Assembly (NCBI GenBank): GCA_007859745.1
Contig: SMLU01000003.1
Coordinates: 186,001 to 250,000 of the forward strand
Length of the DNA stretch: 64,000 nt
Reading direction: 5' to 3'
Source of the DNA: Phycisphaerae bacterium RAS1
GTDB taxonomy: Bacteria > Planctomycetota > Phycisphaerae > UBA1845 > Fen-1342
Numbering within the stretch: the first letter of the stretch is position 1; each line of letters opens with the position of its first letter. A model generated the notes under the pieces. The model saw only the letters and a list, made by a program, of their open reading frames with translations, was not told the DNA's origin and made no database searches. Below are positions 1 through 64,000 of the stretch, in pieces. Both the position numbers and the translations under genes were made by a program.

Positions 1-165
1 AAGGCCGACAAGGCCGGGGCCGCGGTGGTGCTGGCGCGCTTGCGGCCGGAGTTGGCGCGGGTTTTCAAGATCACGAATCTCGACAAGATGTTCGCGTTCT
101 TCGATTCGCAGGATGCCGCCCTCGCTCACTTCGGCGTCCAGCCGGCGCGCGAAGAGAAGAAATAA
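1..165 (+). CDS. STAS-domain protein (anti-sigma factor antagonist-like), 3' end only
   Basis: The window opens inside this gene. Fifty-four residues remain before the TAA at 163-165. The stretch FKITNLDKMF followed by FFDSQDAALAHF matches the last strand and helix of STAS domains (SpoIIAA type), which usually end in a pattern like ITxLDKxFxxFxSxxxAL. Proteins of this family bind an anti-sigma kinase and so free a sigma factor, in the cytoplasm. The Ser that the kinase phosphorylates would lie upstream of the window, so activity cannot be judged. The chain ends in a charged tail (REEKK). The gene converges on infA with an 82-bp gap. Confidence 0.72.
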   Translation, partial: KADKAGAAVVLARLRPELARVFKITNLDKMFAFFDSQDAALAHFGVQPAREEKK

Positions 166-247
166 GCCGCATGGCGCGGCGCTGATTGGATCGGCGGGGA
201 ATCGCTCTGGTTGGTTGCCGCGGCGAACGGTTTTCGCAAGCAGCCGC

Positions 248-475
248 CTACTTCTGGCGGTACACGATGCGGCCGCGCTTCAGGTCATAGGGTGAGAGCT
301 CGACCGTGACGCGATCGCCGGGGAGGATTCGGATGAAGTTCTTTCGCATTCGGCCCGAGACGTGAGCAAGCACCTCGTGCTTGGTCGCGCCGAGTTCGGC
401 TTCGACCAGAAACATCGCGTTGGGCAGCGCCTTGATGACGACTGCCTCCATCTGAAGTGCTTCCTGTTTCGACAA
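248..475 (-). CDS. infA: Translation initiation factor IF-1
   Basis: This 75-residue S1-like OB-fold protein binds the 30S A site during initiation. The family core is clear: [41 protein letters not shown]. The reading frame is open upstream to a TTG at 499. I chose the TTG at 475 because an AAGGAG sits five bases before it and the product then begins [13 protein letters not shown], like other IF-1 proteins (about 72 residues). A third option, the ATG nine codons in, would cut the first strand. The gene diverges from the HupE-like gene, with 84 bp between starts. Confidence 0.95.
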
Positions 476-559
476 TCGGGCTCCTTCGACGTTCAGCAAT
501 GCCCCGACGCGCCGGCGAATGCGCGAAATCCGAGCCGGGTCGGTATCTTACGAAGCGAG

Positions 560-1819
560 ATGACGAGCGTCAACCAGCGGCTCCATTGCAGGGCAACCGC
601 ATCCTCTCGGAACCGGCCGGGTGTGACCGCAGATTCTGGCGGACTCGCCGGACCTACCCGTCCGAATCCGCCGGGCCAAGCGGCGGAGCGGCGTCCCCCG
701 CCGCGGTGGCGCAGCTCGCTCCCGATTGTCCTGCTGATAACCGCCCTGCCGAGCGCCGCCGCCCACGACTTCTCAATCACCGATGTCCTCGCAATCTTCA
801 AGAGTGACGAAACCTACTGCGTCGACATAACCTGCGACTTGGATGCGTTGGCGCTCGGCGTGGGATCGGAGCAGCAGCCCGCGGTCCTCGCCGAGGTGCT
901 CCGGAATCTGCCGCCTGAAGAGCAATCGCAACGGGCAGCCAACTTGCGGGCCCTGATCGAAAAACGCGTCCGCATCCGCTTTGACGCACGGCCCGCGGAG
1001 TATGCGGTGAGTTTTCCAGACCCGACTTTGCCACCATCCGCCGCTGCGTCGCCGACGTTCCTGGGGGTGACGGCGCGGCTATCGGGCCGGGCGCCGCGCG
1101 AAGCGCGCGAGGTGGTCATCTGGCTGTCGCGCGCGTTCGGCCCCGTCCGGCTCACGCTCGTGCACCAACAGCACGGCGTGGTTGTGCGGCAGGTGCTCGG
1201 TCCGGGGGAGGAGAGCCGCGCTTTCCGGCTCGACGTCCCGCTGATCGACGCGGCCTCCCGGCCGGAGGTCGCGTGGCAGTACGCGCGTCTCGGGTTTGAA
1301 CACATCCTGCCCCGCGGGCTGGATCACATCCTCTTCGTGTTGGCGCTTTTTCTGCTCAGCGTACGCCTGCGGCCGCTGCTCTGGCAGGTGACGGCGTTCA
1401 CGCTGGCCCACACGACCACCCTGGCGCTGGCGATGTACGGAGTGTTCTCATTGCCGCCGGCTGTGGTGGAGCCGCTGATCGCTGCATCCATCGCGTACGC
1501 CGCGATCGAAAATGTGCTGACCGCGGAGATGAAGCCGTGGCGGCCGGCGCTGGTGTTCGGATTCGGCCTGCTGCACGGCATGGGCTTCGCGGGCGTGCTG
1601 ACGGCGCTGGGCGTGCCGCGCAGCGAATTCGTGACGGCGCTCGTGTCGTTCAACGCCGGCGTGGAGCTTGGCCAGCTTGCCGTCATTCTCCTGGCCCTGG
1701 CGATCGTCGGCTGGTGGCGCCGGCGGCGCTGGTACCGGGCGGCGATCGTGATCCCGGCGTCGGCGGCGATCGCCGCGGTCGGCCTCTTCTGGGCGGTGCA
1801 GCGTACATTCGGGTTGTGA
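560..1819 (+). CDS. HupE/UreJ-like membrane protein
   Basis: The 419-residue product has a secretion signal (SLPIVLLITALPSAAA then HDF), a periplasmic domain of about 170 residues, and a C-terminal block of about 175 residues with roughly five membrane helices. That block holds the HupE/UreJ_2 pattern: GFEHILPRGLDHILFVLALF, TLAHTTTLALA, FGLLHGMGFAGVL and SFNAGVELGQL. HupE proteins are linked to nickel or cobalt uptake in hydrogenase and urease systems, but this longer type also occurs without them, and neither enzyme is in view. The start is uncertain. The ATG at 560 has only a weak GAAGCGAG before it, and codons 24-42 are made by a degenerate family B repeat, so the natural start may lie closer to the signal peptide. 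A longer frame back to 362 would overlap infA and is rejected. Confidence 0.75.
   Translation: MTSVNQRLHCRATASSRNRPGVTADSGGLAGPTRPNPPGQAAERRPPPRWRSSLPIVLLITALPSAAAHDFSITDVLAIFKSDETYCVDITCDLDALALGVGSEQQPAVLAEVLRNLPPEEQSQRAANLRALIEKRVRIRFDARPAEYAVSFPDPTLPPSAAASPTFLGVTARLSGRAPREAREVVIWLSRAFGPVRLTLVHQQHGVVVRQVLGPGEESRAFRLDVPLIDAASRPEVAWQYARLGFEHILPRGLDHILFVLALFLLSVRLRPLLWQVTAFTLAHTTTLALAMYGVFSLPPAVVEPLIAASIAYAAIENVLTAEMKPWRPALVFGFGLLHGMGFAGVLTALGVPRSEFVTALVSFNAGVELGQLAVILLALAIVGWWRRRRWYRAAIVIPASAAIAAVGLFWAVQRTFGL
631..686. repeat. Degenerate half copy of family B repeat
   Basis: TCCGAATCCGCCGGGCC followed by AAGCGGCGG at 661-686 matches the family B arm (TCCGAACCCGCCGCGCC, AAGCGGCGG). The 30 bases before it (from GATTCTGGC) match the outer flank of the family B copy at 52663-52761 read on the other strand. 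It lies in the putative 5' end of the HupE-like frame. Confidence 0.6.
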
Positions 1820-1849
1820 GCGCTGCGTCCAGCGCATACCATCCGGTCC

Positions 1850-2620
1850 ATGTCACGCGAGATCATCGCCGAATCGCAGGGGCAGATCGGCCTTGTCCGC
1901 ATCAACCGCCCCGAAGTCCTGAATGCGCTCAATCTGGCCACGATGGAGCAGCTCGTCAGCGCCATGGAGCGCTTCGACGAGGACGCTGAAATCCGTTGCA
2001 TGCTGCTGACCGGCAGCGACCGCGCTTTCGGCGCCGGCGCCGACATCAGCGAGATGGCCAACGCCTCCCTGGTCGACATGTATAACCGCAACCAGTTCAT
2101 CCGCTGGGAGCGGCTGCGGCGCGTCCGCAAGCCGATCGTCGCCGCCATCAGCGGCTACGCCATTGGCGGCGCGAACGAACTGCTGATGAGCTGTGACATC
2201 GTCATCGCGGCGGAGAACGCCCTCTTCGGCCAGCCGGAGATCAACATCGGCGTGATCCCGGGCGCCGGCGGAACGCAGCGGCTGACGCGGGCGGTGGGCA
2301 AGGCGCGGGCGATGGACCTGGTTCTGACCGGTCGGATGATCTCGGCGACCGAGGCGCTGGCGGCCGGGCTGGTGAGCCGCGTCGTGCCGCGCGAACACTA
2401 CTTCGAAGAGGCGCTGAACGTCTGCCGTGAGCTGTGCAACAAGCCGCCGGTGGCGCTGAAGCTGGCGAAAGAAGCGGTGCTGAAGGCGTTCGAGACCACG
2501 CTGGCGGAGGGGCTGGAGTATGAGCGGAAGCTGTTCTGGATGCTGTTCGCGACGGAGGACCAGAAGGAAGGAATGAAGGCGTTCATGGAGAAGCGGCCGG
2601 CGGTGTATGCGGGGCGGTAA
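1850..2620 (+). CDS. Enoyl-CoA hydratase/isomerase (crotonase family)
   Basis: The 256-residue protein has the full crotonase pattern: NRPEVLNALN near residue 19, the oxyanion-hole stretch FGAGADISEM near 60, and GYAIGGANELLMSCD near 102. The next block, GQPEINIGVIPGAGGTQRL near 127, supplies the second acidic position. Both usual glutamates of enoyl-CoA hydratases (NEL and PEI) are present, so hydration of 2-enoyl-CoA in fatty-acid or aromatic-acid breakdown is likely. Length is normal for the family. It begins 30 bp after the HupE-like gene. A second crotonase of another subtype lies at 3218-4024, so the two may serve one degradation pathway. Confidence 0.9.
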   Translation: MSREIIAESQGQIGLVRINRPEVLNALNLATMEQLVSAMERFDEDAEIRCMLLTGSDRAFGAGADISEMANASLVDMYNRNQFIRWERLRRVRKPIVAAISGYAIGGANELLMSCDIVIAAENALFGQPEINIGVIPGAGGTQRLTRAVGKARAMDLVLTGRMISATEALAAGLVSRVVPREHYFEEALNVCRELCNKPPVALKLAKEAVLKAFETTLAEGLEYERKLFWMLFATEDQKEGMKAFMEKRPAVYAGR

Positions 2621-2666
2621 ATCGCTGGGACGAGCACGGAACCGAGCGGCTGCTGCGCAAGCGAGA

Positions 2667-2705
2667 ATTGAAAAATGGGAAACGGGAGATGAGAAATGAG
2701 AAACG
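2667..2705. repeat. Inverted flank, left of the four-helix-bundle gene
   Basis: A purine-rich stretch that includes GGGAGATGAGAAATGAGAAA. Its reverse complement, with the shared core GGAGATGAGAAAT, appears at 3151-3193 on the other side of the next gene, so the pair forms an imperfect inverted repeat around it. Confidence 0.5.
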
Positions 2706-2759
2706 GGGCGCTCAACCAATGAATTTGAGGCGGCTCGAATCGACGCAGCGCGCCTACTC

Positions 2760-3146
2760 GTGCTTCGGACTACTGGCGTGATTGGTGACAACATTGCCGA
2801 GCGGTTGGTTGATGTTGCTGCACGGACCATCCGCGCGGCGTCGGCGCTGCCGCGCACCGCAGCGGGAAAGCACATCGCCGATCAACTTTTGCGATGCGGG
2901 ACCGCTCCGGGCGCTTGTTACGAAGAGGCGCGCGGCGCCGAGAGCCGGCGGGACTTTGTGCATAAGCTGGGAATCGCCCGAAAGGAGATGCACGAGGCGC
3001 GCTATTGGCTGCGAGTCGCGGTGCGCGCGGGATTGTTTGAATCGTCGTTGTTGTCGGGTTTGCTCCAGGAGTTGGACGAACTGAGCGCGATTCTTGGAAA
3101 ATCGGTATTGACCGCGCGCACCAATTCCAAGCAAGCGCCCGGATAG
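2760..3146 (+). CDS. Four helix bundle protein (23S rRNA intervening-sequence family)
   Basis: The 128-residue product is all helical. The patterns IAERLVDVAARTIRAASALP, IADQLLRCGTAPGACYEEAR and the following FVHKLGIARKEMHEARYWL are typical of the S23 / four-helix-bundle family (often annotated TIGR02436). Members occur as open reading frames in 23S rRNA intervening sequences and also as stand-alone genes in many phyla. No molecular function is established. The start is a GTG at 2760 with no clear ribosome binding site. The gene sits alone between two crotonase genes and is framed by an inverted repeat, which suggests a mobile past. Confidence 0.82.
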   Translation: MLRTTGVIGDNIAERLVDVAARTIRAASALPRTAAGKHIADQLLRCGTAPGACYEEARGAESRRDFVHKLGIARKEMHEARYWLRVAVRAGLFESSLLSGLLQELDELSAILGKSVLTARTNSKQAPG

Positions 3147-3150
3147 GAGA

Positions 3151-3193
3151 CATTTTCGATTTCTCATCTCCAATTTGTTCATTTCTTGTTGCA
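3151..3193. repeat. Inverted flank, right of the four-helix-bundle gene
   Basis: This pyrimidine-rich stretch (ATTTCTCATCTCC at its core) is the reverse complement of the left flank at 2667-2705. It starts five bases after the stop of the four-helix-bundle gene. Confidence 0.5.
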
Positions 3194-3217
3194 TTTGTGT
3201 CCGATTGAGAATCGCCC

Positions 3218-4024
3218 ATGAGCGCCTATTCCACGATCCTTGCGTCCTCCTCCGACGGCGTCCTGACGATCACGCTCAACCGCCCAGAGGCGCTGAACGC
3301 GTTCAACGAGCAGATGAGCGTCGAACTGGCGGCGGCGCTGCGCGCGGCGCAGCGCGACGACACGGTGCGCTGCGTCGTGCTGACCGGGGCCGGCCGGGCG
3401 TTCTGCTCCGGGCAGGACCTGGCCGAGATCAGGAGCCGCTACAGCGCCGACCCCGCCGCGGCGAAGCTGGACTTCGGTGCGCACCTGCGCAACAAGTACA
3501 ATCCGCTCATTACGCGCATCCGTTCCCTGGAGAAGCCGGTCGTTGCCGCGGTGAACGGCGTGGCGGCGGGGGCGGGGGCGAGTTTCGCCTTCGCCTGCGA
3601 CCTGCGCATCGCGGCCCGCGGGGCGTCGTTCGTAATGGCGTTCGTGCACGTCGGCCTCGTGCCCGACAGCGGCGCGACGCAGACGCTTTTACAGCACGTC
3701 GGCTATGGCCGGGCGGCGGAGCTGTGTTTCCTGGGCGAAAAACTCCCGGCCGAAGAGGCGCACAAGGTGGGACTGGTCAATCGCGTCGTGGACGACGCCG
3801 TCCTACCCGATGCGGCGGCGGAGCTGGCGCGGAAGCTGGCGGCGCTGCCGACTCGTGCGATCGGGCTGACCAAGCGAGCGCTGAACCGCGCCTGGGCCGC
3901 GACGCTTGAGGATCAGCTCGAGTACGAAGCCTACCTGCAGGCGACAGCCGGCGCGACCACTGACCATCGCGAAGGCGTGCTGGCGTTTCTGGAGAAGCGC
4001 AAGCCGCGGTTCGAAGGGCGTTAA
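3218..4024 (+). CDS. Crotonase-family isomerase, PaaG-like
   Basis: The 268-residue protein carries NRPEALNAFN, FCSGQDLAEI and GVAAGAGASFAFACDLRIAA, then HVGLVPDSGATQTLL. The first hydratase glutamate is replaced (GASFAF instead of GxxEL). The GLVPDSG stretch with its Asp is the hallmark of PaaG, the 2-(1,2-epoxy-1,2-dihydrophenyl)acetyl-CoA isomerase of phenylacetate breakdown, and of related delta3,delta2-enoyl-CoA isomerases. The sequence shows the isomerase-type active site. The exact substrate is inferred. No other paa gene is visible except the hydratase at 1850-2620. The ATG is preceded by GATTGAGAATCGCCC, a weak binding site. Confidence 0.83.
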   Translation: MSAYSTILASSSDGVLTITLNRPEALNAFNEQMSVELAAALRAAQRDDTVRCVVLTGAGRAFCSGQDLAEIRSRYSADPAAAKLDFGAHLRNKYNPLITRIRSLEKPVVAAVNGVAAGAGASFAFACDLRIAARGASFVMAFVHVGLVPDSGATQTLLQHVGYGRAAELCFLGEKLPAEEAHKVGLVNRVVDDAVLPDAAAELARKLAALPTRAIGLTKRALNRAWAATLEDQLEYEAYLQATAGATTDHREGVLAFLEKRKPRFEGR

Positions 4025-4058
4025 CAATGGTCGAGGCCCGTCGGATATAATCCCGCAT

Positions 4059-4379
4059 ATGAGCACGTTTCCGGTTCAGCAGAATGGACGACTATCGGCG
4101 AAGGAAGCGGCGGCGCATGCGGCGGCGTTCCTGCGAGAGCTGCTCGCAACGCCGAAGGCCGAGTTGCGCCTCGATGAGGTTGAGCTATCGGACGATGATC
4201 GCGTGTGGCGGATCACGCTGAGTTACCTCGGGCCGGCCGATCCCGGCCAATCCGGATTCGCCGAGTTTCTTCACAAAGTGCAGGACATGCCGGGCAGCTC
4301 TATCGAGCGAATCTACAAGCTGGTTGAGGTAGATGCCCACACTGGCGAAGTGCGCGCCGTGCGCATTCGAAGGGTCTGA
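4059..4379 (+). CDS. Small protein of unknown function, partner of the PIN gene
   Basis: I do not recognise this 106-residue protein. It begins with a helical part (KEAAAHAAAFLRELL). A beta-rich part follows: VWRITLSYLG near residue 50 and a final YKLVEVDAHTGEVRAVRIRR. The end, with VEVDAHTGEV, resembles PepSY-type folds, in which a strand-turn with TGEV is common. It carries no signal peptide and no evident DNA-binding motif. It ends three bases before the PIN gene, so both are probably made from one message. By position it could be an antitoxin or a regulator, but its sequence is not that of a classical antitoxin. Confidence 0.6.
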   Translation: MSTFPVQQNGRLSAKEAAAHAAAFLRELLATPKAELRLDEVELSDDDRVWRITLSYLGPADPGQSGFAEFLHKVQDMPGSSIERIYKLVEVDAHTGEVRAVRIRRV

Positions 4380-4382
4380 TTC

Positions 4383-4892
4383 GTGGACGTTCGCGGGGCC
4401 CTCAGCCGCGGGATCATCCTCGACACCAACCTGCTTCTCGTGCTCGGAATCGGTCTGGTGCAGCCCGCCCTGGTGGGCCGCTTCAAGCGGACTGAAGCGT
4501 ACTCGCCCAACGACTTCCGCAATCTCCGAGGGCTGGTTCAGAGTTCGCCGAGACTTGTAACAACGCCGCACGTGCTGACTGAATTCTCCAACCTGCTCTT
4601 TCGCCCGTTATTCCACCACCGGCTGCGGTCTGAGCGCGTTCTCGCCGCAGTGCGTCAAATGACTGGATTGCACGTCGAAAAAGACGTGCTGATCGAGCAT
4701 GCTGCCCTCGCACGACTGGGATTCACCGACCTGGGCATCGCACACGTCGCGCGGCGCGATCATTATCTCGTCCTGACGGACGACGAATCGCTCTTCTGCC
4801 ACCTGTCTGGCGACGGCTGTGTCGTGATAAACGTGAATCACCTGCGAAGCCGCGAGTTCATCCAGGGAGGTCAATCCACCGATGTGGACTGA
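4383..4892 (+). CDS. PIN-domain protein (putative ribonuclease)
   Basis: The 169-residue protein starts at a GTG and has the acidic set of PIN nucleases. Asp14 lies in IILDTNLLL, Glu67 in VLTEFSN, Asp116 in LGFTDLGIAHVA, and Asp133/134 in YLVLTDDESL. PIN enzymes cut RNA with Mg2+ and often act as VapC-type toxins. The partner upstream is only three bases away but is not a typical VapB. The 3' end overlaps the start of nadC by 11 bp, so the three genes (4059-5784) look co-transcribed. A cellular rather than toxin role is possible, given the linkage to a housekeeping gene. Confidence 0.72.
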   Translation: MDVRGALSRGIILDTNLLLVLGIGLVQPALVGRFKRTEAYSPNDFRNLRGLVQSSPRLVTTPHVLTEFSNLLFRPLFHHRLRSERVLAAVRQMTGLHVEKDVLIEHAALARLGFTDLGIAHVARRDHYLVLTDDESLFCHLSGDGCVVINVNHLRSREFIQGGQSTDVD

Positions 4893-5784
4893 TGCGACCC
4901 GCCAACTGATCGCCGCCGCCGCCGCCGAAGACCTCGGCCTGGCGGGCGACCTGTCCGCCGCCCTGCCGCCGGACGCCGGCGCCGCCGTCGCGGCCCGCCT
5001 CGTGCCGCGGCGCTCGGGCATCATCTGCGGCCTTGCGCTGGCGGGCGAAATCCTGGCCGAGTTTTCGCGGCGCCTGGGCGCGGAGTTGCATTTCGAGCCG
5101 GCGCGACTCTCGTCCGGGCCGCTGGCGGATGGGGCGGCCGTCTCGCGCGGCGCGACCGTCGCGACCGTCTCCGGCCCGCGCGCCGCCGTGCTTTCCGCTG
5201 AACGCACGCTGCTGAATTTTCTTTCGCGGATGAGCGGCGTCGCCACGCTGACGCGCCGCTTCGTCGACACCGCCGCCGCCGCCAACCCCGACTGCCGCGT
5301 CTTCGACACGCGCAAGACGATCCCCGGCTGGCGCGAGCTGGACAAGTACGCCGTCCGCTGCGGTGGCGGCAGCAATCACCGCTTCGGGCTGTTCGATGCG
5401 GTCCTGATCAAGGACAACCACCTGGCCGGGATACCGGTTGAGAAACTCGCGGACGTGCTGCGCGGCATGCTCTCGCGCATCCGCGGCACACCCAGCTTCG
5501 TCGAGGTCGAGGTGGACGCGCTGCCGCAGCTCCGCGCGGTCTGCAACGTCCCGGAGGTGCGCATCATTCTGCTCGACAATTTCGACGCCGAGCAGATGCA
5601 CGAAGCGGTCGCCTATCGCGACGCGCAGGGCCTGCGCGGCAAGGTCGAGCTGGAAGCCAGCGGCGGCGTCACACTCGAAAACGTGGCCCGCATCGCGGCG
5701 ACGGGCGTCGATCGCATCGCCATCGGGGCGCTGACGCACTCGGCGGCGGGATTGGACATCGGGCTGGACTTTCCGCATGAATGA
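4882..5784 (+). CDS. nadC: Nicotinate-nucleotide pyrophosphorylase (carboxylating)
   Basis: NadC converts quinolinate and PRPP to nicotinate mononucleotide, CO2 and PPi in de novo NAD synthesis. The 300-residue chain has the family landmarks: ERTLLNFLSRMSGVATLTRR near 108, DTRKTIPGWRELDKYAVRCG near 140, GGSNHRFGLFDAVLIKDNHL near 160, and VEVEVDALPQL near 210. The end carries ASGGVTLENV and GVDRIAIGALTHS, the phosphate-binding part. Length is as expected. The ATG lies inside the last codons of the PIN gene (11-bp overlap), which points to coupled translation. No nadA or nadB is in the window. Confidence 0.95.
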   Translation: MWTDATRQLIAAAAAEDLGLAGDLSAALPPDAGAAVAARLVPRRSGIICGLALAGEILAEFSRRLGAELHFEPARLSSGPLADGAAVSRGATVATVSGPRAAVLSAERTLLNFLSRMSGVATLTRRFVDTAAAANPDCRVFDTRKTIPGWRELDKYAVRCGGGSNHRFGLFDAVLIKDNHLAGIPVEKLADVLRGMLSRIRGTPSFVEVEVDALPQLRAVCNVPEVRIILLDNFDAEQMHEAVAYRDAQGLRGKVELEASGGVTLENVARIAATGVDRIAIGALTHSAAGLDIGLDFPHE

Positions 5785-5975
5785 GGTGCACGGCCGCTGG
5801 TCGCCAGCTTGGCGCGCACTCGTGTTTGTTTGCCCGCTTCGACGTAGATCTGGTGCCTGCCGGCGGAGTTCTACTCACCTTGGCGCGCTCTGCCCGACGG
5901 TCAATGGCATCGATATGATTCTCAACCCGCAATGCCCCCGCAGATGTGTATCAGCCGGGCGCCGGTGCCAGAAAT

Positions 5976-8900
5976 ATGAAGAGTTTGAAAGACGCTATCG
6001 CCCGCTTCGGCGCCGACGCCCGTGCGAAGCTCGCTAATCCGAGCGTGACGGGCGAACCGGAGGATCAACTCCGCGCCCCGCTCGAAGCGCTCTTTGCCGA
6101 TCTCGCGGAACTCTGCGGCTTCAAGCGGGAATGGCTCACGGCGGTCGGCGAATCGTCGCTGAGCAGGCTCAAGACTCGGCCGGATTACGCCGTCACGCTG
6201 CGGAACGTGCTGGTCGGGTTCGCGGAGGTCAAGGCGCCCGGGAAAGGCGCCGACCCCCGCCGCTACAAGGGGCACGACAAGCAGCAGTGGGAGAAGCTGC
6301 AGTCGCTGCCGAACCTGCTGTACACCGACGGCAATTCATTCAGTCTTTGGCAAAATGGCGAACTGGTCGATTCGGTCCTTGAATTGCAGGGTGATATTGA
6401 AACGTCTGGCGCGAAGCTGGCCGCGCCGCCGGGGCTGCTTCGCCTCTTCGACAACTTTCTTCGCTGGGAGCCGATCCCCCCGAAATCCGCGCCGGATCTG
6501 GCGAAAATCTCTGCGCGGCTGTGCCGACTTCTCCGAGATGAAGTCACCGAACAATTGGCTGAGAAGAGCCCGGCCCTGACCGCGCTCGCCGCCGACTGGC
6601 GCAAGCTCCTGTTTCCCGAAGCGAATGACGAGCAATTCGCCGACGGTTACGCACAGGCTGTCACCTTCGGTCTGCTCATGGCGCGATCGAGCGGCTTTCG
6701 CCTGTCCGGCGGCCTGGATCAGGTCGGCAAGCAACTGGGGAAAACGAGTTCGCTGATCGGCGCGGCTTTGCGACTGCTGACCGACGAGGCCAGCAGCGAA
6801 GCGACTCTGAAAACCTCGCTCGGCGCGCTGCTGCGCGTGCTCGACGCGGTGGATTGGCAGACGATCAGCAAGGGAAAGCCCGACGCGTGGCTCTACTTCT
6901 ACGAGGACTTTCTGGCGGTCTACGACAACGCGCTGCGGAAGCTTACCGGCTCGTATTACACACCGCCGGAAGTCGTCGGGCCGATGATTCGTCTTGTGGA
7001 CGATGTGCTGCGCGAGCACTTTGATCGCAGCGCAGGTCTGGCCTCCCCGGACGTGACCCTGGCCGATCCGGCCGTGGGCACAGGCACGTTTATCCTCGGC
7101 GTGCTGCGCCGCATCGCCTCCGACGTGGAGACCGACCAGGGAGCAGGCGCGGTTCCGCAGGCGATCGAGTCGGCCATCGGCCGCCTGATTGCGTTTGAAT
7201 TGCAGCTCGGCCCGTTCGCCGTTGCCCAGCTTCGCGTTTACGCCGAACTGATGGAGTTGATCGGCAAGCCGCCGCGGGCCATCCCGCGCATGTTCGTCAC
7301 GGACACGCTCGGGAATCCGTATGCCGAGGTCGAGGAACTGGGTTCCTTGTACCGCACGATCGCCGAATCACGGAAACGGGCCAACGAAATCAAGAGCAAG
7401 GAACGAATCACCGTCGTGCTCGGCAATCCGCCCTACAAGGAAAAGGCGAAAGGGCGCGGCGGCTGGATCGAAGAGGGAACCGACGAGACCGCGAAGGTCG
7501 CGCTGCTCAAAGCCTGGATTCCGCCGGCGGACTGGGGCGTCGGCGCGCACGCCAAGCACCTCCGCAACCTGTACGTCTATTTCTGGCGCTGGGCCACGTG
7601 GAAGGTCTTCGACCACGACCCGCAGCACGACGCGGGTATCGTGTGCTTCATCACCGTCGCGGGCTTCCTGAATGGACCTGGATTTCAGAGGATGCGCGAC
7701 GATCTGCGCCGCAAGTGCGACCGCATCTGGGTGATCGACTGCACGCCCGAAGGCCATCAGCCCGACGTGCCGACCCGCATCTTTCAGGCCGTGCAGCAGC
7801 CGGTGTGCATCGTGCTGGCGGCCCGGTCGAAACAGAAAGCGGCCGCCAAGCCGGCCGCGGTGAAGTACACCGTGCTTCCGGCCGGCAAGCGCGAGGAGAA
7901 GTTCGCAGCGCTCGCCAGGCTCAAGCTGGGATCGAAGGTTTGGCAGGATTGCCCGACCGATTGGCGAGCGCCGTTCCTGCCGGCGGCATCCGGCGACTGG
8001 GCCAGCTACGCCGCGCTCGACGAATTGTTTGCTTACAACGGGTCGGGCGTCATGCCGGGACGTACGTGGATCATAGCGCCAGATTCTGAGTCGTTACAGC
8101 AGCGCTGGCGAAAGCTCATTCGAGCGAAGCCGGAACAAAAGGAGAGCTTGTTTCATCCGCATCTTCGCGGCGGTCAACCCGGCGACAAGCATGTGAACAA
8201 GGTGGTTCGAGGACTGCCAGGTTTTGGTGACAATCCAAAGCCAGTCGCCGACGAGAAAGGGGAGTGTCTACTGCCGGTACGCTATGGCTTTCGCTCGTTT
8301 GATCGGCAATGGATCATTCCCGACAGCCGTGTGATCAATCAGCCCAACCCCGAGTTGTGGGGTTCCCACGGCGCGCGGCAGACGTACCTTACGGCCCTGA
8401 TGGCACACTCGCCGACGTCGGGACCTGCAGTGACATTTACGTGCCTGATCCCGGATCTGCACCATTACAAAGGTTCGTTTGGTGGGCGCGTTTTTCCTCT
8501 CTGGCGCGACGCCGCCGCGAAGACGCCGAACCTGCCGCCGAGACTATTGGAATCTCTGGCGAAGAAGTACAAGTTTGCCGTGACCGCTGAGGACGTTCTG
8601 GCGTACCTCGCCGCGGTAGCCGCCAACCCGGCGTACACGGCGCGATTTCAAAAGGACCTAGCCCAGCCGGGCTTGCGCATCCCACTCACCGCCCGACCGA
8701 ACTTGTTCGCGCAGGCCATCGAGTTGGGCCGGCGGGTGATCTGGCTGCAGACGTTCGGCGAGCGCTTTGTTGATGCCAAAGCGAATCGCCCGCCGGGGCC
8801 TCCGCGGCTGCCGAAAGAGCGCTCACCGCGCATCCCAAGCAGCGGCGCGATCCCGGATGACGCCGATTCCATGCCCGACGAAATCCGATACGATGAATCC

Positions 8901-9215
8901 AAGCGCCGCCTGATGGTCGGCGCCGGCTTCATCGACAACGTGCCGCCCGCCGTCTGGCAGTACGAAGTCTCCGGCAAGCAGGTGTTGACGCAGTGGTTCA
9001 GCTATCGTAAGAAAAACCGCGAGCGGCCGATCATCGGCGACCGCCGGCCGCCGTCGAAGCTCGGCGATATCCAGCCCGATCACTGGCTGGCCGAATACAC
9101 GACCGAACTCTTGAACGTGCTGCACGTTCTTGCGCTGCTGGTGGAGCTGGAGCCTCAGCAGGCGCAACTCCTGGAGCAGATCTGTGCCGGACCCACGCTT
9201 GCCTACAATCGATGA
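5976..9215 (+). CDS. Type ISP-like restriction-modification enzyme (nuclease, methylase and specificity in one chain)
   Basis: The 1079-residue protein has a PD-(D/E)xK nuclease at its N-terminus (Asp70 in TRPDYAV, Glu84 and Lys86 in FAEVKAPG). A helical region follows, then an N6-adenine methyltransferase with SYYTPPEVV near 326, motif I DPAVGTGTFI near 366 and motif IV NPPYK near 485. The last 500 residues look like the specificity region of type ISP/IIG enzymes. Such enzymes cut foreign DNA and methylate host DNA without extra subunits. The reading frame is open to a GTG at 5946. I prefer the ATG at 5976 because family members begin close to this point. The gene is alone apart from the small ORF overlapping its end. 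No translocase motif was confirmed by eye. Confidence 0.82.
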   Translation: MKSLKDAIARFGADARAKLANPSVTGEPEDQLRAPLEALFADLAELCGFKREWLTAVGESSLSRLKTRPDYAVTLRNVLVGFAEVKAPGKGADPRRYKGHDKQQWEKLQSLPNLLYTDGNSFSLWQNGELVDSVLELQGDIETSGAKLAAPPGLLRLFDNFLRWEPIPPKSAPDLAKISARLCRLLRDEVTEQLAEKSPALTALAADWRKLLFPEANDEQFADGYAQAVTFGLLMARSSGFRLSGGLDQVGKQLGKTSSLIGAALRLLTDEASSEATLKTSLGALLRVLDAVDWQTISKGKPDAWLYFYEDFLAVYDNALRKLTGSYYTPPEVVGPMIRLVDDVLREHFDRSAGLASPDVTLADPAVGTGTFILGVLRRIASDVETDQGAGAVPQAIESAIGRLIAFELQLGPFAVAQLRVYAELMELIGKPPRAIPRMFVTDTLGNPYAEVEELGSLYRTIAESRKRANEIKSKERITVVLGNPPYKEKAKGRGGWIEEGTDETAKVALLKAWIPPADWGVGAHAKHLRNLYVYFWRWATWKVFDHDPQHDAGIVCFITVAGFLNGPGFQRMRDDLRRKCDRIWVIDCTPEGHQPDVPTRIFQAVQQPVCIVLAARSKQKAAAKPAAVKYTVLPAGKREEKFAALARLKLGSKVWQDCPTDWRAPFLPAASGDWASYAALDELFAYNGSGVMPGRTWIIAPDSESLQQRWRKLIRAKPEQKESLFHPHLRGGQPGDKHVNKVVRGLPGFGDNPKPVADEKGECLLPVRYGFRSFDRQWIIPDSRVINQPNPELWGSHGARQTYLTALMAHSPTSGPAVTFTCLIPDLHHYKGSFGGRVFPLWRDAAAKTPNLPPRLLESLAKKYKFAVTAEDVLAYLAAVAANPAYTARFQKDLAQPGLRIPLTARPNLFAQAIELGRRVIWLQTFGERFVDAKANRPPGPPRLPKERSPRIPSSGAIPDDADSMPDEIRYDESKRRLMVGAGFIDNVPPAVWQYEVSGKQVLTQWFSYRKKNRERPIIGDRRPPSKLGDIQPDHWLAEYTTELLNVLHVLALLVELEPQQAQLLEQICAGPTLAYNR

Positions 9216-9465
9216 ATTCCTCCTCGCGCACCGCGACGACCCTGACACGACGGAGGGCCCGCACCTAATCACCGTCGATGAACTCCGCGCCGCCGGTGCT
9301 CTGGATGTCCCTGCGTCATGGCGGAAGTCGCTGGGTGCGGGGTGTGAACACGCAACGGACGACCCGAGCGAAATGCCCTTGTTCGCGGCAGCCTCGACGG
9401 GCGCTTCGGCCAAAACTACCGATTCGGAAGCCGAAGCAACTGAGGCCGAGCAGCAGCCTTCTTGA
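9184..9465 (+). CDS. Small acidic protein overlapping the RM gene end
   Basis: A 93-residue reading frame starts at a GTG at 9184, with GGAG seven bases upstream, and overlaps the RM gene by 32 bp in another frame. The product begins VPDPRLPTIDEFL and contains GPHLITVDELRAAGALDVP. It ends in an Ala/Glu/Ser-rich tail. I do not recognise it. The codon pattern after the overlap is that of a real gene, and the binding site supports translational coupling to the restriction enzyme. It could be a modulator or a degenerate remnant. Confidence 0.5.
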   Translation: MPDPRLPTIDEFLLAHRDDPDTTEGPHLITVDELRAAGALDVPASWRKSLGAGCEHATDDPSEMPLFAAASTGASAKTTDSEAEATEAEQQPS

Positions 9466-9483
9466 CCCTGATGCGACCTGCAG

Positions 9484-10323
9484 CTACCCGCGCATGAGCT
9501 GAACGCCCGTCACCGCCAGCAGCCCGTTGAACGCGACCCGCAGCCACGCCGTCGAAATCCGGTGCGTCAGCCCCGCCCCGATCCAGCCCCCCGCGATCGC
9601 CGTCGGCGCCAGCACCGCCGTCAGCCACCACGCGCTTCCGGCGGACAATCCCGGCATGCGTGACACCGCCAGCGACTGCACAATCACTGTGGCGCCGGCC
9701 ACAAAGATGATCATCAGCGAAGAATTGGCGATGGCGTATCGCAGGCGAATGCCGAACAGCAGCGACTGCGCCGGCACCGCCCAGATGCCGCCGCCGATCC
9801 CCAGGAACCCGGCGATGACGCCGGTCGGCAGGCCGACGACCAGCCCATGCAGCAGGCGGCGCGTCGGCAGCGGGCAGCAGTCAACGAGCGACGGCTCTCC
9901 GCGCGCCGCGCGAACGTGTTGAAACACCTGGACCGCGACCACCAGCTCCAGAAACCCCCCGAAGACGCGCCGCAGGTTATGCGTCTGCCCTCCGACGAAC
10001 AGCGGCGACGACGCCAGCGCTACGCCCGCCGCCACGCCGATTACCGCCAGCGGAAGCGTCGAGCGGAGCATGTCCGGCATGATCGCGCCGGCCCGCACGT
10101 GACGCAGCGTCGCCGGAATCGACAGCACAACCGAGGTTGCGATCGCCGCAAGCTTGTAGAGATGAAACGACCCCGGCCCGAAGGCGTCCGCCAAGAGCAG
10201 CGCCATGGCGGGAATCATCACCAATCCCCCGCCCACGCCCAGTAGTCCGCCAACCAGTCCGGCGGCAAGGCCGACGCAGGCCAGTTCGCTGAGCTGAGCC
10301 GGACTAAGCGATGCGAACATCAT
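9484..10323 (-). CDS. Sulfite exporter TauE/SafE family permease
   Basis: The 279-residue membrane protein has about eight hydrophobic helices and the duplicated glycine-rich motifs of the family: GLLGVGGGLVMIPAMALLL near residue 25 and GFLGIGGGIWAVPAQSLLFG near 170. TauE/SafE proteins move sulfur-containing anions such as sulfite or sulfoacetate across the inner membrane. The substrate cannot be read from the sequence, and no sulfur genes are nearby. It converges with the small ORF at 9184-9465 and diverges from the phosphatase gene. Two ATG codons lie in a row at the start. Confidence 0.88.
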   Translation of the reverse strand: MMFASLSPAQLSELACVGLAAGLVGGLLGVGGGLVMIPAMALLLADAFGPGSFHLYKLAAIATSVVLSIPATLRHVRAGAIMPDMLRSTLPLAVIGVAAGVALASSPLFVGGQTHNLRRVFGGFLELVVAVQVFQHVRAARGEPSLVDCCPLPTRRLLHGLVVGLPTGVIAGFLGIGGGIWAVPAQSLLFGIRLRYAIANSSLMIIFVAGATVIVQSLAVSRMPGLSAGSAWWLTAVLAPTAIAGGWIGAGLTHRISTAWLRVAFNGLLAVTGVQLMRG

Positions 10324-10518
10324 GCACGAGACCGAGTTCGAGAATCATGCAGGAGAGTTTGCGGTATCGGCTTCCAGCTGGTCGAGGTTCACGGACCACG
10401 GCCGGCACGGGGACCGGCCGCTCCCGGACGGCCGCCGCCGACTGCCGCCGCCCGTCACCACGCGGCGATCTTACGCGGGCGTCGCATCCGCCGCGCCGTC
10501 GCGCTATCATCACCGGAC

Positions 10519-11073
10519 ATGATCGGGAGAAGAAGGAAGCTGCTGGTTCTCGCGGGCGCCGGCGTCGTGCTGATCGCCGGCGGTCTGGCTTGGGCGGTTT
10601 CCAGTCGCACGCTGCCGCGGCGATTCTCGTCCGTCGTCGAAGGCCAACTCTACCGCAGCGGCTCCGTCTCGCCCGAGCAGTTGCGCATCGTGCATGAGCG
10701 CTACGGAATTCGCCGCGTGCTCTGCCTGCTCAGCGCTGCCGCGTCGGAGACGATCGCCGAGCGCGAGGCGGCCGAGAAGCTCGGTCTGACGTGGATCAAC
10801 ATCCCGCTCACGGGCGACGGCGCCAGCACGCCGGAGCAGCGCGAGCAGATTCTGGCGGCGCTGGCGGACGTCGACCGCGTCCCCACGCTGGTTCACTGCG
10901 CCGCGGGCGTGAACCGGACCGGGCTGGCCGTCGGACTCTACCGGCTTCGTTACAGCGGTTGGACGCTCGAGCAAGCTCTGGCTGAACTGAAATCGCGCGG
11001 CTTTGAAGATCAGCCGCATCACCAGAACCTGCGCGACGCGCTGGCCGAAGCCGCCGCCTCGCCGGTTCGTTGA
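10519..11073 (+). CDS. Membrane-anchored tyrosine/dual-specificity phosphatase
   Basis: The 184-residue protein has one N-terminal membrane helix (residues 8-28) after a basic stretch. The phosphatase domain has the P-loop HCAAGVNRTG at 126-135 (nucleophile Cys127, Arg133), and an Asp at residue 100 (LTGDGASTP) is placed to act as general acid. This is the CX5R pattern of DSP/PTP enzymes. Its partial fit to the tyrosine-phosphatase families of polysaccharide or phosphoinositide metabolism does not settle the substrate. The catalytic part should face the periplasm if the N-terminus is cytoplasmic. The gene stands alone and is followed by a repeat array. Confidence 0.8.
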   Translation: MIGRRRKLLVLAGAGVVLIAGGLAWAVSSRTLPRRFSSVVEGQLYRSGSVSPEQLRIVHERYGIRRVLCLLSAAASETIAEREAAEKLGLTWINIPLTGDGASTPEQREQILAALADVDRVPTLVHCAAGVNRTGLAVGLYRLRYSGWTLEQALAELKSRGFEDQPHHQNLRDALAEAAASPVR

Positions 11074-11080
11074 CCTCGCG

Positions 11081-11316
11081 CTAATTTCGATCCGAGCCGC
11101 GCGCGTAAGCAAGCGGTCTTGAAGCCTCCGCTTCCTCACGGTCGCGGCTCGGAAAGTCACGGTCCGCACAGCGGACCCTACGTACTAATTTCGATCCGAG
11201 CCGCGCGCGTAAGCAAGCGGTCTTGAAGCCTCCGCTTCCTCACGGTCGCGGCTCGGAAAGTCACGGTCCGCACAGCGGACCCTACGTACTCCGCTTCCTC
11301 ACGGTCGCGGCTCGGA
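11081..11316. repeat. Tandem 104-bp duplication of family A plus family C repeats
   Basis: The 337-bp gap between the phosphatase and the subtilase is filled by this array. A 104-bp unit (11081-11184) is repeated without visible change at 11185-11288, and a third, truncated copy of its middle follows (11289-11316). Each unit holds a family A palindrome (arms beginning TCCGAGCCGCG and ending CGCGGCTCGGA) and a family C palindrome (GGTCCGCACAGCGGACC). No gene is seen here. The rest, to 11410, is the tail of the array and a short spacer. Confidence 0.85.
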
Positions 11317-11410
11317 AAGAGCCGTGAGCGACGAGAACCGCCGTCGGCCACGCTGCCGTCGGCCACAGAAGGCCGGCGCTACAGTCTACTCTTCCGCTGC
11401 GATCGCCGGG

Positions 11411-14400
11411 CTATCCGCCGAGCAGCTCGACGAACGGGTTGATATCCAGCACGTCGACGTTCCCGTCGCCGTTGATGTCGCCGCTCGCGATGTTGCAGCC
11501 CGGATACGCAATCGCGTAGGCGGCCGGGTCGGCGATCGCCAGCGTGAATGCGTTGATGTCCAGGATATTCACCTCGCCGTCGCAGTTCATATCGCCCAGC
11601 AGCACCTGGCACTCATCCGGCACGCCGTTGCTGTCCGAATCCTGGCTCGTGCCGTTGAAGATGTCGACGTGATCCACCACGCCGTTCTGGTTGCAGTCGT
11701 TGCACGGCCGGCAGTACTGCAGCGCGCGCTGGAAGACCGCGTTGCGGCTGGCCGCGGGAATCGCCTCGAACGGGTAGCCGAAGAAGATCGTGCGGTAGAT
11801 CGGCGTGCCCTTGTTGAGCGCGGCGCCCTGCTGATTGCCGTTGAACGCCAGTTCGGCTCCCGCGGCCGGGGCCATCCGGTCGCTGAAGTTGGTGAATGGA
11901 TACGTCAGCGCGTACGGACCCAGGCCGCTGAAGACGGTGCCCGTGCCGGTCACGCTCGTCTGGCTCACGTCGTTGGTGAACGTGCTGACGCCCAGGTAGG
12001 TGCTCAGGAACGTCGTCAGGCCGCGGTCATAAAGGTAATCCTGGCTGACGATGAACAGGTTCTTGCCGCTGTCGAGGAAGGTCGCCAGCGCCGCCGAGCC
12101 GGCCGTGCCGGGGCCGCAGACGCCGCCGAACTCGTCGCCGGTGAACCAGACGACCGTGCAATACGGGCTGAGCTGGGCGGCGGTCGGCTCGTTGTCGGTG
12201 TTGTTCGTGTCCCAGATGTCGTAATCGACGCCGGCTGCGATCAGCGCGTCGATGTACGTCTGCCGCACGTTCGGGCCGTTGTCGTCGTCATCCACCAGAA
12301 GGATGGCGGGGACGACGCGCGTGGTGAAGCCATTGGCGGCGGAATAGGCGCCGTCGCCGCAGGGATTCGAAGCGCGGACGTGCCAGAAATACTCCGTTCC
12401 CGGCAACAGGTCGGCGCCCGGCGTGAAGTTCGTGCTGGTCAGGCCAGTCTGACTGACGACGATGTTGGTAAAGCCCGCGTCGCGCGCCACCTGGATGTCA
12501 TACGTGGCGGCGCCGCTGACGGCGTTCCACTGGAAGTTCGGCCGCAGCGCGACCAGCGTCGCGCCGTCGGCCGGCGCCACGAGGGTCGGAGCGTCCGGCA
12601 CGCCGCTGAACACCTTCAGCTCAACTGCCGCGTTCCGCGTCACCAGGCCCGACACGCCCGACAACGTAATGTTGTAATTGCCCGCCGCGGCGGCGCCGGT
12701 ATTGCTGATGGTCATGGTCGTCGAACCCGGCGGCGTGACCGGATTCGTCCCGAAGCTGATCGTTGTGCCGGCCGGATTGCCGACGGCGCTCAGCGTCACC
12801 GGGTCGGTGAAGCCCTGAATCTGGCCCACGTTGACCGTGTAGACCGCGTCGGCCGGCGCGCAGATGCTCTGCGACGCCGGGACCGCGCCGAGCGTGAAGC
12901 CCGGTTCGAGCGCGACGTTGTACGCGACAATCGCAAAGTCCTGATCGGTCGTGTCCGCGTTGTTCGGAACGCCGTCGGAGTTGATGTTGCTGGCGACCAC
13001 ACGGATGGTGTACGCCCCGCCGGCGGTGGGGCCGATGAAGACGCCTTCCGTGTTGTTGCGCGTGTCCGCAACGCCGCCCACGGTAGACCAGCCGTTCGCG
13101 TTGAAGACGTTGCCGCGGTAGGTGTTGACGCCGTCTTCAACGATCAGGTCCAGGTCGTTGTTCCACGCCGGCGTGCTGCCGCCCAGGCCGTGGCCGGGAG
13201 CGTCGGTCCAGACCAGCATGATCCGCACCGGCTGGCCCGGGTCAAAGCCGCTGACCGTCTGCACCCATTCCTCGCCCGTCGCGCCGAACGTCGTCGGATT
13301 GTCGAAGTAGCGAACCGGCAGCACTGGATCGACGACTGCCTCGGTGTCCATTCGCCCCCAGCCCTGTTTGCTGTCAAACGGATTGCCCAGCACGCCGCCG
13401 TCGGCGTCGAGATGCCCGCGCAGGTTGCGTCCGACGGCGAGGAATGCGGCCTTCACCAGCGCCGGGCTGGCGTCGACCGAATAGTCCGGCAGCCCGCGGT
13501 AGTACTCGATGAAGAGGGCGACTGCACCGGAGACATGCGGCGAAGCCATGCTCGTGCCGCAAAGCAGCGCGTACGTGCTGGTCGTGCTCGACGAATCCAC
13601 GTAGCAGCCGGGTGCGACCAGGTGCGGGATCGTCCGCCCGTCCAACGCCGGACCGTGCGCCGTGTTCGACGACAGATCGTCGATCTGCAGAATCTGCACC
13701 CCGCCCGAGGTCTGCATCTGCGTCGAGCCGATGCTGAACAAGTTTTTGCCTTCGTCCGGCGTGCCCTGCGTGCTGGTGCCTCCGTTGCCGTTCATGAATG
13801 AAAGCACGAACGAAAGCGGCTGGTTGCCGGGGGCGGTCGGGTCGGCGTCGCGCACGCCCACGTCCACTTGCCGCGTGTTGTTGTCGTAACCCAGCGGCGA
13901 GCCGGACGGGCCCCAGCTATTTCCGGAAAGCGACGCCCCGTTGCGATACGACTCGGTCATCAGCAGCAGCATACCGCCCGCCTGCTGATAGGTCGGGCTG
14001 TAAAGCTGCTCCACGAGGTTCGCGCCCGGGGCCATGCCCAGACCGCGCAGGAATCCGCCCGACATCGTGCCCGACGCGCCATCGGCGGCCATGATGCCCG
14101 CGGTGTGCGTGCCATGGCTGCTCTGCGTGGCGCCGCCGCAGGTTGTACCCGCGCAGGCGATCAGGCGATTCACCAGGTCCGGGTGGTTGCTCTGCACGCC
14201 GCCATCAACGTTGGCGATGATGACACCCGCGCCGCTCAGCCCGACGCCGGCCAGCCAGGTGTTGTATCCGGGGAAAGCCAGGTTCGTGCCGTCGACGTTA
14301 TTGACGTTGACCTGGTTGCTCATCTCGCCGCGCAGACCGCCATCGGTCGCGACCGGCTGCACGCTGTACACACCCGGAATGCGGGCGATGTCCGCCAGGC

Positions 14401-15100
14401 TGCTGCCCGCGACGCGCACGCCCACCACCGCCAGGAAATCATCGATATCGGCGTACTCCGTTCGCCCGGCCACTGAGCCGAGCGCCGCGAGCGTCTCGCC
14501 CACCTCGGCCGCCTTCGCGATCACCACGTGAACGTCGATCAGCTCGTCCGACAGCGCTCGGAACGACGGCAGCAACCGGTACGCCGGCAGAAAATCGCCG
14601 CTCCACCGAACCGCCGCATCACACGCGGACGCGTCAAGCTGGGCCGCGTCGCCCCACACGATGTACGCGAACGGATGAATGTACTGCACCACGCTCAAAC
14701 CGGCGGCCTTCAACCCGTCCACCCATTCATCGCGCGTCGGACCGACGAACTGCACCACGTGCAGGTCCGGCCCTGTGTCGCGGACGAACGCAAGACCCTC
14801 CGGCGCCGGCGGCAGTCCCGCCCGCGGATCGAACGCCTGCTCGCCCAGCACCAGCGTGTACGGGTTGTCGAACTTCTGCACTTCGGCTCCCGCCGCGGCC
14901 AGCGCGGCGTAGTCGGCGTCATCCAGCGTCAGCCAGGTGAATGTGCCGTAGTCCACCGCCGTCTTGGGGCTGATGCCCAGCGCATCCACACGGCGCGCGG
15001 CTTCGGCCGGAATGCGCACCCCCACGTCAGCGATGGCGGGAAGAGCCGAAATCAGCGTAGCGCAAAACAAGAGCCGGAAAGCACGAAATATGGGAAGCAT
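11411..15100 (-). CDS. Secreted subtilisin-like serine protease with fibronectin-like and dockerin-like domains
   Basis: The 1229-residue protein begins with a signal peptide (MLPIFRAFRLLFCATLISAL). The S8 catalytic domain has Asp near residue 295 (ANVDGGVQSNHPDL), His near 327 (SSHGTHTAGIMA) and Ser near 515 (GTSMASPHVSGAVALF). A region rich in beta strands follows, with a fibronectin type III-like domain near 835-930 (PDAPTLVAPADGATL, TEYFWHVRASNPCG). The C-terminus has a DCNQNGVVDHVDIFNG motif and a dockerin-like end (GDMNCDGEVNILDINAF, then VDVLDINPFVELLGG). The frame is open upstream, but the ATG at 15100 has GTGAGGA before it and starts the signal peptide. It is likely exported to break down protein. 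It diverges from the first prepilin gene. Confidence 0.88.
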   Translation of the reverse strand: MLPIFRAFRLLFCATLISALPAIADVGVRIPAEAARRVDALGISPKTAVDYGTFTWLTLDDADYAALAAAGAEVQKFDNPYTLVLGEQAFDPRAGLPPAPEGLAFVRDTGPDLHVVQFVGPTRDEWVDGLKAAGLSVVQYIHPFAYIVWGDAAQLDASACDAAVRWSGDFLPAYRLLPSFRALSDELIDVHVVIAKAAEVGETLAALGSVAGRTEYADIDDFLAVVGVRVAGSSLADIARIPGVYSVQPVATDGGLRGEMSNQVNVNNVDGTNLAFPGYNTWLAGVGLSGAGVIIANVDGGVQSNHPDLVNRLIACAGTTCGGATQSSHGTHTAGIMAADGASGTMSGGFLRGLGMAPGANLVEQLYSPTYQQAGGMLLLMTESYRNGASLSGNSWGPSGSPLGYDNNTRQVDVGVRDADPTAPGNQPLSFVLSFMNGNGGTSTQGTPDEGKNLFSIGSTQMQTSGGVQILQIDDLSSNTAHGPALDGRTIPHLVAPGCYVDSSSTTSTYALLCGTSMASPHVSGAVALFIEYYRGLPDYSVDASPALVKAAFLAVGRNLRGHLDADGGVLGNPFDSKQGWGRMDTEAVVDPVLPVRYFDNPTTFGATGEEWVQTVSGFDPGQPVRIMLVWTDAPGHGLGGSTPAWNNDLDLIVEDGVNTYRGNVFNANGWSTVGGVADTRNNTEGVFIGPTAGGAYTIRVVASNINSDGVPNNADTTDQDFAIVAYNVALEPGFTLGAVPASQSICAPADAVYTVNVGQIQGFTDPVTLSAVGNPAGTTISFGTNPVTPPGSTTMTISNTGAAAAGNYNITLSGVSGLVTRNAAVELKVFSGVPDAPTLVAPADGATLVALRPNFQWNAVSGAATYDIQVARDAGFTNIVVSQTGLTSTNFTPGADLLPGTEYFWHVRASNPCGDGAYSAANGFTTRVVPAILLVDDDDNGPNVRQTYIDALIAAGVDYDIWDTNNTDNEPTAAQLSPYCTVVWFTGDEFGGVCGPGTAGSAALATFLDSGKNLFIVSQDYLYDRGLTTFLSTYLGVSTFTNDVSQTSVTGTGTVFSGLGPYALTYPFTNFSDRMAPAAGAELAFNGNQQGAALNKGTPIYRTIFFGYPFEAIPAASRNAVFQRALQYCRPCNDCNQNGVVDHVDIFNGTSQDSDSNGVPDECQVLLGDMNCDGEVNILDINAFTLAIADPAAYAIAYPGCNIASGDINGDGNVDVLDINPFVELLGG

Positions 15101-15206
15101 GCGTCCATCCTCACGCGCGGGAAGGGAACCGAAAAAAGGCAGACACATTAAAAAGCGTACCCAAACGCCCGCGCGAAAGTAAAGCGCGGAATCAGGCCCG
15201 CCCGGC

Positions 15207-15236
15207 TTGAGCTAAATGGACCGACGAGAGTATGAT
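15207..15236 (+). promoter_or_regulatory. Possible promoter of the first prepilin gene
   Basis: TTGAGC, 18 bases, then TATGAT. It lies in the 295-bp gap between the subtilase and the first prepilin gene, about 160 bp before the chosen start. The match is fair and was judged by eye only. Confidence 0.35.
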
Positions 15237-15395
15237 GCGCAGTTCTGGGATGGTTCCGAGCCGCCATTCCCGCCGCTGGTTCCAGAGGACGCCCTGCGAA
15301 TTCACAGCACGCCCGACGCCGCACCGCCCCGGCGCTGCCGCGCCAGCCGGCCGGCGCTGTGCGTTGCTGTCATCGGTCGGCCCAGGAGTATTGCC

Positions 15396-16439
15396 TTGTC
15401 GAAGCGCACTGCCGGCCGCCGCGCGGCCTTTACCTTGATCGAACTGCTGGTCGTTGTCGCGATCATCGCGCTGCTCATCGCCATCCTGATCCCCAGCCTC
15501 AACGGCGCCCGCGAGCAGGCCAAGCGCGCCGTCTGCCTGGCGAACCTGCGTAACATGGGAATGGCGACTCAGGCGTATTCTTCCGAAGATACCAACGAGC
15601 ACACCGTGCCGATCCACGTTCAGCACGTGCTCGGCCCCTACCGCACCTTTCCGCTGTGGCGCACGACCAACTGGTTCGCCTGGGGCGGCGTCGACGGCAT
15701 CAAGCCGTTCAAGATCACGACCACCGGCCAGCTCACCTTCAACGACAACGACCCGGAAGGTAAGAAGTGGTCCGGCCGGACGCGCCCGCTCAACAAGTAC
15801 GTCTACAAGAACCTGAGCGCCAGCGACGCGCTCAAACCCACCATCTTCAAGTGCCCCTCCGACGCCGGCTACCGGCTGCACGGACTGACCGACGACGCGC
15901 CCAAGGAGAGTCAGAACACGCCCTGCATCCAGATCCTGGGAAACAGCTATCGCGGCAGCTTCTGGTGCTGGATCACCTATCCTGACGTTCACAACGTCTT
16001 TACCATGAGCGCCTGGGGCCATCGCATTTCGTCCCTGGTGAACACCAGCGAGATCATCCTCTTCGGCGAGCCGAACTTCTTTAACATGATCGGCAACGAC
16101 ACCGGCACACTGGCCGACCTGGCCCCGATCAATCTTTACGGCTGGCACAAGCGCGTGATGACCGACAACCTTTTGTATTGCGACGGGTCCGCCCGTACGA
16201 CGCAGGCCGGCAAGACGGCCTTCACGCGCGGCCTGGGGGCCGACATGGGCATCTCGCAGAACAACGCCGCCATGATCCGCCGTGGAAAGAACTGGCGGCT
16301 CGACACGTATCCGACGCCGGGCGCGCGGATCAAGGGCGCCCAGCCGCGCTGGTGGCTGGAGGGCGTTCTGAACATCAACGAGTGGCCGATTGCCGGCGCC
16401 CAGGACAACATGAAGGATCACCCGGTTCCGGGCAGCTAG
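15396..16439 (+). CDS. Prepilin-type (type II secretion/pseudopilin-like) protein, paralog 1
   Basis: The 347-residue product starts with a type IV prepilin signal: basic residues, then [20 protein letters not shown] with the Glu five residues after the cleavage site. I chose the TTG at 15396 because AGGAG lies seven bases before it and the start then matches the paralogs. The body shares [34 protein letters not shown] and a GWHKR...CDGSAR stretch with the three genes that follow. This is a variant of the H-x-DG pattern of planctomycete prepilin-like proteins. After processing it should sit in the inner membrane or join a pseudopilus. It is the most divergent of the four paralogs. Confidence 0.85.
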   Translation: MSKRTAGRRAAFTLIELLVVVAIIALLIAILIPSLNGAREQAKRAVCLANLRNMGMATQAYSSEDTNEHTVPIHVQHVLGPYRTFPLWRTTNWFAWGGVDGIKPFKITTTGQLTFNDNDPEGKKWSGRTRPLNKYVYKNLSASDALKPTIFKCPSDAGYRLHGLTDDAPKESQNTPCIQILGNSYRGSFWCWITYPDVHNVFTMSAWGHRISSLVNTSEIILFGEPNFFNMIGNDTGTLADLAPINLYGWHKRVMTDNLLYCDGSARTTQAGKTAFTRGLGADMGISQNNAAMIRRGKNWRLDTYPTPGARIKGAQPRWWLEGVLNINEWPIAGAQDNMKDHPVPGS

Positions 16440-16469
16440 TGGAGCGTCGCCAATCCTGTGAGCCTTTGG

Positions 16470-16494
16470 GTGGGACGGGCGTCTCGCCCGTCCG
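16470..16494. repeat. Family E repeat
   Basis: GTGGGACGGGCG followed by TCTCGCCCGTCCG, a short palindrome seen in many gaps of the window. It lies just after the first prepilin gene. Confidence 0.65.
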
Positions 16495-16511
16495 GCGATC
16501 GTGAGAGCGAT

Positions 16512-16581
16512 CCGAGCCGCGACCGTGAGGGAGCGGTTCTTTGGTGCGGAGGGCGACCGCCCCCTCACGGTCGCGGCTCGG
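16512..16581. repeat. Family A repeat, full copy with perfect 20-bp arms
   Basis: The left arm (16512-16531, CCGAGCCGCGACCGTGAGGG) is the exact reverse complement of the right arm (16562-16581), with 30 bases between. It fills the middle of the 315-bp gap between prepilin paralogs 1 and 2. A strong stem-loop could form in RNA from either strand. Confidence 0.85.
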
Positions 16582-16662
16582 AAATCGTAGTTGCGGCGCG
16601 AGAAAACGCGGCCCGATTGTGCGCCGCGAGGTTATCGGTCCTAATTTGGTCGAATAATTCGC

Positions 16663-16690
16663 TTGCCCGTGACGCGGGAGCGGTTATACT
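16663..16690 (+). promoter_or_regulatory. Promoter of prepilin paralog 2
   Basis: TTGCCC, 16 bases, then TATACT, followed after 11 bases by GAATTGTCGAAAATTGTA (16702-16719). The same layout (TTGC, 16 bases, TATACT, then AAATTGTCGATAGTTGTA) lies upstream of paralog 4. Conservation of the downstream motif suggests a regulator site or a shared mRNA leader. Confidence 0.6.
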
Positions 16691-16754
16691 TGAGTTGTGT
16701 GGAATTGTCGAAAATTGTACAGAGCAACGGACACGCCTCAGGAAGGAACACGTC

Positions 16755-17786
16755 ATGCCAAGAACGCATAGCAAGCCGGCGTTCACACTGATCGAACTGC
16801 TGGTGGTCGTCGCAATCATCGCGCTGCTGATCTCGATCCTGATCCCCAGCCTCAACGGCGCCCGCGAGCAGGCCAAACGCGCCTATTGCCTCGCGAATTT
16901 CAAGAGCATCGGCAATGCCGTGCAAGCCTACGCCAGCGAGGACGAGCGCGAACACGCCGTCCCCATCCACTGGCGGCACGTCGTCCGCGGCACCGGGCCG
17001 TTCAACCTCTGGCGCACGACCAACTGGTTCGCCTGGGGCGGCGTCGATGGCACCAAGCGCTACAACATCACCTCCAGCGCCGGCATCACGTTTGACGAGA
17101 ACGACAACGTCGGCAAGGACTGGGCCGGCAAGACCCGTCCGCTCAACAAGTACGTCTACAAGACGCTCAACCCCAACGACGCCAAGAAGCCGACTATCTT
17201 CAAGTGCCCTTCCGACGTGGGCTATCGCATCCACGGCCTGAACACGCACACCACCGCCGAAAGCCGGCTCTCGCCCTGCATTGAAGTGCTGGGCAACAGC
17301 TATCGCGGCAGCTTCTACTGCTTCCTGAACACGGCCGCGCAATGGCCGACGAACGTCATGGCGATGGGCCCTTGGGGCCACCGCCTCTCGACGCTGCGAA
17401 ACGCTTCCGAGATCTGCCAGTTCGGCGAGCCGAACTTCTTCTACATGATCAGTGACGAGACCGGCGCCCCGTCGGACTCGGACCCGATCGTGGTGTACGG
17501 CTGGCACAAGAAAGTGCTGACCGAGAACATCCTGTTCATCGACGGCTCCGCCCGCAGCACGCAGTGCGGCAAGACGCGCCCGCCTTCGGAAGCCGCGGCG
17601 GACATGGGAATCCCCGATACCGCCCGCTACATCCGCCGTGGCAAGGGCTGGCGTCTGGACACGTATCCGACGCCCGGCGCGCGGATCAGCGGCGCCCGCC
17701 CGCAATTCTGGCTCCCGGCCACGTGGGCGAATCAGTGGCCGGTCAACGGCGCCCAGGACAACATGCCGGACCATCCGGCGCAGTAG
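16755..17786 (+). CDS. Prepilin-type protein, paralog 2
   Basis: The 343-residue product has the prepilin signal [20 protein letters not shown]. It is very close to paralog 4 (19473-20504) along its whole length, differing at scattered positions. The body has [82 protein letters not shown] and a conserved end with [10 protein letters not shown] good ribosome binding site, AGGAAGGAA, lies ten bases before the ATG. Its role is inferred to be a pseudopilin or surface-exposed minor pilin-like protein. The secretion machinery is not in the window, although a PilT ATPase gene lies at 46524-47660. Confidence 0.85.
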   Translation: MPRTHSKPAFTLIELLVVVAIIALLISILIPSLNGAREQAKRAYCLANFKSIGNAVQAYASEDEREHAVPIHWRHVVRGTGPFNLWRTTNWFAWGGVDGTKRYNITSSAGITFDENDNVGKDWAGKTRPLNKYVYKTLNPNDAKKPTIFKCPSDVGYRIHGLNTHTTAESRLSPCIEVLGNSYRGSFYCFLNTAAQWPTNVMAMGPWGHRLSTLRNASEICQFGEPNFFYMISDETGAPSDSDPIVVYGWHKKVLTENILFIDGSARSTQCGKTRPPSEAAADMGIPDTARYIRRGKGWRLDTYPTPGARISGARPQFWLPATWANQWPVNGAQDNMPDHPAQ

Positions 17787-17808
17787 ATGCGAGTTCGCCG
17801 TTTCTCAG

Positions 17809-17871
17809 TCCGAGCCGCGCGCGTAAGCAAGCGGTTCTGAAGCGTCCGCTCCCTCACGGTCGCGGCTCGGA
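17809..17871. repeat. Family A repeat
   Basis: Arms starting TCCGAGCCGCG and ending CGCGGCTCGGA, 63 bp in all, in the gap after prepilin paralog 2. Confidence 0.75.
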
Positions 17872-17879
17872 GAGAGTGG

Positions 17880-17976
17880 GTAGGCTGGGCTGAGTACTCG
17901 AAGCCCAGCGCGTTGCGTAGCTGGGCTTCGAGTACTCAGCCCAGCCTACGAACTTCGAGTACTCAGCCCAGCCTAC
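17880..17976. repeat. Family D hairpin plus extra half copy
   Basis: A 30-bp arm (17880-17909, beginning GTAGGCTGGGCTGAGTACTC) is the exact reverse complement of 17920-17949, with a ten-base loop. A truncated right arm follows at 17954-17976. It lies downstream of prepilin paralog 2 and could act as a terminator, although no T-run follows the stem. Confidence 0.85.
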
Positions 17977-18028
17977 GAACTACGAACTACGAACTGTTCC
18001 ATTTGCGCCCCGCGTTGGAGATTAGCAA

Positions 18029-19060
18029 ATGACCCCGTTGGTTCGCTCGAGACGTGGTTTTACGCTCATTGAACTGCTGGTCGTGGTCGCGATCATCGCC
18101 TTGTTGATCTCGATCCTGATCCCCAGCCTGAACGGCGCCCGTGAGCAGGCCAAGCGGGCCTACTGCCTGGCGAATCTCAAGAGTATCGCAAACGCCGTGC
18201 AGGCCTACGCCAGTGAAGACGAACGCGAGCACGCGGTCCCGATTCACTGGAGGCACGTGGTTAAAGGAACCGGACCGTTTAACCTCTGGCGAACGACGAA
18301 CTGGTTTGCCTGGGGCGGCGTCGACGGCACGAAGCAATTTAAGATCACGAGCTCGGCCGGGATCACGTTCGATGAAAACGACGCCGTCGGGAAGGACTGG
18401 GCGGGAAAAACGCGGCCGCTAAACAAGTACGTCTACAAGACTCTCAACCCCAACGACGCCAAGAAGCCGACCATCTTCAAGTGCCCGTCCGATGTCGGCT
18501 ACCGCATCTTCAGCACCAACAACCACACGACGGCTGAGAGCCGGCTGACACCGTGCATCGAGATCCTCGGAAACAGTTACCGCGGCAGCTTTTACTGTTA
18601 TCGCAACGGCGGATCGGCCTGGCCCACAAACGTCATGGCCATGGGCCCGTGGGGGCACCGCTTGTCGACGATGACCACCGCCTCGGAGATTTGCCAGTTT
18701 GGCGAGCCGAACTTCTTCTACATGATCAGCGACGAGACCGGCTCGCCCTCGGACGCCGACCCGATCGTGGTATACGGCTGGCACAAGAAAGTGCTCACCG
18801 AGAACATCCTGTTCGTCGACGGCTCGGCCCGCACCACCCAGTGCGGCCGAACGCGACCGCCGACGGAAATCGCGGCCGAGATGGGAATTCCCGACACGGC
18901 GCACATCATCCGCCGCGGCAAGGGCTGGCGCCTGGACACGTATCCGACGCCCGGCGCCCGGATCAGCGGGGCACGTCCGCAGTTCTGGCTGCCTTGGACG
19001 ACACAGTGGCCGGTCGCCGGCGCCCAGGACAACATGCCGGACCATCCGCCGGTGCAGTGA
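18029..19060 (+). CDS. Prepilin-type protein, paralog 3
   Basis: The 343-residue product has the prepilin signal [19 protein letters not shown] after MTPLVRS. The body follows the same plan as paralogs 2 and 4 but differs in codon choice and in several blocks ([39 protein letters not shown]). It therefore separated earlier than the pair formed by paralogs 2 and 4. GGAG lies seven bases before the ATG. No promoter like those of paralogs 2 and 4 was found in the 242-bp gap, which holds repeats, so read-through from paralog 2 is possible. Confidence 0.85.
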
Positions 19061-19089
19061 ACAAGCACGCTTGCACGAGCGGGTAGCGG

Positions 19090-19159
19090 GTAGGCTGGGC
19101 TGAGCTTGCGAAGCCCAGCGCCAGCCGTGGCTGGGCTTCGAGTACTCAGCCCAGCCTAC
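19090..19159. repeat. Family D hairpin, second copy
   Basis: The left arm (19090-19119) and right arm (19130-19159) pair with a few mismatches around a ten-base loop. It sits just after prepilin paralog 3, in the 412-bp gap before paralog 4. The rest of the gap holds a half family B repeat and the promoter of paralog 4. No gene is seen in it. Confidence 0.8.
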
Positions 19160-19244
19160 AGCTACTCAGCCCAGCCTGCCGCTACCAATCCGGGTCAAGC
19201 ACCACCGGCGTAGACCCACGACGCGCCAACGCCAACGCGCCCGG

Positions 19245-19278
19245 ACGTCACCCCGCCGCTTGGCGCGGCGGGTTCGGA
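19245..19278. repeat. Half copy of family B repeat
   Basis: The right arm only (ACGTCACCCCGCCGCTTGG followed by CGCGGCGGGTTCGGA). Confidence 0.7.
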
Positions 19279-19344
19279 CAAGCCAGCGGGCGTGCCCGGA
19301 TTTCTGGGTACACCCCCTTTGACCAGCACCTCCAAAAAACCGCC

Positions 19345-19372
19345 TTGCATCGCGTCCGCAGCTCGCTATACT
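19345..19372 (+). promoter_or_regulatory. Promoter of prepilin paralog 4
   Basis: TTGCAT, 16 bases, then TATACT, followed after ten bases by AAATTGTCGATAGTTGTA. The arrangement repeats that upstream of paralog 2 (16663-16719). The distance from TATACT to the ATG is 100 bp here and 64 bp there, so paralog 4 has a longer leader. Confidence 0.6.
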
Positions 19373-19472
19373 CCATTGTCTGAAATTGTCGATAGTTGTA
19401 TGATGGCGGTCGCCGCCGTGCGGCGATGCTGTCGCAGTTTTCTGAGAGCCCCCTGTCAGAGGATTTCACGCC

Positions 19473-20504
19473 ATGTCCAAGAACCGTTCGAAACCTGCCT
19501 TCACCCTGATCGAGTTGCTGGTGGTGGTCGCGATCATCGCGCTGCTGATCTCGATCCTGATCCCCAGCCTCAACGGCGCCCGCGAGCAGGCCAAGCGCGC
19601 CTACTGCCTGGCCAATCTCAAGAGCATCGGCAACGCCACCCAGGCGTACGCCAGCGAGGACGAGCGCGAGCACGCCGTTCCGATTCACTGGCGGCACGTC
19701 GTCCGCGGCACCGGGCCGTTCAACCTCTGGCGTACGACCAACTGGTTCGCCTGGGGCGGCGTCGACGGCGTCAAGCGCTACAACATCACCTCCAGCGCCG
19801 GCATCACGTTTGACGAGAACGACAACATCGGCAAGGATTGGGCCGGCAAGACGCGTCCGCTCAACAAGTACGTCTACAAGACGCTCAACCCCAACGACGC
19901 CAAGAAGCCGACCATCTTCAAGTGCCCGTCCGACGTGGGCTATCGCATCCACGGCCTGAACACGCACACCACCGCCGAGAGCCGGCTCTCGCCCTGCATC
20001 GAAGTACTGGGCAACAGCTATCGCGGCAGCTTCTACTGCTTCATCAACACGGCCTCGGCCTGGCCGACGAACGTCATGGCGATCGGCCCGTGGGGCAAGC
20101 GCCTCTCGTCCCTCAAGAACGCTTCGGAAATCTGCCAGTTCGGCGAGCCGAACTTCTTCTACATGATCAGTGACGAGACCGGCGCCCCATCGGACTCGGA
20201 CCCGATCGTGGTTTACGGCTGGCACAAGAAAGTGCTGACTGAAAATCTTCTGTTCATCGACGGCTCGGCCCGCAGCACGCAGGCCGGCAAGACCCGCCCG
20301 CCGTCCGAGGCGGCCGCGGACATGGGCATCCCGGATACGGCGTACATCATTCGCCGCGGCAAGGGCTGGCGGCTGGACACTTACCCGACGCCCGGGGCGC
20401 GCATCTCCGGCGCGCGTCCGCAATTCTGGCTCCCGGCCTCGTGGGCGAATCAGTGGCCGGTCAACGGCGCCCAGGACAACATGCCGGATCACCCGGCGCA
20501 GTAG
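19473..20504 (+). CDS. Prepilin-type protein, paralog 4
   Basis: The 343-residue product begins [20 protein letters not shown], the prepilin signal. It matches paralog 2 nearly throughout, including [20 protein letters not shown] and the end [18 protein letters not shown]. The main differences are FINTASAWPTN, GPWGKRLSSLKN and SARSTQAGK. AGAGGATTTC lies upstream of the ATG. The near-identity to paralog 2, together with the shared promoter block, points to a recent duplication of gene plus upstream region, or to gene conversion. Confidence 0.85.
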   Translation: MSKNRSKPAFTLIELLVVVAIIALLISILIPSLNGAREQAKRAYCLANLKSIGNATQAYASEDEREHAVPIHWRHVVRGTGPFNLWRTTNWFAWGGVDGVKRYNITSSAGITFDENDNIGKDWAGKTRPLNKYVYKTLNPNDAKKPTIFKCPSDVGYRIHGLNTHTTAESRLSPCIEVLGNSYRGSFYCFINTASAWPTNVMAIGPWGKRLSSLKNASEICQFGEPNFFYMISDETGAPSDSDPIVVYGWHKKVLTENLLFIDGSARSTQAGKTRPPSEAAADMGIPDTAYIIRRGKGWRLDTYPTPGARISGARPQFWLPASWANQWPVNGAQDNMPDHPAQ

Positions 20505-20618
20505 GAATTGAACCCTGGTGCTGCGGGCGCCTTGCCCGCCGACCTGGGCGGCCCGACAAGCGTGCGGCGGGCGCGCGGCAGGAAGCCGCCGCCCGCCGCG
20601 TGTGTTCTGCGAATCAGG

Positions 20619-20740
20619 GTAGGCTGGGCTGAGTACTCGAAGCCCAGCGCCTGGAGTAGCTGGGCTTCGAGTACTCAGCCCAGCCTACTCGTTCGAGTAC
20701 TCAGCCCAGCCTACTCGTTCGAGTACTCAGCCCAGCCTAC
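20619..20740. repeat. Family D hairpin, third copy, with two extra half copies
   Basis: Arms 20619-20648 and 20659-20688 pair around a ten-base loop. Two more right-half units follow at 20689-20714 and 20715-20740 (26-bp step). The array and a family A half copy (20753-20781) fill the 261-bp gap between prepilin paralog 4 and the end of the RND permease gene. Confidence 0.82.
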
Positions 20741-20765
20741 TCCTACTACCGCCTACTCCGCTTCC

Positions 20766-23700
20766 TCACGGTCGCGGCTCGGGCAATCTCTGCAGCCTCC
20801 ACTGCCACTCTTTCATCCAGCAATAACACACCGGCAGCACGAACAGCGAGAGCAGCTCGATCGAAAGCCCGCCCAGCGCCGGCAGCGCGATGGGAATCAT
20901 CACGTCCGCCCCACGGCCCTCGCTGGTCAGCACCGGCATAAGCGACAGCACCGTCGTCGCCGACGTCATGAGGCAGGGCCGCACACGGCGAGCGCCGGCG
21001 GAGATGATCGCGGCGCGAATCTCGGCGACGCCGCTGATGGCGCGCTTGCGGAACTCGATGCCCAGGTACTCGGCCAGCACCACGCCGTCATCGATCGATA
21101 CGCTGAAGAGCGCCAGGAAGCCGACCCAGACGGCGGCGCTCAGGTTGTAGCTCTGGAAATGCAGCAGGTCGCGGACGTTTCTCCCGAAGACCTCGAAGTC
21201 GAAGAACCAATCCTGCCCGATCAGCCACATGCCGACAAAGCCCCCCGCCCATGCCACCGGAATTCCGGTGAAGACCACCAGCGACACCAGCACCGAGCGA
21301 AACTGGAAGTAGACCAGCAGGAACAGCAGCAGCAGGCTGAGCGGCAGGATCACGCGCAGCTTGTCCTGAAACCGGATGTTGTTCTCGTAATTTCCGGCGA
21401 AGCGATAATGAACGCCGGCCGGCAGCTTCAACTCGCCTGACGCCAGCTTGTGATCCAGGAAGCGCCCGGCCTGCTCGATGACGTCGATCTCGGCGAACCC
21501 CGGCTTCTTGTCGAACAGCACGTAGGAAACCAGGAAGTTGTCCTCGCTTTTGATCTCCTGCGGGCCGCGCACGTATTGAATCGTCGCCAGTTGCGCAAGC
21601 GGAATCTGCCCCTTTCCCGCCGCCGGCACGCGGATGCGCTCCAGCGCCTCAAGGCTGTCGCGCGTCTCGCGCGCGTAGCGGACGCGGATCGGGTAGCGCT
21701 GCCGCCCTTCGTAGGTGGTCGTCGCCGTGATTCCGCCCAGGGCGATCTCGATCACATCCTGCACGTCGCGGATGTTGACGCCGTAACGGGCGATCTTGTC
21801 GCGGTCGATGTCCAGCTCCACGTAGGGCTTTCCGACCACGCGGTCCGGCACGACCAGCTCCGCCGCGACGCCCGGGGCCAGCTTGAGCTGCTCGGCGATG
21901 GCGAAGCCGGCCTGCTCAATCTCTTCGAGATTGCGCCCGGCGATCTTGACGGCCATCGCGGCGCGGATGCCGGATTGGAGCATGACGATACGCGTCGAGA
22001 TCGGCTGGAGCAGCGGGGCGTCGGTCATGCCCGGATAGCGGGCCGCGTGCGCGACGTTATCCCAGATGGTCTCCGGCGGATCGGCGGCGGCGCCCTTTCG
22101 GCGGGACGAGGCCGCGACGATGCCGCCCCACGCCTTGCGACCCGGGTTCAGCTCCGGATCGAGCGGCGGGCGCCAGTTGCGAAAAGGCCGGCCGCGGGGG
22201 TCGGGGATCAGCCGACCCTGCTCGTCGCGCGGAAAGAGGCCGCGGACGACGTAGGGCCGGCCGTCGGGCGCGGGGACGGACCGGCCGAGCGCGTCGCAGA
22301 ATTCGCCCGTTTTCGCGGCGTCGAAGCGGAACGTGTGGAGCGTGCCGGATTCGTCACTGAGAAACTCGGGTTTGTAGGTGATGATCGTCTCGACCATGTT
22401 GACCGGGGCGGGATCGATCGCTGTCTCGGCGCGGCCGAGCTTGCCGACGACGCTTTCGACTTCGGGAATCGCGCGGATGGCGCGATCCTGGGCCGAGATG
22501 GCCTCGAGCGACGCGCCGATGCCGGCGTGCGGCATGAGCGTCGGCATGTAGAGATACGAGCCTTCATCGAGGAAGGGCATGAACTCGCGCGGCAGACCGG
22601 GGAACGCATGCACGGCGCGGACGTAGAGCTCTCGATAGCTCTTCTGGACCGCGGAAGGCGGCGCGGCGGAGTCGGCTGGAGCGGCCGGCTGCGGCAGCCA
22701 GCCAAAGACGTTTCCGAAGCCGAGCCAGACGGTGGCGCCGAGCAGGACCACGCCGGCCGGCAAGCTGAGAAACGCGATCTTGTGCTCAAGAAAGACGCGC
22801 AGCAGGTAGGGATAGAAGTCAATGAAGATGACGCGCACGCTGCCCCAGGCGAGGTTGATGCCCAGCACGATCAGCAGATTGCGCATCAAACCGTGGCCGG
22901 GACCGAGCGGCATCCAGCAGAGCGTGAGCACGACGAGGACCGCGGTCATGGCGGCGAAGCTGGCGATCTCGCCGGCGAACCTTGGCAGAAGGAGACCGGC
23001 CAGAGGCCGGTCCCCCAGACGATCGTCGCGCGGCCGACGGTCCCCCAGCGGCCTGAAGACGAGCTGCGCCAGGGTCGGCAATATCAGAATCGCCACCAGC
23101 AGCGAGCCGAGCAGCGCGAACGTCTTCGTGTAAGCCAGCGGGCGAAAGAGCTTTCCCTCCGGCCCGTCCAGCGCGAACACCGGCAGAAACGCGATCACGG
23201 TCATCAGGATCGCGGTCGTGACGGCCCCGCCGATCTCGCGCGAGGCGTCGTAGATCAGCTCGCGGAGCGGCCGCCGGCCGCCGTCGGCCTCGATATGCCG
23301 GACGATGTTTTCCGTGAGGATGATGCCCATGTCGACCAGGGTGCCGATGGCGATGGCGATGCCGCCCAGGCTCATCAGGTTGCTGTCGACGCCCGAGAGC
23401 TTCATCAGAATGAAGCACACCAGCACGGCCAAAGGCAGCGTCAGGCTGATGACGATGCAGCTTCGCAGGTGCCGCAGGAACAGCAGCACGACAAAGGTCG
23501 TCACCAGCACCTGCTCGATCAGCGCATCCTTGAGCGTGTCGAGCGTCTCGTGGATCAACTCGCTGCGGTCATAGAAGGGGACGATCTGAACCTGTGACTC
23601 GCCTCCGGACTCCAGCGTTTTTTTCGGCAGGCTGGCGGAGAGTTCCGCGATGTGCTGCTTGACGCGCTGCGTCACTTCCAGCGGGTTCGCGCCGTAGCGC

Positions 23701-24644
23701 ACCACCACGACGCCGCCGACGGCCTCGACGCCCTCCTTGTCCAGCATGCCGCGCCGCAGGGCCGGGCCGATCTGAACGCGCGCCACGCTGCGCAGCAGCA
23801 GCGGCACGCCGGCCTCCGAACGGATGACGATGTTCTCGATGTCCGCCGCCGACCTCACGAACCCGCGCCCGCGGACGAGATACTCGACGCCGTTGAACTC
23901 GATCGTCTCCGCCCCGACGTCGACGTTCGCCCGCTGCACCGCCATGAAGACGTCCTGGAGCCGCACGTTGTGCGCCCGCATCGCGTCGGGATCGACGTCC
24001 ACCTGGTACTCGCGCACGTAACCGCCGACGGACGCCACTTCGCTCACGCCCGGAATGGCCTGGAGCGCATAGCGCACGTACCAGTCCTGAACGCTGCGCA
24101 GCTCCATCAGGTCGAAGCCGCCCTGCGAGCCTTCGAGCGTGTACCAGAAGACCTGGCCCAGAGCGGTGGCGTCGGGGCCCAGCGACGGCGTGACGCCGGC
24201 GGGCAGCTTCTGCTGGGCCGTGTTCAGTTTTTCCAGCACGCGCGAGCGGCACCAGTAGTAATCGTGCGTGTCGTCGAAGATGACGTACACCACCGAAAAC
24301 CCGAACATCGAAAACCCGCGGATGGCCTTGAATCCCGGCGTGCCTTGCAGGGTCGTGGTCAGCGGATAGGTGATCTGGTCCTCGACGTCCTGCGGCGAGC
24401 GGCCGGGCCAGTCAGTGAAGATGATCTGCTGGTTCTCACCGATGTCGGGGATGGCGTCGACCGGGATCGGGTCGCGCGGAATCAGGGCATCCGTCGTTCG
24501 AAAGGGCATCACGCGCCAGCCCCACAGCACGATCAATGCCAGTACCAGGACGACTACCAGCTTGTTGTGCAGGCAGAAGCGGATGACGCCGGCGACAAGA
24601 CCGTGATTCACGGCGGCATCGGCGTTTTGCGTTTGATCATTCAT
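20766..24644 (-). CDS. cusA: CusA/CzcA-type heavy-metal RND efflux permease
   Basis: The 1292-residue inner-membrane pump has the CusA pattern: N-terminal helix, IPDIGENQQIIFTDWPGRSP, RVLEKLNTAQQKLPAGV, GAETIEFNGVEYLVRGRG, and repeated helix blocks with GGIAIAIGTLVDMGIILTEN and FSVSIDDGVVLAEYLG. It uses proton import to drive metal export through CusB and CusC. It is about 250 residues longer than E. coli CusA (about 1047). Extra segments lie before LPREFMPFLDEG (extra hydrophobic helices) and after TIITYKPEF. A palindrome (GAGACCGGCCAGAGGCCGG, from 22993) sits in frame in the first of these. I chose the ATG at 24644 because it lies 28 bp after the cusB stop and starts the usual N-terminus. 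The last codons run into a family A repeat. Confidence 0.92.
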   Translation of the reverse strand: MNDQTQNADAAVNHGLVAGVIRFCLHNKLVVVLVLALIVLWGWRVMPFRTTDALIPRDPIPVDAIPDIGENQQIIFTDWPGRSPQDVEDQITYPLTTTLQGTPGFKAIRGFSMFGFSVVYVIFDDTHDYYWCRSRVLEKLNTAQQKLPAGVTPSLGPDATALGQVFWYTLEGSQGGFDLMELRSVQDWYVRYALQAIPGVSEVASVGGYVREYQVDVDPDAMRAHNVRLQDVFMAVQRANVDVGAETIEFNGVEYLVRGRGFVRSAADIENIVIRSEAGVPLLLRSVARVQIGPALRRGMLDKEGVEAVGGVVVVRYGANPLEVTQRVKQHIAELSASLPKKTLESGGESQVQIVPFYDRSELIHETLDTLKDALIEQVLVTTFVVLLFLRHLRSCIVISLTLPLAVLVCFILMKLSGVDSNLMSLGGIAIAIGTLVDMGIILTENIVRHIEADGGRRPLRELIYDASREIGGAVTTAILMTVIAFLPVFALDGPEGKLFRPLAYTKTFALLGSLLVAILILPTLAQLVFRPLGDRRPRDDRLGDRPLAGLLLPRFAGEIASFAAMTAVLVVLTLCWMPLGPGHGLMRNLLIVLGINLAWGSVRVIFIDFYPYLLRVFLEHKIAFLSLPAGVVLLGATVWLGFGNVFGWLPQPAAPADSAAPPSAVQKSYRELYVRAVHAFPGLPREFMPFLDEGSYLYMPTLMPHAGIGASLEAISAQDRAIRAIPEVESVVGKLGRAETAIDPAPVNMVETIITYKPEFLSDESGTLHTFRFDAAKTGEFCDALGRSVPAPDGRPYVVRGLFPRDEQGRLIPDPRGRPFRNWRPPLDPELNPGRKAWGGIVAASSRRKGAAADPPETIWDNVAHAARYPGMTDAPLLQPISTRIVMLQSGIRAAMAVKIAGRNLEEIEQAGFAIAEQLKLAPGVAAELVVPDRVVGKPYVELDIDRDKIARYGVNIRDVQDVIEIALGGITATTTYEGRQRYPIRVRYARETRDSLEALERIRVPAAGKGQIPLAQLATIQYVRGPQEIKSEDNFLVSYVLFDKKPGFAEIDVIEQAGRFLDHKLASGELKLPAGVHYRFAGNYENNIRFQDKLRVILPLSLLLLFLLVYFQFRSVLVSLVVFTGIPVAWAGGFVGMWLIGQDWFFDFEVFGRNVRDLLHFQSYNLSAAVWVGFLALFSVSIDDGVVLAEYLGIEFRKRAISGVAEIRAAIISAGARRVRPCLMTSATTVLSLMPVLTSEGRGADVMIPIALPALGGLSIELLSLFVLPVCYCWMKEWQWRLQRLPEPRP

Positions 24645-24672
24645 GCCGGCGCCCTCGCAGCGGCCAACGAGT

Positions 24673-26694
24673 TCATTTCTTCTCCGCTTCGGCGCTGGGC
24701 CGCAGCTTGCCGTCCGGGGCGATTTCCGCCGTCGCTGCGCCGCAGCGATACATCGCGGCGCCGAAATAGGGATTCCGCACCGCCTCGTCGATTTGCAGCC
24801 AGTCCGCGCCACGGTCGTCGAATGCCATCGGGCAGTGAATGCGGTAAATCGGCGCAGGGCGCGCGTGTCCGAAGGCCCGCAGAAACAGCTCAACTTCCGC
24901 CGTGACTTTCGGCAGCGCCTCGCGCATCCCCTTCATGGCCGGGGCCGCGTCCGGCGGCAGCGTCTTTCGGATCCTGGCCAGCGAGTCACGAAACGTCGCC
25001 GCCGCCTCATCGCGGAGCGACTCGGGCGCGGCGGCATCCAGCGCCTGGCGCAGCGCATCCAACTGCTTGCGCGCCGCCTTCTCATCATCCTCGGCCAGTT
25101 GATGGGCCCATTCGAGATACGCGTCCACGAGCTTCGCCGCGCTGCCGTGATAGGCGGCCCCGGCTGCGAAGTGCGATTTCACGCTTGCCGGGGGCGGCGG
25201 CCGGGCCGGCAACGTCTCGCCGCTCATCATGCTCGGCCGGGCGACGATCTGCACAGCGGAGTCCACACGCAGCGCGCCGCGCGTGACGACCCGCTCACCC
25301 TCGCTCAACCCGCCCAGCACAACGTAGACGTCGCCGCAACGCGGACCGAGCTCCACCTCGCGTCCTTCGTAGGCCGGCCCGTCACTGGTCTGCGTCTCGA
25401 CATAAACCACCGCGCGCCGGCCCGTCAGCAGCGCGGCCGACGCGGGAATGACCAGCGGGTCGCCTTCCACCGGTTCGCGGCTGGCGAACCCGAGCGACTC
25501 GGCCGGAACGAGGTCCATCCCGCACACGTCGCACTTGCCGGGACCGTCCTTGACGATCTCGGGGTGCATCGGGCTGATCCACTTGCCGGCCAGCTCGTTG
25601 TCGGCCGCCGCCCCGCCCGCGCCGACCCGCGCCAGCAGCCGCGCCCGAACGAACATGCCCGGCCGCAGGTGCAGGTCGGGATTCGGCACGTTGACGCGCA
25701 CGTTCACGGTGCGCGTGGTTTCGTTCAGAACGGGGTCGATATAGGCCACGCGGCCGACAATCTTGTGCGCTGCAAACGCCTCTGACTCGAATTCAACCCG
25801 CTGGCCGTAGTGAATGACCCCCAGGTCCAGCTCGTACGCATCCAGCAGCACCCACACGGTCCGCAGGTCGGCGATGGTGAAAAGCCGCATGCCGGTCTCG
25901 GTGTACATCCCCTCGTAACCCTGACGATCGATCACCCACCCCTCGCGCGGCGCGTCGATCCGCAGGCGATCCGACGGCTCGTTGGATTTCTCCAGACGCT
26001 GCACCTCGTCCTTCGGCACGCCCCACAGCTCCAGGTTGCGCCGCGACGCTTCGATCAGCCGGGCGGCTTTCTGAATGGCGGCCTGGCTGGCGCTGTCCTC
26101 GGCTTGCTTCAATCCCTGCAGCGCGACCAGGTACTCGCGCTGCCCGACGATGAGCTGCGGACTGTAGATTTCGGCCAGGTGATCCCCTTTGCGGACGAGA
26201 ATGCCCGTGTAGTTGACGTAGAGCCGATCAAGCCGGCCCGGAGCGTAGGCGCTGATGTACGCCACGCGCGTCTCGTCGATCGCCACCTTGCCGGTGAGGC
26301 GCAGCTCCCGCTCCGCCTTTCCGCGGACGACGGCCGTCGTCTCAATCCGCGCCAGGGCCCGCGCCCGCTCCGAAAGCGACAGCCCGCGTTCGCCGTCCGC
26401 CCCGGCGCTGCCGACCGGAACAAGATCCATGAAACAGATCGGACACTGCCCGAACCTGGGCAGCTTGATCTGCGGATGCATCGAACAGGTGTACTCGACC
26501 GCTGCTTCGCCGGACGCGCCCGTCGGCGGCGCCGCGCCGCCGGAGTGCGGGATGAGCACCCGCCCGACAACGACGCCGAGCGCCAGCATGCCGACCAGCG
26601 CCCCGCCGCGCACCAGCCCACTTTTCAATCGGCTGTAAGGCATTCCCGCAGGCCAGGCGGCGGGGGCGGATACGTTGCGTTCAATCTCAGCCAT
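24673..26694 (-). CDS. cusB: CusB-type efflux periplasmic adaptor with two metal-binding domains
   Basis: The 673-residue adaptor links the RND pump to the outer-membrane channel. After one membrane helix (residues 30-48) comes a heavy-metal-binding domain with Cys70, Met72, His73, Cys84 and Cys87 (YTCSMHPQIKLPRFGQCPIC). The barrel-sandwich and hairpin domains follow. A second metal-binding domain lies near 368-396 (ISPMHPEIVKDGPGKCDVCG), then the membrane-proximal part. The last 170 residues form a DUF3347-like domain ending with IHCPMAFDDRGADWLQ and GAAMYRCGAA. Two binding domains and DUF3347 in one chain are more than E. coli CusB has. The conserved Met/Cys/His set fits Cu(I)/Ag(I). It lies between cusC and cusA on the same strand. 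Confidence 0.9.
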   Translation of the reverse strand: MAEIERNVSAPAAWPAGMPYSRLKSGLVRGGALVGMLALGVVVGRVLIPHSGGAAPPTGASGEAAVEYTCSMHPQIKLPRFGQCPICFMDLVPVGSAGADGERGLSLSERARALARIETTAVVRGKAERELRLTGKVAIDETRVAYISAYAPGRLDRLYVNYTGILVRKGDHLAEIYSPQLIVGQREYLVALQGLKQAEDSASQAAIQKAARLIEASRRNLELWGVPKDEVQRLEKSNEPSDRLRIDAPREGWVIDRQGYEGMYTETGMRLFTIADLRTVWVLLDAYELDLGVIHYGQRVEFESEAFAAHKIVGRVAYIDPVLNETTRTVNVRVNVPNPDLHLRPGMFVRARLLARVGAGGAAADNELAGKWISPMHPEIVKDGPGKCDVCGMDLVPAESLGFASREPVEGDPLVIPASAALLTGRRAVVYVETQTSDGPAYEGREVELGPRCGDVYVVLGGLSEGERVVTRGALRVDSAVQIVARPSMMSGETLPARPPPPASVKSHFAAGAAYHGSAAKLVDAYLEWAHQLAEDDEKAARKQLDALRQALDAAAPESLRDEAAATFRDSLARIRKTLPPDAAPAMKGMREALPKVTAEVELFLRAFGHARPAPIYRIHCPMAFDDRGADWLQIDEAVRNPYFGAAMYRCGAATAEIAPDGKLRPSAEAEKK

Positions 26695-26722
26695 GTCAGT
26701 CCTCTCAATCCACAGGGCGTTT

Positions 26723-26786
26723 TCCGAGCCGCGCGCGTCAGCAAGCGGTTCTTTCAGGAACCGCTCCCTTGCGGTCGCGGCTCGGA
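26723..26786. repeat. Family A repeat overlapping the end of cusC
   Basis: A 64-bp palindrome with TCCGAGCCGCGCGCG at one end and CGCGGCTCGGA at the other. The cusC stop lies inside it, so the last codons of cusC (reading SSEPRPQGSGS) are made of repeat sequence. Confidence 0.8.
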
Positions 26787-28268
26787 AGAAGGGCGCGGCC
26801 CAGGTTCCAACTCACCACCACCGATCTGCCGCAGCAGCTCGGCCCGCCAGATTATCGCGTCGCGCTCATACTCCAGCGTCTTGCGCCGGGCCATGATCAG
26901 GTCTTCCTGCGCCTGGAGATACACCGCCAGGCTCTCGCGTCCCGCGGCGAAGGACTCCTGCGCCAGGTCGATGTTCCGCTGCACGGCCGGCGCGATCTCG
27001 TCACGATAGAGACGCGCCTGCTCACCCGCCTGCTGCGCCGCCAGGAGCGCCTGGCGCACGCCCAGGATCATCTCCTGCACGCGCGCCTCCAGCTCCGCGG
27101 CCCGCTGCCGGCATTCGCTGGCGGCCTTGGCAACCTGCGCCTGATTCTGATCAAAAATGGGCAATTCAACGTCGATCATCGGCCCCAGCGTCCACTTGAT
27201 CTCGCGTGGCTCGTTGACGATCGGCCGCACTTCGGGAAACGGCATTCCGCCCTCGATGCCGTTTACCAGGCCTTGCGCCGCGGCGTTCGCCACCCGCGCC
27301 CCCAGGCGGTTCACCGGCGCACGCCGGGCCGGAGCGCGCTCGAAGGTGAAGCCCAGCGTCAGATCGGGAAGCGCCGCGAGCTTCTCCATTTCGAGCCGGT
27401 CTTCGGCGGCTCGCATGCGCCAGTCGGCCGCCTGCAGGTCGAGCCGCTCGTCCGCGGCCCGCGCCCAAAGAGCGGCTTCATCATCGGGAAGCAGCGTCAG
27501 CTCGGCGCCCGCGAGCGGAAGCACCTGCCACACATCCGCCGCCCCCGCCAGTCCGAGCAGCATCAGCATCTCGCGCTTGAGCGCCCGCAGCTCGGCCTGC
27601 TCGGCGCTCAGCTCAGAGCGCAGCCGCAGGGCGCGCAATTCCATCAGGTTCAGCTCCACCTGCGTCGCCTGCCCGGCGGAGTAGCGCGTCTGGAGCAACC
27701 GCACCGACTGATCCACCAGCGCCATGTTCTGCCGCACCAGCTCGACGGCGGCCTGCCCAAATTGCAGACGCACGTGGAGCTTTCGCACGCGCGTCGCGAT
27801 CTCAATCGCGCGATCCGCCACGCGCAGCACGGCCTGTTGCAGCTCGCTCCTGGCGGCCTGTTCGCGCGACGGAATCAGCCACAGGTCCTGCAGCGCCTGC
27901 GATGGAAATCCGGCGGACCGCAGCATCGTCTTTCCGCCGCCGGGAACGAACATCATCATGAAGTTGAGCGACGGATTCGTCAGCAGCCCGGCCTGAACCA
28001 GGTCGGCGTCCGCCTGGGCGATCATCTCTAATTCGGCCCGCAGCTCGCGGTTGTTCCGCAGCGCCAGCCCGATGGCGGCGTCGATCTCGAGCACGCTCTG
28101 CGCATCCCAGGGCGGCGCCGCGTCGTCCCACGGTGCACTCCAGGCCGGCCGCGTTCCCAGTCGCTGCTCAACCAGGTCGGCAGACCGGTCGATCTGCGGC
28201 TGTGCATCCACCCGCGCGCATCCGTTCACCGCCGCCAGGACGCACAGCAGCAGACTGAAACGGCACAC
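26754..28268 (-). CDS. cusC: TolC-family outer-membrane channel protein (CusC-like)
   Basis: The 504-residue protein is a lipoprotein-type outer-membrane factor. The signal reads CRFSLLLCVLAAVNGC, with the lipid-carrying Cys at the end, and long helices follow that are typical of TolC duplicates (LEIDAAIGLALRNNRELRAE, TNPSLNFMMM, LQTRYSAGQATQVELN, ELEARVQEMILGVRQALL). I chose the GTG at 28268, which has GGAGA just before it and starts the signal peptide. A longer frame from an ATG at 28433 would translate three family E repeats into GGRDARATRT units. The C-terminus also reads into a family A repeat, so both ends of the frame touch repeat DNA. It is the first of the cusCBA genes proper. Confidence 0.87.
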   Translation of the reverse strand: MCRFSLLLCVLAAVNGCARVDAQPQIDRSADLVEQRLGTRPAWSAPWDDAAPPWDAQSVLEIDAAIGLALRNNRELRAELEMIAQADADLVQAGLLTNPSLNFMMMFVPGGGKTMLRSAGFPSQALQDLWLIPSREQAARSELQQAVLRVADRAIEIATRVRKLHVRLQFGQAAVELVRQNMALVDQSVRLLQTRYSAGQATQVELNLMELRALRLRSELSAEQAELRALKREMLMLLGLAGAADVWQVLPLAGAELTLLPDDEAALWARAADERLDLQAADWRMRAAEDRLEMEKLAALPDLTLGFTFERAPARRAPVNRLGARVANAAAQGLVNGIEGGMPFPEVRPIVNEPREIKWTLGPMIDVELPIFDQNQAQVAKAASECRQRAAELEARVQEMILGVRQALLAAQQAGEQARLYRDEIAPAVQRNIDLAQESFAAGRESLAVYLQAQEDLIMARRKTLEYERDAIIWRAELLRQIGGGELEPGPRPSSEPRPQGSGS

Positions 28269-28280
28269 GAGTCTCCGCGT

Positions 28281-28390
28281 GGCGCGGGCGTCTCGCCCGC
28301 CTGTTCGGGTGGCGCGGGCGTCTCGCCCGCCTGTCCGGGTGGTGCGGGCGTCTCGCCCGCTGTTTGGACGGGCGAGACGCCCGTCCCACC
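28281..28390. repeat. Family E tandem array, 30-bp step, plus inverted unit
   Basis: Three 30-bp units begin at 28281, 28311 and 28341 (core GGCGCGGGCGTCTCGCCCGC). An opposed unit lies at 28366-28390 (GGACGGGCGAGACGCCCGTC). The array fills most of the 287-bp gap between cusC and the Cys-rich gene. Nothing else was seen in the gap. Confidence 0.82.
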
Positions 28391-28555
28391 CGGAGATGCC
28401 CGAACCGGGCCGGCGCGCATATTCTGAGAACATGACACGGCTCCTGATGCTGGGCGCGTTTCATCGCGTGTCGGACCACGATCGGCCCGCACTTGGGGCG
28501 ACGAAACGGCGCGCACGATGAGACCAGGTCGCAGACTGGACGTGCGCAGCCCGAA

Positions 28556-28936
28556 TCAGATCAGAAGCACAGGAATTTCAGGCGGGACCAACGCGGGAGG
28601 CGAGTGCGCCACAGCCGCAACACGGCGAACGCCGGCGGCGTCAACAACCGGAGCGACGAATGTCGCGTGACCGGCCGGGCAAGAGCGAACTTCAACGAGC
28701 CGATCCAGGGGAACGCCCGGTGCAGCCGGAACTGATGGCGCCGTGTCGCACCGGCAACTCGGCGCCGGCGATGGCGCCTCTTCATCCGGCGGTGTTTCAC
28801 ACCCGCACGCGCAGGCCCCGGCACCGCAGCAGCAGGAGCAAGCGTCAGCCGTACTCGGCGCGCCTCCGAGTGCGCCGCCAAGCGTTGGCAGCCCCGTGGC
28901 GGCAAGGAACAGCAGCAACACCGGCCAGACTCTCAT
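28556..28936 (-). CDS. Small Cys-rich exported protein upstream of cusCBA
   Basis: The 126-residue product starts with a likely signal peptide (MRVWPVLLLFLAATGLPTLG, followed by AGG-type small residues). A Cys cluster comes next: ACSCCCGAGACACGC, then SCRC and RSC, about ten Cys in all. The rest is rich in Pro, Ala and Val. I do not recognise a family. Spacing like CSCCC and CACGC fits soft-metal binding. Together with its place upstream of cusCBA on the same strand, this suggests a periplasmic metal buffer or carrier. The gene has no clear ribosome binding site at a normal distance (GAGG ends two bases before the ATG). A TATTAT six bases before the ATG could give a leaderless transcript. Confidence 0.6.
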   Translation of the reverse strand: MRVWPVLLLFLAATGLPTLGGALGGAPSTADACSCCCGAGACACGCETPPDEEAPSPAPSCRCDTAPSVPAAPGVPLDRLVEVRSCPAGHATFVAPVVDAAGVRRVAAVAHSPPALVPPEIPVLLI

Positions 28937-28993
28937 GCCTCAATAATATCGTCTCGACGGCGAGAATGCCGCACCGTGCGTTCGGTTTGTGCA

Positions 28994-29023
28994 TTGAAAT
29001 TTGCGCTGATCCGCGGGTAGGCT
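28994..29023 (+). promoter_or_regulatory. Possible promoter of mog
   Basis: TTGAAA, 18 bases, then TAGGCT, ending 25 bp before the mog start. A moderate match, judged by eye. Confidence 0.35.
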
Positions 29024-29048
29024 GACCAACGAGCACAAGGGGCCAGCC

Positions 29049-29525
29049 ATGCCCAACCGCGCCGTCGTCATCACCATTTCAGATCGCTGCTCCGCCGGCC
29101 TGGCCGAAGACCGGAGCGGTCCTGCGATCATCGAAGCGCTGCCCGACCTGGATGCGTCGCTGGTGCACCGCGAGATCGTCCCGGACGAAGTAGCGCGGAT
29201 TCGCGGTCTCGCATCCGCGTGGATCGGCCGCTGCGAGTTGATCCTGTCCACCGGCGGAACCGGCGTCTCGCCCCGCGACGTAACGCCTGAAGCGCTGACT
29301 CCGTTGGTCGCACAGGACCTGCCGGGCTTTGGCGAGGCGATGCGCATGCGGGCGTTTGAGAGCAAGCCGACGTCGATCCTGTCGCGCGGCGGCGCCGGCG
29401 TCGCCGCGGGCAGCCTCATCGTCTGGATGCCCGGCTCACCGCGGGCGGTGCGCGAATGCCTGCAATGGCTGACGCCGGCGATTCGCGAGGCATGCCAGCT
29501 TCTGCGCGGCCAGTCACCGCACTGA
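29049..29525 (+). CDS. mog: Molybdopterin adenylyltransferase-like protein (MogA/MoaB family)
   Basis: The 158-residue protein has the MogA/MoaB fold signature: VVITISDRCSAG at the N-terminus, then LILSTGGTGVSPRDVTPEAL near residue 68, which holds the pterin-binding GGTG and the acidic DxTPEA, and LIVWMPGSP near 130. MogA adenylates molybdopterin before metal insertion in molybdenum cofactor synthesis, in the cytoplasm. The GTGVSP stretch is the conserved motif, not a translated family E repeat. No other cofactor gene is near. The gene diverges from the Cys-rich gene of the metal operon. Confidence 0.88.
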   Translation: MPNRAVVITISDRCSAGLAEDRSGPAIIEALPDLDASLVHREIVPDEVARIRGLASAWIGRCELILSTGGTGVSPRDVTPEALTPLVAQDLPGFGEAMRMRAFESKPTSILSRGGAGVAAGSLIVWMPGSPRAVRECLQWLTPAIREACQLLRGQSPH

Positions 29526-29563
29526 CTCGGGGCCGAAGCCGGTTTCCGCGGCCGGGCCGTATT

Positions 29564-29662
29564 TCCGAACCCGCCGCGCCAAGCGGCGGGGTGACGATCG
29601 TAAGCGTATGACGCCGCATGCGCCGGCGACGTCAACCCGCCGCTTGGCGCGGCGGGTTCGGA
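29564..29662. repeat. Family B element, full copy (99 bp)
   Basis: Terminal arms of about 33 bp (starting TCCGAACCCGCCGCGCC; ending CGCGGCGGGTTCGGA) face each other with about 33 bases between. It occupies the centre of the 308-bp gap between mog and the oxidoreductase gene. The rest of that gap shows only outer flanks of the element and an AT-rich patch (TTTTAAAAAGG) before the next start. Confidence 0.85.
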
Positions 29663-29833
29663 CAGACAAGCTCGCGGACGGAGATGCCCGCCGAGCCCGC
29701 CCGATTGCAGGGTCACACGCAGCGGGTCCCAGCGAGTCAGTTTCTGTCTCCGCGGGTCGACAGCCGCGCGTAACCTCTATATCATTCCGCCGCTTTTAAA
29801 AAGGCTCACGGGCCAGGATCGCAGGGAGCGGGT

Positions 29834-31018
29834 ATGTCGGATGTCTGCAATGTCGCCCTGATCGGCCAGAAGTTCATGGGCCGCGCTCACAGCAACGCCT
29901 ATCTGAAAGCGGCCCGCTTCTTCAATCTTCCGTTGCGGCCGGTCATGCACACGATCGTCGGGCGCGACCTGATTTCGCTGGCCCCGTTCGCCGACCGCTG
30001 GGGCTGGAAGAATTACAGCACCAACTGGAAAGAGACCGTCCGCGACCCGGCGATCCAACTCGTTGACATCACCACTCCCAACTACATGCACGCGGAGCAG
30101 GCCCTCGCCGCGCTGGCCGCCGGCAAGCACGTCGCGTGCGAGAAGCCGCTGGCCGGCACGCTGAAGGACGCGCGGCAGATGCGCAACGCCGCCGTTAAAT
30201 CGCGCAAGAGCAAGACGTTCGTCTGGTACAACTACCGCCGCTGCCCGGCGATCGCGCTGGCTTACCGATTCGTCAAGGAAGGCCGCCTCGGCCGGATTTA
30301 CCACGTGCGGATGCAGTTCCTGCAGGATTGGGCCGGTCCGGACACGCCGCATTCCTGGCGTTTTGACAAGAAATTCGCCGGAACCGGCGCCCACGGCGAA
30401 TTGAACGCGCACCTGATCGACCTGGCTCGCTTCCTGACCGGGCAGGAGTTCACCGAGATCATGGGGGCCGTCGCGCAGACCTTCATCACCGACCGGCCCA
30501 TTCCGGCCAGCGCGACCAAGCAACACGGCGCCACGTCGGTCCGGATCAAGCAGCGCCTGCGGAGCGACGTCGACGACGCGATGCTCTTCTTCGCCCACAT
30601 GAGCGGCGGGACGCTTGCCAACTTCGAGGGCACACGCGTCGCGACCGGCAATCAGAACCACATCGGGCTGGAACTGAACGGCGAGGTGGGCTCGATCCGC
30701 TTCTCATTCGAAGATATGAACGTCCTGCAATACTGGGACGACCGCGAAGACGGCCGCGTCGCCGGCTGGCGGCGAATCATGTGCACTTCCGCCGGCGACC
30801 ACCCCTACGCCGGCGCATGGTGGCCGGATGCACATATTATCGGATTCGAGCACACGTTCGTGAACATGGCGGCGGACATCCTGGCGGTGCTCGGTGGCGA
30901 CGCCCCGATTGTGCCGCTCCCGGATTTCAACGACGCATATGAGACGCAGCGCGTGATGGAGGCGGCGATGATCTGCGCCAAGCATCGGGCGCCGATCAAG
31001 ATGAGCGAAGTGAAATAG
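29834..31018 (+). CDS. Gfo/Idh/MocA-family oxidoreductase
   Basis: The 394-residue protein has an N-terminal Rossmann domain (VCNVALIGQKFMGRAHSNAY, with the GxxxxGxxH form of the nucleotide loop) and the family motif HVACEKPLAGTLKDA near residue 106. The second domain has KKFAGTGAHGELNAHLIDLA near 180, which contains the catalytic-loop His pattern. Members oxidise or reduce sugars and cyclitols with NAD(P). Planctomycetes hold many copies of unknown substrate. AGGGAGCGGGT lies before the ATG. It stands alone between repeat-filled gaps, so no pathway can be assigned. Confidence 0.88.
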   Translation: MSDVCNVALIGQKFMGRAHSNAYLKAARFFNLPLRPVMHTIVGRDLISLAPFADRWGWKNYSTNWKETVRDPAIQLVDITTPNYMHAEQALAALAAGKHVACEKPLAGTLKDARQMRNAAVKSRKSKTFVWYNYRRCPAIALAYRFVKEGRLGRIYHVRMQFLQDWAGPDTPHSWRFDKKFAGTGAHGELNAHLIDLARFLTGQEFTEIMGAVAQTFITDRPIPASATKQHGATSVRIKQRLRSDVDDAMLFFAHMSGGTLANFEGTRVATGNQNHIGLELNGEVGSIRFSFEDMNVLQYWDDREDGRVAGWRRIMCTSAGDHPYAGAWWPDAHIIGFEHTFVNMAADILAVLGGDAPIVPLPDFNDAYETQRVMEAAMICAKHRAPIKMSEVK

Positions 31019-31019
31019 G

Positions 31020-31103
31020 ACCGGGGAGTGCGGGGATCCCGCCCGCGTCCGGGAAGTGCGGGCGTCTCGCCTGCGTCCGGGGAGTGCGGGCGTCTCGCCC
31101 GCA
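31020..31103. repeat. Family E tandem array, 28-bp step
   Basis: Three units of 28 bp (core AGTGCGGGCGTCTCGCC), beginning two bases after the oxidoreductase stop. The 360-bp gap up to the next gene also holds a related palindrome at 31139-31166 (GTGCGGGCAGGACGCCCAAC). No gene is seen there. Confidence 0.75.
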
Positions 31104-31378
31104 CAAAGCCGGGAGGATGGGGACCTCTAGTCGAACGGTGCGGGCAGGACGCCCAACCTGCCCGACGAGATTTATTCGAATTTTAGCGCCGTCCCCCTTT
31201 GAATCGCGCAATGCCCGCAGTAATCTAAGACGTTGGAGAGAGGAAGCGCTCTCGCGTACCCGTTCGGCATCGACGTTGGTCGCGGCGCCCCGTTCACCGC
31301 TGCGCCCGCACGATCCGCACTTCCGAGGCGCTTTCACGTCGCTCTTATTGTAGAGAGAGAGTTTTTGAGGAGGATCTT

Positions 31379-32041
31379 ATGAAGCGGCTTCTTGGTCTTG
31401 GCAGTCTGCTGGCCCTGTGCGGCGCCAGCACGGCTTCCGCCAGCATCGTCATCAACGAGGCGCTGGGCAGCACGACCGGCACGGACGCGGAGTACATTGA
31501 GCTGTACAACAGCGGCCCCGCCCCGGTGGACATCAGCGGCTGGCGAATCCAGCTTTGGGACAGTGACACCGGCGCCCCGTTCGGCGGCGCGGACGGCGGC
31601 ACGCCCTACCTGATCCCGGCGGCGACGACGCTCGCGGTCGGCGACTACTGGCTGATGGGCAACACCACGTTCGCGACTTTCTGGAGTGGCGCCCTTCGCG
31701 ACCAGATCATCCAGGAAAACGCGATCGAAAACGGCTCGTACACCATGATCCTGAGAGACGCGGCGCTCGCGGTCCAGGACTCCGTGTACGTCACCGACGG
31801 CGGGGTGGGCGACGCGCCCAACGACGCCGGTGCGGCGTTCGTTCCCGGCGCGACGATCGGTCCGGACGGTGCGAACCTTCCGGCCGGCTTCTACCGCGTC
31901 GGCGACGCGGGTGCGACGCTGGCCCTGCTCGAGTTCAGCCCGCTGCCCAGCGCGTCGGGCACGCCGAATGCGGCGAACCTGCCTGAGCCGGCGAGCATGG
32001 CCCTGCTGGCCCTCGGGACGCTGGCGCTGCGTCGTCGCTAA
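31379..32041 (+). CDS. Lamin-tail-domain protein with PEP-CTERM sorting signal
   Basis: The 220-residue protein has a signal peptide (MKRLLGLGSLLALCGASTAS) and a lamin-tail-like beta domain (SIVINEALGSTTGTDAEYIE, LYNSGPAPVDISGWRIQL). The PEP-CTERM end is LPEPASMALLALGTLALRRR: the PEP box, a hydrophobic stretch and basic residues. PEP-CTERM proteins are recognised by an exosortase (not in this window) at the inner membrane and sorted to the surface or matrix. A very strong ribosome binding site, GAGGAGG, lies six bases before the ATG, which suggests high expression. Confidence 0.88.
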   Translation: MKRLLGLGSLLALCGASTASASIVINEALGSTTGTDAEYIELYNSGPAPVDISGWRIQLWDSDTGAPFGGADGGTPYLIPAATTLAVGDYWLMGNTTFATFWSGALRDQIIQENAIENGSYTMILRDAALAVQDSVYVTDGGVGDAPNDAGAAFVPGATIGPDGANLPAGFYRVGDAGATLALLEFSPLPSASGTPNAANLPEPASMALLALGTLALRRR

Positions 32042-32063
32042 GTCGTTTGCGACTGGCCGACAA

Positions 32064-32130
32064 TCCGAGCCGCGACCGTGAGGGAGCGGCCCCGATGACG
32101 GGGCCGCTGTTTCCCTGCGGGCGCGGCTCA
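32064..32130. repeat. Family A repeat
   Basis: Arms beginning TCCGAGCCGCGACCGTGAGG and ending in GCGCGGCTCA, in the 125-bp gap between the PEP-CTERM gene and the VIT/vWA gene, which converge here. It could serve as a two-way terminator. Confidence 0.7.
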
Positions 32131-32166
32131 TGCGCTTGTGGCACGCCGCTCCAGATGATCCGCCGC

Positions 32167-34662
32167 TCACCCTGGCGGCGCCGCCGCAACCTGAACAACC
32201 TGGTCCAGTTTCTCCAACTCGCCAAGCCGCCGCACGTCAATCATCCCGACATAAACGCGCGCCAGCGCGTTCTCGCCTGATTTCTCAAAGCCGAGCTTCG
32301 CCAGTTGTTCCAGCGTCCCGGCGTTGAAGTCGACGACCGTGATCATCACACTGACTCGAAACTTCGTGACAACGGCCCGGCCGCGCCAGTCGCCGTCCTT
32401 GCCCTCGCGCGCCACGATCTCCGCAAGGCCGTGCAGCTCCGGTGCGAGCTTTGAGGCTTTCTTGTCAGCTTCCTTTTGGCGCTCCTCGGCCGTGCCGCGT
32501 CCGGCGCCGCCGCCGATTACGCCGCCGGTCGGCGCGTCGTGGCGCGACGCGCCGTTCGCGGGCTCCGGCAAGCCGGCCGCGACGGGCATGGGCGGCGAAG
32601 TTGGAGTTGAGATCGACGGAACCTGGCTTGCCGGCGCGGGCACCATGCCGAGTCCGGCGCCGTGGAGTTTCATGGCGCCGCCTTCGTCCTCACGGCCGCC
32701 AAACACGCCTGTGTAGCTCACGCCGCTGGGCATCTCAACCGGCACCAGCACCTTCACCGCTTGCCCGTCGCGGGTGATGGTCTGCTCCTCGACTGCAACG
32801 AAACTGGTGAACTGCGTCATCAGCCTGTATTCGAGGCCAAGCTGCGTCACCGCCGCGCGCACATCCGTCACCGGCTCGCCATTCAGCGTCGCCGCCTGCT
32901 GGTTTGCCATCAGGTAATCAACCTTGGATCGCGCCCAGAGCGAAGCAACCGCCGGATTCGTGCGCACCTCCATCGTGCTGGGCAGCGGCGTCTCGATCCG
33001 GACCGAGCGTTGGAACGGCCCAGCCCCGGTGTATCCGCGGAGCGTCACGCTTCCCGCGGCGCCGGGCGCCAGCCGGCCGTGGACGATCACCGGCCTGGCC
33101 GCGAACAGATCGGGGATCATCGGCGGAAAGACCTCGCTGACCGGCAGGCCGCCCCAGTCCAGCGAGATGTCGGTCAGCACCGGCGCCCGCATGCGCTCGT
33201 GCAGCCGCTGCACGGCCGCATCGGCGCTCGACTCCAGCAGCACATACTCCACCTCGCCGCGGCCGGCGCGGGCCATGCCGTCGAGCAGGTAGCGATTGAC
33301 GCTGTTGCCGATTCCGAGGCTGAAGACGCGCGTGGTGGCGGCGTTTTTCTTCACGAAGTTGATGATCTGGGCGTCGTTCCCGACGTAGCCGTCGGTGAGA
33401 AAGCAGACGACGCGAATCGGCGCGGCGCCTTCGCGCGGGGCGCGCGTTGTTTTCACCAGCGCGGCCTCGATTGCCTTCATCATCTCCGTCCCGCCCCCGC
33501 CGCTGCGCGACTGCAAGAATGAAATCGCCTCCCCGCGGTTGGCGGGCGTGTTGGGCCGCGGCTTGTCCCAGAGAATGTGCGTGTCGCCGGCGAACGTGAT
33601 CAGGTTGAACGAGTCCGCCGGCAGCATGCTCTCCATCGCCAGCATGACCACTTTCTTCGCCTTTTCGATCGGGTAACCCGACATCGAGCCGGACGTGTCC
33701 AGCACGAAAATCAACTCGCGCGGCACGATCGCCGTCGGCTCGACCCGCGCCGGCGGCTGAAGCACCAGCGTGAAGTAGCCGCCGCGCGGGTCCTGGTGAA
33801 AGAGGAATGCGTCGCCGATCCCCTCGCCGCCGAGGCGATAGCGGACGACGAAATCGCGGTTGGGGATCGCAGCCTGGTTCCTGAGGGCGATCGTTGTCGA
33901 AAGGACTCGGCCTAGCGCAAGCTGCGATTGATCAATCTCGTGCGATTCGCAGCGCACATCTGTCAGCGGCAGCCCGGTGTTGATCCGCAGCGACAGAGAA
34001 ATGTCGTGCCCCGCCCGCGTGCCTTGCGGCGTCACCGGCGGCGTGATCCTGCCGGCGTCGGGAACCTGCGGCGTCGGCTGGCCGGTGGTCATTGGCCCGG
34101 GGGCGCTGCCGCCGCCGGGGATGTATCGCGGCCCAACGACCATCGGGAACGACCACTCAAACGCGCCGGCTTCGTAGCGCAGCGTCTCGACGTACGTGAT
34201 CTCGATGACGACCTCGACACCCGGGTCAATGTTGGCTACGGATTGTGTGAAGATGTTGGGCCGTTCCTGGTCAAGCAGGCTGGCGACGTGCCCGGCATTT
34301 TTCGCCTGCTCGTAGATCTTCCGCGCCTCGTCGCGCTCCTTGATCTGCCCGATCACCCGCCGGGATCCGATCTGCATCACGAAATCGTCCACCGCCGCGT
34401 CCGCCGGCAGCGGAAAGACGTAGACTGCTTCGATTTTTCGGCTGGAGGGGTTGGTGAAGGTCTGCTTGACGGTGACGCGGCCGACGATGCCGGCCACGTC
34501 GGCTTCGACCGTGGTGTGTTTCAGCGGGCAGACTGTAGACTCATCCGGGTTTGGTCCGATGATCCGCAATTCGCCGCAGCCGGCCTTTTCGGGCGGCTGG
34601 GCGAGAGCGGTAGTGAATGCGGCCAGGGGCAGCAGAGCGGCGAGAAGAATGCGTGGGAACAT
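32167..34662 (-). CDS. VIT and von Willebrand factor A domain protein
   Basis: The 831-residue exported protein has a signal peptide (MFPRILLAALLPLAAFTTAL). A VIT domain follows at about 40-170 (VGRVTVKQTFTNPSSRKIEA, ARKIYEQAKNAGHVASLLDQ, EITYVETLRYEAGAFEW). A vWA domain begins near residue 320 with the metal-binding DxSxS (FVLDTSGSMSG). Later come GGGTEMMKAI and CFLTDGYVGN. The tail from about 690 is rich in Pro and Gly. The architecture is that of inter-alpha-trypsin inhibitor heavy chain-like proteins, common in planctomycetes and thought to bind other proteins outside the cell. I chose the ATG at 34662, which has GGAG six bases upstream. A longer frame would read through family E repeats. 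Confidence 0.88.
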   Translation of the reverse strand: MFPRILLAALLPLAAFTTALAQPPEKAGCGELRIIGPNPDESTVCPLKHTTVEADVAGIVGRVTVKQTFTNPSSRKIEAVYVFPLPADAAVDDFVMQIGSRRVIGQIKERDEARKIYEQAKNAGHVASLLDQERPNIFTQSVANIDPGVEVVIEITYVETLRYEAGAFEWSFPMVVGPRYIPGGGSAPGPMTTGQPTPQVPDAGRITPPVTPQGTRAGHDISLSLRINTGLPLTDVRCESHEIDQSQLALGRVLSTTIALRNQAAIPNRDFVVRYRLGGEGIGDAFLFHQDPRGGYFTLVLQPPARVEPTAIVPRELIFVLDTSGSMSGYPIEKAKKVVMLAMESMLPADSFNLITFAGDTHILWDKPRPNTPANRGEAISFLQSRSGGGGTEMMKAIEAALVKTTRAPREGAAPIRVVCFLTDGYVGNDAQIINFVKKNAATTRVFSLGIGNSVNRYLLDGMARAGRGEVEYVLLESSADAAVQRLHERMRAPVLTDISLDWGGLPVSEVFPPMIPDLFAARPVIVHGRLAPGAAGSVTLRGYTGAGPFQRSVRIETPLPSTMEVRTNPAVASLWARSKVDYLMANQQAATLNGEPVTDVRAAVTQLGLEYRLMTQFTSFVAVEEQTITRDGQAVKVLVPVEMPSGVSYTGVFGGREDEGGAMKLHGAGLGMVPAPASQVPSISTPTSPPMPVAAGLPEPANGASRHDAPTGGVIGGGAGRGTAEERQKEADKKASKLAPELHGLAEIVAREGKDGDWRGRAVVTKFRVSVMITVVDFNAGTLEQLAKLGFEKSGENALARVYVGMIDVRRLGELEKLDQVVQVAAAPPG

Positions 34663-34772
34663 GTCAGTCTCCAAGAACGTCCAGATCGATACCCGCAGGA
34701 GGCAGTACCTTGGACGCCGCTGGACTCGAAGTGTTCCCCGATGGCGAACCCGGAAAGCCTGTGAACTTCTGC

Positions 34773-34835
34773 GGGTGGAACGGGCATCTTGCCCGTTCTT
34801 ACACCGCGGGGACGGGCGAGACGCCCATCCCACCC
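34773..34835. repeat. Family E pair, opposed
   Basis: Two family E-like units (GGGTGGAACGGGCATCTTGC and GGACGGGCGAGACGCCC) in opposite orientation, closing with GGGTGG and CCACCC. They lie between the VIT/vWA start and the histidine kinase stop. Confidence 0.7.
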
Positions 34836-34863
34836 ATGGCGGGGCAACTTGCTGACTTCGACC

Positions 34864-37137
34864 CTACCCCTTCGGCAGCAGCACATGCACGGTCGTCCCC
34901 TCGCCCGGCCGGCTGTCGATCCAGATTTTCCCCCGGTGCGCCTCGACGATCCGATGCACCCGCGCCAGTCCCAACCCGCGCCCGCGGCCGGCGCGGCGGT
35001 GCGAGAAGAAAGGATCAAAGGCACGATCGATGACGCCTGGGGCCATGCCCGCGCCGTAGTCGCGCACCGCCAACTCTACACCGTCGCCGGTCACCGAGGC
35101 GCGACAGCGAATCGAAATCACGCCGCTGTTGTCGTTCGTCGCATCCAGTGCGTTGTTCAACAGCTCCGCCAGCACGCCGGCGAGCTGATTCGCGTCGCCC
35201 GAGATCGTGCAGCCGCCGCGTGTCGCGCCGGCGTCCGTCTCGAGTGTGACGCGCGACTCGGGCAACTGGTGCTTCGCGACGAACGCGCTGCGTACGTCGG
35301 ACGCGATCGCCGCCAGATCGATCGGTGCGGGTTCCGGCGGGCGGGGGCGGGCGAAGTCCATCAGCTCGCTGACGATGCCGCTGCATTCATGCGCTTTCGC
35401 GTGGATCAGCTCGAGCGCACGGCGCAGCTCCGGGTCGCTCGTGCCGCGCATCAGGATTTCGGCTCGCCCGGAGATCACCGCCAGCGGCGTATTCAGTTCG
35501 TGCGCCGCTCCGGCGGCCATCTCGGCGATCATCGAGAGCGTCCGCGAGCGCAGCAGCTCGACCTGCATGTTCTGCAAGCGGCGGTTCATCTCCGCCAGGT
35601 CGTCGGAAAGCCGCCGGGCCGCGGCTTGCGCATTAGCCCGGCCCAGCACGAGCCCGAAGCTGTGCGTCAGTGAGCGCAGCTCCTCGGCCTCCTCGACCAG
35701 CCGAGCACGCTCGTCAGCGTCCGACAGATAGACCAGCCCCCCGCTCACGCGCGCATCATGCACCACCGGCACAAACCAGGCCGTCCCGCGTCCAAGGCGG
35801 CCCACCACGGGCGCCATCAGCGTCCGCACCGGCTGCGGAGCGCGGATGACGCACAAATCCAGCGCTTCTCCGGGCTGCGCGAGCCAGCCGACGGTTTCTT
35901 CCGGCACGCTCAGCACCAGTTGTCCGCGATCCGCCGGCTCCTCCGTGGACCACGCCAGGTTGACCGTGCCGCCGCCCTCCTGCACGCCGAAGGCCGCCAC
36001 GCTGCAGCGCTGCAGCGCCCCGCCCGCCGCGTCGGCCATGGCCGCGACCACCGCCGCCGGATCGGACCAGGCGCTGAGCTGCCGGTCAAATCGACCCAGC
36101 GCCTTGAAGTAGCGGGCGGCCGCCGCCAGGCGCCGGTTGGTCAGGATCAGGTCAGCGTTCAGCTTGCCCAGCTCGACGTTGGCCTCCGACATCGCGCGCC
36201 GGTAGACCGATTCGGGCGTCTCGCGATTGAGGCCCAGCGCGGTGGCGTGCGCCGCGACGTCCGGTGCGAGCTGCTGCACGACCGTTTCGATCTGCCCCTC
36301 CTTGAATCCCAGTCGCACCGCGAGGCGCGCCGAGAGGTCGTGAAACAGGTGGTTCCCGGAAAAGCCGATGTGGTTCTCACGCGCCATCACGTCGGCCAGA
36401 TGGACCAGGCTGATCAGCGCCGGCCGCGCCACGGAACGCGGAAGCATCTCGACCGAAAGGTGGTGCGCCCAGATCACGTCGCGCAGGTGCGCCGGCAATC
36501 CCCAGCGCTCCGCCAGCCGCCGACCAGCGACGGTGTGATCGGCGCCGAGAATGCTGCGTTCGAAATCGGCAATGTCGCCGCGCTCCTGTTCATTGTGCAT
36601 CACGACCCGCGCGTAGGCCTTCGGGAAGACGGCGTCGAGCGCGACCTTGCCGATGTCGTGCAGCAGCCCCGCCACGAATGCGTCTTCCGGATCGACGCCG
36701 AGTTCCCGACGCGCCGCCGCCAGCCGCTTGGCGGCGCTGGCCACGGCCAATGCGTGTTTCCAGAATTCAAGCCGGCTGAATCCGCCCGACCCGCCCTCGG
36801 CCGGCGAAAAACACTCGAACACTTTCACCGCCAGCACGATGTTGCGGACCGCGGCGAATCCCAGCAGCGTCACGGCGCGGTCGACCGTATCCACCCGATG
36901 ACTCGCGCCGGCCGCAGCCGAATTCGCGCACGCCAGCAGCTTGGCCGTCAGCGACTGGTCCGCCCTGAGCGCATCGGCCAGGTCGCGCGCCCCGCTGTCG
37001 GCTGACAGCGTCAGCGACAACAGCCGCACCGCGATCGGCGCCAAGGTGGGCAGATCGTCGAGATGCGGCAGCACCAGGTCCGGCTTGGCGCCGCCTGCCG
37101 CGTCCGCGGCCGTCGCTGGGCGGACCTCGTCAGGCAC
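34864..37137 (-). CDS. HDOD-domain sensor histidine kinase
   Basis: The 757-residue protein has an HDOD domain at about 20-220 (LPTLAPIAVRLLSLTLS, LLHDIGKVALDAVFPKAY, IWAHHLSVEML) and a GAF-like middle part. The kinase core has its phospho-accepting His in AAGAAHELNTPLAVISGRAE near residue 540, an N box ELLNNALDAT, and G boxes RDYGAGMAPGVIDRAFDPFF and GRGRGLGLARVHRIVEAH. It should phosphorylate a response regulator, most likely the one whose gene overlaps it by eight bases (37130-37726). No membrane helix is seen, so sensing is cytoplasmic. HDOD plus kinase is an uncommon fusion of a signalling scaffold with a transmitter. Confidence 0.87.
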   Translation of the reverse strand: MPDEVRPATAADAAGGAKPDLVLPHLDDLPTLAPIAVRLLSLTLSADSGARDLADALRADQSLTAKLLACANSAAAGASHRVDTVDRAVTLLGFAAVRNIVLAVKVFECFSPAEGGSGGFSRLEFWKHALAVASAAKRLAAARRELGVDPEDAFVAGLLHDIGKVALDAVFPKAYARVVMHNEQERGDIADFERSILGADHTVAGRRLAERWGLPAHLRDVIWAHHLSVEMLPRSVARPALISLVHLADVMARENHIGFSGNHLFHDLSARLAVRLGFKEGQIETVVQQLAPDVAAHATALGLNRETPESVYRRAMSEANVELGKLNADLILTNRRLAAAARYFKALGRFDRQLSAWSDPAAVVAAMADAAGGALQRCSVAAFGVQEGGGTVNLAWSTEEPADRGQLVLSVPEETVGWLAQPGEALDLCVIRAPQPVRTLMAPVVGRLGRGTAWFVPVVHDARVSGGLVYLSDADERARLVEEAEELRSLTHSFGLVLGRANAQAAARRLSDDLAEMNRRLQNMQVELLRSRTLSMIAEMAAGAAHELNTPLAVISGRAEILMRGTSDPELRRALELIHAKAHECSGIVSELMDFARPRPPEPAPIDLAAIASDVRSAFVAKHQLPESRVTLETDAGATRGGCTISGDANQLAGVLAELLNNALDATNDNSGVISIRCRASVTGDGVELAVRDYGAGMAPGVIDRAFDPFFSHRRAGRGRGLGLARVHRIVEAHRGKIWIDSRPGEGTTVHVLLPKG

Positions 37138-37726
37138 GGGCGAGTTCCAGCAGGCGGTTAATCAGCTCGTCGATCTTGAACGGTTTCTGGATGAAGTCGT
37201 CGGCGCCGTCGTGAAGCAGTTGCTCGACGTGCTCGCGCTCGATCACGCCCGAAACGATCACGATCTTCACATGGCCGAGCGAATCGTCGCTGCGGATGCG
37301 CTTGCAGACCAGATTGCCGTTGATGTCCGGCAGCATGTAGTCCAGGATCATCACGTCCGGCAGGAACTCACGCACGCGCATGCCGGCGTCGAACCCGGTC
37401 GAGGCGGTGGCCACTTCGAAACGCCCGTCGCGCTCCAGCATGTCGACCAACAGCTCGACGATCGCCGGATCATCGTCGACCACCAGCACGCGCGTCTTCC
37501 CCGAATCGATCTGGTCCAGGGGGATGTCGTGCTCTTTCATGAACTGGATCAGGCTTTCGCGCGGGATGCGGCGGAAGCGCGACCCCGGCACGCGAAAGCC
37601 GCGCAGCCGACCGCTGTCAAAGCAACGGATAACCGTCTGCTGGCTGAGCTGGCAAATCTCGGCCACCTCGCCGGTTGTGTACACAGTTTTGTTCAGCCGG
37701 GGTGGTTCCCGGTTTGTCTTTCCCAT
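37130..37726 (-). CDS. Response regulator with N-terminal helix-turn-helix and C-terminal receiver
   Basis: The 198-residue protein begins with a MerR/excisionase-like DNA-binding domain (VYTTGEVAEICQLSQQTVIR, then FDSGRLRGFRVPGSRFRRIP, up to about residue 60). A receiver domain follows, with the acidic pocket VVDDDP (84-86), phospho-acceptor Asp129 (MILDYMLPD) and Lys near 180 (FIQKPFK). This order is the reverse of most DNA-binding regulators. I chose the ATG at 37726, with AGGGCG upstream. A longer frame would overlap mnmG. The 3' end overlaps the HDOD kinase start by eight bases, so the two are probably translated together as a two-component pair. Confidence 0.87.
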   Translation of the reverse strand: MGKTNREPPRLNKTVYTTGEVAEICQLSQQTVIRCFDSGRLRGFRVPGSRFRRIPRESLIQFMKEHDIPLDQIDSGKTRVLVVDDDPAIVELLVDMLERDGRFEVATASTGFDAGMRVREFLPDVMILDYMLPDINGNLVCKRIRSDDSLGHVKIVIVSGVIEREHVEQLLHDGADDFIQKPFKIDELINRLLELARA

Positions 37727-37766
37727 TTCACGCCCTAAAAGACTACCCAAATTATCTATATTGCCT

Positions 37767-37795
37767 AATATATATCGTCCGGGGTGACTTGGCAA
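37767..37795 (-). promoter_or_regulatory. Promoter of the two-component pair
   Basis: Read on the minus strand: TTGCCA (37795-37790), 17 bases, TATATT (37772-37767), within an AT-rich patch that contrasts with the GC-rich surroundings. It ends 40 bp before the response-regulator start and faces away from mnmG. Confidence 0.65.
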
Positions 37796-37826
37796 GATAG
37801 GGTAAGCTGATTCGCGCAATTGCTGA

Positions 37827-39749
37827 CTAGGCAACCGCTTCCGAGCTGCCGCGAGCGGCGAGGTGGACGAGCAGCATCGACACGTCGGTAGGATGAATGC
37901 CGCTGATCCGGGCCGCCTGACCGACGTTTCGCGGACGGACGGCGTTCCATCTCTCGACCGCCTCTCGCCGCAAGTGAGGGATGCTCGCGTAATCAAGCGT
38001 GGTGGGGAGACCGCGCTCCTCGAACGCGCGGTGCTCTTCGATAACTCTCTGCTGTCGCTTGAGATAGCCGTCATACTTCACCTCGATCACTGCCCGCGCC
38101 CAGACATCCGGCTCGGCAGAAAACGCGGAGAGGGGCTCGTAACCCAACCGGAATCGGTCCCCCGTTTCTTCGGGCCGGCGAATCCACTCTTCCAGCGTCT
38201 TGTTCTCCCAACGTAAGCGACGCAGGGAACTTAGAAGCTCGCCGACACGTTCCGAAGTTCTTCGGTACCGCTCCCAACGCGCGGAATCTGCCAGTCCGAT
38301 TTCATGAGCGAGCGGAGTGAGCCGCTGGTCGGCGTTGTCGTGCCGCAGGTGAAGGCGGTATTCGGCCCGCGAGGTGAACATGCGATAGGGTTCCGTCACG
38401 CCGCGCGTCACGAGGTCGTCGATCATTACCCCGATGTAGGCCTGATCGCGCCGCAGGACGACCGGCGGCTTTTGCGCGACGTAGCGCGCCGCGTTGATCC
38501 CCGCCATGAGCCCCTGGCCGGCGGCTTCCTCGTAGCCGCTCGTGCCGTTGATCTGCCCCGCGAGAAAGAGCCCGAGAATTCGCTTCGTCATCAGCGCCGC
38601 ATCGACCTGCTCGGGCGGGACGAAGTCATACTCGACGGCGTAGCCCCATTGCAGTACCTCCGCTCGTTCGAGCCCTGGGATGCCGGCGATCATCTCGCGT
38701 TGCACGTCGATCGGCAGCGATGTGCTGACGCCGTTGACGTAGATGCGGTCGCTCTCGCGGCCCTCCGGTTCGAGGAAGACCTGGTGCCGGTTCTTGTCGG
38801 CGAAGCGCACGACTTTGTCCTCGATGCTGGGGCAGTAGCGCGGGCCGCGCGACGCGATCTGGCCGGAGTACATCGGGGCGCGGTGCAGGTTGGCGCGAAT
38901 CCGCTCGTGAATCGCGGCGTTGGTGTAGGAAATCCAGCAGGGAACCTGCGACTGCGCCAGCCGATCGGTCATGAAGGAGAACGGCACAGGCGGGTCGTCG
39001 CCGGGCTGCACGTCGAGCGAGGAGAAGTCGATCGTGTCGCGTTTCAGCCGCGGCGGGGTACCGGTCTTCAAACGGCCGAGCTCAAGTCCGAGCCGGCTGA
39101 GCGAGGCGCTGAGCCCGACGGCGGCTTTCTCGCCGATGCGGCCGCCCTCTGTTTTCTGCTCGCCGGTGTGCATCAGCGCCCGCAGAAACGTGCCGGAGGT
39201 GACGACGACGGCCGGGGCATTGACGATCCGCCCATCGCTCAGGCGGACGCCGGTGACGCGCCGCGCGGCGGCCGGCGCGCGCGTCGCGTCCGCCGGCCGA
39301 TGCGTCGGCGCCGCACTCTCAATCTCTGCGTTCTCCGTACTCTCCGCGTACTGCGCGTCCCCTGCGAGAATCTCCTCCACACCCGCCTCGACGATTTCCA
39401 GATTCGGGCACTCCGCCAGCCGTCGCTGGACCGCACCAGCGTAAAGCTCACGATCGCACTGCGCCCGCAGCGCCCACACGGCCGGCCCCTTGCTGCGGTT
39501 GAGCATGCGGAACTGGATGCCGGTCTCGTCCGTCACCAGCCCCATCAGCCCGCCGAGCGCGTCCACTTCGCGAACGATCTGCCCCTTGCCGATGCCGCCG
39601 ATGGCGGGATTGCAGGACATGCGACCGATGGCGTCACGGGTGAACGTGACCAAGGTGGTGCGTGCACCGAGGTGCGCGGCGGCCCAGGCGGCCTCCGCGC
39701 CGGCGTGCCCGCCGCCGATGACGAGGACGTCGAAATCTACGGGATTCAT
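37827..39749 (-). CDS. mnmG: tRNA uridine 5-carboxymethylaminomethyl modification enzyme MnmG
   Basis: MnmG (GidA) is the FAD-binding partner of MnmE in making cmnm5U34 in tRNA. The 640-residue chain starts with the dinucleotide loop VLVIGGGHAGAEAAWAAA. It has SCNPAIGGIGKGQIVREVDA near 47, RAQCDRELYAGAVQRRL near 100, FLRALMHTGEQKTEGGRIGE near 185 and AGQINGTSGYEEAAGQGLMA near 390. The C-terminal helical domain ends in RISGIHPTDVSMLLVHLAAR. An insert of about 30 residues near 147-177 (AESTENAEIESAAPTHRPAD) is unusual. The start is the ATG at 39749, seven bases after the RM gene stop on the same strand. Length otherwise fits the family (about 620-630). Confidence 0.96.
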   Translation of the reverse strand: MNPVDFDVLVIGGGHAGAEAAWAAAHLGARTTLVTFTRDAIGRMSCNPAIGGIGKGQIVREVDALGGLMGLVTDETGIQFRMLNRSKGPAVWALRAQCDRELYAGAVQRRLAECPNLEIVEAGVEEILAGDAQYAESTENAEIESAAPTHRPADATRAPAAARRVTGVRLSDGRIVNAPAVVVTSGTFLRALMHTGEQKTEGGRIGEKAAVGLSASLSRLGLELGRLKTGTPPRLKRDTIDFSSLDVQPGDDPPVPFSFMTDRLAQSQVPCWISYTNAAIHERIRANLHRAPMYSGQIASRGPRYCPSIEDKVVRFADKNRHQVFLEPEGRESDRIYVNGVSTSLPIDVQREMIAGIPGLERAEVLQWGYAVEYDFVPPEQVDAALMTKRILGLFLAGQINGTSGYEEAAGQGLMAGINAARYVAQKPPVVLRRDQAYIGVMIDDLVTRGVTEPYRMFTSRAEYRLHLRHDNADQRLTPLAHEIGLADSARWERYRRTSERVGELLSSLRRLRWENKTLEEWIRRPEETGDRFRLGYEPLSAFSAEPDVWARAVIEVKYDGYLKRQQRVIEEHRAFEERGLPTTLDYASIPHLRREAVERWNAVRPRNVGQAARISGIHPTDVSMLLVHLAARGSSEAVA

Positions 39750-39756
39750 AGCAGGA

Positions 39757-42726
39757 CTATAGTCGCAGAGCGGTGTCTTCGACGAGGTCGATCTCACTCT
39801 CGGTGAGGTCGAATAGTTCGTAGACGATGCGGTCAATCTGTCGATCGACGGCGGTAATCTGTCGAGCTGCCGCGGTAGCCTCGTGATCGATGCGCGTCTG
39901 CGACAATGACTGATTTAGCGCCAACATGCTGTTGACGAGCCGATCCAGCCTTGCGAGGTTCGGCGCGTGCGCCTTGGATGTCGCAGATTGATGCGGAAGC
40001 GGCAGCTCGCGGGTCTGTTCGAGGATGATCTTGGGGAAGTCATCTCGGCGCGCTGCTGCATTTAGGCGTACAAAAAACCACGAGAGCAGTTTACTGTTCA
40101 GAATCGCCAGGATTTGCAGCAGCGACAGGACGCCGCGTGACGAAGCCGACGGAATCAAGCTCTGAACGGACTGACTGGTGAGCATGAACTCCTCAGTGTA
40201 CGTTGCTTGAAGTCGGAGCGATCTGCTGAGCACTTGCCGAAGGAGAATCCGGTTCGACGAGAAGTACTCCACTGGCTTGCTGCGCTGAATGTCGGGGGGA
40301 AACGAAATGAACAGCCGCTGGCCTGGCTCGAGAATGTAGCGCTGCAGCACACCGGCAAACGCGGTCTGCGGGTTTGTCAGCCCCTTCTTGAATCTCACGG
40401 GCTGGAATGTCTCGATGCCTCGCTTCACCGACAGTTCGTCACCAAGGACGAATCCGGTTGTTCGAAGCTTGTTAATGAGGCGTGTTTCGTCCGTCGAACA
40501 GGTTACAAGGAACTCAAACCGCGGGCTCGTGCGCCATAGTCCGAGGTCGGACGATTTGTGAAAGCACTCGAACTCTTCAACCGTAGCGATCTTATGGCGC
40601 GCCGGAAAGACGTACAGGTCAATAGCCGTGCTCGCTTCTGCTCTGTCCCACTTCTGCGCGGTGACGATTACACAATCGACATACGCAGCAAACACGTCGA
40701 ACGGCAGCGATACGAAGCTGGTCGGCCGAAACTGCTCGACAAACAGCATCCTTAGAGGCATTGCTGAAGGTAACGAAGTCCACCCGGACGGGATGATCAT
40801 GCCGAACTGCCCGTCGTTACGAAGTAACTGACCCGCACGCTCTACAAACAGCAAGAAACTGTCAAGTGAGTTTGCCGGAGTCCGGTATCGCGAACGCAGG
40901 TATTGTTCCTCGGCTCGCGAGAACGACGCGCCATACGGCGGGTTTGCGACGATCGCGTCAAACCCACCCGATCTGATGATCGTCCGAAACTCGTCATTCC
41001 AATCAAACACGTTGATCTTGTAGCGCGCCTCGTCATCCAGCAGTAGCAACTGCTGATTCTCGTAAAAGTCTGGCCCGATCAGCGAGTTTCCGCACTTGAT
41101 GTTGTCGCCCAGGTCCGGCAGCGCCCGCTCATGCAGCAATCGCCATTGATTTGTCAGCGTCTCGCCGGACTCGCCCTCGAGCACCTTGAGCAGGAGCGAT
41201 AGTTTCGTCACCTCGACCGCCTGCGGGTCGATGTCCACGCCGAAGATGCTGTTCAGCAGGATTCGCTTGCGCTCCGACGTCGTCAGTCTCCATCCGCTCC
41301 CATTGGTCGCATCAGCGCCCGCGGACTCGCGGCCGCGCGTCGCCTGATAGATCGGCGGGCTCTTGCCGCGGGCGAGTTTCTCGGGGTCGTGCTCTGAATA
41401 CCACTTCAGATGCCAGTCGAGCAGGAACTGATACGCGGCGATCAGGAACGAACCGGACCCGCAGGCCGGATCGAGTATTCGCAGCTTCGCGGCGTCTTTC
41501 GGTGTTATCGCGTCCGGAGCAAGGACCGCACCTGCGCCATCCGTGCCGGCGCTTTGCTCGAGCACTCCGAGCAGCCGGCCGACCGTATGCCGGACGATGT
41601 AGTCGACGATGTATGTCGGTGTGTAGTAGACGCCGCCGGCCTTTCGGACTTCCGGCTTTTCCTCGACGACCGCCCGGTGACCGGTCGTGAGGCGGATGAC
41701 TTTTCCGAGGAACTGCTCGTAGACCTGCCCGAGAATATCCGCCGGCAACACGCCAAACGCGTACGGGCTGTCGGGGTAGTACAGGTTTCGAACAATGTCC
41801 TTGAGCACCTTGTCGTCGACGCTCAGCGTCGGCGTCAGCTCGTCCGGCGGCTCGCTGCGATCGCGCTCGCGTTCGAAGTGAAAGATTCCCGAGTTGTAGC
41901 GCTGATCAGCGGCGCGGAAGAACACGCCCAGGCGCTCGTAGACACGCTCGCCATTGAGGAGCGACGCGAGCTGCGAATAGGGCTCCATGCCCCGGTCTTC
42001 GGCGATGCGCAGAAAGATGATCCGGTCGATGATCCGCTGAACGGCGAAGTTAAGGTCGCGTTGCGAGATTTCCGGATTGCGCAAAGCGACGTTGCGCGCC
42101 AGCGCGTCGCGCCAGCCCTCGATTTCGGCGAGAAAGGCGCGGTCCACCTCCGTTGTCCCCCGCTTGCCGCGCGCGGATTCCGCGAAGCGGTCGAAGGCGC
42201 CCTTGAGCACCGCGTCGCGCGAGAAGACCGCGGCAATGTCGCCCCATTTTTCGGCGTACTCCTCGAACGTGCAGTAGATCAGCCGGCCCACCGACGGTTT
42301 GTCATTCTGGCTGGGCTTCTGGCGACAGTCGTAGACCGCGAATTCCTCGAAATCGGTCAGGACCGAGAGCGGGAGCTTCGCCGACCAGGCATAGCGACGG
42401 AGCTGATACGCCGGAACCGGATCAGACTTCAGGTTGACGCCCGGCTTCTTGGCCTCGACAAAGAACTTGCGTGTGCCGCCGATGCGGAACGAATAGTCGG
42501 GCGCCTTCAGGCCTTCGCCGACGCGGAGCGAGTCTTCGTGAATGACATCCCGATAGGCGTCGGCGTAGCCGCCGGCGTTCGCAACGTCCCAGCCCAGCGC
42601 CGCAAAAAGCGGGTTGATGAAATCGATGCGGCACAGCGTTTCGTTGTACGCGGATGAGCGATAATGCTCGCTGTTTGTGCGGAACTTCTCGACCAGATCA
42701 AGAACGGAAGTCGGTGCAGTCCCCAT
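39757..42726 (-). CDS. Type IIG-like restriction-modification enzyme (Eco57I-like)
   Basis: The 989-residue protein combines a PD-(D/E)xK nuclease (Asp77 in KAPDYSF, Glu91 and Lys93 in FFVEAKKPG), a helical linker, and an N6-adenine methyltransferase. The methyltransferase has GGVYYTPTYIVDYIV near 370, motif I ILDPACGSGSFLIAA near 415 and motif IV IVANPPYGASFSRAEEQYL near 590. The C-terminus is a TaqI-like specificity domain ending in coiled helices. It should recognise, cut and methylate DNA as one chain. It is unlike the type ISP enzyme at 5976-9215 in detail. The gene starts at ATG 42726, close to a stray ggt fragment, and ends seven bases before mnmG. Confidence 0.87.
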   Translation of the reverse strand: MGTAPTSVLDLVEKFRTNSEHYRSSAYNETLCRIDFINPLFAALGWDVANAGGYADAYRDVIHEDSLRVGEGLKAPDYSFRIGGTRKFFVEAKKPGVNLKSDPVPAYQLRRYAWSAKLPLSVLTDFEEFAVYDCRQKPSQNDKPSVGRLIYCTFEEYAEKWGDIAAVFSRDAVLKGAFDRFAESARGKRGTTEVDRAFLAEIEGWRDALARNVALRNPEISQRDLNFAVQRIIDRIIFLRIAEDRGMEPYSQLASLLNGERVYERLGVFFRAADQRYNSGIFHFERERDRSEPPDELTPTLSVDDKVLKDIVRNLYYPDSPYAFGVLPADILGQVYEQFLGKVIRLTTGHRAVVEEKPEVRKAGGVYYTPTYIVDYIVRHTVGRLLGVLEQSAGTDGAGAVLAPDAITPKDAAKLRILDPACGSGSFLIAAYQFLLDWHLKWYSEHDPEKLARGKSPPIYQATRGRESAGADATNGSGWRLTTSERKRILLNSIFGVDIDPQAVEVTKLSLLLKVLEGESGETLTNQWRLLHERALPDLGDNIKCGNSLIGPDFYENQQLLLLDDEARYKINVFDWNDEFRTIIRSGGFDAIVANPPYGASFSRAEEQYLRSRYRTPANSLDSFLLFVERAGQLLRNDGQFGMIIPSGWTSLPSAMPLRMLFVEQFRPTSFVSLPFDVFAAYVDCVIVTAQKWDRAEASTAIDLYVFPARHKIATVEEFECFHKSSDLGLWRTSPRFEFLVTCSTDETRLINKLRTTGFVLGDELSVKRGIETFQPVRFKKGLTNPQTAFAGVLQRYILEPGQRLFISFPPDIQRSKPVEYFSSNRILLRQVLSRSLRLQATYTEEFMLTSQSVQSLIPSASSRGVLSLLQILAILNSKLLSWFFVRLNAAARRDDFPKIILEQTRELPLPHQSATSKAHAPNLARLDRLVNSMLALNQSLSQTRIDHEATAAARQITAVDRQIDRIVYELFDLTESEIDLVEDTALRL

Positions 42727-42786
42727 GCGTCGGATACTAGCTTGGAGCGGCGAAGCGTGAAAGTCTGCTCGCCGTGCTTCAGCGTT

Positions 42787-42895
42787 GCCCCGCGGCCGCC
42801 CGCGGCTTTCCGCCCTTTCGCGGGTCGCTTACCCCCACAACGGTCCCATCCTCCAGAATCTGAATCGCCTGCACCGCCGCGGTGGGACGCGTCAG
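42787..42895 (-). pseudogene. Fragment of ggt 3' end (direct repeat, left copy)
   Basis: On the minus strand this 109-bp stretch reads as the end of gamma-glutamyltransferase (IQILEDGTVVGVSDPRKGGK). It matches 44545-44652, the true ggt 3' end, at about 87 of the first 100 aligned positions without gaps. No other part of ggt is present here. It lies in the 234-bp gap between two divergent RM genes. Confidence 0.85.
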
Positions 42896-42960
42896 CGCCA
42901 GGCATGGCGCCGGACGCATCCAGTGGCGTCGCGCCCGAGCCGCGTGGTAATCTCCGCAGC

Positions 42961-43920
42961 ATGCCGGTCCGAAAGCGCAAACTCGCTGCCCGCTCAGAGG
43001 CGCAGATTCGCCTCCTGCCGCAACTTCGCGAGGCCGCCGGCTTCGGTCGTTACGAGCTGGTTTGCGCCGACGCGCTCGAATGGCTCGCGGGAGCGCCGCG
43101 AAACAGCATCCATGCGGTGGTCACCGACCCGCCCTATGGCCTCGTCGAGTATCGGCCGCAGGAACTGGCCAAGCGCAAGAGCGGACGCGGCGGCGTATGG
43201 CGGATTCCGCCGGCGTTCGACGGGCAGCAGCGCAGCCCGCTTCCGCGGTTCACCGTTCTGACCGAAGCCGAGCGGGCCCAGCTCCGCGATTTCTTCCGCC
43301 AGCTTGCGGCGCGGCTGCTCCCGGTGCTCGTTCCTGGCGCGCACATCTTCATCGCCACCAACCCGCTCGTTTCCTATCTCGTCTACGAGCCCTTCATCGC
43401 CGCCGGATTCGAGAAGCGCGGCGAGATCATCCGCGTGGTGCACACGCTTCGCGGCGGCGACCGGCCCAAGAACGCCCATCGCGAGTTTGACGAAGTCTCG
43501 GTCATGCCCAAGTCCTGCTGGGAACCGTGGGGTCTCTTCCGAAAGCCCTGCGAAGGCCGCGTGCAGGACAACCTGCGCCGCTGGAAGACCGGCGGCTTGC
43601 GTCGCATCTCGGCCGAGGAGCCGTTCAAAGACCTGATTCACGCTGCCCCGGCCCGCGGGATCGAGCGGGCGATCGCCCCGCATCCATCGCTGAAGCCGCA
43701 AGCGCTCATGCGACAACTGGTGAGCGCGGCGCTGCCGCTGGGCGACGGCGTTATTCTCGATCCCTTCATGGGCTCGGGCTCGACGGTGGCGGCGGCGTCG
43801 GCGCTCGGGCTGGAGAGCGTCGGCATCGAGAAAAGCGATGAGTACTATCGGCTCGCGACGGCTGCGGTTCCGCGGCTGGCGGAGCTCGTCGTCAGGGATC
43901 GGAATGGCGAGAAAAACTGA
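42961..43920 (+). CDS. DNA methyltransferase of a type II RM system (beta class)
   Basis: The 319-residue enzyme has the catalytic motif DPPYG at residues 56-60 ahead of the cofactor motif ILDPFMGSGSTVAAA near 266. That order defines the beta class of amino-methyltransferases (N6-adenine or N4-cytosine). KPQALMRQLV and GIEKSDEYYRLA are also typical. In the middle, residues 60-250 hold the target-recognition part (EYRPQELAKRKSGRGG and on). The ATG at 42961 has no strong binding site. The gene overlaps the start of the broken nuclease gene by 17 bp. With that nuclease disrupted, the enzyme may now act as a solitary methylase. Confidence 0.87.
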   Translation: MPVRKRKLAARSEAQIRLLPQLREAAGFGRYELVCADALEWLAGAPRNSIHAVVTDPPYGLVEYRPQELAKRKSGRGGVWRIPPAFDGQQRSPLPRFTVLTEAERAQLRDFFRQLAARLLPVLVPGAHIFIATNPLVSYLVYEPFIAAGFEKRGEIIRVVHTLRGGDRPKNAHREFDEVSVMPKSCWEPWGLFRKPCEGRVQDNLRRWKTGGLRRISAEEPFKDLIHAAPARGIERAIAPHPSLKPQALMRQLVSAALPLGDGVILDPFMGSGSTVAAASALGLESVGIEKSDEYYRLATAAVPRLAELVVRDRNGEKN

Positions 43921-44534
43921 CTTTCACGCCGCGGTTCCGTTGCCGGCGGGGCTGGAAGTCGGCGCGATTCGCCGCTCCATCGAATACATGGAGCGCGAAC
44001 TTTCCGACTTGGTCGAGATTTACTACGAACAGGCGAACGTGTTCAGCGCGATTGTCGGCATCTTCGGAACGCGCGCTGCATTCCGTCAGTAACTACGAAA
44101 AGCACAAACACGCAGACACCGCACAGCAGCGATTCCCCGACCTGCGCCGTAAGGGATCAGGCCTCAACCCTTCGCCACAGGACTGTCTCGAGAGCAAAGC
44201 CAGCAAACGCCCGTGGGCGCTCCAGTCACACTACGACCACGCCGGTTGGTACATCGTCTGGAGATATCTGGTTGATCCGACTGAGACGCTTGAGCCAGGC
44301 AAGCCGGTCGTGGTCTGGCGCGTCGACATCATCTTTCTCGAAAAGCAGGATTGGAAATACGAATCGAGCACAGCCGGCGCGGCGGGAGGTGGGCGGACGC
44401 ACACGTTCGGGCTGAGCGAAGCCGCAAAGCGCTTGCGGGGACACGCGGTCTATCGGCGCGCCGATGTTGTGATTCGCGGAGGAAAGCCGATTCCAAGAAA
44501 CGGAAATCACGACGAGGACAGTGGTACCGAATAG
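43904..44534 (+). pseudogene. Restriction endonuclease candidate, broken by a frameshift
   Basis: The frame starts at ATG 43904 (MARKTDFHAAVPLPAGLEVG), runs through YYEQANVFSAIVGIFGTRA and would stop at 44092. The sense reading continues in the frame one base later (ALHSVSNYEKHKHADTAQQR) to a TAG at 44534. The joint lies at the run ACGCGCGC (44069-44076), where loss of one CG pair explains the shift. The second part has a PD-(D/E)xK-like pattern: FPDLRRKGS, then after about 14 residues LESKASKRPW. It also has WYIVWRYLVDP and VVWRVDIIFL. The place right after a methylase supports a cognate nuclease. I do not recognise the exact family. A sequencing error could give the same picture. Confidence 0.65.
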
Positions 44535-44539
44535 GGCGT

Positions 44540-46531
44540 TCAAGGCCCCGCCGCCGCCCGCGGCTTGCCCCCCTTCCGCGGATCGCTCACCCCCACCAGC
44601 GTCCCATCCTCCAGAATCTGAATTGCCTGCACCGCCGCCGCGCGACGATCAGGCGAGAGCTTCTGCCCGTGCGACTCCAGTCCGGCCGCCAGTTCCGCCA
44701 GCGGCGGCTGGTCGAAAAAGACCAGGTCGGGCGACCACTGGTGATGCACGCGCGTGGTCTCCACCGCGTCGGGCAGCGGCATGTCGTGCTCGATTACGTT
44801 CAGCAGCACGTTCAGCACCGACGACACGATCCGCGGGCCGCCCGACGCGCCCAGAACGAGGATCGGCTTTCCGTCTTTCAGCACGATCGTCGGCGTCATG
44901 CTCGACAGCGGCCGCAGCCCCGGCGTCGGGCGGTTGGCGTCACTCTGCACGAGGCCGAACAGATTCGGCCCGTCACCGATGGTGTAATCATCCATCTGGT
45001 TGTTCAGCAGAATGCCGAACGGCTCGGTCATAACCAGCGAACCGAACGGACCGTTGATGGTCTCGGTCATCGAGACGATGTTGCCGTCCTTGTCGATGAT
45101 GCAGAAGTGCGACGTGCCGCGGTCGTCCGGGGCCGCGGGTGGAGCGGCCGACCCGCCCGTTTCCTGGGTTGTGGGGACGGGCGAGACGCCCATCCCACCC
45201 GCTCGCTGTGTCGCGGGGACGGGCGAGAGGCCCATCCCACCCGCTCGCTGTGTCGCGGGGACGGGCGAGAGGCCCATCCCACCCGCTCGCTGTGTCGCGG
45301 GGACGGGCGAGACGCCCATCCCACCCCCGATCCCACCCTCGGCTGGCGGCTTTCGAGTTCCGTAGGCGCTCGGTTCTCCCGCCGGATCGGCGAGCGGATA
45401 GGACAGGCCCAGCAGCCACTCCTGCGTCACGCTCATCTGGGCCGGATCGCCCATCCAGTACGACCGATTCGCGAAGCCGTGTTTGAGCGCTTCGAGCACA
45501 TCGTGAGTTGCGTCGGGCGGGCTGCGGAGAAAGGCCGCCTTCAGATCGACGGGTTCCAAGCTGCGCAGCGCCTCGGCCAGGATCACGCCGCCCGACGACG
45601 GCAGCGGCATGGTGATGATCTCATATCGCTGGCGATAGCTGAATCGCAGCGGGGTGCGCTCCACCACGCGGTAGCCGCTCAGGTCTTCGTGCGACAGGAC
45701 GCCGCCGGCTTCGGCGACGGCCGTCACGATCGCATCAGCGATCGGCCCGCGGTACATGGCCGCCGGCCCTTCGCGCGCCAGAATCTTGAGCAGCTCCACC
45801 TGGTCCGGGCGGCGCAGACGCTGCCCCGCCGACAGCGCCAGGTAGTGGCGGATCAATGTCTCGCGCGTGCGCGTGAAGCGCAAGCCGACCTGGGGCCAGC
45901 GCACGTAGTCCTCGTCCACTTTTTTGGCCGTCTGGAGAAAATGATCGTCGACGAGGAACCCGCGCGACGCCAGCCCGATCGCTTGACCGACCAGCGCGGC
46001 GAAGGGCTGTTTGCACCAGCGGCGGTGAATCTCAGCCAGTCCCGCGGGCAGGCCGGGCGTCGCCACCGCCAGGCCGCCATAGATGCTCGGCGAATACCCG
46101 CCGGAGCCTCCCGCGGCGCGCTGGGTCGCGGCGGCGATCAGCTTCTCGCCGCCTTGCCGCGGCGCGGTGTCGCGGAAGTCGAGCGCGACGTAGCGTTTCT
46201 CGGCCGCGACGTAAGCGATGAGAAACCCGCCGCCGCCCAGGCCGGTGCTTTCGGGCCGCGAGACGGTCAGCGCCAGCGATGTGGCGATGGCGGCTTCGAA
46301 CGCGTTTCCGCCGCGCTCGAGAATCGTGACGCCGATCAGCGAAGCATCCGGCGAATCGGCGGCAACCATCCCGCCGCGGCCGCGGGCGACAAAGTCCTGC
46401 GCGGCGGCGCGGGTGGAGCAAATCGCAACGACCGTAGCGAGTAGAAGGTGGGCACGGCCCACCCTACGGGGCGGTGTAGCCCGGCCGCCCTCGGCCGGTT
46501 CCTGCGTAGCCCGGCCGCCTTCCCTACACAT
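44540..46531 (-). CDS. ggt: Gamma-glutamyltransferase
   Basis: GGT splits the gamma-glutamyl bond of glutathione in the periplasm. The 663-residue precursor has a signal peptide (LLLATVVAICSTRAAAQ), the large-subunit motifs GGMVAADSPDASLIGV, GGNAFEAAIATSLALTVSRP, STGLGGGGFLIAY and PLPSSGGVILAEALR, and the self-cleavage site before Thr473 (DRGTSHFCIIDKDGN). The small subunit has GPFGSLVMTEPFGILLNNQM and VLGASGGPRIVSSV. Residues 402-453 are a tandem array of 14-residue units (GGMGLSPVPATQRA) made by family E DNA and ending about 20 residues before Thr473. The start is uncertain: ATG 46531 overlaps pilT and is followed by translated repeats (GGRATQEPAEGGRAT), and a GTG at 46462 directly before the signal peptide is equally possible. 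Confidence 0.88.
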   Translation of the reverse strand: MCREGGRATQEPAEGGRATPPRRVGRAHLLLATVVAICSTRAAAQDFVARGRGGMVAADSPDASLIGVTILERGGNAFEAAIATSLALTVSRPESTGLGGGGFLIAYVAAEKRYVALDFRDTAPRQGGEKLIAAATQRAAGGSGGYSPSIYGGLAVATPGLPAGLAEIHRRWCKQPFAALVGQAIGLASRGFLVDDHFLQTAKKVDEDYVRWPQVGLRFTRTRETLIRHYLALSAGQRLRRPDQVELLKILAREGPAAMYRGPIADAIVTAVAEAGGVLSHEDLSGYRVVERTPLRFSYRQRYEIITMPLPSSGGVILAEALRSLEPVDLKAAFLRSPPDATHDVLEALKHGFANRSYWMGDPAQMSVTQEWLLGLSYPLADPAGEPSAYGTRKPPAEGGIGGGMGVSPVPATQRAGGMGLSPVPATQRAGGMGLSPVPATQRAGGMGVSPVPTTQETGGSAAPPAAPDDRGTSHFCIIDKDGNIVSMTETINGPFGSLVMTEPFGILLNNQMDDYTIGDGPNLFGLVQSDANRPTPGLRPLSSMTPTIVLKDGKPILVLGASGGPRIVSSVLNVLLNVIEHDMPLPDAVETTRVHHQWSPDLVFFDQPPLAELAAGLESHGQKLSPDRRAAAVQAIQILEDGTLVGVSDPRKGGKPRAAAGP
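44545..44652. repeat. Direct repeat, right copy (true ggt 3' end)
   Basis: This 108-bp end of ggt is repeated at 42787-42895 in the same orientation. The methylase and nuclease genes lie between the copies. The nuclease stop is ten bases from this copy. Confidence 0.85.
45173..45326. repeat. Family E array inside ggt, 42-bp step
   Basis: Units begin at 45173, 45215, 45257 and 45299 (GGGGACGGGCGAGACGCCC or with GAGAGG). The step is exactly 42 bp, so the ggt frame is kept. There are about 3.7 units. Confidence 0.92.
46466..46528. repeat. Repeat pair at the ggt start (GTAGCCCGGCCGCC)
   Basis: Two units of GTAGCCCGGCCGCC followed by TTCGGC-like bases, about 30 bp apart, overlap the assumed 5' end of ggt. 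Confidence 0.6.
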
Positions 46532-47660
46532 TGCCCGCCTTCTTGATGCGATGGACCATCGACTGCGACGACGTTTTGATGCCGCGCAGGCTGCCGATGA
46601 GCTGCTCCTTGTTCGGGGCGTACTCCATCGCGATATCCGTGAACACCATGTTGTTCTCGACCAGTTCCGCAAGCGAGTGGTTGAACGAGCGCATGCCGAT
46701 CTCGCGGTTTCCGGCGATGACTTCGGGAAGGTCGGTGTCCTCGCCGTTGCGGATCTTCTCCTTGACGATGCCCTCACCCAGCAGCACCTCGGTCGCCGGC
46801 ACGCGCAGCATTTTCGGATCAACCGCCGGCAGCAGCCGCTGGGCCATGATCGCCCGCAGGCCGTTGGCCAGCGATGAGCGGATGAACTCGTGCTGCTCGA
46901 TCGGGAAGAATTCGAGAATGCGCGTCAGAGATTGCATCGTGTCCGCCGTGTGCATGGTGCAGAACACCAGATGCCCGGTTTCCGCCGCCTGCAGCGCCGC
47001 CAGCATGGTCTCCTTGTCGCGCATCTCGCCGATGAAAATCACGTCCGGGTCCTGCCGCACGGCCGATCGCAAGGCGTCGTTGAAATGGTCCACGTCCAGG
47101 CCGATCTCGCGTTGGCTCACGACGCTTTTCTTGGGCTTGAAGACGTACTCGATCGGGTCTTCGATGCTGATGATGTTGTCGTAGCGCGTCTCGTTGATGT
47201 GGTCGATCATCGCCGCGAGCGTCGTGCTCTTGCCGCAGCCGGTCACGCCGCAGACGATCACCAGCCCCTCGTGCGTATGCGCGGCGACCGTCTCGTAGAT
47301 CGGCGGAAGGTGAATATCCTCGAACCTCGGGATGACGTTCTTCACGCGGCGGATGGCGGCATGCATCTGCTGGCAGGAGCGCAGGATATTGATGCGGAAG
47401 CGCTCACCGTCGGGCAGCGTCACCGCAAAGTCCAGCGCGCCGCGCCGGTCATACTCGTCGAGCCGCTTCTTGGGAATCAGCGGCTCCATCAGCTTCTCGA
47501 TCGTTCCGGTATTGACCTCGAAGCTGGGCATCTGCGCCCGCTGGAGCTTGCCGGCGATGCGGTAGGCGGGCGGGGCGCTGGTCTTGAGGTGCAGGTCGCT
47601 GGCCTGAAACTGCCTCATGGCCTCGAGCAGCGGATAGATCGAATCGGGGAGCGGTTGCAT
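46524..47660 (-). CDS. pilT: PilT-type twitching motility ATPase
   Basis: The 378-residue cytoplasmic ATPase powers retraction of type IV pili. It has the N-terminal domain with QASDLHLKTSAPPAYRIAGK and the Walker A loop GVTGCGKSTTLAAMID near 135. An Asp box (ISIEDPIEYVFKPKKSVVSQ), Walker B (DPDVIFIGEMRD) and a His box (GHLVFCTMHTADTMQ) follow, then the AIRNLI-like end GMRSFNHSLAELV. Length fits the family (about 345-380). I chose the ATG at 47660 with GAGAG upstream. A longer frame would read repeat DNA. The gene follows the coiled-coil gene on the same strand with a hairpin between. The four prepilin genes at 15396-20504 could be linked to the same machinery. Confidence 0.92.
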   Translation of the reverse strand: MQPLPDSIYPLLEAMRQFQASDLHLKTSAPPAYRIAGKLQRAQMPSFEVNTGTIEKLMEPLIPKKRLDEYDRRGALDFAVTLPDGERFRINILRSCQQMHAAIRRVKNVIPRFEDIHLPPIYETVAAHTHEGLVIVCGVTGCGKSTTLAAMIDHINETRYDNIISIEDPIEYVFKPKKSVVSQREIGLDVDHFNDALRSAVRQDPDVIFIGEMRDKETMLAALQAAETGHLVFCTMHTADTMQSLTRILEFFPIEQHEFIRSSLANGLRAIMAQRLLPAVDPKMLRVPATEVLLGEGIVKEKIRNGEDTDLPEVIAGNREIGMRSFNHSLAELVENNMVFTDIAMEYAPNKEQLIGSLRGIKTSSQSMVHRIKKAGNV

Positions 47661-47690
47661 GGTTCTCTCAATTCGGACCCGGAATCGGAC

Positions 47691-47763
47691 GGGGAGCATC
47701 GGCGTCTCGCCGGTGCTCCAAGGCAGCTGGTCGATGCGCACCGGCGAGACGCCGATGCTCCCC
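47691..47763. terminator. Perfect 26-bp hairpin between the coiled-coil gene and pilT
   Basis: Arms 47691-47716 (GGGGAGCATCGGCGTCTCGC, then CGGTGC) and 47738-47763 are exact reverse complements with a 21-base loop. The core is family E. The stem is strong but has no T-run on either side, so it may weaken rather than end transcription. Confidence 0.55.
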
Positions 47764-47780
47764 GTGTCGCGCGACAGAAC

Positions 47781-49046
47781 CTACTTCTGGCGCTTGAACA
47801 ACTGATCGTAGTCCTCGTAGACCATATCGGACGCCTTCTTCTTGAAGAGCGTGCCGATCTTGTCCGGCAGTTCCTTTTGAGCCGTGTCGCGGTAGTACTT
47901 GCCCAGTGCGGCGTCTTCGGATTGGGTAAACGCCTTGGGCACCGCCCAGGATTTCGGATTCATCTCCTCGCGCATCAGGTTCGGCGCCACGACCAGCGTT
48001 TTGTAGCAGCCGCTGCCGAACGCCCGCGACCAGACCTGCACCGCCCGCAGGAGGTTTACGAAATTCCCGCGGCGGGCGTTGGTCACGAGGTAGTCGCGGA
48101 GCGTCTCGACCAGCTTGGGCATCTTGCTCAGGTTGATGAAGACCGTGTTGAGCTTGTCGGTGCGCTCGCCCACCTGCCGCAGGTCGCGCAACATGCCGTG
48201 AATGTGCGCCTCCATGACCGCGAAGGCGCGAATCAGCTCGACCAGGGCGTCGCCGATCTCCTCGAATGTCTGGTGCGTGGGGGTGTGCGTCTCGACGAAC
48301 ACCTCGGGCAATTCGGTGTGAAACTTCGCCCACAGCTCCTTGAACGCCGCCTCGGCGGTGCGGCCCTCGGCCGCGACCGTCTCCACCTCGGCCGCCTCGA
48401 CCTTGGTGTCGCGCTCGCGCAGCGCAGCCTCCACCTGGGCCCGCAGTTTCTCGTTTTCGTCGCGCAGTTGGTTGATCAGGTCGGCCTGCTGCGTCGCCTG
48501 TGTGTTCACCGATTGCCTCGCGTTCTTCAGCTTGTCGTAAGTGACCTGAAGCTGCTCGTGCTCGTTGATCTGCACGCGCAACTGGCTCTCCAGCCGGCCG
48601 ATGTCGTCCAGCAGCTTCGAGCGCTCGCCCTGCATCTCCGTCAGCGTCGAGCGCTGCACGGAGAGCACCTGCTCCGCCTGCTTGCGCTCGGTCAACTCGG
48701 ACGCCAGCCGGCGGTCCAGTTCGTCGGCGCGCGTCTTTTCCGTGGTGACTCTCAGCTCCAGCGCAGCGCGCTCACGCATCAGCGACTGCACCGACCCGGA
48801 CGGAGCCGGTGACTCGGCCGGCGGCGGCGCGGCCGGCTGTGCAGCGCCCGCCCGCCCCGCCGGCGCCAGCAACACGTCCAACTCCTGCCGCACGGCCTCG
48901 GAAACCGGCGCACCGCCGCGCGCCAGCGTTTGCCGGAATACGTCGTCCAGCGCGCCAGCGTCCGCCGCAGACCGCCGGCGCGACTCGGCCGCTGCTCGGC
49001 CGAGCGCCGCGATGCGATCCAGCCCCACTACCGCCGCCTGTGCCAT
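47781..49046 (-). CDS. Coiled-coil protein of unknown function upstream of pilT
   Basis: The 421-residue protein has an N-terminal helical part and an Ala/Pro-rich linker (AAQPAAPPPAESPAPSGSVQ). A long coiled coil follows at about 105-250 (MRERAALELRVTTEKTRADE, LRDENEKLRAQVEAALRERD). A conserved-looking globular end comes last (FEEIGDALVELIRAFAVMEA, HGMLRDLRQVGERTDKLNTV, RRGNFVNLLRAVQVWSRAFG). No signal peptide or membrane helix is present. I do not recognise the family. The ATG at 49046 has AGAGGAG six bases upstream. The extended frame before it translates a family A repeat. The position before pilT on the same strand suggests a link to pili or cell organisation, by inference only. Confidence 0.75.
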   Translation of the reverse strand: MAQAAVVGLDRIAALGRAAAESRRRSAADAGALDDVFRQTLARGGAPVSEAVRQELDVLLAPAGRAGAAQPAAPPPAESPAPSGSVQSLMRERAALELRVTTEKTRADELDRRLASELTERKQAEQVLSVQRSTLTEMQGERSKLLDDIGRLESQLRVQINEHEQLQVTYDKLKNARQSVNTQATQQADLINQLRDENEKLRAQVEAALRERDTKVEAAEVETVAAEGRTAEAAFKELWAKFHTELPEVFVETHTPTHQTFEEIGDALVELIRAFAVMEAHIHGMLRDLRQVGERTDKLNTVFINLSKMPKLVETLRDYLVTNARRGNFVNLLRAVQVWSRAFGSGCYKTLVVAPNLMREEMNPKSWAVPKAFTQSEDAALGKYYRDTAQKELPDKIGTLFKKKASDMVYEDYDQLFKRQK

Positions 49047-49235
49047 GGCCGCTCCTCTTGCAATCCGCGGCGGCGGGTGCAGCGCCGCCGAAAGTAAGCG
49101 TACTGGTCTCGCGAATGGCGGGCAAGCGCCGGAACATCCGCGTAAGGGGTCAGAACGCGAAGTGCAAGCGAGCGCCGCGGTACGATCCGAGCCGCGCGCG
49201 TAAGCTAGCGGTTCTTGATACTCCGCTCCCTCACG

Positions 49236-50728
49236 AGAGTGAGAATAAATCCCCCTTGCCGGGGATGGTACATTATTCGACATGGACACGACGATGCTGA
49301 TTGCCGGAATGGATGCCGTGATGAACGACCCAGTATCGGAATCGACGGGGCGGTGTGCGTTGGCGGAGCCGCCGCGGCTTCGGCGGCCGAATCGCGAGCA
49401 GTCGTTGCTGCTGCCGTGCTGTCTGGAGGATCTGCTGCCGGCGGATCACGCGGCGCGGGCGGTTTGGTCGGTCGTGGAGCGGCTCGATCTTTCGGCGTTC
49501 AGCGCCCCGCTCAAGGCGCGCGGCGACGAGCCGGGCCGGCCGGCGACGGATCCGCAGTTGCTGACGGCGTTGTGGCTGTACGCGACGATCGAGGGGATTG
49601 GCAGTGGGCGCGAGATCGAGCGACGCTGCGGCTGCCAGGACGCTTTTCGCTGGCTGTGCGGCGGCGTGCCGGTGAACTATCACACGTTGAATGACTTCCG
49701 CGTCGGTCACGGGGCGGCGCTGGACGAACTGTTTTCGCAGGTGTTGGCGGTGCTGATGCACAAGCGGATCGTGAGCGTGCGTCGGATTGCGCAGGACGGA
49801 ACCAAGGTGCGGGCCGACGCCGGGCGGCACACCTTCCGCCGCGAGGCGACGCTGCAGCGTCAACTGACGGAAGCCCGCGCCCATGTGGCGGCGGTCAAGG
49901 CCCAGTCGGACAACCCTGCCGCGGATGCGCGACGGCGTGCCGCGCAGGAGCGTGCGGCCCGGGAGCGGGTCGAGCGAATCGAAGCGGCGTTGGCCGAGTT
50001 GCCGAAGATTGGCGCAGACCAGCAGCAGTCCAAGCGGCCGGACGTGCGTGCCAAAGAGCCGCGGGCCTCGACGATCGACCCGCAAGCGCGCGTCATGAAG
50101 ATGCCCGACGGCGGCTACCGTCCGGCGTATAACGTACAACTGGCAACCGACGTGGAGAGCCGCGCGATTGTGGGGGTGGACGTCACCCAGGCCCGCAGCG
50201 ACCACCAGCAAGCAGCGCCGCTGCGCGCCCAGGTGGAGCGGCGCAGCGGCGCGAAGGTGGTAGAGCACCTGCTCGACGGCGGCTACGTGCAGTTGGCCGA
50301 GATCGAGCGCGCCGAAGCGGCGGGCACACGCATCTATGCGCCGCCGCAGAAGACCAGGAACGACACCGCGGGCTTTGCGCCCAAACGCTCTGACGGTCCG
50401 GGCGTGGCGGCCTGGCGCGTGCGCATGGGAACGCCGGCGGGCCAGACGATCTATAAGCAGCGAGCCTCGACCGCCGAGCCGGTCAACGCCGACTTGAAAC
50501 GGTATCGCGGACTGGCGCAATGCGTCGTGCGCGGGCTGGCCAAAGTACGCTGCCAGGCCCTTTGGGCCGCCCTCGCCTACAACGTGATGCACTTCGCCGC
50601 GCAGCTCGTCACCTGACCAACGGTGAGCGAATGAACCCGCCGGTGCAGCCGAAGTAAACAAGCGAATCACGAGCCGCAGACCATGCGACAAGGAAACCGA
50701 CGCCGGCCAAAGGAAAAGTTCTCAGTCT
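49236..50728 (+). mobile_element. IS1182-type insertion sequence inserted in a family A repeat
   Basis: The element is 1493 bp with imperfect ends: AGAGTGAGAA at the left and, on the other strand at the right, AGACTGAGAA. It is flanked by CTCACG on both sides (49230-49235 and 50729-50734). Joining the flanks at one CTCACG gives the normal family A sequence (TCCCTCACGGTCGCGGCTCG), so the target was a family A repeat. One transposase gene fills it. Confidence 0.85.
49282..50616 (+). CDS. IS1182-family transposase
   Basis: The 444-residue protein has the IS1182 N-terminal domain (PNREQSLLLPCCLEDLLPAD, then DPQLLTALWLYATIEGIGSG and RWLCGGVPVNYHTLNDFRV). A basic coiled middle follows, then a DDE-type catalytic part: VRRIAQDGTKVRADAG near 170, AIVGVDVTQARSDHQQAAPL near 290 and ASTAEPVNADLKR near 395. 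The end CQALWAALAYNVMHF is typical. The length is full for the family and no stop interrupts the frame, so the element may still be active. A second ATG occurs a few codons in. The first was chosen because it follows GGGGATGG closely. Confidence 0.92.
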   Translation: MDTTMLIAGMDAVMNDPVSESTGRCALAEPPRLRRPNREQSLLLPCCLEDLLPADHAARAVWSVVERLDLSAFSAPLKARGDEPGRPATDPQLLTALWLYATIEGIGSGREIERRCGCQDAFRWLCGGVPVNYHTLNDFRVGHGAALDELFSQVLAVLMHKRIVSVRRIAQDGTKVRADAGRHTFRREATLQRQLTEARAHVAAVKAQSDNPAADARRRAAQERAARERVERIEAALAELPKIGADQQQSKRPDVRAKEPRASTIDPQARVMKMPDGGYRPAYNVQLATDVESRAIVGVDVTQARSDHQQAAPLRAQVERRSGAKVVEHLLDGGYVQLAEIERAEAAGTRIYAPPQKTRNDTAGFAPKRSDGPGVAAWRVRMGTPAGQTIYKQRASTAEPVNADLKRYRGLAQCVVRGLAKVRCQALWAALAYNVMHFAAQLVT

Positions 50729-50733
50729 CTCAC

Positions 50734-50826
50734 GGTCGCGGCTCGGATGGATGACCGGTCGCGGCTCGGATGGATGACCGGTCGCGGCTCGGATGGAACG
50801 ACCGGTCGCGGCTGGGGTGGATGCCC
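50734..50826. repeat. Tandem half family A units, 23-bp step
   Basis: Four units beginning GGTCGCGGCTCGGATGG lie at 50734, 50757, 50780 and 50804, directly after the IS right end. They appear to be a local expansion of the right arm of the family A copy that the IS entered. Confidence 0.78.
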
Positions 50827-50844
50827 GTTGCTTGACGCGGCGGG

Positions 50845-52482
50845 TCAGCTTCCCGCCAGCACCGCGATGAACGGGTTGATATCCAGAATGTCCGCCGAGC
50901 CGTCGCCATTCACGTCGGCCAGCAGAATGTCGCAATCGGGATACGCGATGGCGTAGCCGGCCGGGTCGCTCAGCGCCAGCGTGAAGGCGTTGATGTCGAG
51001 GATGTTGACATCGCCGTCGCAGTTCAGGTCGCCCAGCGGCCCGAGCGAGCCGTTGGCGTTCACGTTTTGAGCGTACAAGTCGACGCTGCTGGTCACGTCG
51101 TTGCGGTTGTCCTCCCACAGCGCGATCGCGCCGCCGCTCCCGTCAGCCACGACCGGCAGGCGGCCCTTGTCCGTGAGCTGGCTGGCCAGAATCCGCTCGC
51201 CGCCCGGCCAGGTCAGATTGCCGTTCACGTCCAGCCGGAAGGCGACCACGCGATCCTGCACGACCGAACCCGTCGGCGCGTCGAAGCACATCGCGATCGC
51301 GCCGCCCGCCCCGCTGGGCACGCAGCGGATGAAATCTTCGATGTTCGTATCGACCGGCCGCAGTTCGACGCCGCTGTCGCCCCAGGCGCGGGCGCCGAGG
51401 GCGCTGAGCTTCTGGGCGCGAACGCCGCGCTGCGCCTGGTTGGAGGTCTGCTCGCTGTAGATGACGATCGTCTCGCCGCTGGCGGCGTTGTAGCTGATGG
51501 CGGGATTCATGTGGTGCTGGCCGGCGGGAAGCGTGGCGATCTCGGCGCCGTTGTGCGGGAAGAGTTCGAGGCCGTTTGCGTCGAGATGCTGCACGAACGA
51601 GGCGAAGAGATTGGCCGAGCTGCGGTGCCAGCCGAGAACTGCGCCGCCGGCGCCGTCGGAGCGCAGGATCGGGTCGTACGCGATCGGCACGGACGTGGCG
51701 TCGAACACGCTGACGTGCGAACCCCATGCGGGCGTGCCGTCGCTGTTGAACTTCTGGCAGCGAATGTGCCGCGGGCTGCCGAACGTGCTGATGTCGCGCA
51801 GCCAGCTCACGATGTACTTGCCGCTCTCCGCGGCGACCACCGAGCAGAATCCCTGGTCGCGCGTCGCCTCGACGGTCGTCGTCACGCCGTCGCCGGGGTA
51901 CTGGGGCGTGCCGGCGGCGTCCACTTTCTGCATGACAATGACGCCGTCGCCGGGACTGGGGATGCGGGCCCAGGCGAAAAGGAAGCTGCCGTCCGAGAGC
52001 TCAGCGGCTTTGGGGGCCGGCTCGAAGTCGGCGTTGCTCGAAAGCGTCACGCCGTTCGGACCCCAGAGAAACGTCCCGTCCGCGGCGATGCGGTAGGCAT
52101 AGACGTCCAGGTCGCCGACGGCGCGGATGTCGGTGAAGACCAGCACCGCATTACCGGACGAATCAGCGATCAGGCTCCAATCGACCAGCGACGAGTTTTG
52201 AGCGTTGTTGCTGACCAGCAGGCCGTCGGCGGCGAACTGCGGATGGCCGAAGCGGTCATACCGCTGGATGTACATGTCGTAGTTGCCGGAGCGCGGATCA
52301 AACCAGCCCATGTAGCAGCCGCCGTCAGCGGTGGCGGCGAGCTTGGGCACGGTCTGCCAGCCGGTCGCCCCGCAGACTTTCAGGTTCTCTGCGGGATCCA
52401 CGTTCCATTGGGCCAGGGAGGAAAGAGCGAGACACGGCAGCGTCAGCGCGGCAAACGGCGCGCGAAGTCGGCGAGCGGTCAT
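50845..52482 (-). CDS. Secreted beta-rich protein with dockerin-like end
   Basis: The 545-residue protein has a signal peptide (RAPFAALTLPCLALSSLA). A body of repeated beta units of about 50 residues follows, with patterns like YDRFGHPQFAADGLLVSNNA, YRIAADGTFLWGPNGVTLSS and RLDVNGNLTWPGGERI. These recall propeller blades. It ends in the dockerin-like module (GDLNCDGDVNILDINAFTLA, then SADILDINPFIAVLAGS). No catalytic motif was seen. GAGG lies seven bases before the ATG. The C-terminal module is shared with the subtilase (11411-15100) and the last gene of the window. A role in substrate binding or surface attachment is inferred. Confidence 0.8.
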   Translation of the reverse strand: MTARRLRAPFAALTLPCLALSSLAQWNVDPAENLKVCGATGWQTVPKLAATADGGCYMGWFDPRSGNYDMYIQRYDRFGHPQFAADGLLVSNNAQNSSLVDWSLIADSSGNAVLVFTDIRAVGDLDVYAYRIAADGTFLWGPNGVTLSSNADFEPAPKAAELSDGSFLFAWARIPSPGDGVIVMQKVDAAGTPQYPGDGVTTTVEATRDQGFCSVVAAESGKYIVSWLRDISTFGSPRHIRCQKFNSDGTPAWGSHVSVFDATSVPIAYDPILRSDGAGGAVLGWHRSSANLFASFVQHLDANGLELFPHNGAEIATLPAGQHHMNPAISYNAASGETIVIYSEQTSNQAQRGVRAQKLSALGARAWGDSGVELRPVDTNIEDFIRCVPSGAGGAIAMCFDAPTGSVVQDRVVAFRLDVNGNLTWPGGERILASQLTDKGRLPVVADGSGGAIALWEDNRNDVTSSVDLYAQNVNANGSLGPLGDLNCDGDVNILDINAFTLALSDPAGYAIAYPDCDILLADVNGDGSADILDINPFIAVLAGS

Positions 52483-52662
52483 GGGACGCCTCGGGAAAAA
52501 AATGTCGCCTTGCGGAGGTACACCCAGCGCGAGCGCGAGCCAGTGGGTAGAATCCGCCCGTTATTGTCGCGAATCGGCGCGCGTGAATCAACCGAAACCG
52601 CGAAGCGGTGCTGATCGGGCGTGGCCGAAGTTCCTGGCAGACGCTGCTGGCCCGGCCGTTTT

Positions 52663-52761
52663 TCCGAACCCGCCGCGCCAAGCGGCGGGTCCACGATCGT
52701 AGGCGAGCGGCGCCGCACTGGGCGGGGACGTCAACCCGCCGCTTGGCGCGGCGGGTTCGGA
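52663..52761. repeat. Family B element, full copy (99 bp)
   Basis: Terminal arms TCCGAACCCGCCGCGCC... and ...CGCGGCGGGTTCGGA. Similarity to the other copies continues for about 40 bp on both sides. It lies in the 397-bp gap between the dockerin gene and the peptidase gene. The rest of the gap shows no gene and no convincing promoter. Confidence 0.85.
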
Positions 52762-52879
52762 CAGAAAGGCCCGCCGAGCCTGCCAGAATCTACCGTCGCG
52801 TCGAACTGGTCGCGTTTGACGTTGGCGCCCACACTTGACCAGCAGCGCCGAAACGACGCACAGAACCCGCGAGGAACGC

Positions 52880-54097
52880 ATGATCGATCACGCCGCCGTC
52901 CTGCAGGATGCCAAGCGCCGCGAAGATGCGATGGTCACGCTGCTGCGCGAGCTGGTCGCAATTCCCGGCGAAAGCGGTGGCGAAGGCCCCGTGATCCAGC
53001 GCATCCGCCGCGAACTGGAGTCCTGCGGCTGGTTCGACCGGGTCTGGACCGATCCGATGGGCAATCTCCTGGCCCAGCTCGGCGCTGGCCCGCGGCTGAT
53101 CGCCATCGACGCGCACGTGGACACCGTCGGCATCGGGGACCGCGCGCAATGGAAGCACGACCCCTACCAGGGAAAGCTCGAAGGCGGCGTGGTTTACGGC
53201 CGCGGCGCCGGCGACCAGCGCGGGGCGGTGCCGGCGATGATTCACGCGGCGGGGATTATCCGCGGTCGGAAACTCCTGCCGGAGGACGTGACGCTCCTGC
53301 TGACGTTCACCGTCAGCGAGGAAGATTGTGATGGGCTCTGCTGGCAGTACATCATCCGCGAAGACGGGATTCGGCCCGAATGCGTGATCGTCACCGATTC
53401 AACCAACTGCCAGATCCTCCGCGGGCAGCGCGGGCGAATGGAGATCGGCGTGACCGTGCACGGCCGCTCGTGTCACGGGTCGATGCCGGACAAGGGGGAC
53501 AATGCGGTATACAAGATCGCCCGCGTCGTGCAGGGCATTGAGCAGCTCAACCGGCGCGGGCTGAGGAAGGACCGCTTCCTCGGCAACGGCACGATCACCG
53601 TCAGCTACATCGATTGCAAGACGCCCAGCCTGTGCGCTGTTCCGGATCAGGCGTACATCCATCTCGACCGCCGCCTGACCACCGGCGAGACGAAAGCAAG
53701 CGCCCTGCGCGAGGTCCGCGGCGTCCTGAAGCGCGCGAAAGTGAGCGGCGACGTGCGCGTGCTGAAATACTCGAAGCCCACGCACACCGGTCTGATGTAC
53801 GAGACCGAAAGCGTCTTCCCGACCTGGTGCGAGCCGGAAAGCGCCCCGCAGGTGCAGGCGGCGGTCGCGACCTATCGCGCGCTGTGGAAAAAGAAACCGA
53901 AAGTCGGCCGCTGGACGTTCAGCACCAACGGCGTCGCCATCGCGGGTATGCACAAGATTCCCGCCGTCGGCTTCGGCCCGGCCGCGGAAAGCGTCGCGCA
54001 CACGGTCAACGACAGCGTGCCGTGCGAGCACCTGGTCCGCTGCGCGGCGTTCTATGCGGCGTTTCCTGCGGAGTACGTGCGGGTGGCGAGGAAGTAG
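52880..54097 (+). CDS. M20-family metallopeptidase (YgeY-like)
   Basis: The 405-residue protein has the M20 zinc ligands in order: IDAHVDTVG near residue 76, GRGAGDQRGAVPAMIHA near 110, TFTVSEEDCDGL near 148 and VTDSTN near 175. A dimerisation insert with the bridging His follows (GRSCHGSMPDKGDNA), and a late His lies in VAHTVNDSVPCEHL. This set resembles the YgeY group, which has been linked to selenium-related purine degradation, and other peptidases or deacylases. The substrate is unknown. GAGGAACGC precedes the ATG at 52880. A longer frame to 52835 is possible but has no binding site. Confidence 0.87.
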   Translation: MIDHAAVLQDAKRREDAMVTLLRELVAIPGESGGEGPVIQRIRRELESCGWFDRVWTDPMGNLLAQLGAGPRLIAIDAHVDTVGIGDRAQWKHDPYQGKLEGGVVYGRGAGDQRGAVPAMIHAAGIIRGRKLLPEDVTLLLTFTVSEEDCDGLCWQYIIREDGIRPECVIVTDSTNCQILRGQRGRMEIGVTVHGRSCHGSMPDKGDNAVYKIARVVQGIEQLNRRGLRKDRFLGNGTITVSYIDCKTPSLCAVPDQAYIHLDRRLTTGETKASALREVRGVLKRAKVSGDVRVLKYSKPTHTGLMYETESVFPTWCEPESAPQVQAAVATYRALWKKKPKVGRWTFSTNGVAIAGMHKIPAVGFGPAAESVAHTVNDSVPCEHLVRCAAFYAAFPAEYVRVARK

Positions 54098-54101
54098 GAT
54101 G

Positions 54102-54199
54102 TCGGAACCCGCCGCGCCAAGCGGCGCGGTGACGTTCCGGCCTAAGCGGCGCCGCTCGCGCATGGACGTCAACCCGCCGCTGGGCGCGGCGGGTTCGGA
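54102..54199. repeat. Family B element, full copy (98 bp)
   Basis: It starts five bases after the peptidase stop. One end reads TCGGAACCCGCCGCGCC, the other CGCGGCGGGTTCGGA. It fills the gap before the stop of the DUF4097 gene. Confidence 0.83.
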
Positions 54200-54258
54200 C
54201 AGATATTCCCGCCGAGCCCGCCGACGGGCTGATGCCTCACCCGCTCCGACCGGTCTGT

Positions 54259-55224
54259 CTACCGGAAGCTCATCGCGATTGACCCGTTCGACGTGGTCGC
54301 GTACACCTGCCCGCCGCCGCCTTCGTTCATCGTCGCTTCCAGGCGATGCTCGTCCATCACGCGCAGTCGGATCGGCACCTGCTCCAGGCTGCCGCGCACG
54401 CGGCCATTGCTGGTGGTCAGGCGCAGATCGGCGTTCATTGTCCTGGGCAGTGTCAGGTCGATGCGCCCGTTGGAGGTCCGCAGCACGACCGAGCCGGCGT
54501 CCGGCGGCGTGGCGTCGACCACCATCGAGCCGTTGGAGCTGTCGGCCCGCACGCTGCCGGTGCAGTCAATCAGGTCGATCCGGCCGTTAGACGTGTCGAG
54601 CTCGCAATCGCCCTTGATCGAGCGGAGCACGATGCTGCCGTTGGACGTGCGGGCCCGGCAGCTCCCGCCGATGCCGGCGGCCTCAACGCGGCCGTTGCTG
54701 GTGCGGGCGTCCACGTCGCCCTCGATGTCACGCAGCGTGATCCGGCCGTTGCTGGTGTGCAGATTCAACGGACCCTTCATCGCGGCGACTTCGATCGTGC
54801 CGTTGCCGGTTTCAACCTCGGCGGCGCAAGGCCTGGGAACGCGGACCGTCAGGCTGGCGCCCGGGGAGTAGAACCGCATCGACTCGGGGAATTCCAGCTC
54901 GATCACCAGCGTGGCCTCGTCGCCGGCCAGGCGGCGGGTGCGGATTTCGAGCGCGTCGACGTTGTACTCAGCCTCCTCGATGGTGCTGCCGCGGGCGAAC
55001 TTCGTGCCGTCGATGCGCACACTGTCGACCGTCGCCGACGCCAGGTCCACCCGGCCGTTGTGCGAGCGGATCACGACTTTTTCGACGCCGTCAGCCGGTT
55101 CGGTCATCTGGAAATCGCGGTGTGCGATGAAGGCGTTGGTGCAGCCGACGCCGGAAACGGCGGTCGCGGCCAGCAGAACGATCAGACACCGGCGTAGCAG
55201 GGCAGCCCGATGAGACGATGGCAT
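54259..55224 (-). CDS. DUF4097-family beta-repeat lipoprotein
   Basis: The 321-residue protein has a lipoprotein signal ending in VSGVGC. Its body is a right-handed beta-helix-like repeat with a TSNGRI/V unit about every 20 residues (HTSNGRITLRDIEGDVDART, SNGRVEAAGIGGSCRARTSN, GSIVLRSIKGDCELDTSNGR). That is the DUF4097 pattern. Members are found in envelopes of many phyla, often near anti-sigma factors. No function is established. It lies downstream of the ABC exporter genes on the same strand, separated by a large hairpin, so it is probably a separate unit. Confidence 0.82.
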   Translation of the reverse strand: MPSSHRAALLRRCLIVLLAATAVSGVGCTNAFIAHRDFQMTEPADGVEKVVIRSHNGRVDLASATVDSVRIDGTKFARGSTIEEAEYNVDALEIRTRRLAGDEATLVIELEFPESMRFYSPGASLTVRVPRPCAAEVETGNGTIEVAAMKGPLNLHTSNGRITLRDIEGDVDARTSNGRVEAAGIGGSCRARTSNGSIVLRSIKGDCELDTSNGRIDLIDCTGSVRADSSNGSMVVDATPPDAGSVVLRTSNGRIDLTLPRTMNADLRLTTSNGRVRGSLEQVPIRLRVMDEHRLEATMNEGGGGQVYATTSNGSIAMSFR

Positions 55225-55308
55225 GCGCGATTCTCCTGAGTTGAGGTCAGCTTATAGACCCTGCGCCGCGGCGGAGGTTAGTCAAGACAATTTACCAGAA
55301 GAGGGACC

Positions 55309-55399
55309 GAGGGATCGAGGGATCAAGGGATCAAGGGATCAAGGGATTGGGGGCGGGGCGCGCCCTTGATCCCTCGATCCCTTGATCCCTTGATCCCTC
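55309..55399. terminator. Large hairpin of GGGATCAA units
   Basis: Eight-base units (GGGATCAA, with variants) run from about 55309 to 55347, and their reverse complements from 55362 to 55399, giving a stem of some 35 bp that can slip in register. It lies 42 bp after the ABC permease stop, where a terminator is expected. A stretch just next to it (TGTGTTCTCTGTGCCTCTGT, 55404-55423) looks like a separate repeat. Confidence 0.55.
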
Positions 55400-55441
55400 T
55401 CCTCTGTGTTCTCTGTGCCTCTGTGGTTATTCGCATTTTTC

Positions 55442-58192
55442 TCACGGCACGTGCAGCGCCTCGATCACATTTGTCCGCGCTGCGCGCCGCGCCGGGAGCA
55501 GGCCGGCGACCACGCACAGCCCGACCGTCAGCCCGACCGCCAATCCCACCTGCCGCCAGGGAATCTGAAACGGCACTTCGAATCCCCACATGTTCGCCGT
55601 CATCGTGGTGGTGTTCCACGCCAGGTGCAGCCCCAGCGCCAGCCCCAGCGCGCTGCCCAGCAGCCCCAGCACCAGCGCCTCCCCCACCACCATTCGCAGG
55701 ATCTGCCCGCGCGTCGCCCCCACCGCGCGCATGATCGCAAGCTGCTTGGCGCGGCTGGTGACGTTGGCGGTCATCAGGTTGGCCACGCCCAGGGCGGCGA
55801 CGATCAATGCCACCGCGGGGACCGCCGTGAGAAGCTGCGTGACGCGCGAGAGCTCGTTGTCGATCTCGGTCTTCAGCTCGCGGGCCGTCCCGGAGAACGC
55901 CGACTGCTCGCCAAGCTGCGTCTTGATGTTCTCCAGCACCTGCATCTCGCGGTAGCGCTGCCAGCGCTCGACCAGCGGCCGGCGCTCATCGTAGTACGAC
56001 TGCGAAAGCCGGCGGCCGCGGATCGTGCCGGGCGGCGGCGGCCAGTCTGCCGGCGCCGGCGCCGGCAGCAGGTCGAAATTCACCAGCAGGAGCTTCACGC
56101 CGTCGATCTGGAAGTGCTTGCGCAGGTCGGCGTTCGTGCCGATCACCGAGCCCACCGCGACGACACGCATCTCACTTTGCGCCTGAAAATAGCCGGCGGC
56201 GATATCGAGCGCGGGCGAGTCGATGACGCCGGCGACGCGGAAGGAGCGCTCCTTCGAGCCGAGCGTCACGCGAACCTTGTCCCCCAGGTGCTTGTTGCGG
56301 GCGCGGGCGAAGTCGGACGCGACCAAGATGTGGCCGCCTTCCTTCATCAGCCGACGGGCCGTTTCCTCGTCTCCCTCGATGAACTCCAGCTTCACCAGGT
56401 CGAAGAACGAGTCCGTCTCAACGCCGAGAAACCAGGTCACGGAGCGATAAACGGCTTCCATGAACATCGGCTTCTCTTCGACGATCGCGTTCATCGCGTT
56501 GGCGGCGGTGACGCTCTTGACGCCCGGCGTCTTCGCCGCGACGTCGCCGGCGTTCGGCTGCATTTCAGCAAAGCTCCAGACGTAGGCCTCGGGGAATTGC
56601 TTGGGAAACTGCCAGCCGGCGCGGAAGCTCTCATTGAACACCGCCAGCCCGACGATCAGCGAGAGGCCGACCATCAACCCGCAGCAGATGCCCGCGGAGC
56701 GCCACACCGCATGCCCCACCTGGTCCTGCAGGAGCCGCCAGCGCACGCCCACCAGCACCGCCATCACCACCACCGCCGGAATGCTGATCAGCCAGACGGC
56801 CATCGGCGCCGCCATGGCGTAGACGGCGTAGAGAATCGAGACGGCGGTGGAGGCCCACTGCACGAAATCGGGCGAGCGGAGCACCTTGTAGTCCATCACG
56901 TAGATCTGCGCCGCCAGCGCCGCCGCCGCCAGCAGCGACACACCCGCCAGGGGCAGCAGCCCCGCGCGCCGCGCCCGCGGGCGGGCTGCTTCCATCGGCG
57001 AGACGCGCATGGCAGCCAGGGCCGGGATCGCGGCGGCGATGAACGTGGTCGCGGCGCCCGCTCCGACCGCCAGCCCGATGCCGTTCCAACTGATGGTGAA
57101 GCGGCCGATGTAGTCGGGCACGATCCAGACGGAGAGCGCCGCCAGCGCAAGACCGATGGGAATCCCCAGCACGATGCCCACCAGCCCCAGCGGCATGACC
57201 TCCCACATCACCAGCGCCGCGAGCTGCCGCCCGGTCGTGCCGATGCAGCGCAGCAGCCCGAGTTGGGCGATGCGCTCGATCATCCCCATGCTGAGCGTGC
57301 TCAGAATGATGAAGAGCGCCGTGAGCATGGCCACGGAGCTCAGCAGAACCAGCACGACTTCCTGCTGCGACTGGGCCAGGTCGATCTGCCGCAGGCGCGC
57401 CTCGGCGCTGCGCATGTTGATGTTCGGGACGACGGTGCGGGCGGCGGTGTGGATGCGCGAGGCGACGCGGCCGATGTTCCGCGCGTCGCCGTCCTTCAGC
57501 ACGATGTCGAGCGAGTTGATCATGCCGAAATTGACGGTCATGTTCTGAAGCGTCTGCAGCGGCATGAGCGCCATGCCCTTCTGCAGCCGGCCGATGCGGC
57601 GCCGCTCGACCGTGCCCACGATCCTGATTTCGTAGGGTTTGTCGCGCCCCCCGGCCCACACAAGAATCGCGTCGCCCAGTACAAGGTTGTTTTCGACGGC
57701 GAAATCCTGCTCGATGACGCAGGCGTCCTGGTCCTCCGGCGTCAGCAATCGGCCGGTGCGCAGCCACTCGGGCCAGTCGCGGATGCGGTACTCGACGGCC
57801 AGGTCGACGCCTGTCAGGTCGATCTCGGGCAGGTCGTCCACCCACGATTCCAGCTCGGCCCGGCGGGTCTTCAGGTCTTCCTGCGTGGCGGCGCGGACGC
57901 GCAGCCGTTGAACCAGTTGCGGCGCGACGAGTTCCACGTCTTCCAGCGGCGTGATCTTCTCGATCACGCGCTGCGCGAAGCGGTCGTATTTTCCCAGCGG
58001 CGATTCGAGGCTGATGTGGCTTTCGCCCACGTAGCGGGTGGCCCACTCGACAATCGTCTGCCGCACGGATTCGTAGCAGCAGGTAACCCACACCACCGCG
58101 CCGACGCCCAGCGCGATGGCGGCGACGGCGCCCAGCGTGCGGATCGACCTAACCCGCCAGTTCCTGGTAGCCAGTTGCGACCAGTGCCGCAT
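55442..58192 (-). CDS. ABC transporter permease of the MacB/LolE type, duplicated FtsX domains
   Basis: The 916-residue protein has an N-terminal membrane helix, a periplasmic domain (AQRVIEKITPLEDVELVAPQ and on) and three helices with MLTALFIILSTLSMGMIERI. A second half of the same kind follows, ending in VTSRAKQLAIMRAVGATRGQ and VLGLLGSALGLALGLHLAWN. This is the two-FtsX layout of exporters that act on lipoproteins, peptides or drugs from the membrane. I chose the ATG at 58192. It overlaps the ATPase gene by 44 bp, which implies coupled translation. The substrate cannot be told. Confidence 0.88.
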   Translation of the reverse strand: MRHWSQLATRNWRVRSIRTLGAVAAIALGVGAVVWVTCCYESVRQTIVEWATRYVGESHISLESPLGKYDRFAQRVIEKITPLEDVELVAPQLVQRLRVRAATQEDLKTRRAELESWVDDLPEIDLTGVDLAVEYRIRDWPEWLRTGRLLTPEDQDACVIEQDFAVENNLVLGDAILVWAGGRDKPYEIRIVGTVERRRIGRLQKGMALMPLQTLQNMTVNFGMINSLDIVLKDGDARNIGRVASRIHTAARTVVPNINMRSAEARLRQIDLAQSQQEVVLVLLSSVAMLTALFIILSTLSMGMIERIAQLGLLRCIGTTGRQLAALVMWEVMPLGLVGIVLGIPIGLALAALSVWIVPDYIGRFTISWNGIGLAVGAGAATTFIAAAIPALAAMRVSPMEAARPRARRAGLLPLAGVSLLAAAALAAQIYVMDYKVLRSPDFVQWASTAVSILYAVYAMAAPMAVWLISIPAVVVMAVLVGVRWRLLQDQVGHAVWRSAGICCGLMVGLSLIVGLAVFNESFRAGWQFPKQFPEAYVWSFAEMQPNAGDVAAKTPGVKSVTAANAMNAIVEEKPMFMEAVYRSVTWFLGVETDSFFDLVKLEFIEGDEETARRLMKEGGHILVASDFARARNKHLGDKVRVTLGSKERSFRVAGVIDSPALDIAAGYFQAQSEMRVVAVGSVIGTNADLRKHFQIDGVKLLLVNFDLLPAPAPADWPPPPGTIRGRRLSQSYYDERRPLVERWQRYREMQVLENIKTQLGEQSAFSGTARELKTEIDNELSRVTQLLTAVPAVALIVAALGVANLMTANVTSRAKQLAIMRAVGATRGQILRMVVGEALVLGLLGSALGLALGLHLAWNTTTMTANMWGFEVPFQIPWRQVGLAVGLTVGLCVVAGLLPARRAARTNVIEALHVP

Positions 58193-58991
58193 CGCCGGAT
58201 CCCTTGGGTTCGAGCGTGCCGACCACTTTTCCGTCCTTGAGAATGACGACGCGGTCGGCATGCGCGGCGCCGGGGGCTTCGTGCGTGACCATGACGATCG
58301 TCTTGTTCTGCTCGCGCGCGATGCGCTGCATCAGCCGCCAGATTTCGATCGACTGCTTCGAGTCGAGATTTCCGGTCGGCTCGTCCGCCAGCACAATCGC
58401 CGGATCGTTCAGCAGCGCCCGCGCGATGGCGACGCGCTGCTGCTCGCCGCCGGAGAGGGCGTCCGGCCGGTGGTGCATGCGATGTTCGAGATGGACGGTC
58501 GTCAGCAGCTCCGCGACGCGCGCCAGATAATCGCTCAGCGGCCGGCCGTCGAGCAGCAGCGGAAGCGCCACATTCTCCGCCGCCGTCAGCGTCGGGAGCA
58601 GGTTGTATTCCTGGAAGATGATCCCCAGCCGGCGGCGGCGAAAGAGCGTCCGTTTGTGGTCGGTCATCGCCCCGAGATTGTGCCCTTCGACCAGGATTCG
58701 GCCGGACGTCGGCCGGGTCAGTCCGCCGATCAGATGCATCAGCGTGCTCTTGCCCGAGCCGCTCGCGCCCATGATGGCGGTGAAAGAGCCTTGCTCGATG
58801 GTGAGCGAAACGCCGTCCAACGCGATGACCTGGTGGCCGGCGCTGTCGTACACCTTGCGGACGTCGGCGACGGCGACCGGCACGGCCGGCGCGGGGGCCG
58901 AGAGGTCGGCGGCGCGCGCCCGCACGCGGGCGGGCTGCGAACCGGCCGGAGCCAATTCGCCGGCGGCGGGCGTCGCGTGCTCTGGCTGCAT
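58149..58991 (-). CDS. ABC transporter ATP-binding protein (MacB/LolD type)
   Basis: The 280-residue ATPase has Walker A (MGASGSGKSTLMHLIGG near residue 90), a Q loop (GIIFQEYNLLPTLTAAENVA), the signature LSGGEQQRVAIARALL and Walker B with the switch (IVLADEPTGNLDSK, VTHEA). It energises the permease encoded by the overlapping gene. An N-terminal Ala/Pro-rich extension of about 55 residues precedes the core. I chose the ATG at 58991. A longer frame would translate a family B repeat (NPPLGAAGSD). The pair forms a complete homodimeric exporter without an adaptor in sight. Confidence 0.9.
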   Translation of the reverse strand: MQPEHATPAAGELAPAGSQPARVRARAADLSAPAPAVPVAVADVRKVYDSAGHQVIALDGVSLTIEQGSFTAIMGASGSGKSTLMHLIGGLTRPTSGRILVEGHNLGAMTDHKRTLFRRRRLGIIFQEYNLLPTLTAAENVALPLLLDGRPLSDYLARVAELLTTVHLEHRMHHRPDALSGGEQQRVAIARALLNDPAIVLADEPTGNLDSKQSIEIWRLMQRIAREQNKTIVMVTHEAPGAAHADRVVILKDGKVVGTLEPKGSGDAALVATGYQELAG

Positions 58992-59088
58992 CACGCAAGT
59001 GTATTCGCGTCGCGGGGCGCGAACAATGCGGCGCCCGTCCGTCCTTCCGTCGGCGTCGGCATCAACTTGATGGGTGTTTTGCCGTCTG

Positions 59089-59186
59089 TCCGAACCCGCC
59101 GCGCCAAGCGGAGGGTTGGCGTCCCCGACCGGTGTGGCCCGATTCGCTACCATCGTCACCCCGCCGCTCGGCGCGGCGGGTTCGGA
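59089..59186. repeat. Family B element, full copy (98 bp)
   Basis: Arms beginning TCCGAACCCGCCGCGCC and ending CGCGGCGGGTTCGGA. It occupies the middle of the 300-bp divergent gap between the ABC ATPase and the pterin synthase gene. Confidence 0.85.
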
Positions 59187-59291
59187 AAAACGGCTCGGTC
59201 GGCGGCATTTGCCAAGAATTTCGGCGACCGTGCGTCGCAGCCGCGTATTGTCAACCCCTGGCCGGCGGGCGAAGATCGGTCCAGGTGACCC

Positions 59292-59666
59292 ATGCCAAGC
59301 TACGAAGTGAGCGTCTCAGGCTGGTTTTCGGCTGCGCACCAACTGCGGCTGATCGACGGATCTTACGAGCCGCTGCATGGGCACAACTGGCGCGTGACGG
59401 TGACGTACGCCGGCGAGCAGCTCGACGAGATGGGGGTGCTGATCGACTTCACCATCGTCAAACCGCGGCTGGAGGAGCTGCTGCGCCGCTTTCACGATCG
59501 AAACCTGAACGACCAGCCGGCGTTCCGCGATGGCAGCCCGTCGGCGGAAATGGTGGCGCGCTATTTTGCCGACCAGTTGTGCGAACTGGACACCGCGACG
59601 GCGCGGCTCAGGACGGTCGAAGTGGAAGAGGCGCCGGGGTGTCTGGCGCGCTTCGTCATCTCGTAG
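59292..59666 (+). CDS. 6-pyruvoyl tetrahydropterin synthase-like protein, PTPS-III type
   Basis: The 124-residue protein belongs to the QueD/PTPS family. Zinc ligands are His16 (FSAAHQL), His29 and His31 (LHGHNW). The Cys found three residues before HGH in QueD is absent. Instead Glu26 stands in the form ExxHGH (YEPLHGH), which marks the PTPS-III group. That group is reported to make 6-hydroxymethyl-dihydropterin for folate synthesis, replacing FolB. The function here is inferred from that motif. Length is normal. AGGTGACCC precedes the ATG. It is followed by a family C repeat cluster. Confidence 0.82.
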   Translation: MPSYEVSVSGWFSAAHQLRLIDGSYEPLHGHNWRVTVTYAGEQLDEMGVLIDFTIVKPRLEELLRRFHDRNLNDQPAFRDGSPSAEMVARYFADQLCELDTATARLRTVEVEEAPGCLARFVIS

Positions 59667-59865
59667 GGTCCGCTGTGCGGACCATTGGAGCGGCGAGGTC
59701 GTAGAGTCGTAGGGTCCGCTGTGCGGACCAGGCGGGCGAGACGCCCGCACTCCCCGTGTGGGGCATTTCGCGCAGCAGTGCGCGGAACCACGCACCGCAA
59801 AGGTCCGCACAGCGGACCCTACGAATCCACGAACCTACGAATCTCGAAGGTCCGCACAGCGGACC
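59667..59865. repeat. Family C cluster, two forward and two reverse copies
   Basis: GGTCCGCTGTGCGGACC lies at 59667-59683 and 59713-59729. The reverse form GGTCCGCACAGCGGACC lies at 59802-59818 and 59849-59865. A family E unit lies at 59730-59754. The 371-bp gap between the pterin synthase and the oxidoreductase genes is otherwise empty, apart from a GC-rich patch near 59990-60030 with GGCGCCGCGCGGCGCC-like self-pairing. Confidence 0.88.
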
Positions 59866-60037
59866 CTACGAGTGTCGCCGTCTCGCCCGATTGTGGGGGG
59901 CAGGATGCCTGTACTCCCCATGCTGGTGGGTCACGCGGAAGATTTCGACCTCTGGCACGCGACGTGTAGGGAGAAACGCCGGCGACGTTGCGCCGCCGCG
60001 CCGCGGCGCCGCGCGGCGCCGCCGTCGGGACGTGTCG

Positions 60038-61258
60038 ATGCGGCCCTTTATTACCGGAAACGAAGCCGTCGTCCGCGGAGCGCTGCGGGCGGGATGCGAT
60101 TTCTTCGCCGGCTATCCGATCACCCCCGCCAGCTCGATCCTGACCGATTTCATCGATGCATTCGCGGATGGCTGCGGCATCGCGATCGAAACCGAGGACG
60201 AGATCGCCGCGATCGGCCAGTGCATCGGCGCCGCCATGTGCGGCGCCCGCGCACTGACCGCCACGTCCGGCCCCGGACTCAGCCTCTACAGCGAGAACAT
60301 CGGCCTGGCGCAGATGGGCGAAACGCCGCTGGTCATCGTCAATTGCCAGCGCATGGGACCGGCTACCGGCGGCGCGACTGCCAGCGGCGAGGGCGACGTG
60401 CTCTTCGCGCGGCACGTGACCTCCGGCGGCTATCCGATTCCGGTGCTGGCCGCGACCGACGCCGCCAGCGCGTACCGCCTGACGCACAATGCTTTCTTCA
60501 TCGCCGAGCGTCTCCGAACGCCGGTGATCGTGCTGACCTCCAAGGACATCGCGTTAACCCGCCAGAGTTGTGATCTGGCCTCTCTCCCTCTCCTCCAGCC
60601 GATCGAGCGAAAGTCGGCGCCGGCGGACGGCCTATTCGAGCCGTACGCAATTGACGCATCCGGCGATGTGCCGGCTTTCGCCCCGATCGGCGGGCCGCGC
60701 CAGGTTCGCTTCACCGGGTCGATCCACGACGAGCGCGGCCTTCTGACGATCGACCGCGCGAAAATTGAACGAAAGCTCACGCACCTGGTCGACAAGATCG
60801 AATGCAACGCCGACCTGATCGCCGACATACAGCTCGATGCGGATCCGCAAGCCGAGATTCTGGTCGTTTCGTATGGCGTCGCGGACGGGGCGGCGCGCGT
60901 CGCGGTCTGCATGCTCCGCGCCGCGGGCGCGCACGTTTCTCATCTCACGCTCCACAGCCTGTGGCCGATGCCGGTGAAGGCGATCACCGCCGCCCTCACG
61001 CCGGCGATTCGCTGCGTCGTCGTGCCCGAGTTGAACATCGGGCTTTATGCGGGCGAACTGCGGCGCGTAATGCCGGATATCGAGATTCTCAGCGTTTTGC
61101 GCTACGACGGAGGGTTGATATCGCCGCGGACGATCGTCGACCGCGCCACAAGCCGCGTGGTAGCGGCCGGCCCCCGTGCCGGCCGTGGTGAGGCCGAAAC
61201 CTCCCCCTGCGCAGACCGCCTGACCGTTCGGCCGGAGGCCCAGCCATGTCCGTCCTGA
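60038..61258 (+). CDS. 2-oxoacid:acceptor oxidoreductase, alpha subunit
   Basis: The 406-residue protein has the alpha-subunit pattern: ITGNEAVVRGALRAGCDFFA, GYPITPASSI near residue 27, EDEIAAIGQCIGAAMCGARA, TATSGPGLSLYSENIGLA and the later VVSYGVADGAARVA. These enzymes oxidise 2-oxoacids such as 2-oxoglutarate or pyruvate to acyl-CoA, with ferredoxin as acceptor. It carries no gamma domain, which is fused to the beta chain of the next gene. The last 30 residues are low complexity and overlap that gene by 13 bp. The ATG at 60038 was chosen because it starts the conserved core. Confidence 0.88.
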   Translation: MRPFITGNEAVVRGALRAGCDFFAGYPITPASSILTDFIDAFADGCGIAIETEDEIAAIGQCIGAAMCGARALTATSGPGLSLYSENIGLAQMGETPLVIVNCQRMGPATGGATASGEGDVLFARHVTSGGYPIPVLAATDAASAYRLTHNAFFIAERLRTPVIVLTSKDIALTRQSCDLASLPLLQPIERKSAPADGLFEPYAIDASGDVPAFAPIGGPRQVRFTGSIHDERGLLTIDRAKIERKLTHLVDKIECNADLIADIQLDADPQAEILVVSYGVADGAARVAVCMLRAAGAHVSHLTLHSLWPMPVKAITAALTPAIRCVVVPELNIGLYAGELRRVMPDIEILSVLRYDGGLISPRTIVDRATSRVVAAGPRAGRGEAETSPCADRLTVRPEAQPCPS

Positions 61259-62595
61259 CCGTCTCTCGCGACGACATGTGCTACTGCCCCGGCTGCTCCC
61301 ACGCCGCCGTGCTGGAAAAACTGGCGGCGGCGGTCGACCGGCTCAATATCCCGCCGCACAAACTCTGCCTCGTCTCCGACATCGGCTGCATCGGCACGGC
61401 TGACCGCTATTTCCGTTGCCATACGTTTCATGGCCTGCACGGGCGGTCGTTCACGTACGCGGAGGGGATCAAGCGCTACCGGCCCGATCTGACGGTCGTG
61501 GTGCTGGTGGGCGATGGCGGCTGCGGCATCGGCACAGCGCACCTGGTGCACGCCGCTCGGCGCGGCGCCGGAATCAAGGTGCTGGTCTGCAACAACTTTA
61601 ATTTCGGCATGACCGGCGGCCAGCATTCGCCGACCACGCCGGGGACCGGGCGAACGTCGACGACGCCCGATGGAACGAACGATCGCGTATTTGACCTGTG
61701 CCAGACGGCGACGCTGAGTGGGGCGGCCTACGTTGCGCGATGCAGCGCCCTGGACGCGTGCGCGACGGACTACATCGCGGCCGCCCTTCAAACTCCGGGA
61801 TTTGCCCTGCTCGATCTCTGGGAAATCTGCACAGCGTATTACATGCCGGCCAACAAGCTTTCGCCGGCGGGTTTGCGCGGGCTGTCAGCGGAACTCGGCT
61901 TGGATTTCGGTGTCCGTAGCGTCGGTTCGCCGCGTCCGACGGCGGAACCGCCGCCGGGCGCCCGCCGCGCGCCCGCGGCCGACACCGAGGTCCAACGCCA
62001 CGAGAATGCACAACCGCTCCCCTGGCCGCGGCGCGTCGAAATCTGCGTCGCCGGATCGGCCGGGCAGCGGATTCGCTCTGCGGTCGGGGTCATCGGCGAG
62101 GTCGCGGTGGCCGGCGGGCTGCATGCGGCGCAGCTCGACGATTTCCCGATCACGGTGCGGCGCGGACACTCGATATCAAACTTGATCGTCGACCGCGATC
62201 CGATCCTCTACGCCGGCGTCGATCACCCGGCGCTGGTGCTGATCCTCTCGGACGACGGCCTGAAGCGGCTCGGCGATCTGTCGGCGCTGGGGCCGGAGAG
62301 TCTGCTCATCGCAGACGCGGGGCTGAGCCTGCCGGCGACGACGGCCCGCGTCATGCGGCTCGCGACCGGGGACATCGCGAAGCGCGTCGGGGCCGCGGCC
62401 ATGGCGCTGGCGGTGCTGACAATCGGGCTGGTCCGCGGCGGGTGGATCGACGCGCGGTTGCTGGCGACCGCCGCTGAGCGGTCGCTGGGCGGCCGCTACC
62501 GCGACGCGAATCTCAAGGCGATTCAAACGGGCATCGAACTGGCCGCGGCCGGCGCCGAGCGCGCCGCGCACGCGGTCCTGACCGTCAAGGAGTAA
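61246..62595 (+). CDS. 2-oxoacid:acceptor oxidoreductase, fused beta and gamma subunits
   Basis: The 449-residue chain has a thiamine-diphosphate beta part at about 1-225. It shows CYCPGCSHAAVLEKL (iron-sulfur Cys), LVSDIGCIGTADRYF, LVGDGGCGIGTAHLVHAARR and CNNFNFGMTGGQHSPTTP. After a Pro/Arg-rich linker comes a gamma-like domain at about 262-449 (VEICVAGSAGQRIRSAVGVI, then FPITVRRGHSISNLIV and LRDANLKAIQTGIE-type helices). Alpha plus this fusion give a complete enzyme. In most 2-oxoglutarate:ferredoxin oxidoreductases gamma is separate or at the alpha N-terminus, so this order is unusual. The cofactor ferredoxin is not in view. Confidence 0.87.
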   Translation: MSVLTVSRDDMCYCPGCSHAAVLEKLAAAVDRLNIPPHKLCLVSDIGCIGTADRYFRCHTFHGLHGRSFTYAEGIKRYRPDLTVVVLVGDGGCGIGTAHLVHAARRGAGIKVLVCNNFNFGMTGGQHSPTTPGTGRTSTTPDGTNDRVFDLCQTATLSGAAYVARCSALDACATDYIAAALQTPGFALLDLWEICTAYYMPANKLSPAGLRGLSAELGLDFGVRSVGSPRPTAEPPPGARRAPAADTEVQRHENAQPLPWPRRVEICVAGSAGQRIRSAVGVIGEVAVAGGLHAAQLDDFPITVRRGHSISNLIVDRDPILYAGVDHPALVLILSDDGLKRLGDLSALGPESLLIADAGLSLPATTARVMRLATGDIAKRVGAAAMALAVLTIGLVRGGWIDARLLATAAERSLGGRYRDANLKAIQTGIELAAAGAERAAHAVLTVKE

Positions 62596-62600
62596 CGACG

Positions 62601-63209
62601 ATGATTACGGAAACGCGCGTCGACAAAGCGGTGAATCGGCTCATGCGACACTTCGGCAAGCACGTCATGGTGCGCCCGCCCGCTTCCACGGGTGAGATGG
62701 CGGAGCTCGAGGCCTTCGTCGGGCCGCTGCCGCGTGAACTGATCATTTTCCTGGCGACGACCAACGGCGTACGCGTCAACGTCGAGTGGACGGAGGAAGA
62801 GCGGCACCTGTGCTGCATTCACGAAATCCTGAGCGAGCTGCGCGCGCCGGCCGGGCCGGGCGTGCCGCCGGCGCTGGTGCCCGTCCGCGGCCCGGCCGAC
62901 GGGCAGCGTGACTGGCTGGTGCTGGAGACGGGCCCGCTCCACGGCATGGTGATGCGCTGGGAGCCGGGCATGCCGGGTGAGATGCTGCTGGCATCCTCTT
63001 TCGGGCACTACTTCGACGCCTGGGCGCACTACCTGATCGAGTTTTTCGACGTCAACGGCAAGCCCAACCGGCTCAGCCGTCCGCCGTTTGACGTGCAGTA
63101 CATCGCCAAGTACGACGCCGAGGTGCTGGAGCTGGCGGTGCGAGCGCCGGCGCGCGAGTGGCTGGCGGAGCTGGACCTGCGAGCGGCGGCCGGAGCGGAT
63201 ATGGAGTAG
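62601..63209 (+). CDS. SMI1/KNR4-like family protein
   Basis: The 202-residue protein follows the oxidoreductase by five bases. The pattern VGPLPRELIIFLATTNGVRV, then ILSELR-type helices, WLVLETGPLHGMVMRWEPGM and LASSFGHYFDAWAHYLIEFF is that of SMI1/KNR4 domains, which often serve as immunity proteins or adaptors. No toxin gene is beside it. The close spacing suggests it is the third gene of the oxidoreductase operon. The function is unknown, and a regulatory or chaperone-like role is possible. Confidence 0.72.
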   Translation: MITETRVDKAVNRLMRHFGKHVMVRPPASTGEMAELEAFVGPLPRELIIFLATTNGVRVNVEWTEEERHLCCIHEILSELRAPAGPGVPPALVPVRGPADGQRDWLVLETGPLHGMVMRWEPGMPGEMLLASSFGHYFDAWAHYLIEFFDVNGKPNRLSRPPFDVQYIAKYDAEVLELAVRAPAREWLAELDLRAAAGADME

Positions 63210-63215
63210 GAGTAG

Positions 63216-63359
63216 GGTCCGCTGTGCGGACCATCCGCGGGTTTTGTAGATTTCGTAGGGTCCGCGGTGCGGACCGTCCGTGAAGATGGCGCCTTGCCGT
63301 CAATGGTCCGCACAGCGGACCCTACATCTACTTGCCGTCAATGGTCCGCACAGCGGACC
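63216..63359. repeat. Family C cluster, two forward and two reverse copies
   Basis: GGTCCGCTGTGCGGACC at 63216-63232 and a near copy at 63259-63275, then GGTCCGCACAGCGGACC at 63305-63321 and 63343-63359. The order repeats that of the cluster at 59667-59865. It fills the gap between the SMI1/KNR4 gene and the last gene, which converge. Confidence 0.88.
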
Positions 63360-63391
63360 CTGCATCTGTTCGCCCGCGCTTTGCAGCCCAA

Positions 63392-64000
63392 TCATCCGCC
63401 CGAGAGCAGCGCCACGAATGGGTTGATATCCAGCACGTCCACGTTCCCGTCGTTATTCACATCGCCATTGTTGATGTCGCAGTCCGGGTACGCCGAAGCG
63501 TAACCCACCGGGTCGCTCAGCGCCAGGATGAAGGGGTTAATGTCGAGAATGTCGACCACGCCGTCGCAGTTCATATCGCCCGGCAGACCGGTCTCGCACT
63601 CGTCCGGAACCATGTTGCTATTGTCGTCGGCGCTGGCCGGCGTCGCGCTGCACGTGATCACGACCGTGATCCACGTCGGCGTGGCGCACTGCTCGCCCAC
63701 ATTGGCGTTCGGGACCATGTTCAGCGTCGCCGCGCCCGCCATATGGCCAATGGCATTGTTGTAGTCGGTCATGGCGACGTTCAGCACCGAGTTGCTGCCG
63801 GCGGCGGCACAGTCCTGCGCTCCGGTGACGAAGACGCTGCCCAGCGGCGAGCCGTTCAGATCGATGTTGATGAACTCGTTCGACAGGTTCACGTCAGCGA
63901 ACGCCTTGAATGCCATGGTCACCGCGCCGGTCGCCGGGCGCGCCGAATAAACGAACGCCTGCGGCGAAGTGGCGTTGATCGGCGTCATCTCCTGCGACGC
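63392..64000 (-). CDS. Secreted protein with dockerin-like end, 5' part outside the window
   Basis: The last 202 residues are visible. They contain a beta-rich part (FADVNLSNEFINIDLNGSPL, GSNSVLNVAMTDYNNAIGHM) and a planctomycete-style motif DNSNMVPDECE. The dockerin-like end follows (GDMNCDGVVDILDINPFILA, then VDVLDINPFVALLSGG). Two calcium-loop-like Asp/Asn repeats are present. The frame runs on beyond base 64000, so the start and signal peptide are not seen. The terminal module is the same as in the subtilase and in the protein at 50845-52482. Confidence 0.82.
   Translation of the reverse strand, partial: ASQEMTPINATSPQAFVYSARPATGAVTMAFKAFADVNLSNEFINIDLNGSPLGSVFVTGAQDCAAAGSNSVLNVAMTDYNNAIGHMAGAATLNMVPNANVGEQCATPTWITVVITCSATPASADDNSNMVPDECETGLPGDMNCDGVVDILDINPFILALSDPVGYASAYPDCDINNGDVNNDGNVDVLDINPFVALLSGG

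What the first reader, a model, noticed from the sequence alone, without database searches (positions are those of the whole stretch)
42787..44652. RM cassette framed by a 108-bp duplication of the ggt 3' end
The methylase and the broken nuclease (42961-44534) lie between two direct copies of the last 108 bp of ggt, about 87 percent alike without gaps. The nuclease stops six bases from the ggt stop. This is what insertion with a long target duplication would leave, a process proposed for RM genes in other bacteria. The 13 percent difference suggests either an old event or a cassette that brought the ggt end of another strain. No integrase is present, so the RM unit may have moved by recombination.
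Basis: partly seen in the sequence, partly recalled or inferred. Interest (0 to 1): 0.82.

Follow-up and report, generated by a model that had tools for sequence, protein, structure and literature searches.

The report
RM cassette between two gene tails
A two-gene DNA-methylation and cutting cassette sits between the real end of a host gene and a second, slightly different copy of that end, a layout that recurs at other genes in related bacteria and suggests that such cassettes can move without an enzyme of their own.

Summary
103 bp of the ggt 3' end (44545-44647) recurs in the same direction at 42787-42889 (87.4%, no gaps), flanking a methyltransferase and a frameshifted nuclease with no integrase between. 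The second copy is no repeat family and no complete second ggt.

Related cassettes lie at other loci, with a repeat across them in 5 of 20 usable cases against 5 of 219 control placements; two of the five are strong gene-tail cases, two weak, one ambiguous. The copied piece is usually the tail of a host gene, displaced past the insert: ggt, a hydrogenase (twice), serA, topoisomerase VI A. A survey found the footprint without RM genes at dnaX, comM/yifB, citF and an unnamed ORF. Most tails (7 of 10) end within 5 nt of the stop codon; differences are mostly at third codon positions.

That fits two orthologous tails brought together (incoming DNA carrying a relative's gene tail plus cassette) better than an exact target duplication that decayed. 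Known parallels are RM long target duplication and e14 in icd. No relative is close enough to show the empty site, so the mechanism is inferred.

The parts
44540..46429 (-). ggt, gamma-glutamyltransferase, intact (start codon uncertain; the open frame runs to 46822)
   Evidence: Pfam G_glu_transpept 5e-131; frame
44545..44647 (-). ggt tail that belongs to the intact gene (proximal repeat copy)
42787..42889 (-). displaced (orphan) ggt tail, 87.4% identical, reading frame kept; by eye 5 more matching bases to 42782 after a 4-bp indel
42890..42960 (+). stretch between orphan tail and MTase start without ggt homology; probably the MTase promoter (inferred)
42961..43920 (+). DNA methyltransferase of the cassette (N6_N4_Mtase; PADLOC MTase_II PDLC03215)
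43904..44534 (+). companion nuclease, broken by a frameshift; pieces 43904-44092 and 44052-44534; PD...ESK residues conserved among homologues
44532..44542 (.). junction: nuclease stop and ggt stop tail to tail, 5 bases between them
39757..42726 (-). type IIG restriction-modification gene on the far side of the orphan tail
   Evidence: Pfam Eco57I, TaqI_C; PADLOC REase_MTase_IIG 6e-169

Best explanation
Tail-anchored insertion. DNA from a relative entered the cell carrying the end of that relative's ggt followed by the RM pair. It paired with the resident ggt end on one side by homology, while the other end joined the resident ggt tail with little or no homology (homology-facilitated illegitimate recombination), or a circle of tail plus cassette integrated by one crossover. 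The gene stays whole with one tail, the cassette follows its stop codon, and the other tail is left beyond the cassette as an orphan. Shown: layout, recurrence at other genes, no integrase between the ggt copies, third-position bias, homology usually ending at the stop. Inferred: the donor, the homologous step, and which tail is foreign.
For: Layout, with only two genes between the copies. Related cassettes at unrelated loci, with a repeat of at least 40 bits across them in 5 of 20 usable loci (window, L063, L069, L146, L148) against 5 of 219 control placements, Fisher 4.8e-4. Copied tails of different genes: ggt, hydrogenase (two orphan tails), serA, topoisomerase VI A. In the survey, 10 low-copy stop-reaching tails at 8 ORFs lie downstream of their gene, against 1 low-copy start-reaching head upstream. 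Local alignments end within 5 nt of the stop in 7 of 10 tails. Substitutions at codon positions 1/2/3 are 36/25/87 over nine tails, P 2e-10 against one third and 0.003 against a duplicate with a neutral orphan. ggt: 9 changed codons, 1 nonsynonymous, P 1e-4 under neutrality. Aligned stop codons differ in kind in comM (TAG/TGA) and citF (TAG/TAA). The cassette's orientation to the gene varies, and little non-coding sequence is shared at the ends of 11 cassettes.
Against: No donor or empty site was seen; the genus holds one genome. If half of the differences fell on a neutral orphan, the ggt bias is weak (P 0.035, or 0.32 with three more codons) and the hydrogenase bias is not significant (0.16). 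The serA orphan shows no bias (13 of 16 changed codons nonsynonymous), and the longer comM orphan has a stop inside its frame, so at least these have decayed too. In 3 of 10 tails the homology runs 9, 43 or 105 nt past the stop. Multi-copy repeats give a less lopsided picture: 10 tails downstream and 3 upstream, 7 heads upstream and 5 downstream. With only the two strong gene-tail cassettes counted, enrichment is slight (2/20 v 2/219, P 0.036). 15 of 20 cassettes show no flanking repeat of 40 bits. Codon usage does not tell which ggt tail is native.
Confidence: 0.55

Rival explanations
1. Insertion with long target duplication: the RM unit inserted after ggt and copied about 108 bp of the target exactly; the copies then drifted apart.
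For: RM pair between direct repeats of about 100 bp, no integrase, different targets, variable length. [quoted passage not shown] Single-locus tests do not exclude it.
Against: Third-position excess beyond that expected for one neutral copy (P 0.003; 0.016 without ggt); stop codons that differ in kind in two pairs; most copied pieces ending at the stop (7 of 10).
Confidence: 0.22
2. Remnant of an integrative element of the e14/phage 21 type that lost its integrase: the element supplied the 3' end of ggt and the resident tail was left behind.
For: Same end product: e14 separates 163 bp of the icd 3' end and supplies the end itself (PMC6379469, passage). This genome does hold a 77-bp repeat at the 3' end of its tmRNA gene with a second copy 9 kb away, which looks like an ordinary attachment-site pair, so such elements occur here.
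Against: The insert is only 1.66 kb, two genes. No integrase was recognised among the insert ORFs scanned (the citF insert and one ORF of the dnaX insert were not scanned). The identified tails belong to different genes, which one site-specific integrase would not give.
Confidence: 0.12
3. Remnant of a tandem ggt paralogue whose front part was replaced by the RM genes.
For: Would also give synonymous differences and a stop-aligned tail. Tandem serA-like pairs do occur in two relatives (G363, G367), though the second gene of the pair continues past the point where the L148 orphan stops.
Against: 0 of 12 relatives' ggt loci hold a second tail; both ggt tails have K in GGKP, where the relatives' tails that reach it have R; it would need tandem copies of dnaX, comM and citF and three hydrogenases in a row too.
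Confidence: 0.08

Closest known systems
RM insertion with long target duplication (Nobusato et al. 2000; seen only as cited or summarised in passages of PMC3031569, PMC3874152 and PMC4978471)
   Same: RM unit between direct repeats of about 100 bp, no integrase, variable targets
   Different: Here the copied piece is mostly a coding gene tail ending at the stop, with differences biased to third codon positions, and the cargo is not only RM
e14 prophage in icd of E. coli (PMC6379469, passages read)
   Same: Insert supplies the 3' end of a host gene and leaves the resident tail as an orphan
   Different: e14 is a 15-kb prophage integrated site-specifically at one gene (that it carries an integrase is recalled); here two genes, no integrase, and different genes at the other loci
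Effector-immunity module displacement by homology-facilitated illegitimate recombination (PMC5361080, passages read)
   Same: One homologous anchor, one illegitimate end; old 3' parts pushed downstream, sometimes several in a row
   Different: There the cargo belongs to the same toxin locus; here unrelated RM, TA or other genes behind housekeeping genes

Membership tests
RM insertion with long target duplication | RM unit framed by direct repeats of about 100 bp | tested here: met
   103 bp, 87.4%
RM insertion with long target duplication | Repeat present once in the empty site of a close relative | not testable with these tools
   Only one genome in the genus; family relatives' ggt C-terminal segments are about 52-69% identical at protein level where reported separately
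RM insertion with long target duplication | Copies identical at birth, then drifting | tested here: inconclusive
   Pooled third-position excess argues against, but single-locus tests allow it
Integrative element with gene 3' end as attachment site (e14 type) | Orphan tail of the host gene beyond the insert | tested here: met
Integrative element with gene 3' end as attachment site (e14 type) | Integrase carried by the element | tested here: not met
   Only the MTase and nuclease genes lie between the copies
Homology-facilitated illegitimate recombination product | One homologous end and one illegitimate end relative to the resident locus and a donor | not testable with these tools
   No donor sequence and no empty site held
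Type II restriction-modification pair | DNA methyltransferase | tested here: met
   PADLOC MTase_II 2.6e-116, Pfam N6_N4_Mtase 1.7e-18
Type II restriction-modification pair | Cognate restriction nuclease | tested here: inconclusive
   Unnamed family next to the MTase, PD...ESK residues invariant in 6 of 6 homologues; no Pfam, NCBIfam, PADLOC or PDB sequence match for the L063 homologue; model too poor to search

The most novel reading that the evidence does not exclude
In this bacterial order RM, toxin-antitoxin and other small gene sets spread without any recombinase of their own, using the conserved 3' ends of housekeeping genes as general homologous docking sites. A circle or fragment of 'gene tail + cassette' enters by host recombination, and each entry leaves an orphan tail, so counting orphan tails counts past entries (two at the hydrogenase of L069, two at comM of G002).
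Probability: 0.25. Interest if true: 0.78.

Novelty: new variant of a known kind. Interest (0 to 1): 0.6.

Why it matters
How small RM and toxin-antitoxin units without an integrase move is an old open question. Orphan gene tails are a footprint that can be searched for in any genome, mark the point of entry, and allow donor and recipient tails to be told apart wherever close relatives exist. If the tails are docking sites, the conserved ends of housekeeping genes are a general, recombinase-free entry route for selfish and defence genes.

Tried and rejected
Dispersed repeat: rejected, this part of ggt occurs only twice in the genome. Second decayed ggt: rejected as far as testable. Transposon ends: the 410-nt stretches around each end of 11 cassettes were compared; matches beyond the coding ends are few and short, and by eye a short stretch before the start codon (GTGGTA.TCTC) is shared between the window and L061. 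tRNA as target: none in the window. Which tail is native: codon usage does not decide (log ratio 0.88). Closer ggt relatives in genome contigs: 3 loci, all distant. Nuclease structure: mean pLDDT 57.8, not searched further. L146 is counted as a flanking repeat but not as a clean gene tail: two separate pieces around a small-protein gene. L063 is weak: 27 bp and 34-40 bp of the topoisomerase VI A tail with unrelated sequence between, which I take by eye for a protease fragment. orf156 of G002 is weak and was left out of the pooled counts.

Dropped rows and choices: of 23 loci, L066, L067 and L074 had no flank on one side; 20 remain, some with short flanks (L144, L069, L070). Where no nuclease match was found, the MTase alone set the bounds. 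Controls are placements of one fixed length in fetched loci, with overlapping flanks, not random genomes; of the 5 that reach 40 bits, two are tandem gene copies in the window, one is the other hydrogenase tail of L069, one is the dnaX tail of L085 and one a 77-bp repeat in the window. The loci come from related genomes and are not independent. In one search, hits with more than two copies in the same genome (13 tails, 12 heads) and those flagged as paralogues (3 tails, 1 head) were set aside. For ggt the pooled count uses the 31-codon block, not the 36 codons. The value 0.47 is my own estimate.

Full report
What was checked. The repeat is real: 42787-42889 and 44545-44647 match over 103 bp at 87.4% without gaps. 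In frame, 31 codons (27-57 of the last 60) hold 9 changed codons, of which 1 is nonsynonymous, and 9 of 10 base changes are at third positions. The orphan copy reads ...KPRAAAGQR and then meets a stop; the intact gene ends ...KPRAAAGP. The orphan stop is not at the same position as the intact one, so I do not use it as evidence. The alignment stops abruptly about 34 codons before the end. Elsewhere in the genome this part of ggt was not found.

What lies between. A methyltransferase and a nuclease of an unnamed family, frameshifted here. Six homologues elsewhere are single frames and share a PD...ESK pattern (that this resembles PD-(D/E)XK nucleases is recall). Of 14 loci with the close MTase, the nuclease frame is uninterrupted in 6, broken, shortened or truncated in 6 (window, L061, L064, L144, L145, L148) and not found in 2 (L147, L149). 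No other gene lies between the copies.

Related cassettes elsewhere. MTase relatives with E at most 1e-45 occur in 15 of 114 genomes of the order, and with E at most 1e-40 in 8 of 294 drawn from the phylum, the own genome counted in both. They sit at unrelated loci. I compared the 1500-bp flanks of 23 such loci; 20 had sequence on both sides. Five have a direct repeat of at least 40 bits across the cassette: the window (ggt tail, 128 bits), L069 (hydrogenase tail, 128), L146 (169; two pieces near a small-protein gene), L148 (serA tail, 45) and L063 (topoisomerase VI A tail, 41). Among 219 pseudo-cassettes 5 do; Fisher P 4.8e-4. Counting gene tails only, 4 of 20 against 2 of 219, P 4.9e-4. Counting only the two strong tails, 2 of 20 against 2 of 219, P 0.036. 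Fifteen of 20 show no repeat of that strength, either because they inserted differently or because the copy has decayed. L069 carries a more distant MTase (61%) with a different nuclease beside it.

Not only RM. In L069 a second orphan tail of the same hydrogenase (270 bp, 93.7%) lies beyond an insert with a PIN-domain gene and a neighbouring small gene. One of the control loci, L085, has the last 139 bp of dnaX copied 2.6 kb downstream at 91.4%. A survey of 2,153,093 bases and 1,480 open frames of at least 150 codons found 10 low-copy stop-reaching tails downstream of their gene, at 8 ORFs: ggt; comM/yifB of G002 (two tails); a 156-codon ORF of G002 (weak); citF of G013; an ORF of L062 whose insert holds a DUF5615-DUF433 pair; the hydrogenase (two); dnaX; and an ORF of L146. 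Three low-copy tails lay upstream, start-reaching heads were 4 downstream and 1 upstream, and 60 low-copy repeats lay in mid-gene. About half a megabase of the surveyed sequence had been chosen for RM cassettes or for ggt and other neighbours, so the rate is not unbiased; in the five long stretches (1.64 Mb) the cases are ggt, comM (two tails), citF and the weak ORF. Gene names rest on Pfam; serA and ComM/YifB as names are recall, from the Pfam domains 2-Hacid_dh and Mg_chelatase.

Where the copies end and how they differ. Gapped local alignments of ten tails (nine of the survey, L146 left out, plus serA) end within 5 nt of the stop in 7; they run 9, 43 and 105 nt past it in orf156, the second hydrogenase tail and citF. 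Over nine tails (orf156 left out) changes fall 36/25/87 on codon positions 1/2/3. Against one third at position 3, P is 2e-10. Against 0.47, my estimate for a duplicate whose orphan is neutral and whose intact partner changes only silently, P is 0.003, or 0.016 without ggt. In comM (longer tail) and citF the aligned stop codons are TAG/TGA and TAG/TAA, which fits two genes that both kept a working stop, although the comM orphan also has a stop inside. The serA pair is an exception, with 13 of 16 changed codons nonsynonymous.

Reading. Two orthologous tails that met, one from the resident and one from incoming DNA, explain the third-position bias, the usual end at the stop codon (beyond it the two lineages differ), the lack of an integrase, the variable target and orientation, and stacked tails. 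Homology-facilitated illegitimate recombination is the known process with one homologous and one illegitimate end (PMC3240628, abstract; PMC5361080, passages, where it is proposed for stacked effector-immunity modules). A single crossover of a circle made of tail plus cassette would leave the same product. I cannot separate these two.

Known ground. RM insertion with long target duplication is in print (seen as cited and summarised in passages of PMC3031569, PMC3874152 and PMC4978471; the 2000 paper itself was not read, and a 2010 follow-up is not held). The e14 element leaves a 163-bp icd orphan and supplies the gene end itself (PMC6379469, passage). I saw no paper that describes orphan housekeeping-gene tails beside integrase-free cassettes in the searches (no paper listed); apart from the papers named, only listings were seen.

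Limits. The genus holds one genome; relatives' ggt C-terminal segments are about 52-69% identical at protein level, so neither the empty site nor the donor could be seen. Which ggt tail is foreign stays open.

Noticed in passing
window 45152-45361: A 42-bp unit repeated in frame inside ggt (GGMG[VL]SPVPATQRA); a similar peptide stretch matches elsewhere in the genome (G000:C1:2485290).
   Followed up: no
window 49282-50616: Transposase gene (DDE_Tnp_1, DUF772) about 4.7 kb from the cassette, on the ggt side; no sign that it frames the cassette.
   Followed up: partly
L069 408-5336: Three tails of one [NiFe] hydrogenase large-subunit gene in a row, framing an RM-like pair and a PIN-domain gene.
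   Followed up: yes
L085 435-4842: dnaX tail copied beyond a 2.6-kb insert with (by eye) a secreted PEP-CTERM-like gene and a 412-aa ORF without Pfam match.
   Followed up: partly
L269 11428-17190 (G002:C19:271428-277190): comM/yifB followed by two orphan tails and an insert with a beta-lactamase-family gene.
   Followed up: partly
G000:C3:87254-87330 and 96296-96372: 77-bp direct repeat at 97.4%; the second copy overlaps the 3' end of the tmRNA gene (C3:96340-96689). It looks like the attachment sites of a 9-kb integrated element at the tmRNA gene (inference).
   Followed up: no
L061, L064, L144, L145, L148 and window 43904-44534: The companion nuclease is broken, shortened or truncated in 6 of 14 loci with the close MTase and not found in 2 more, so the methyltransferase seems often to outlive its partner.
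   Followed up: partly
window 15424-20496 (G000:C3:201424-206496): Four gene copies in tandem at 71-87% identity.
   Followed up: no
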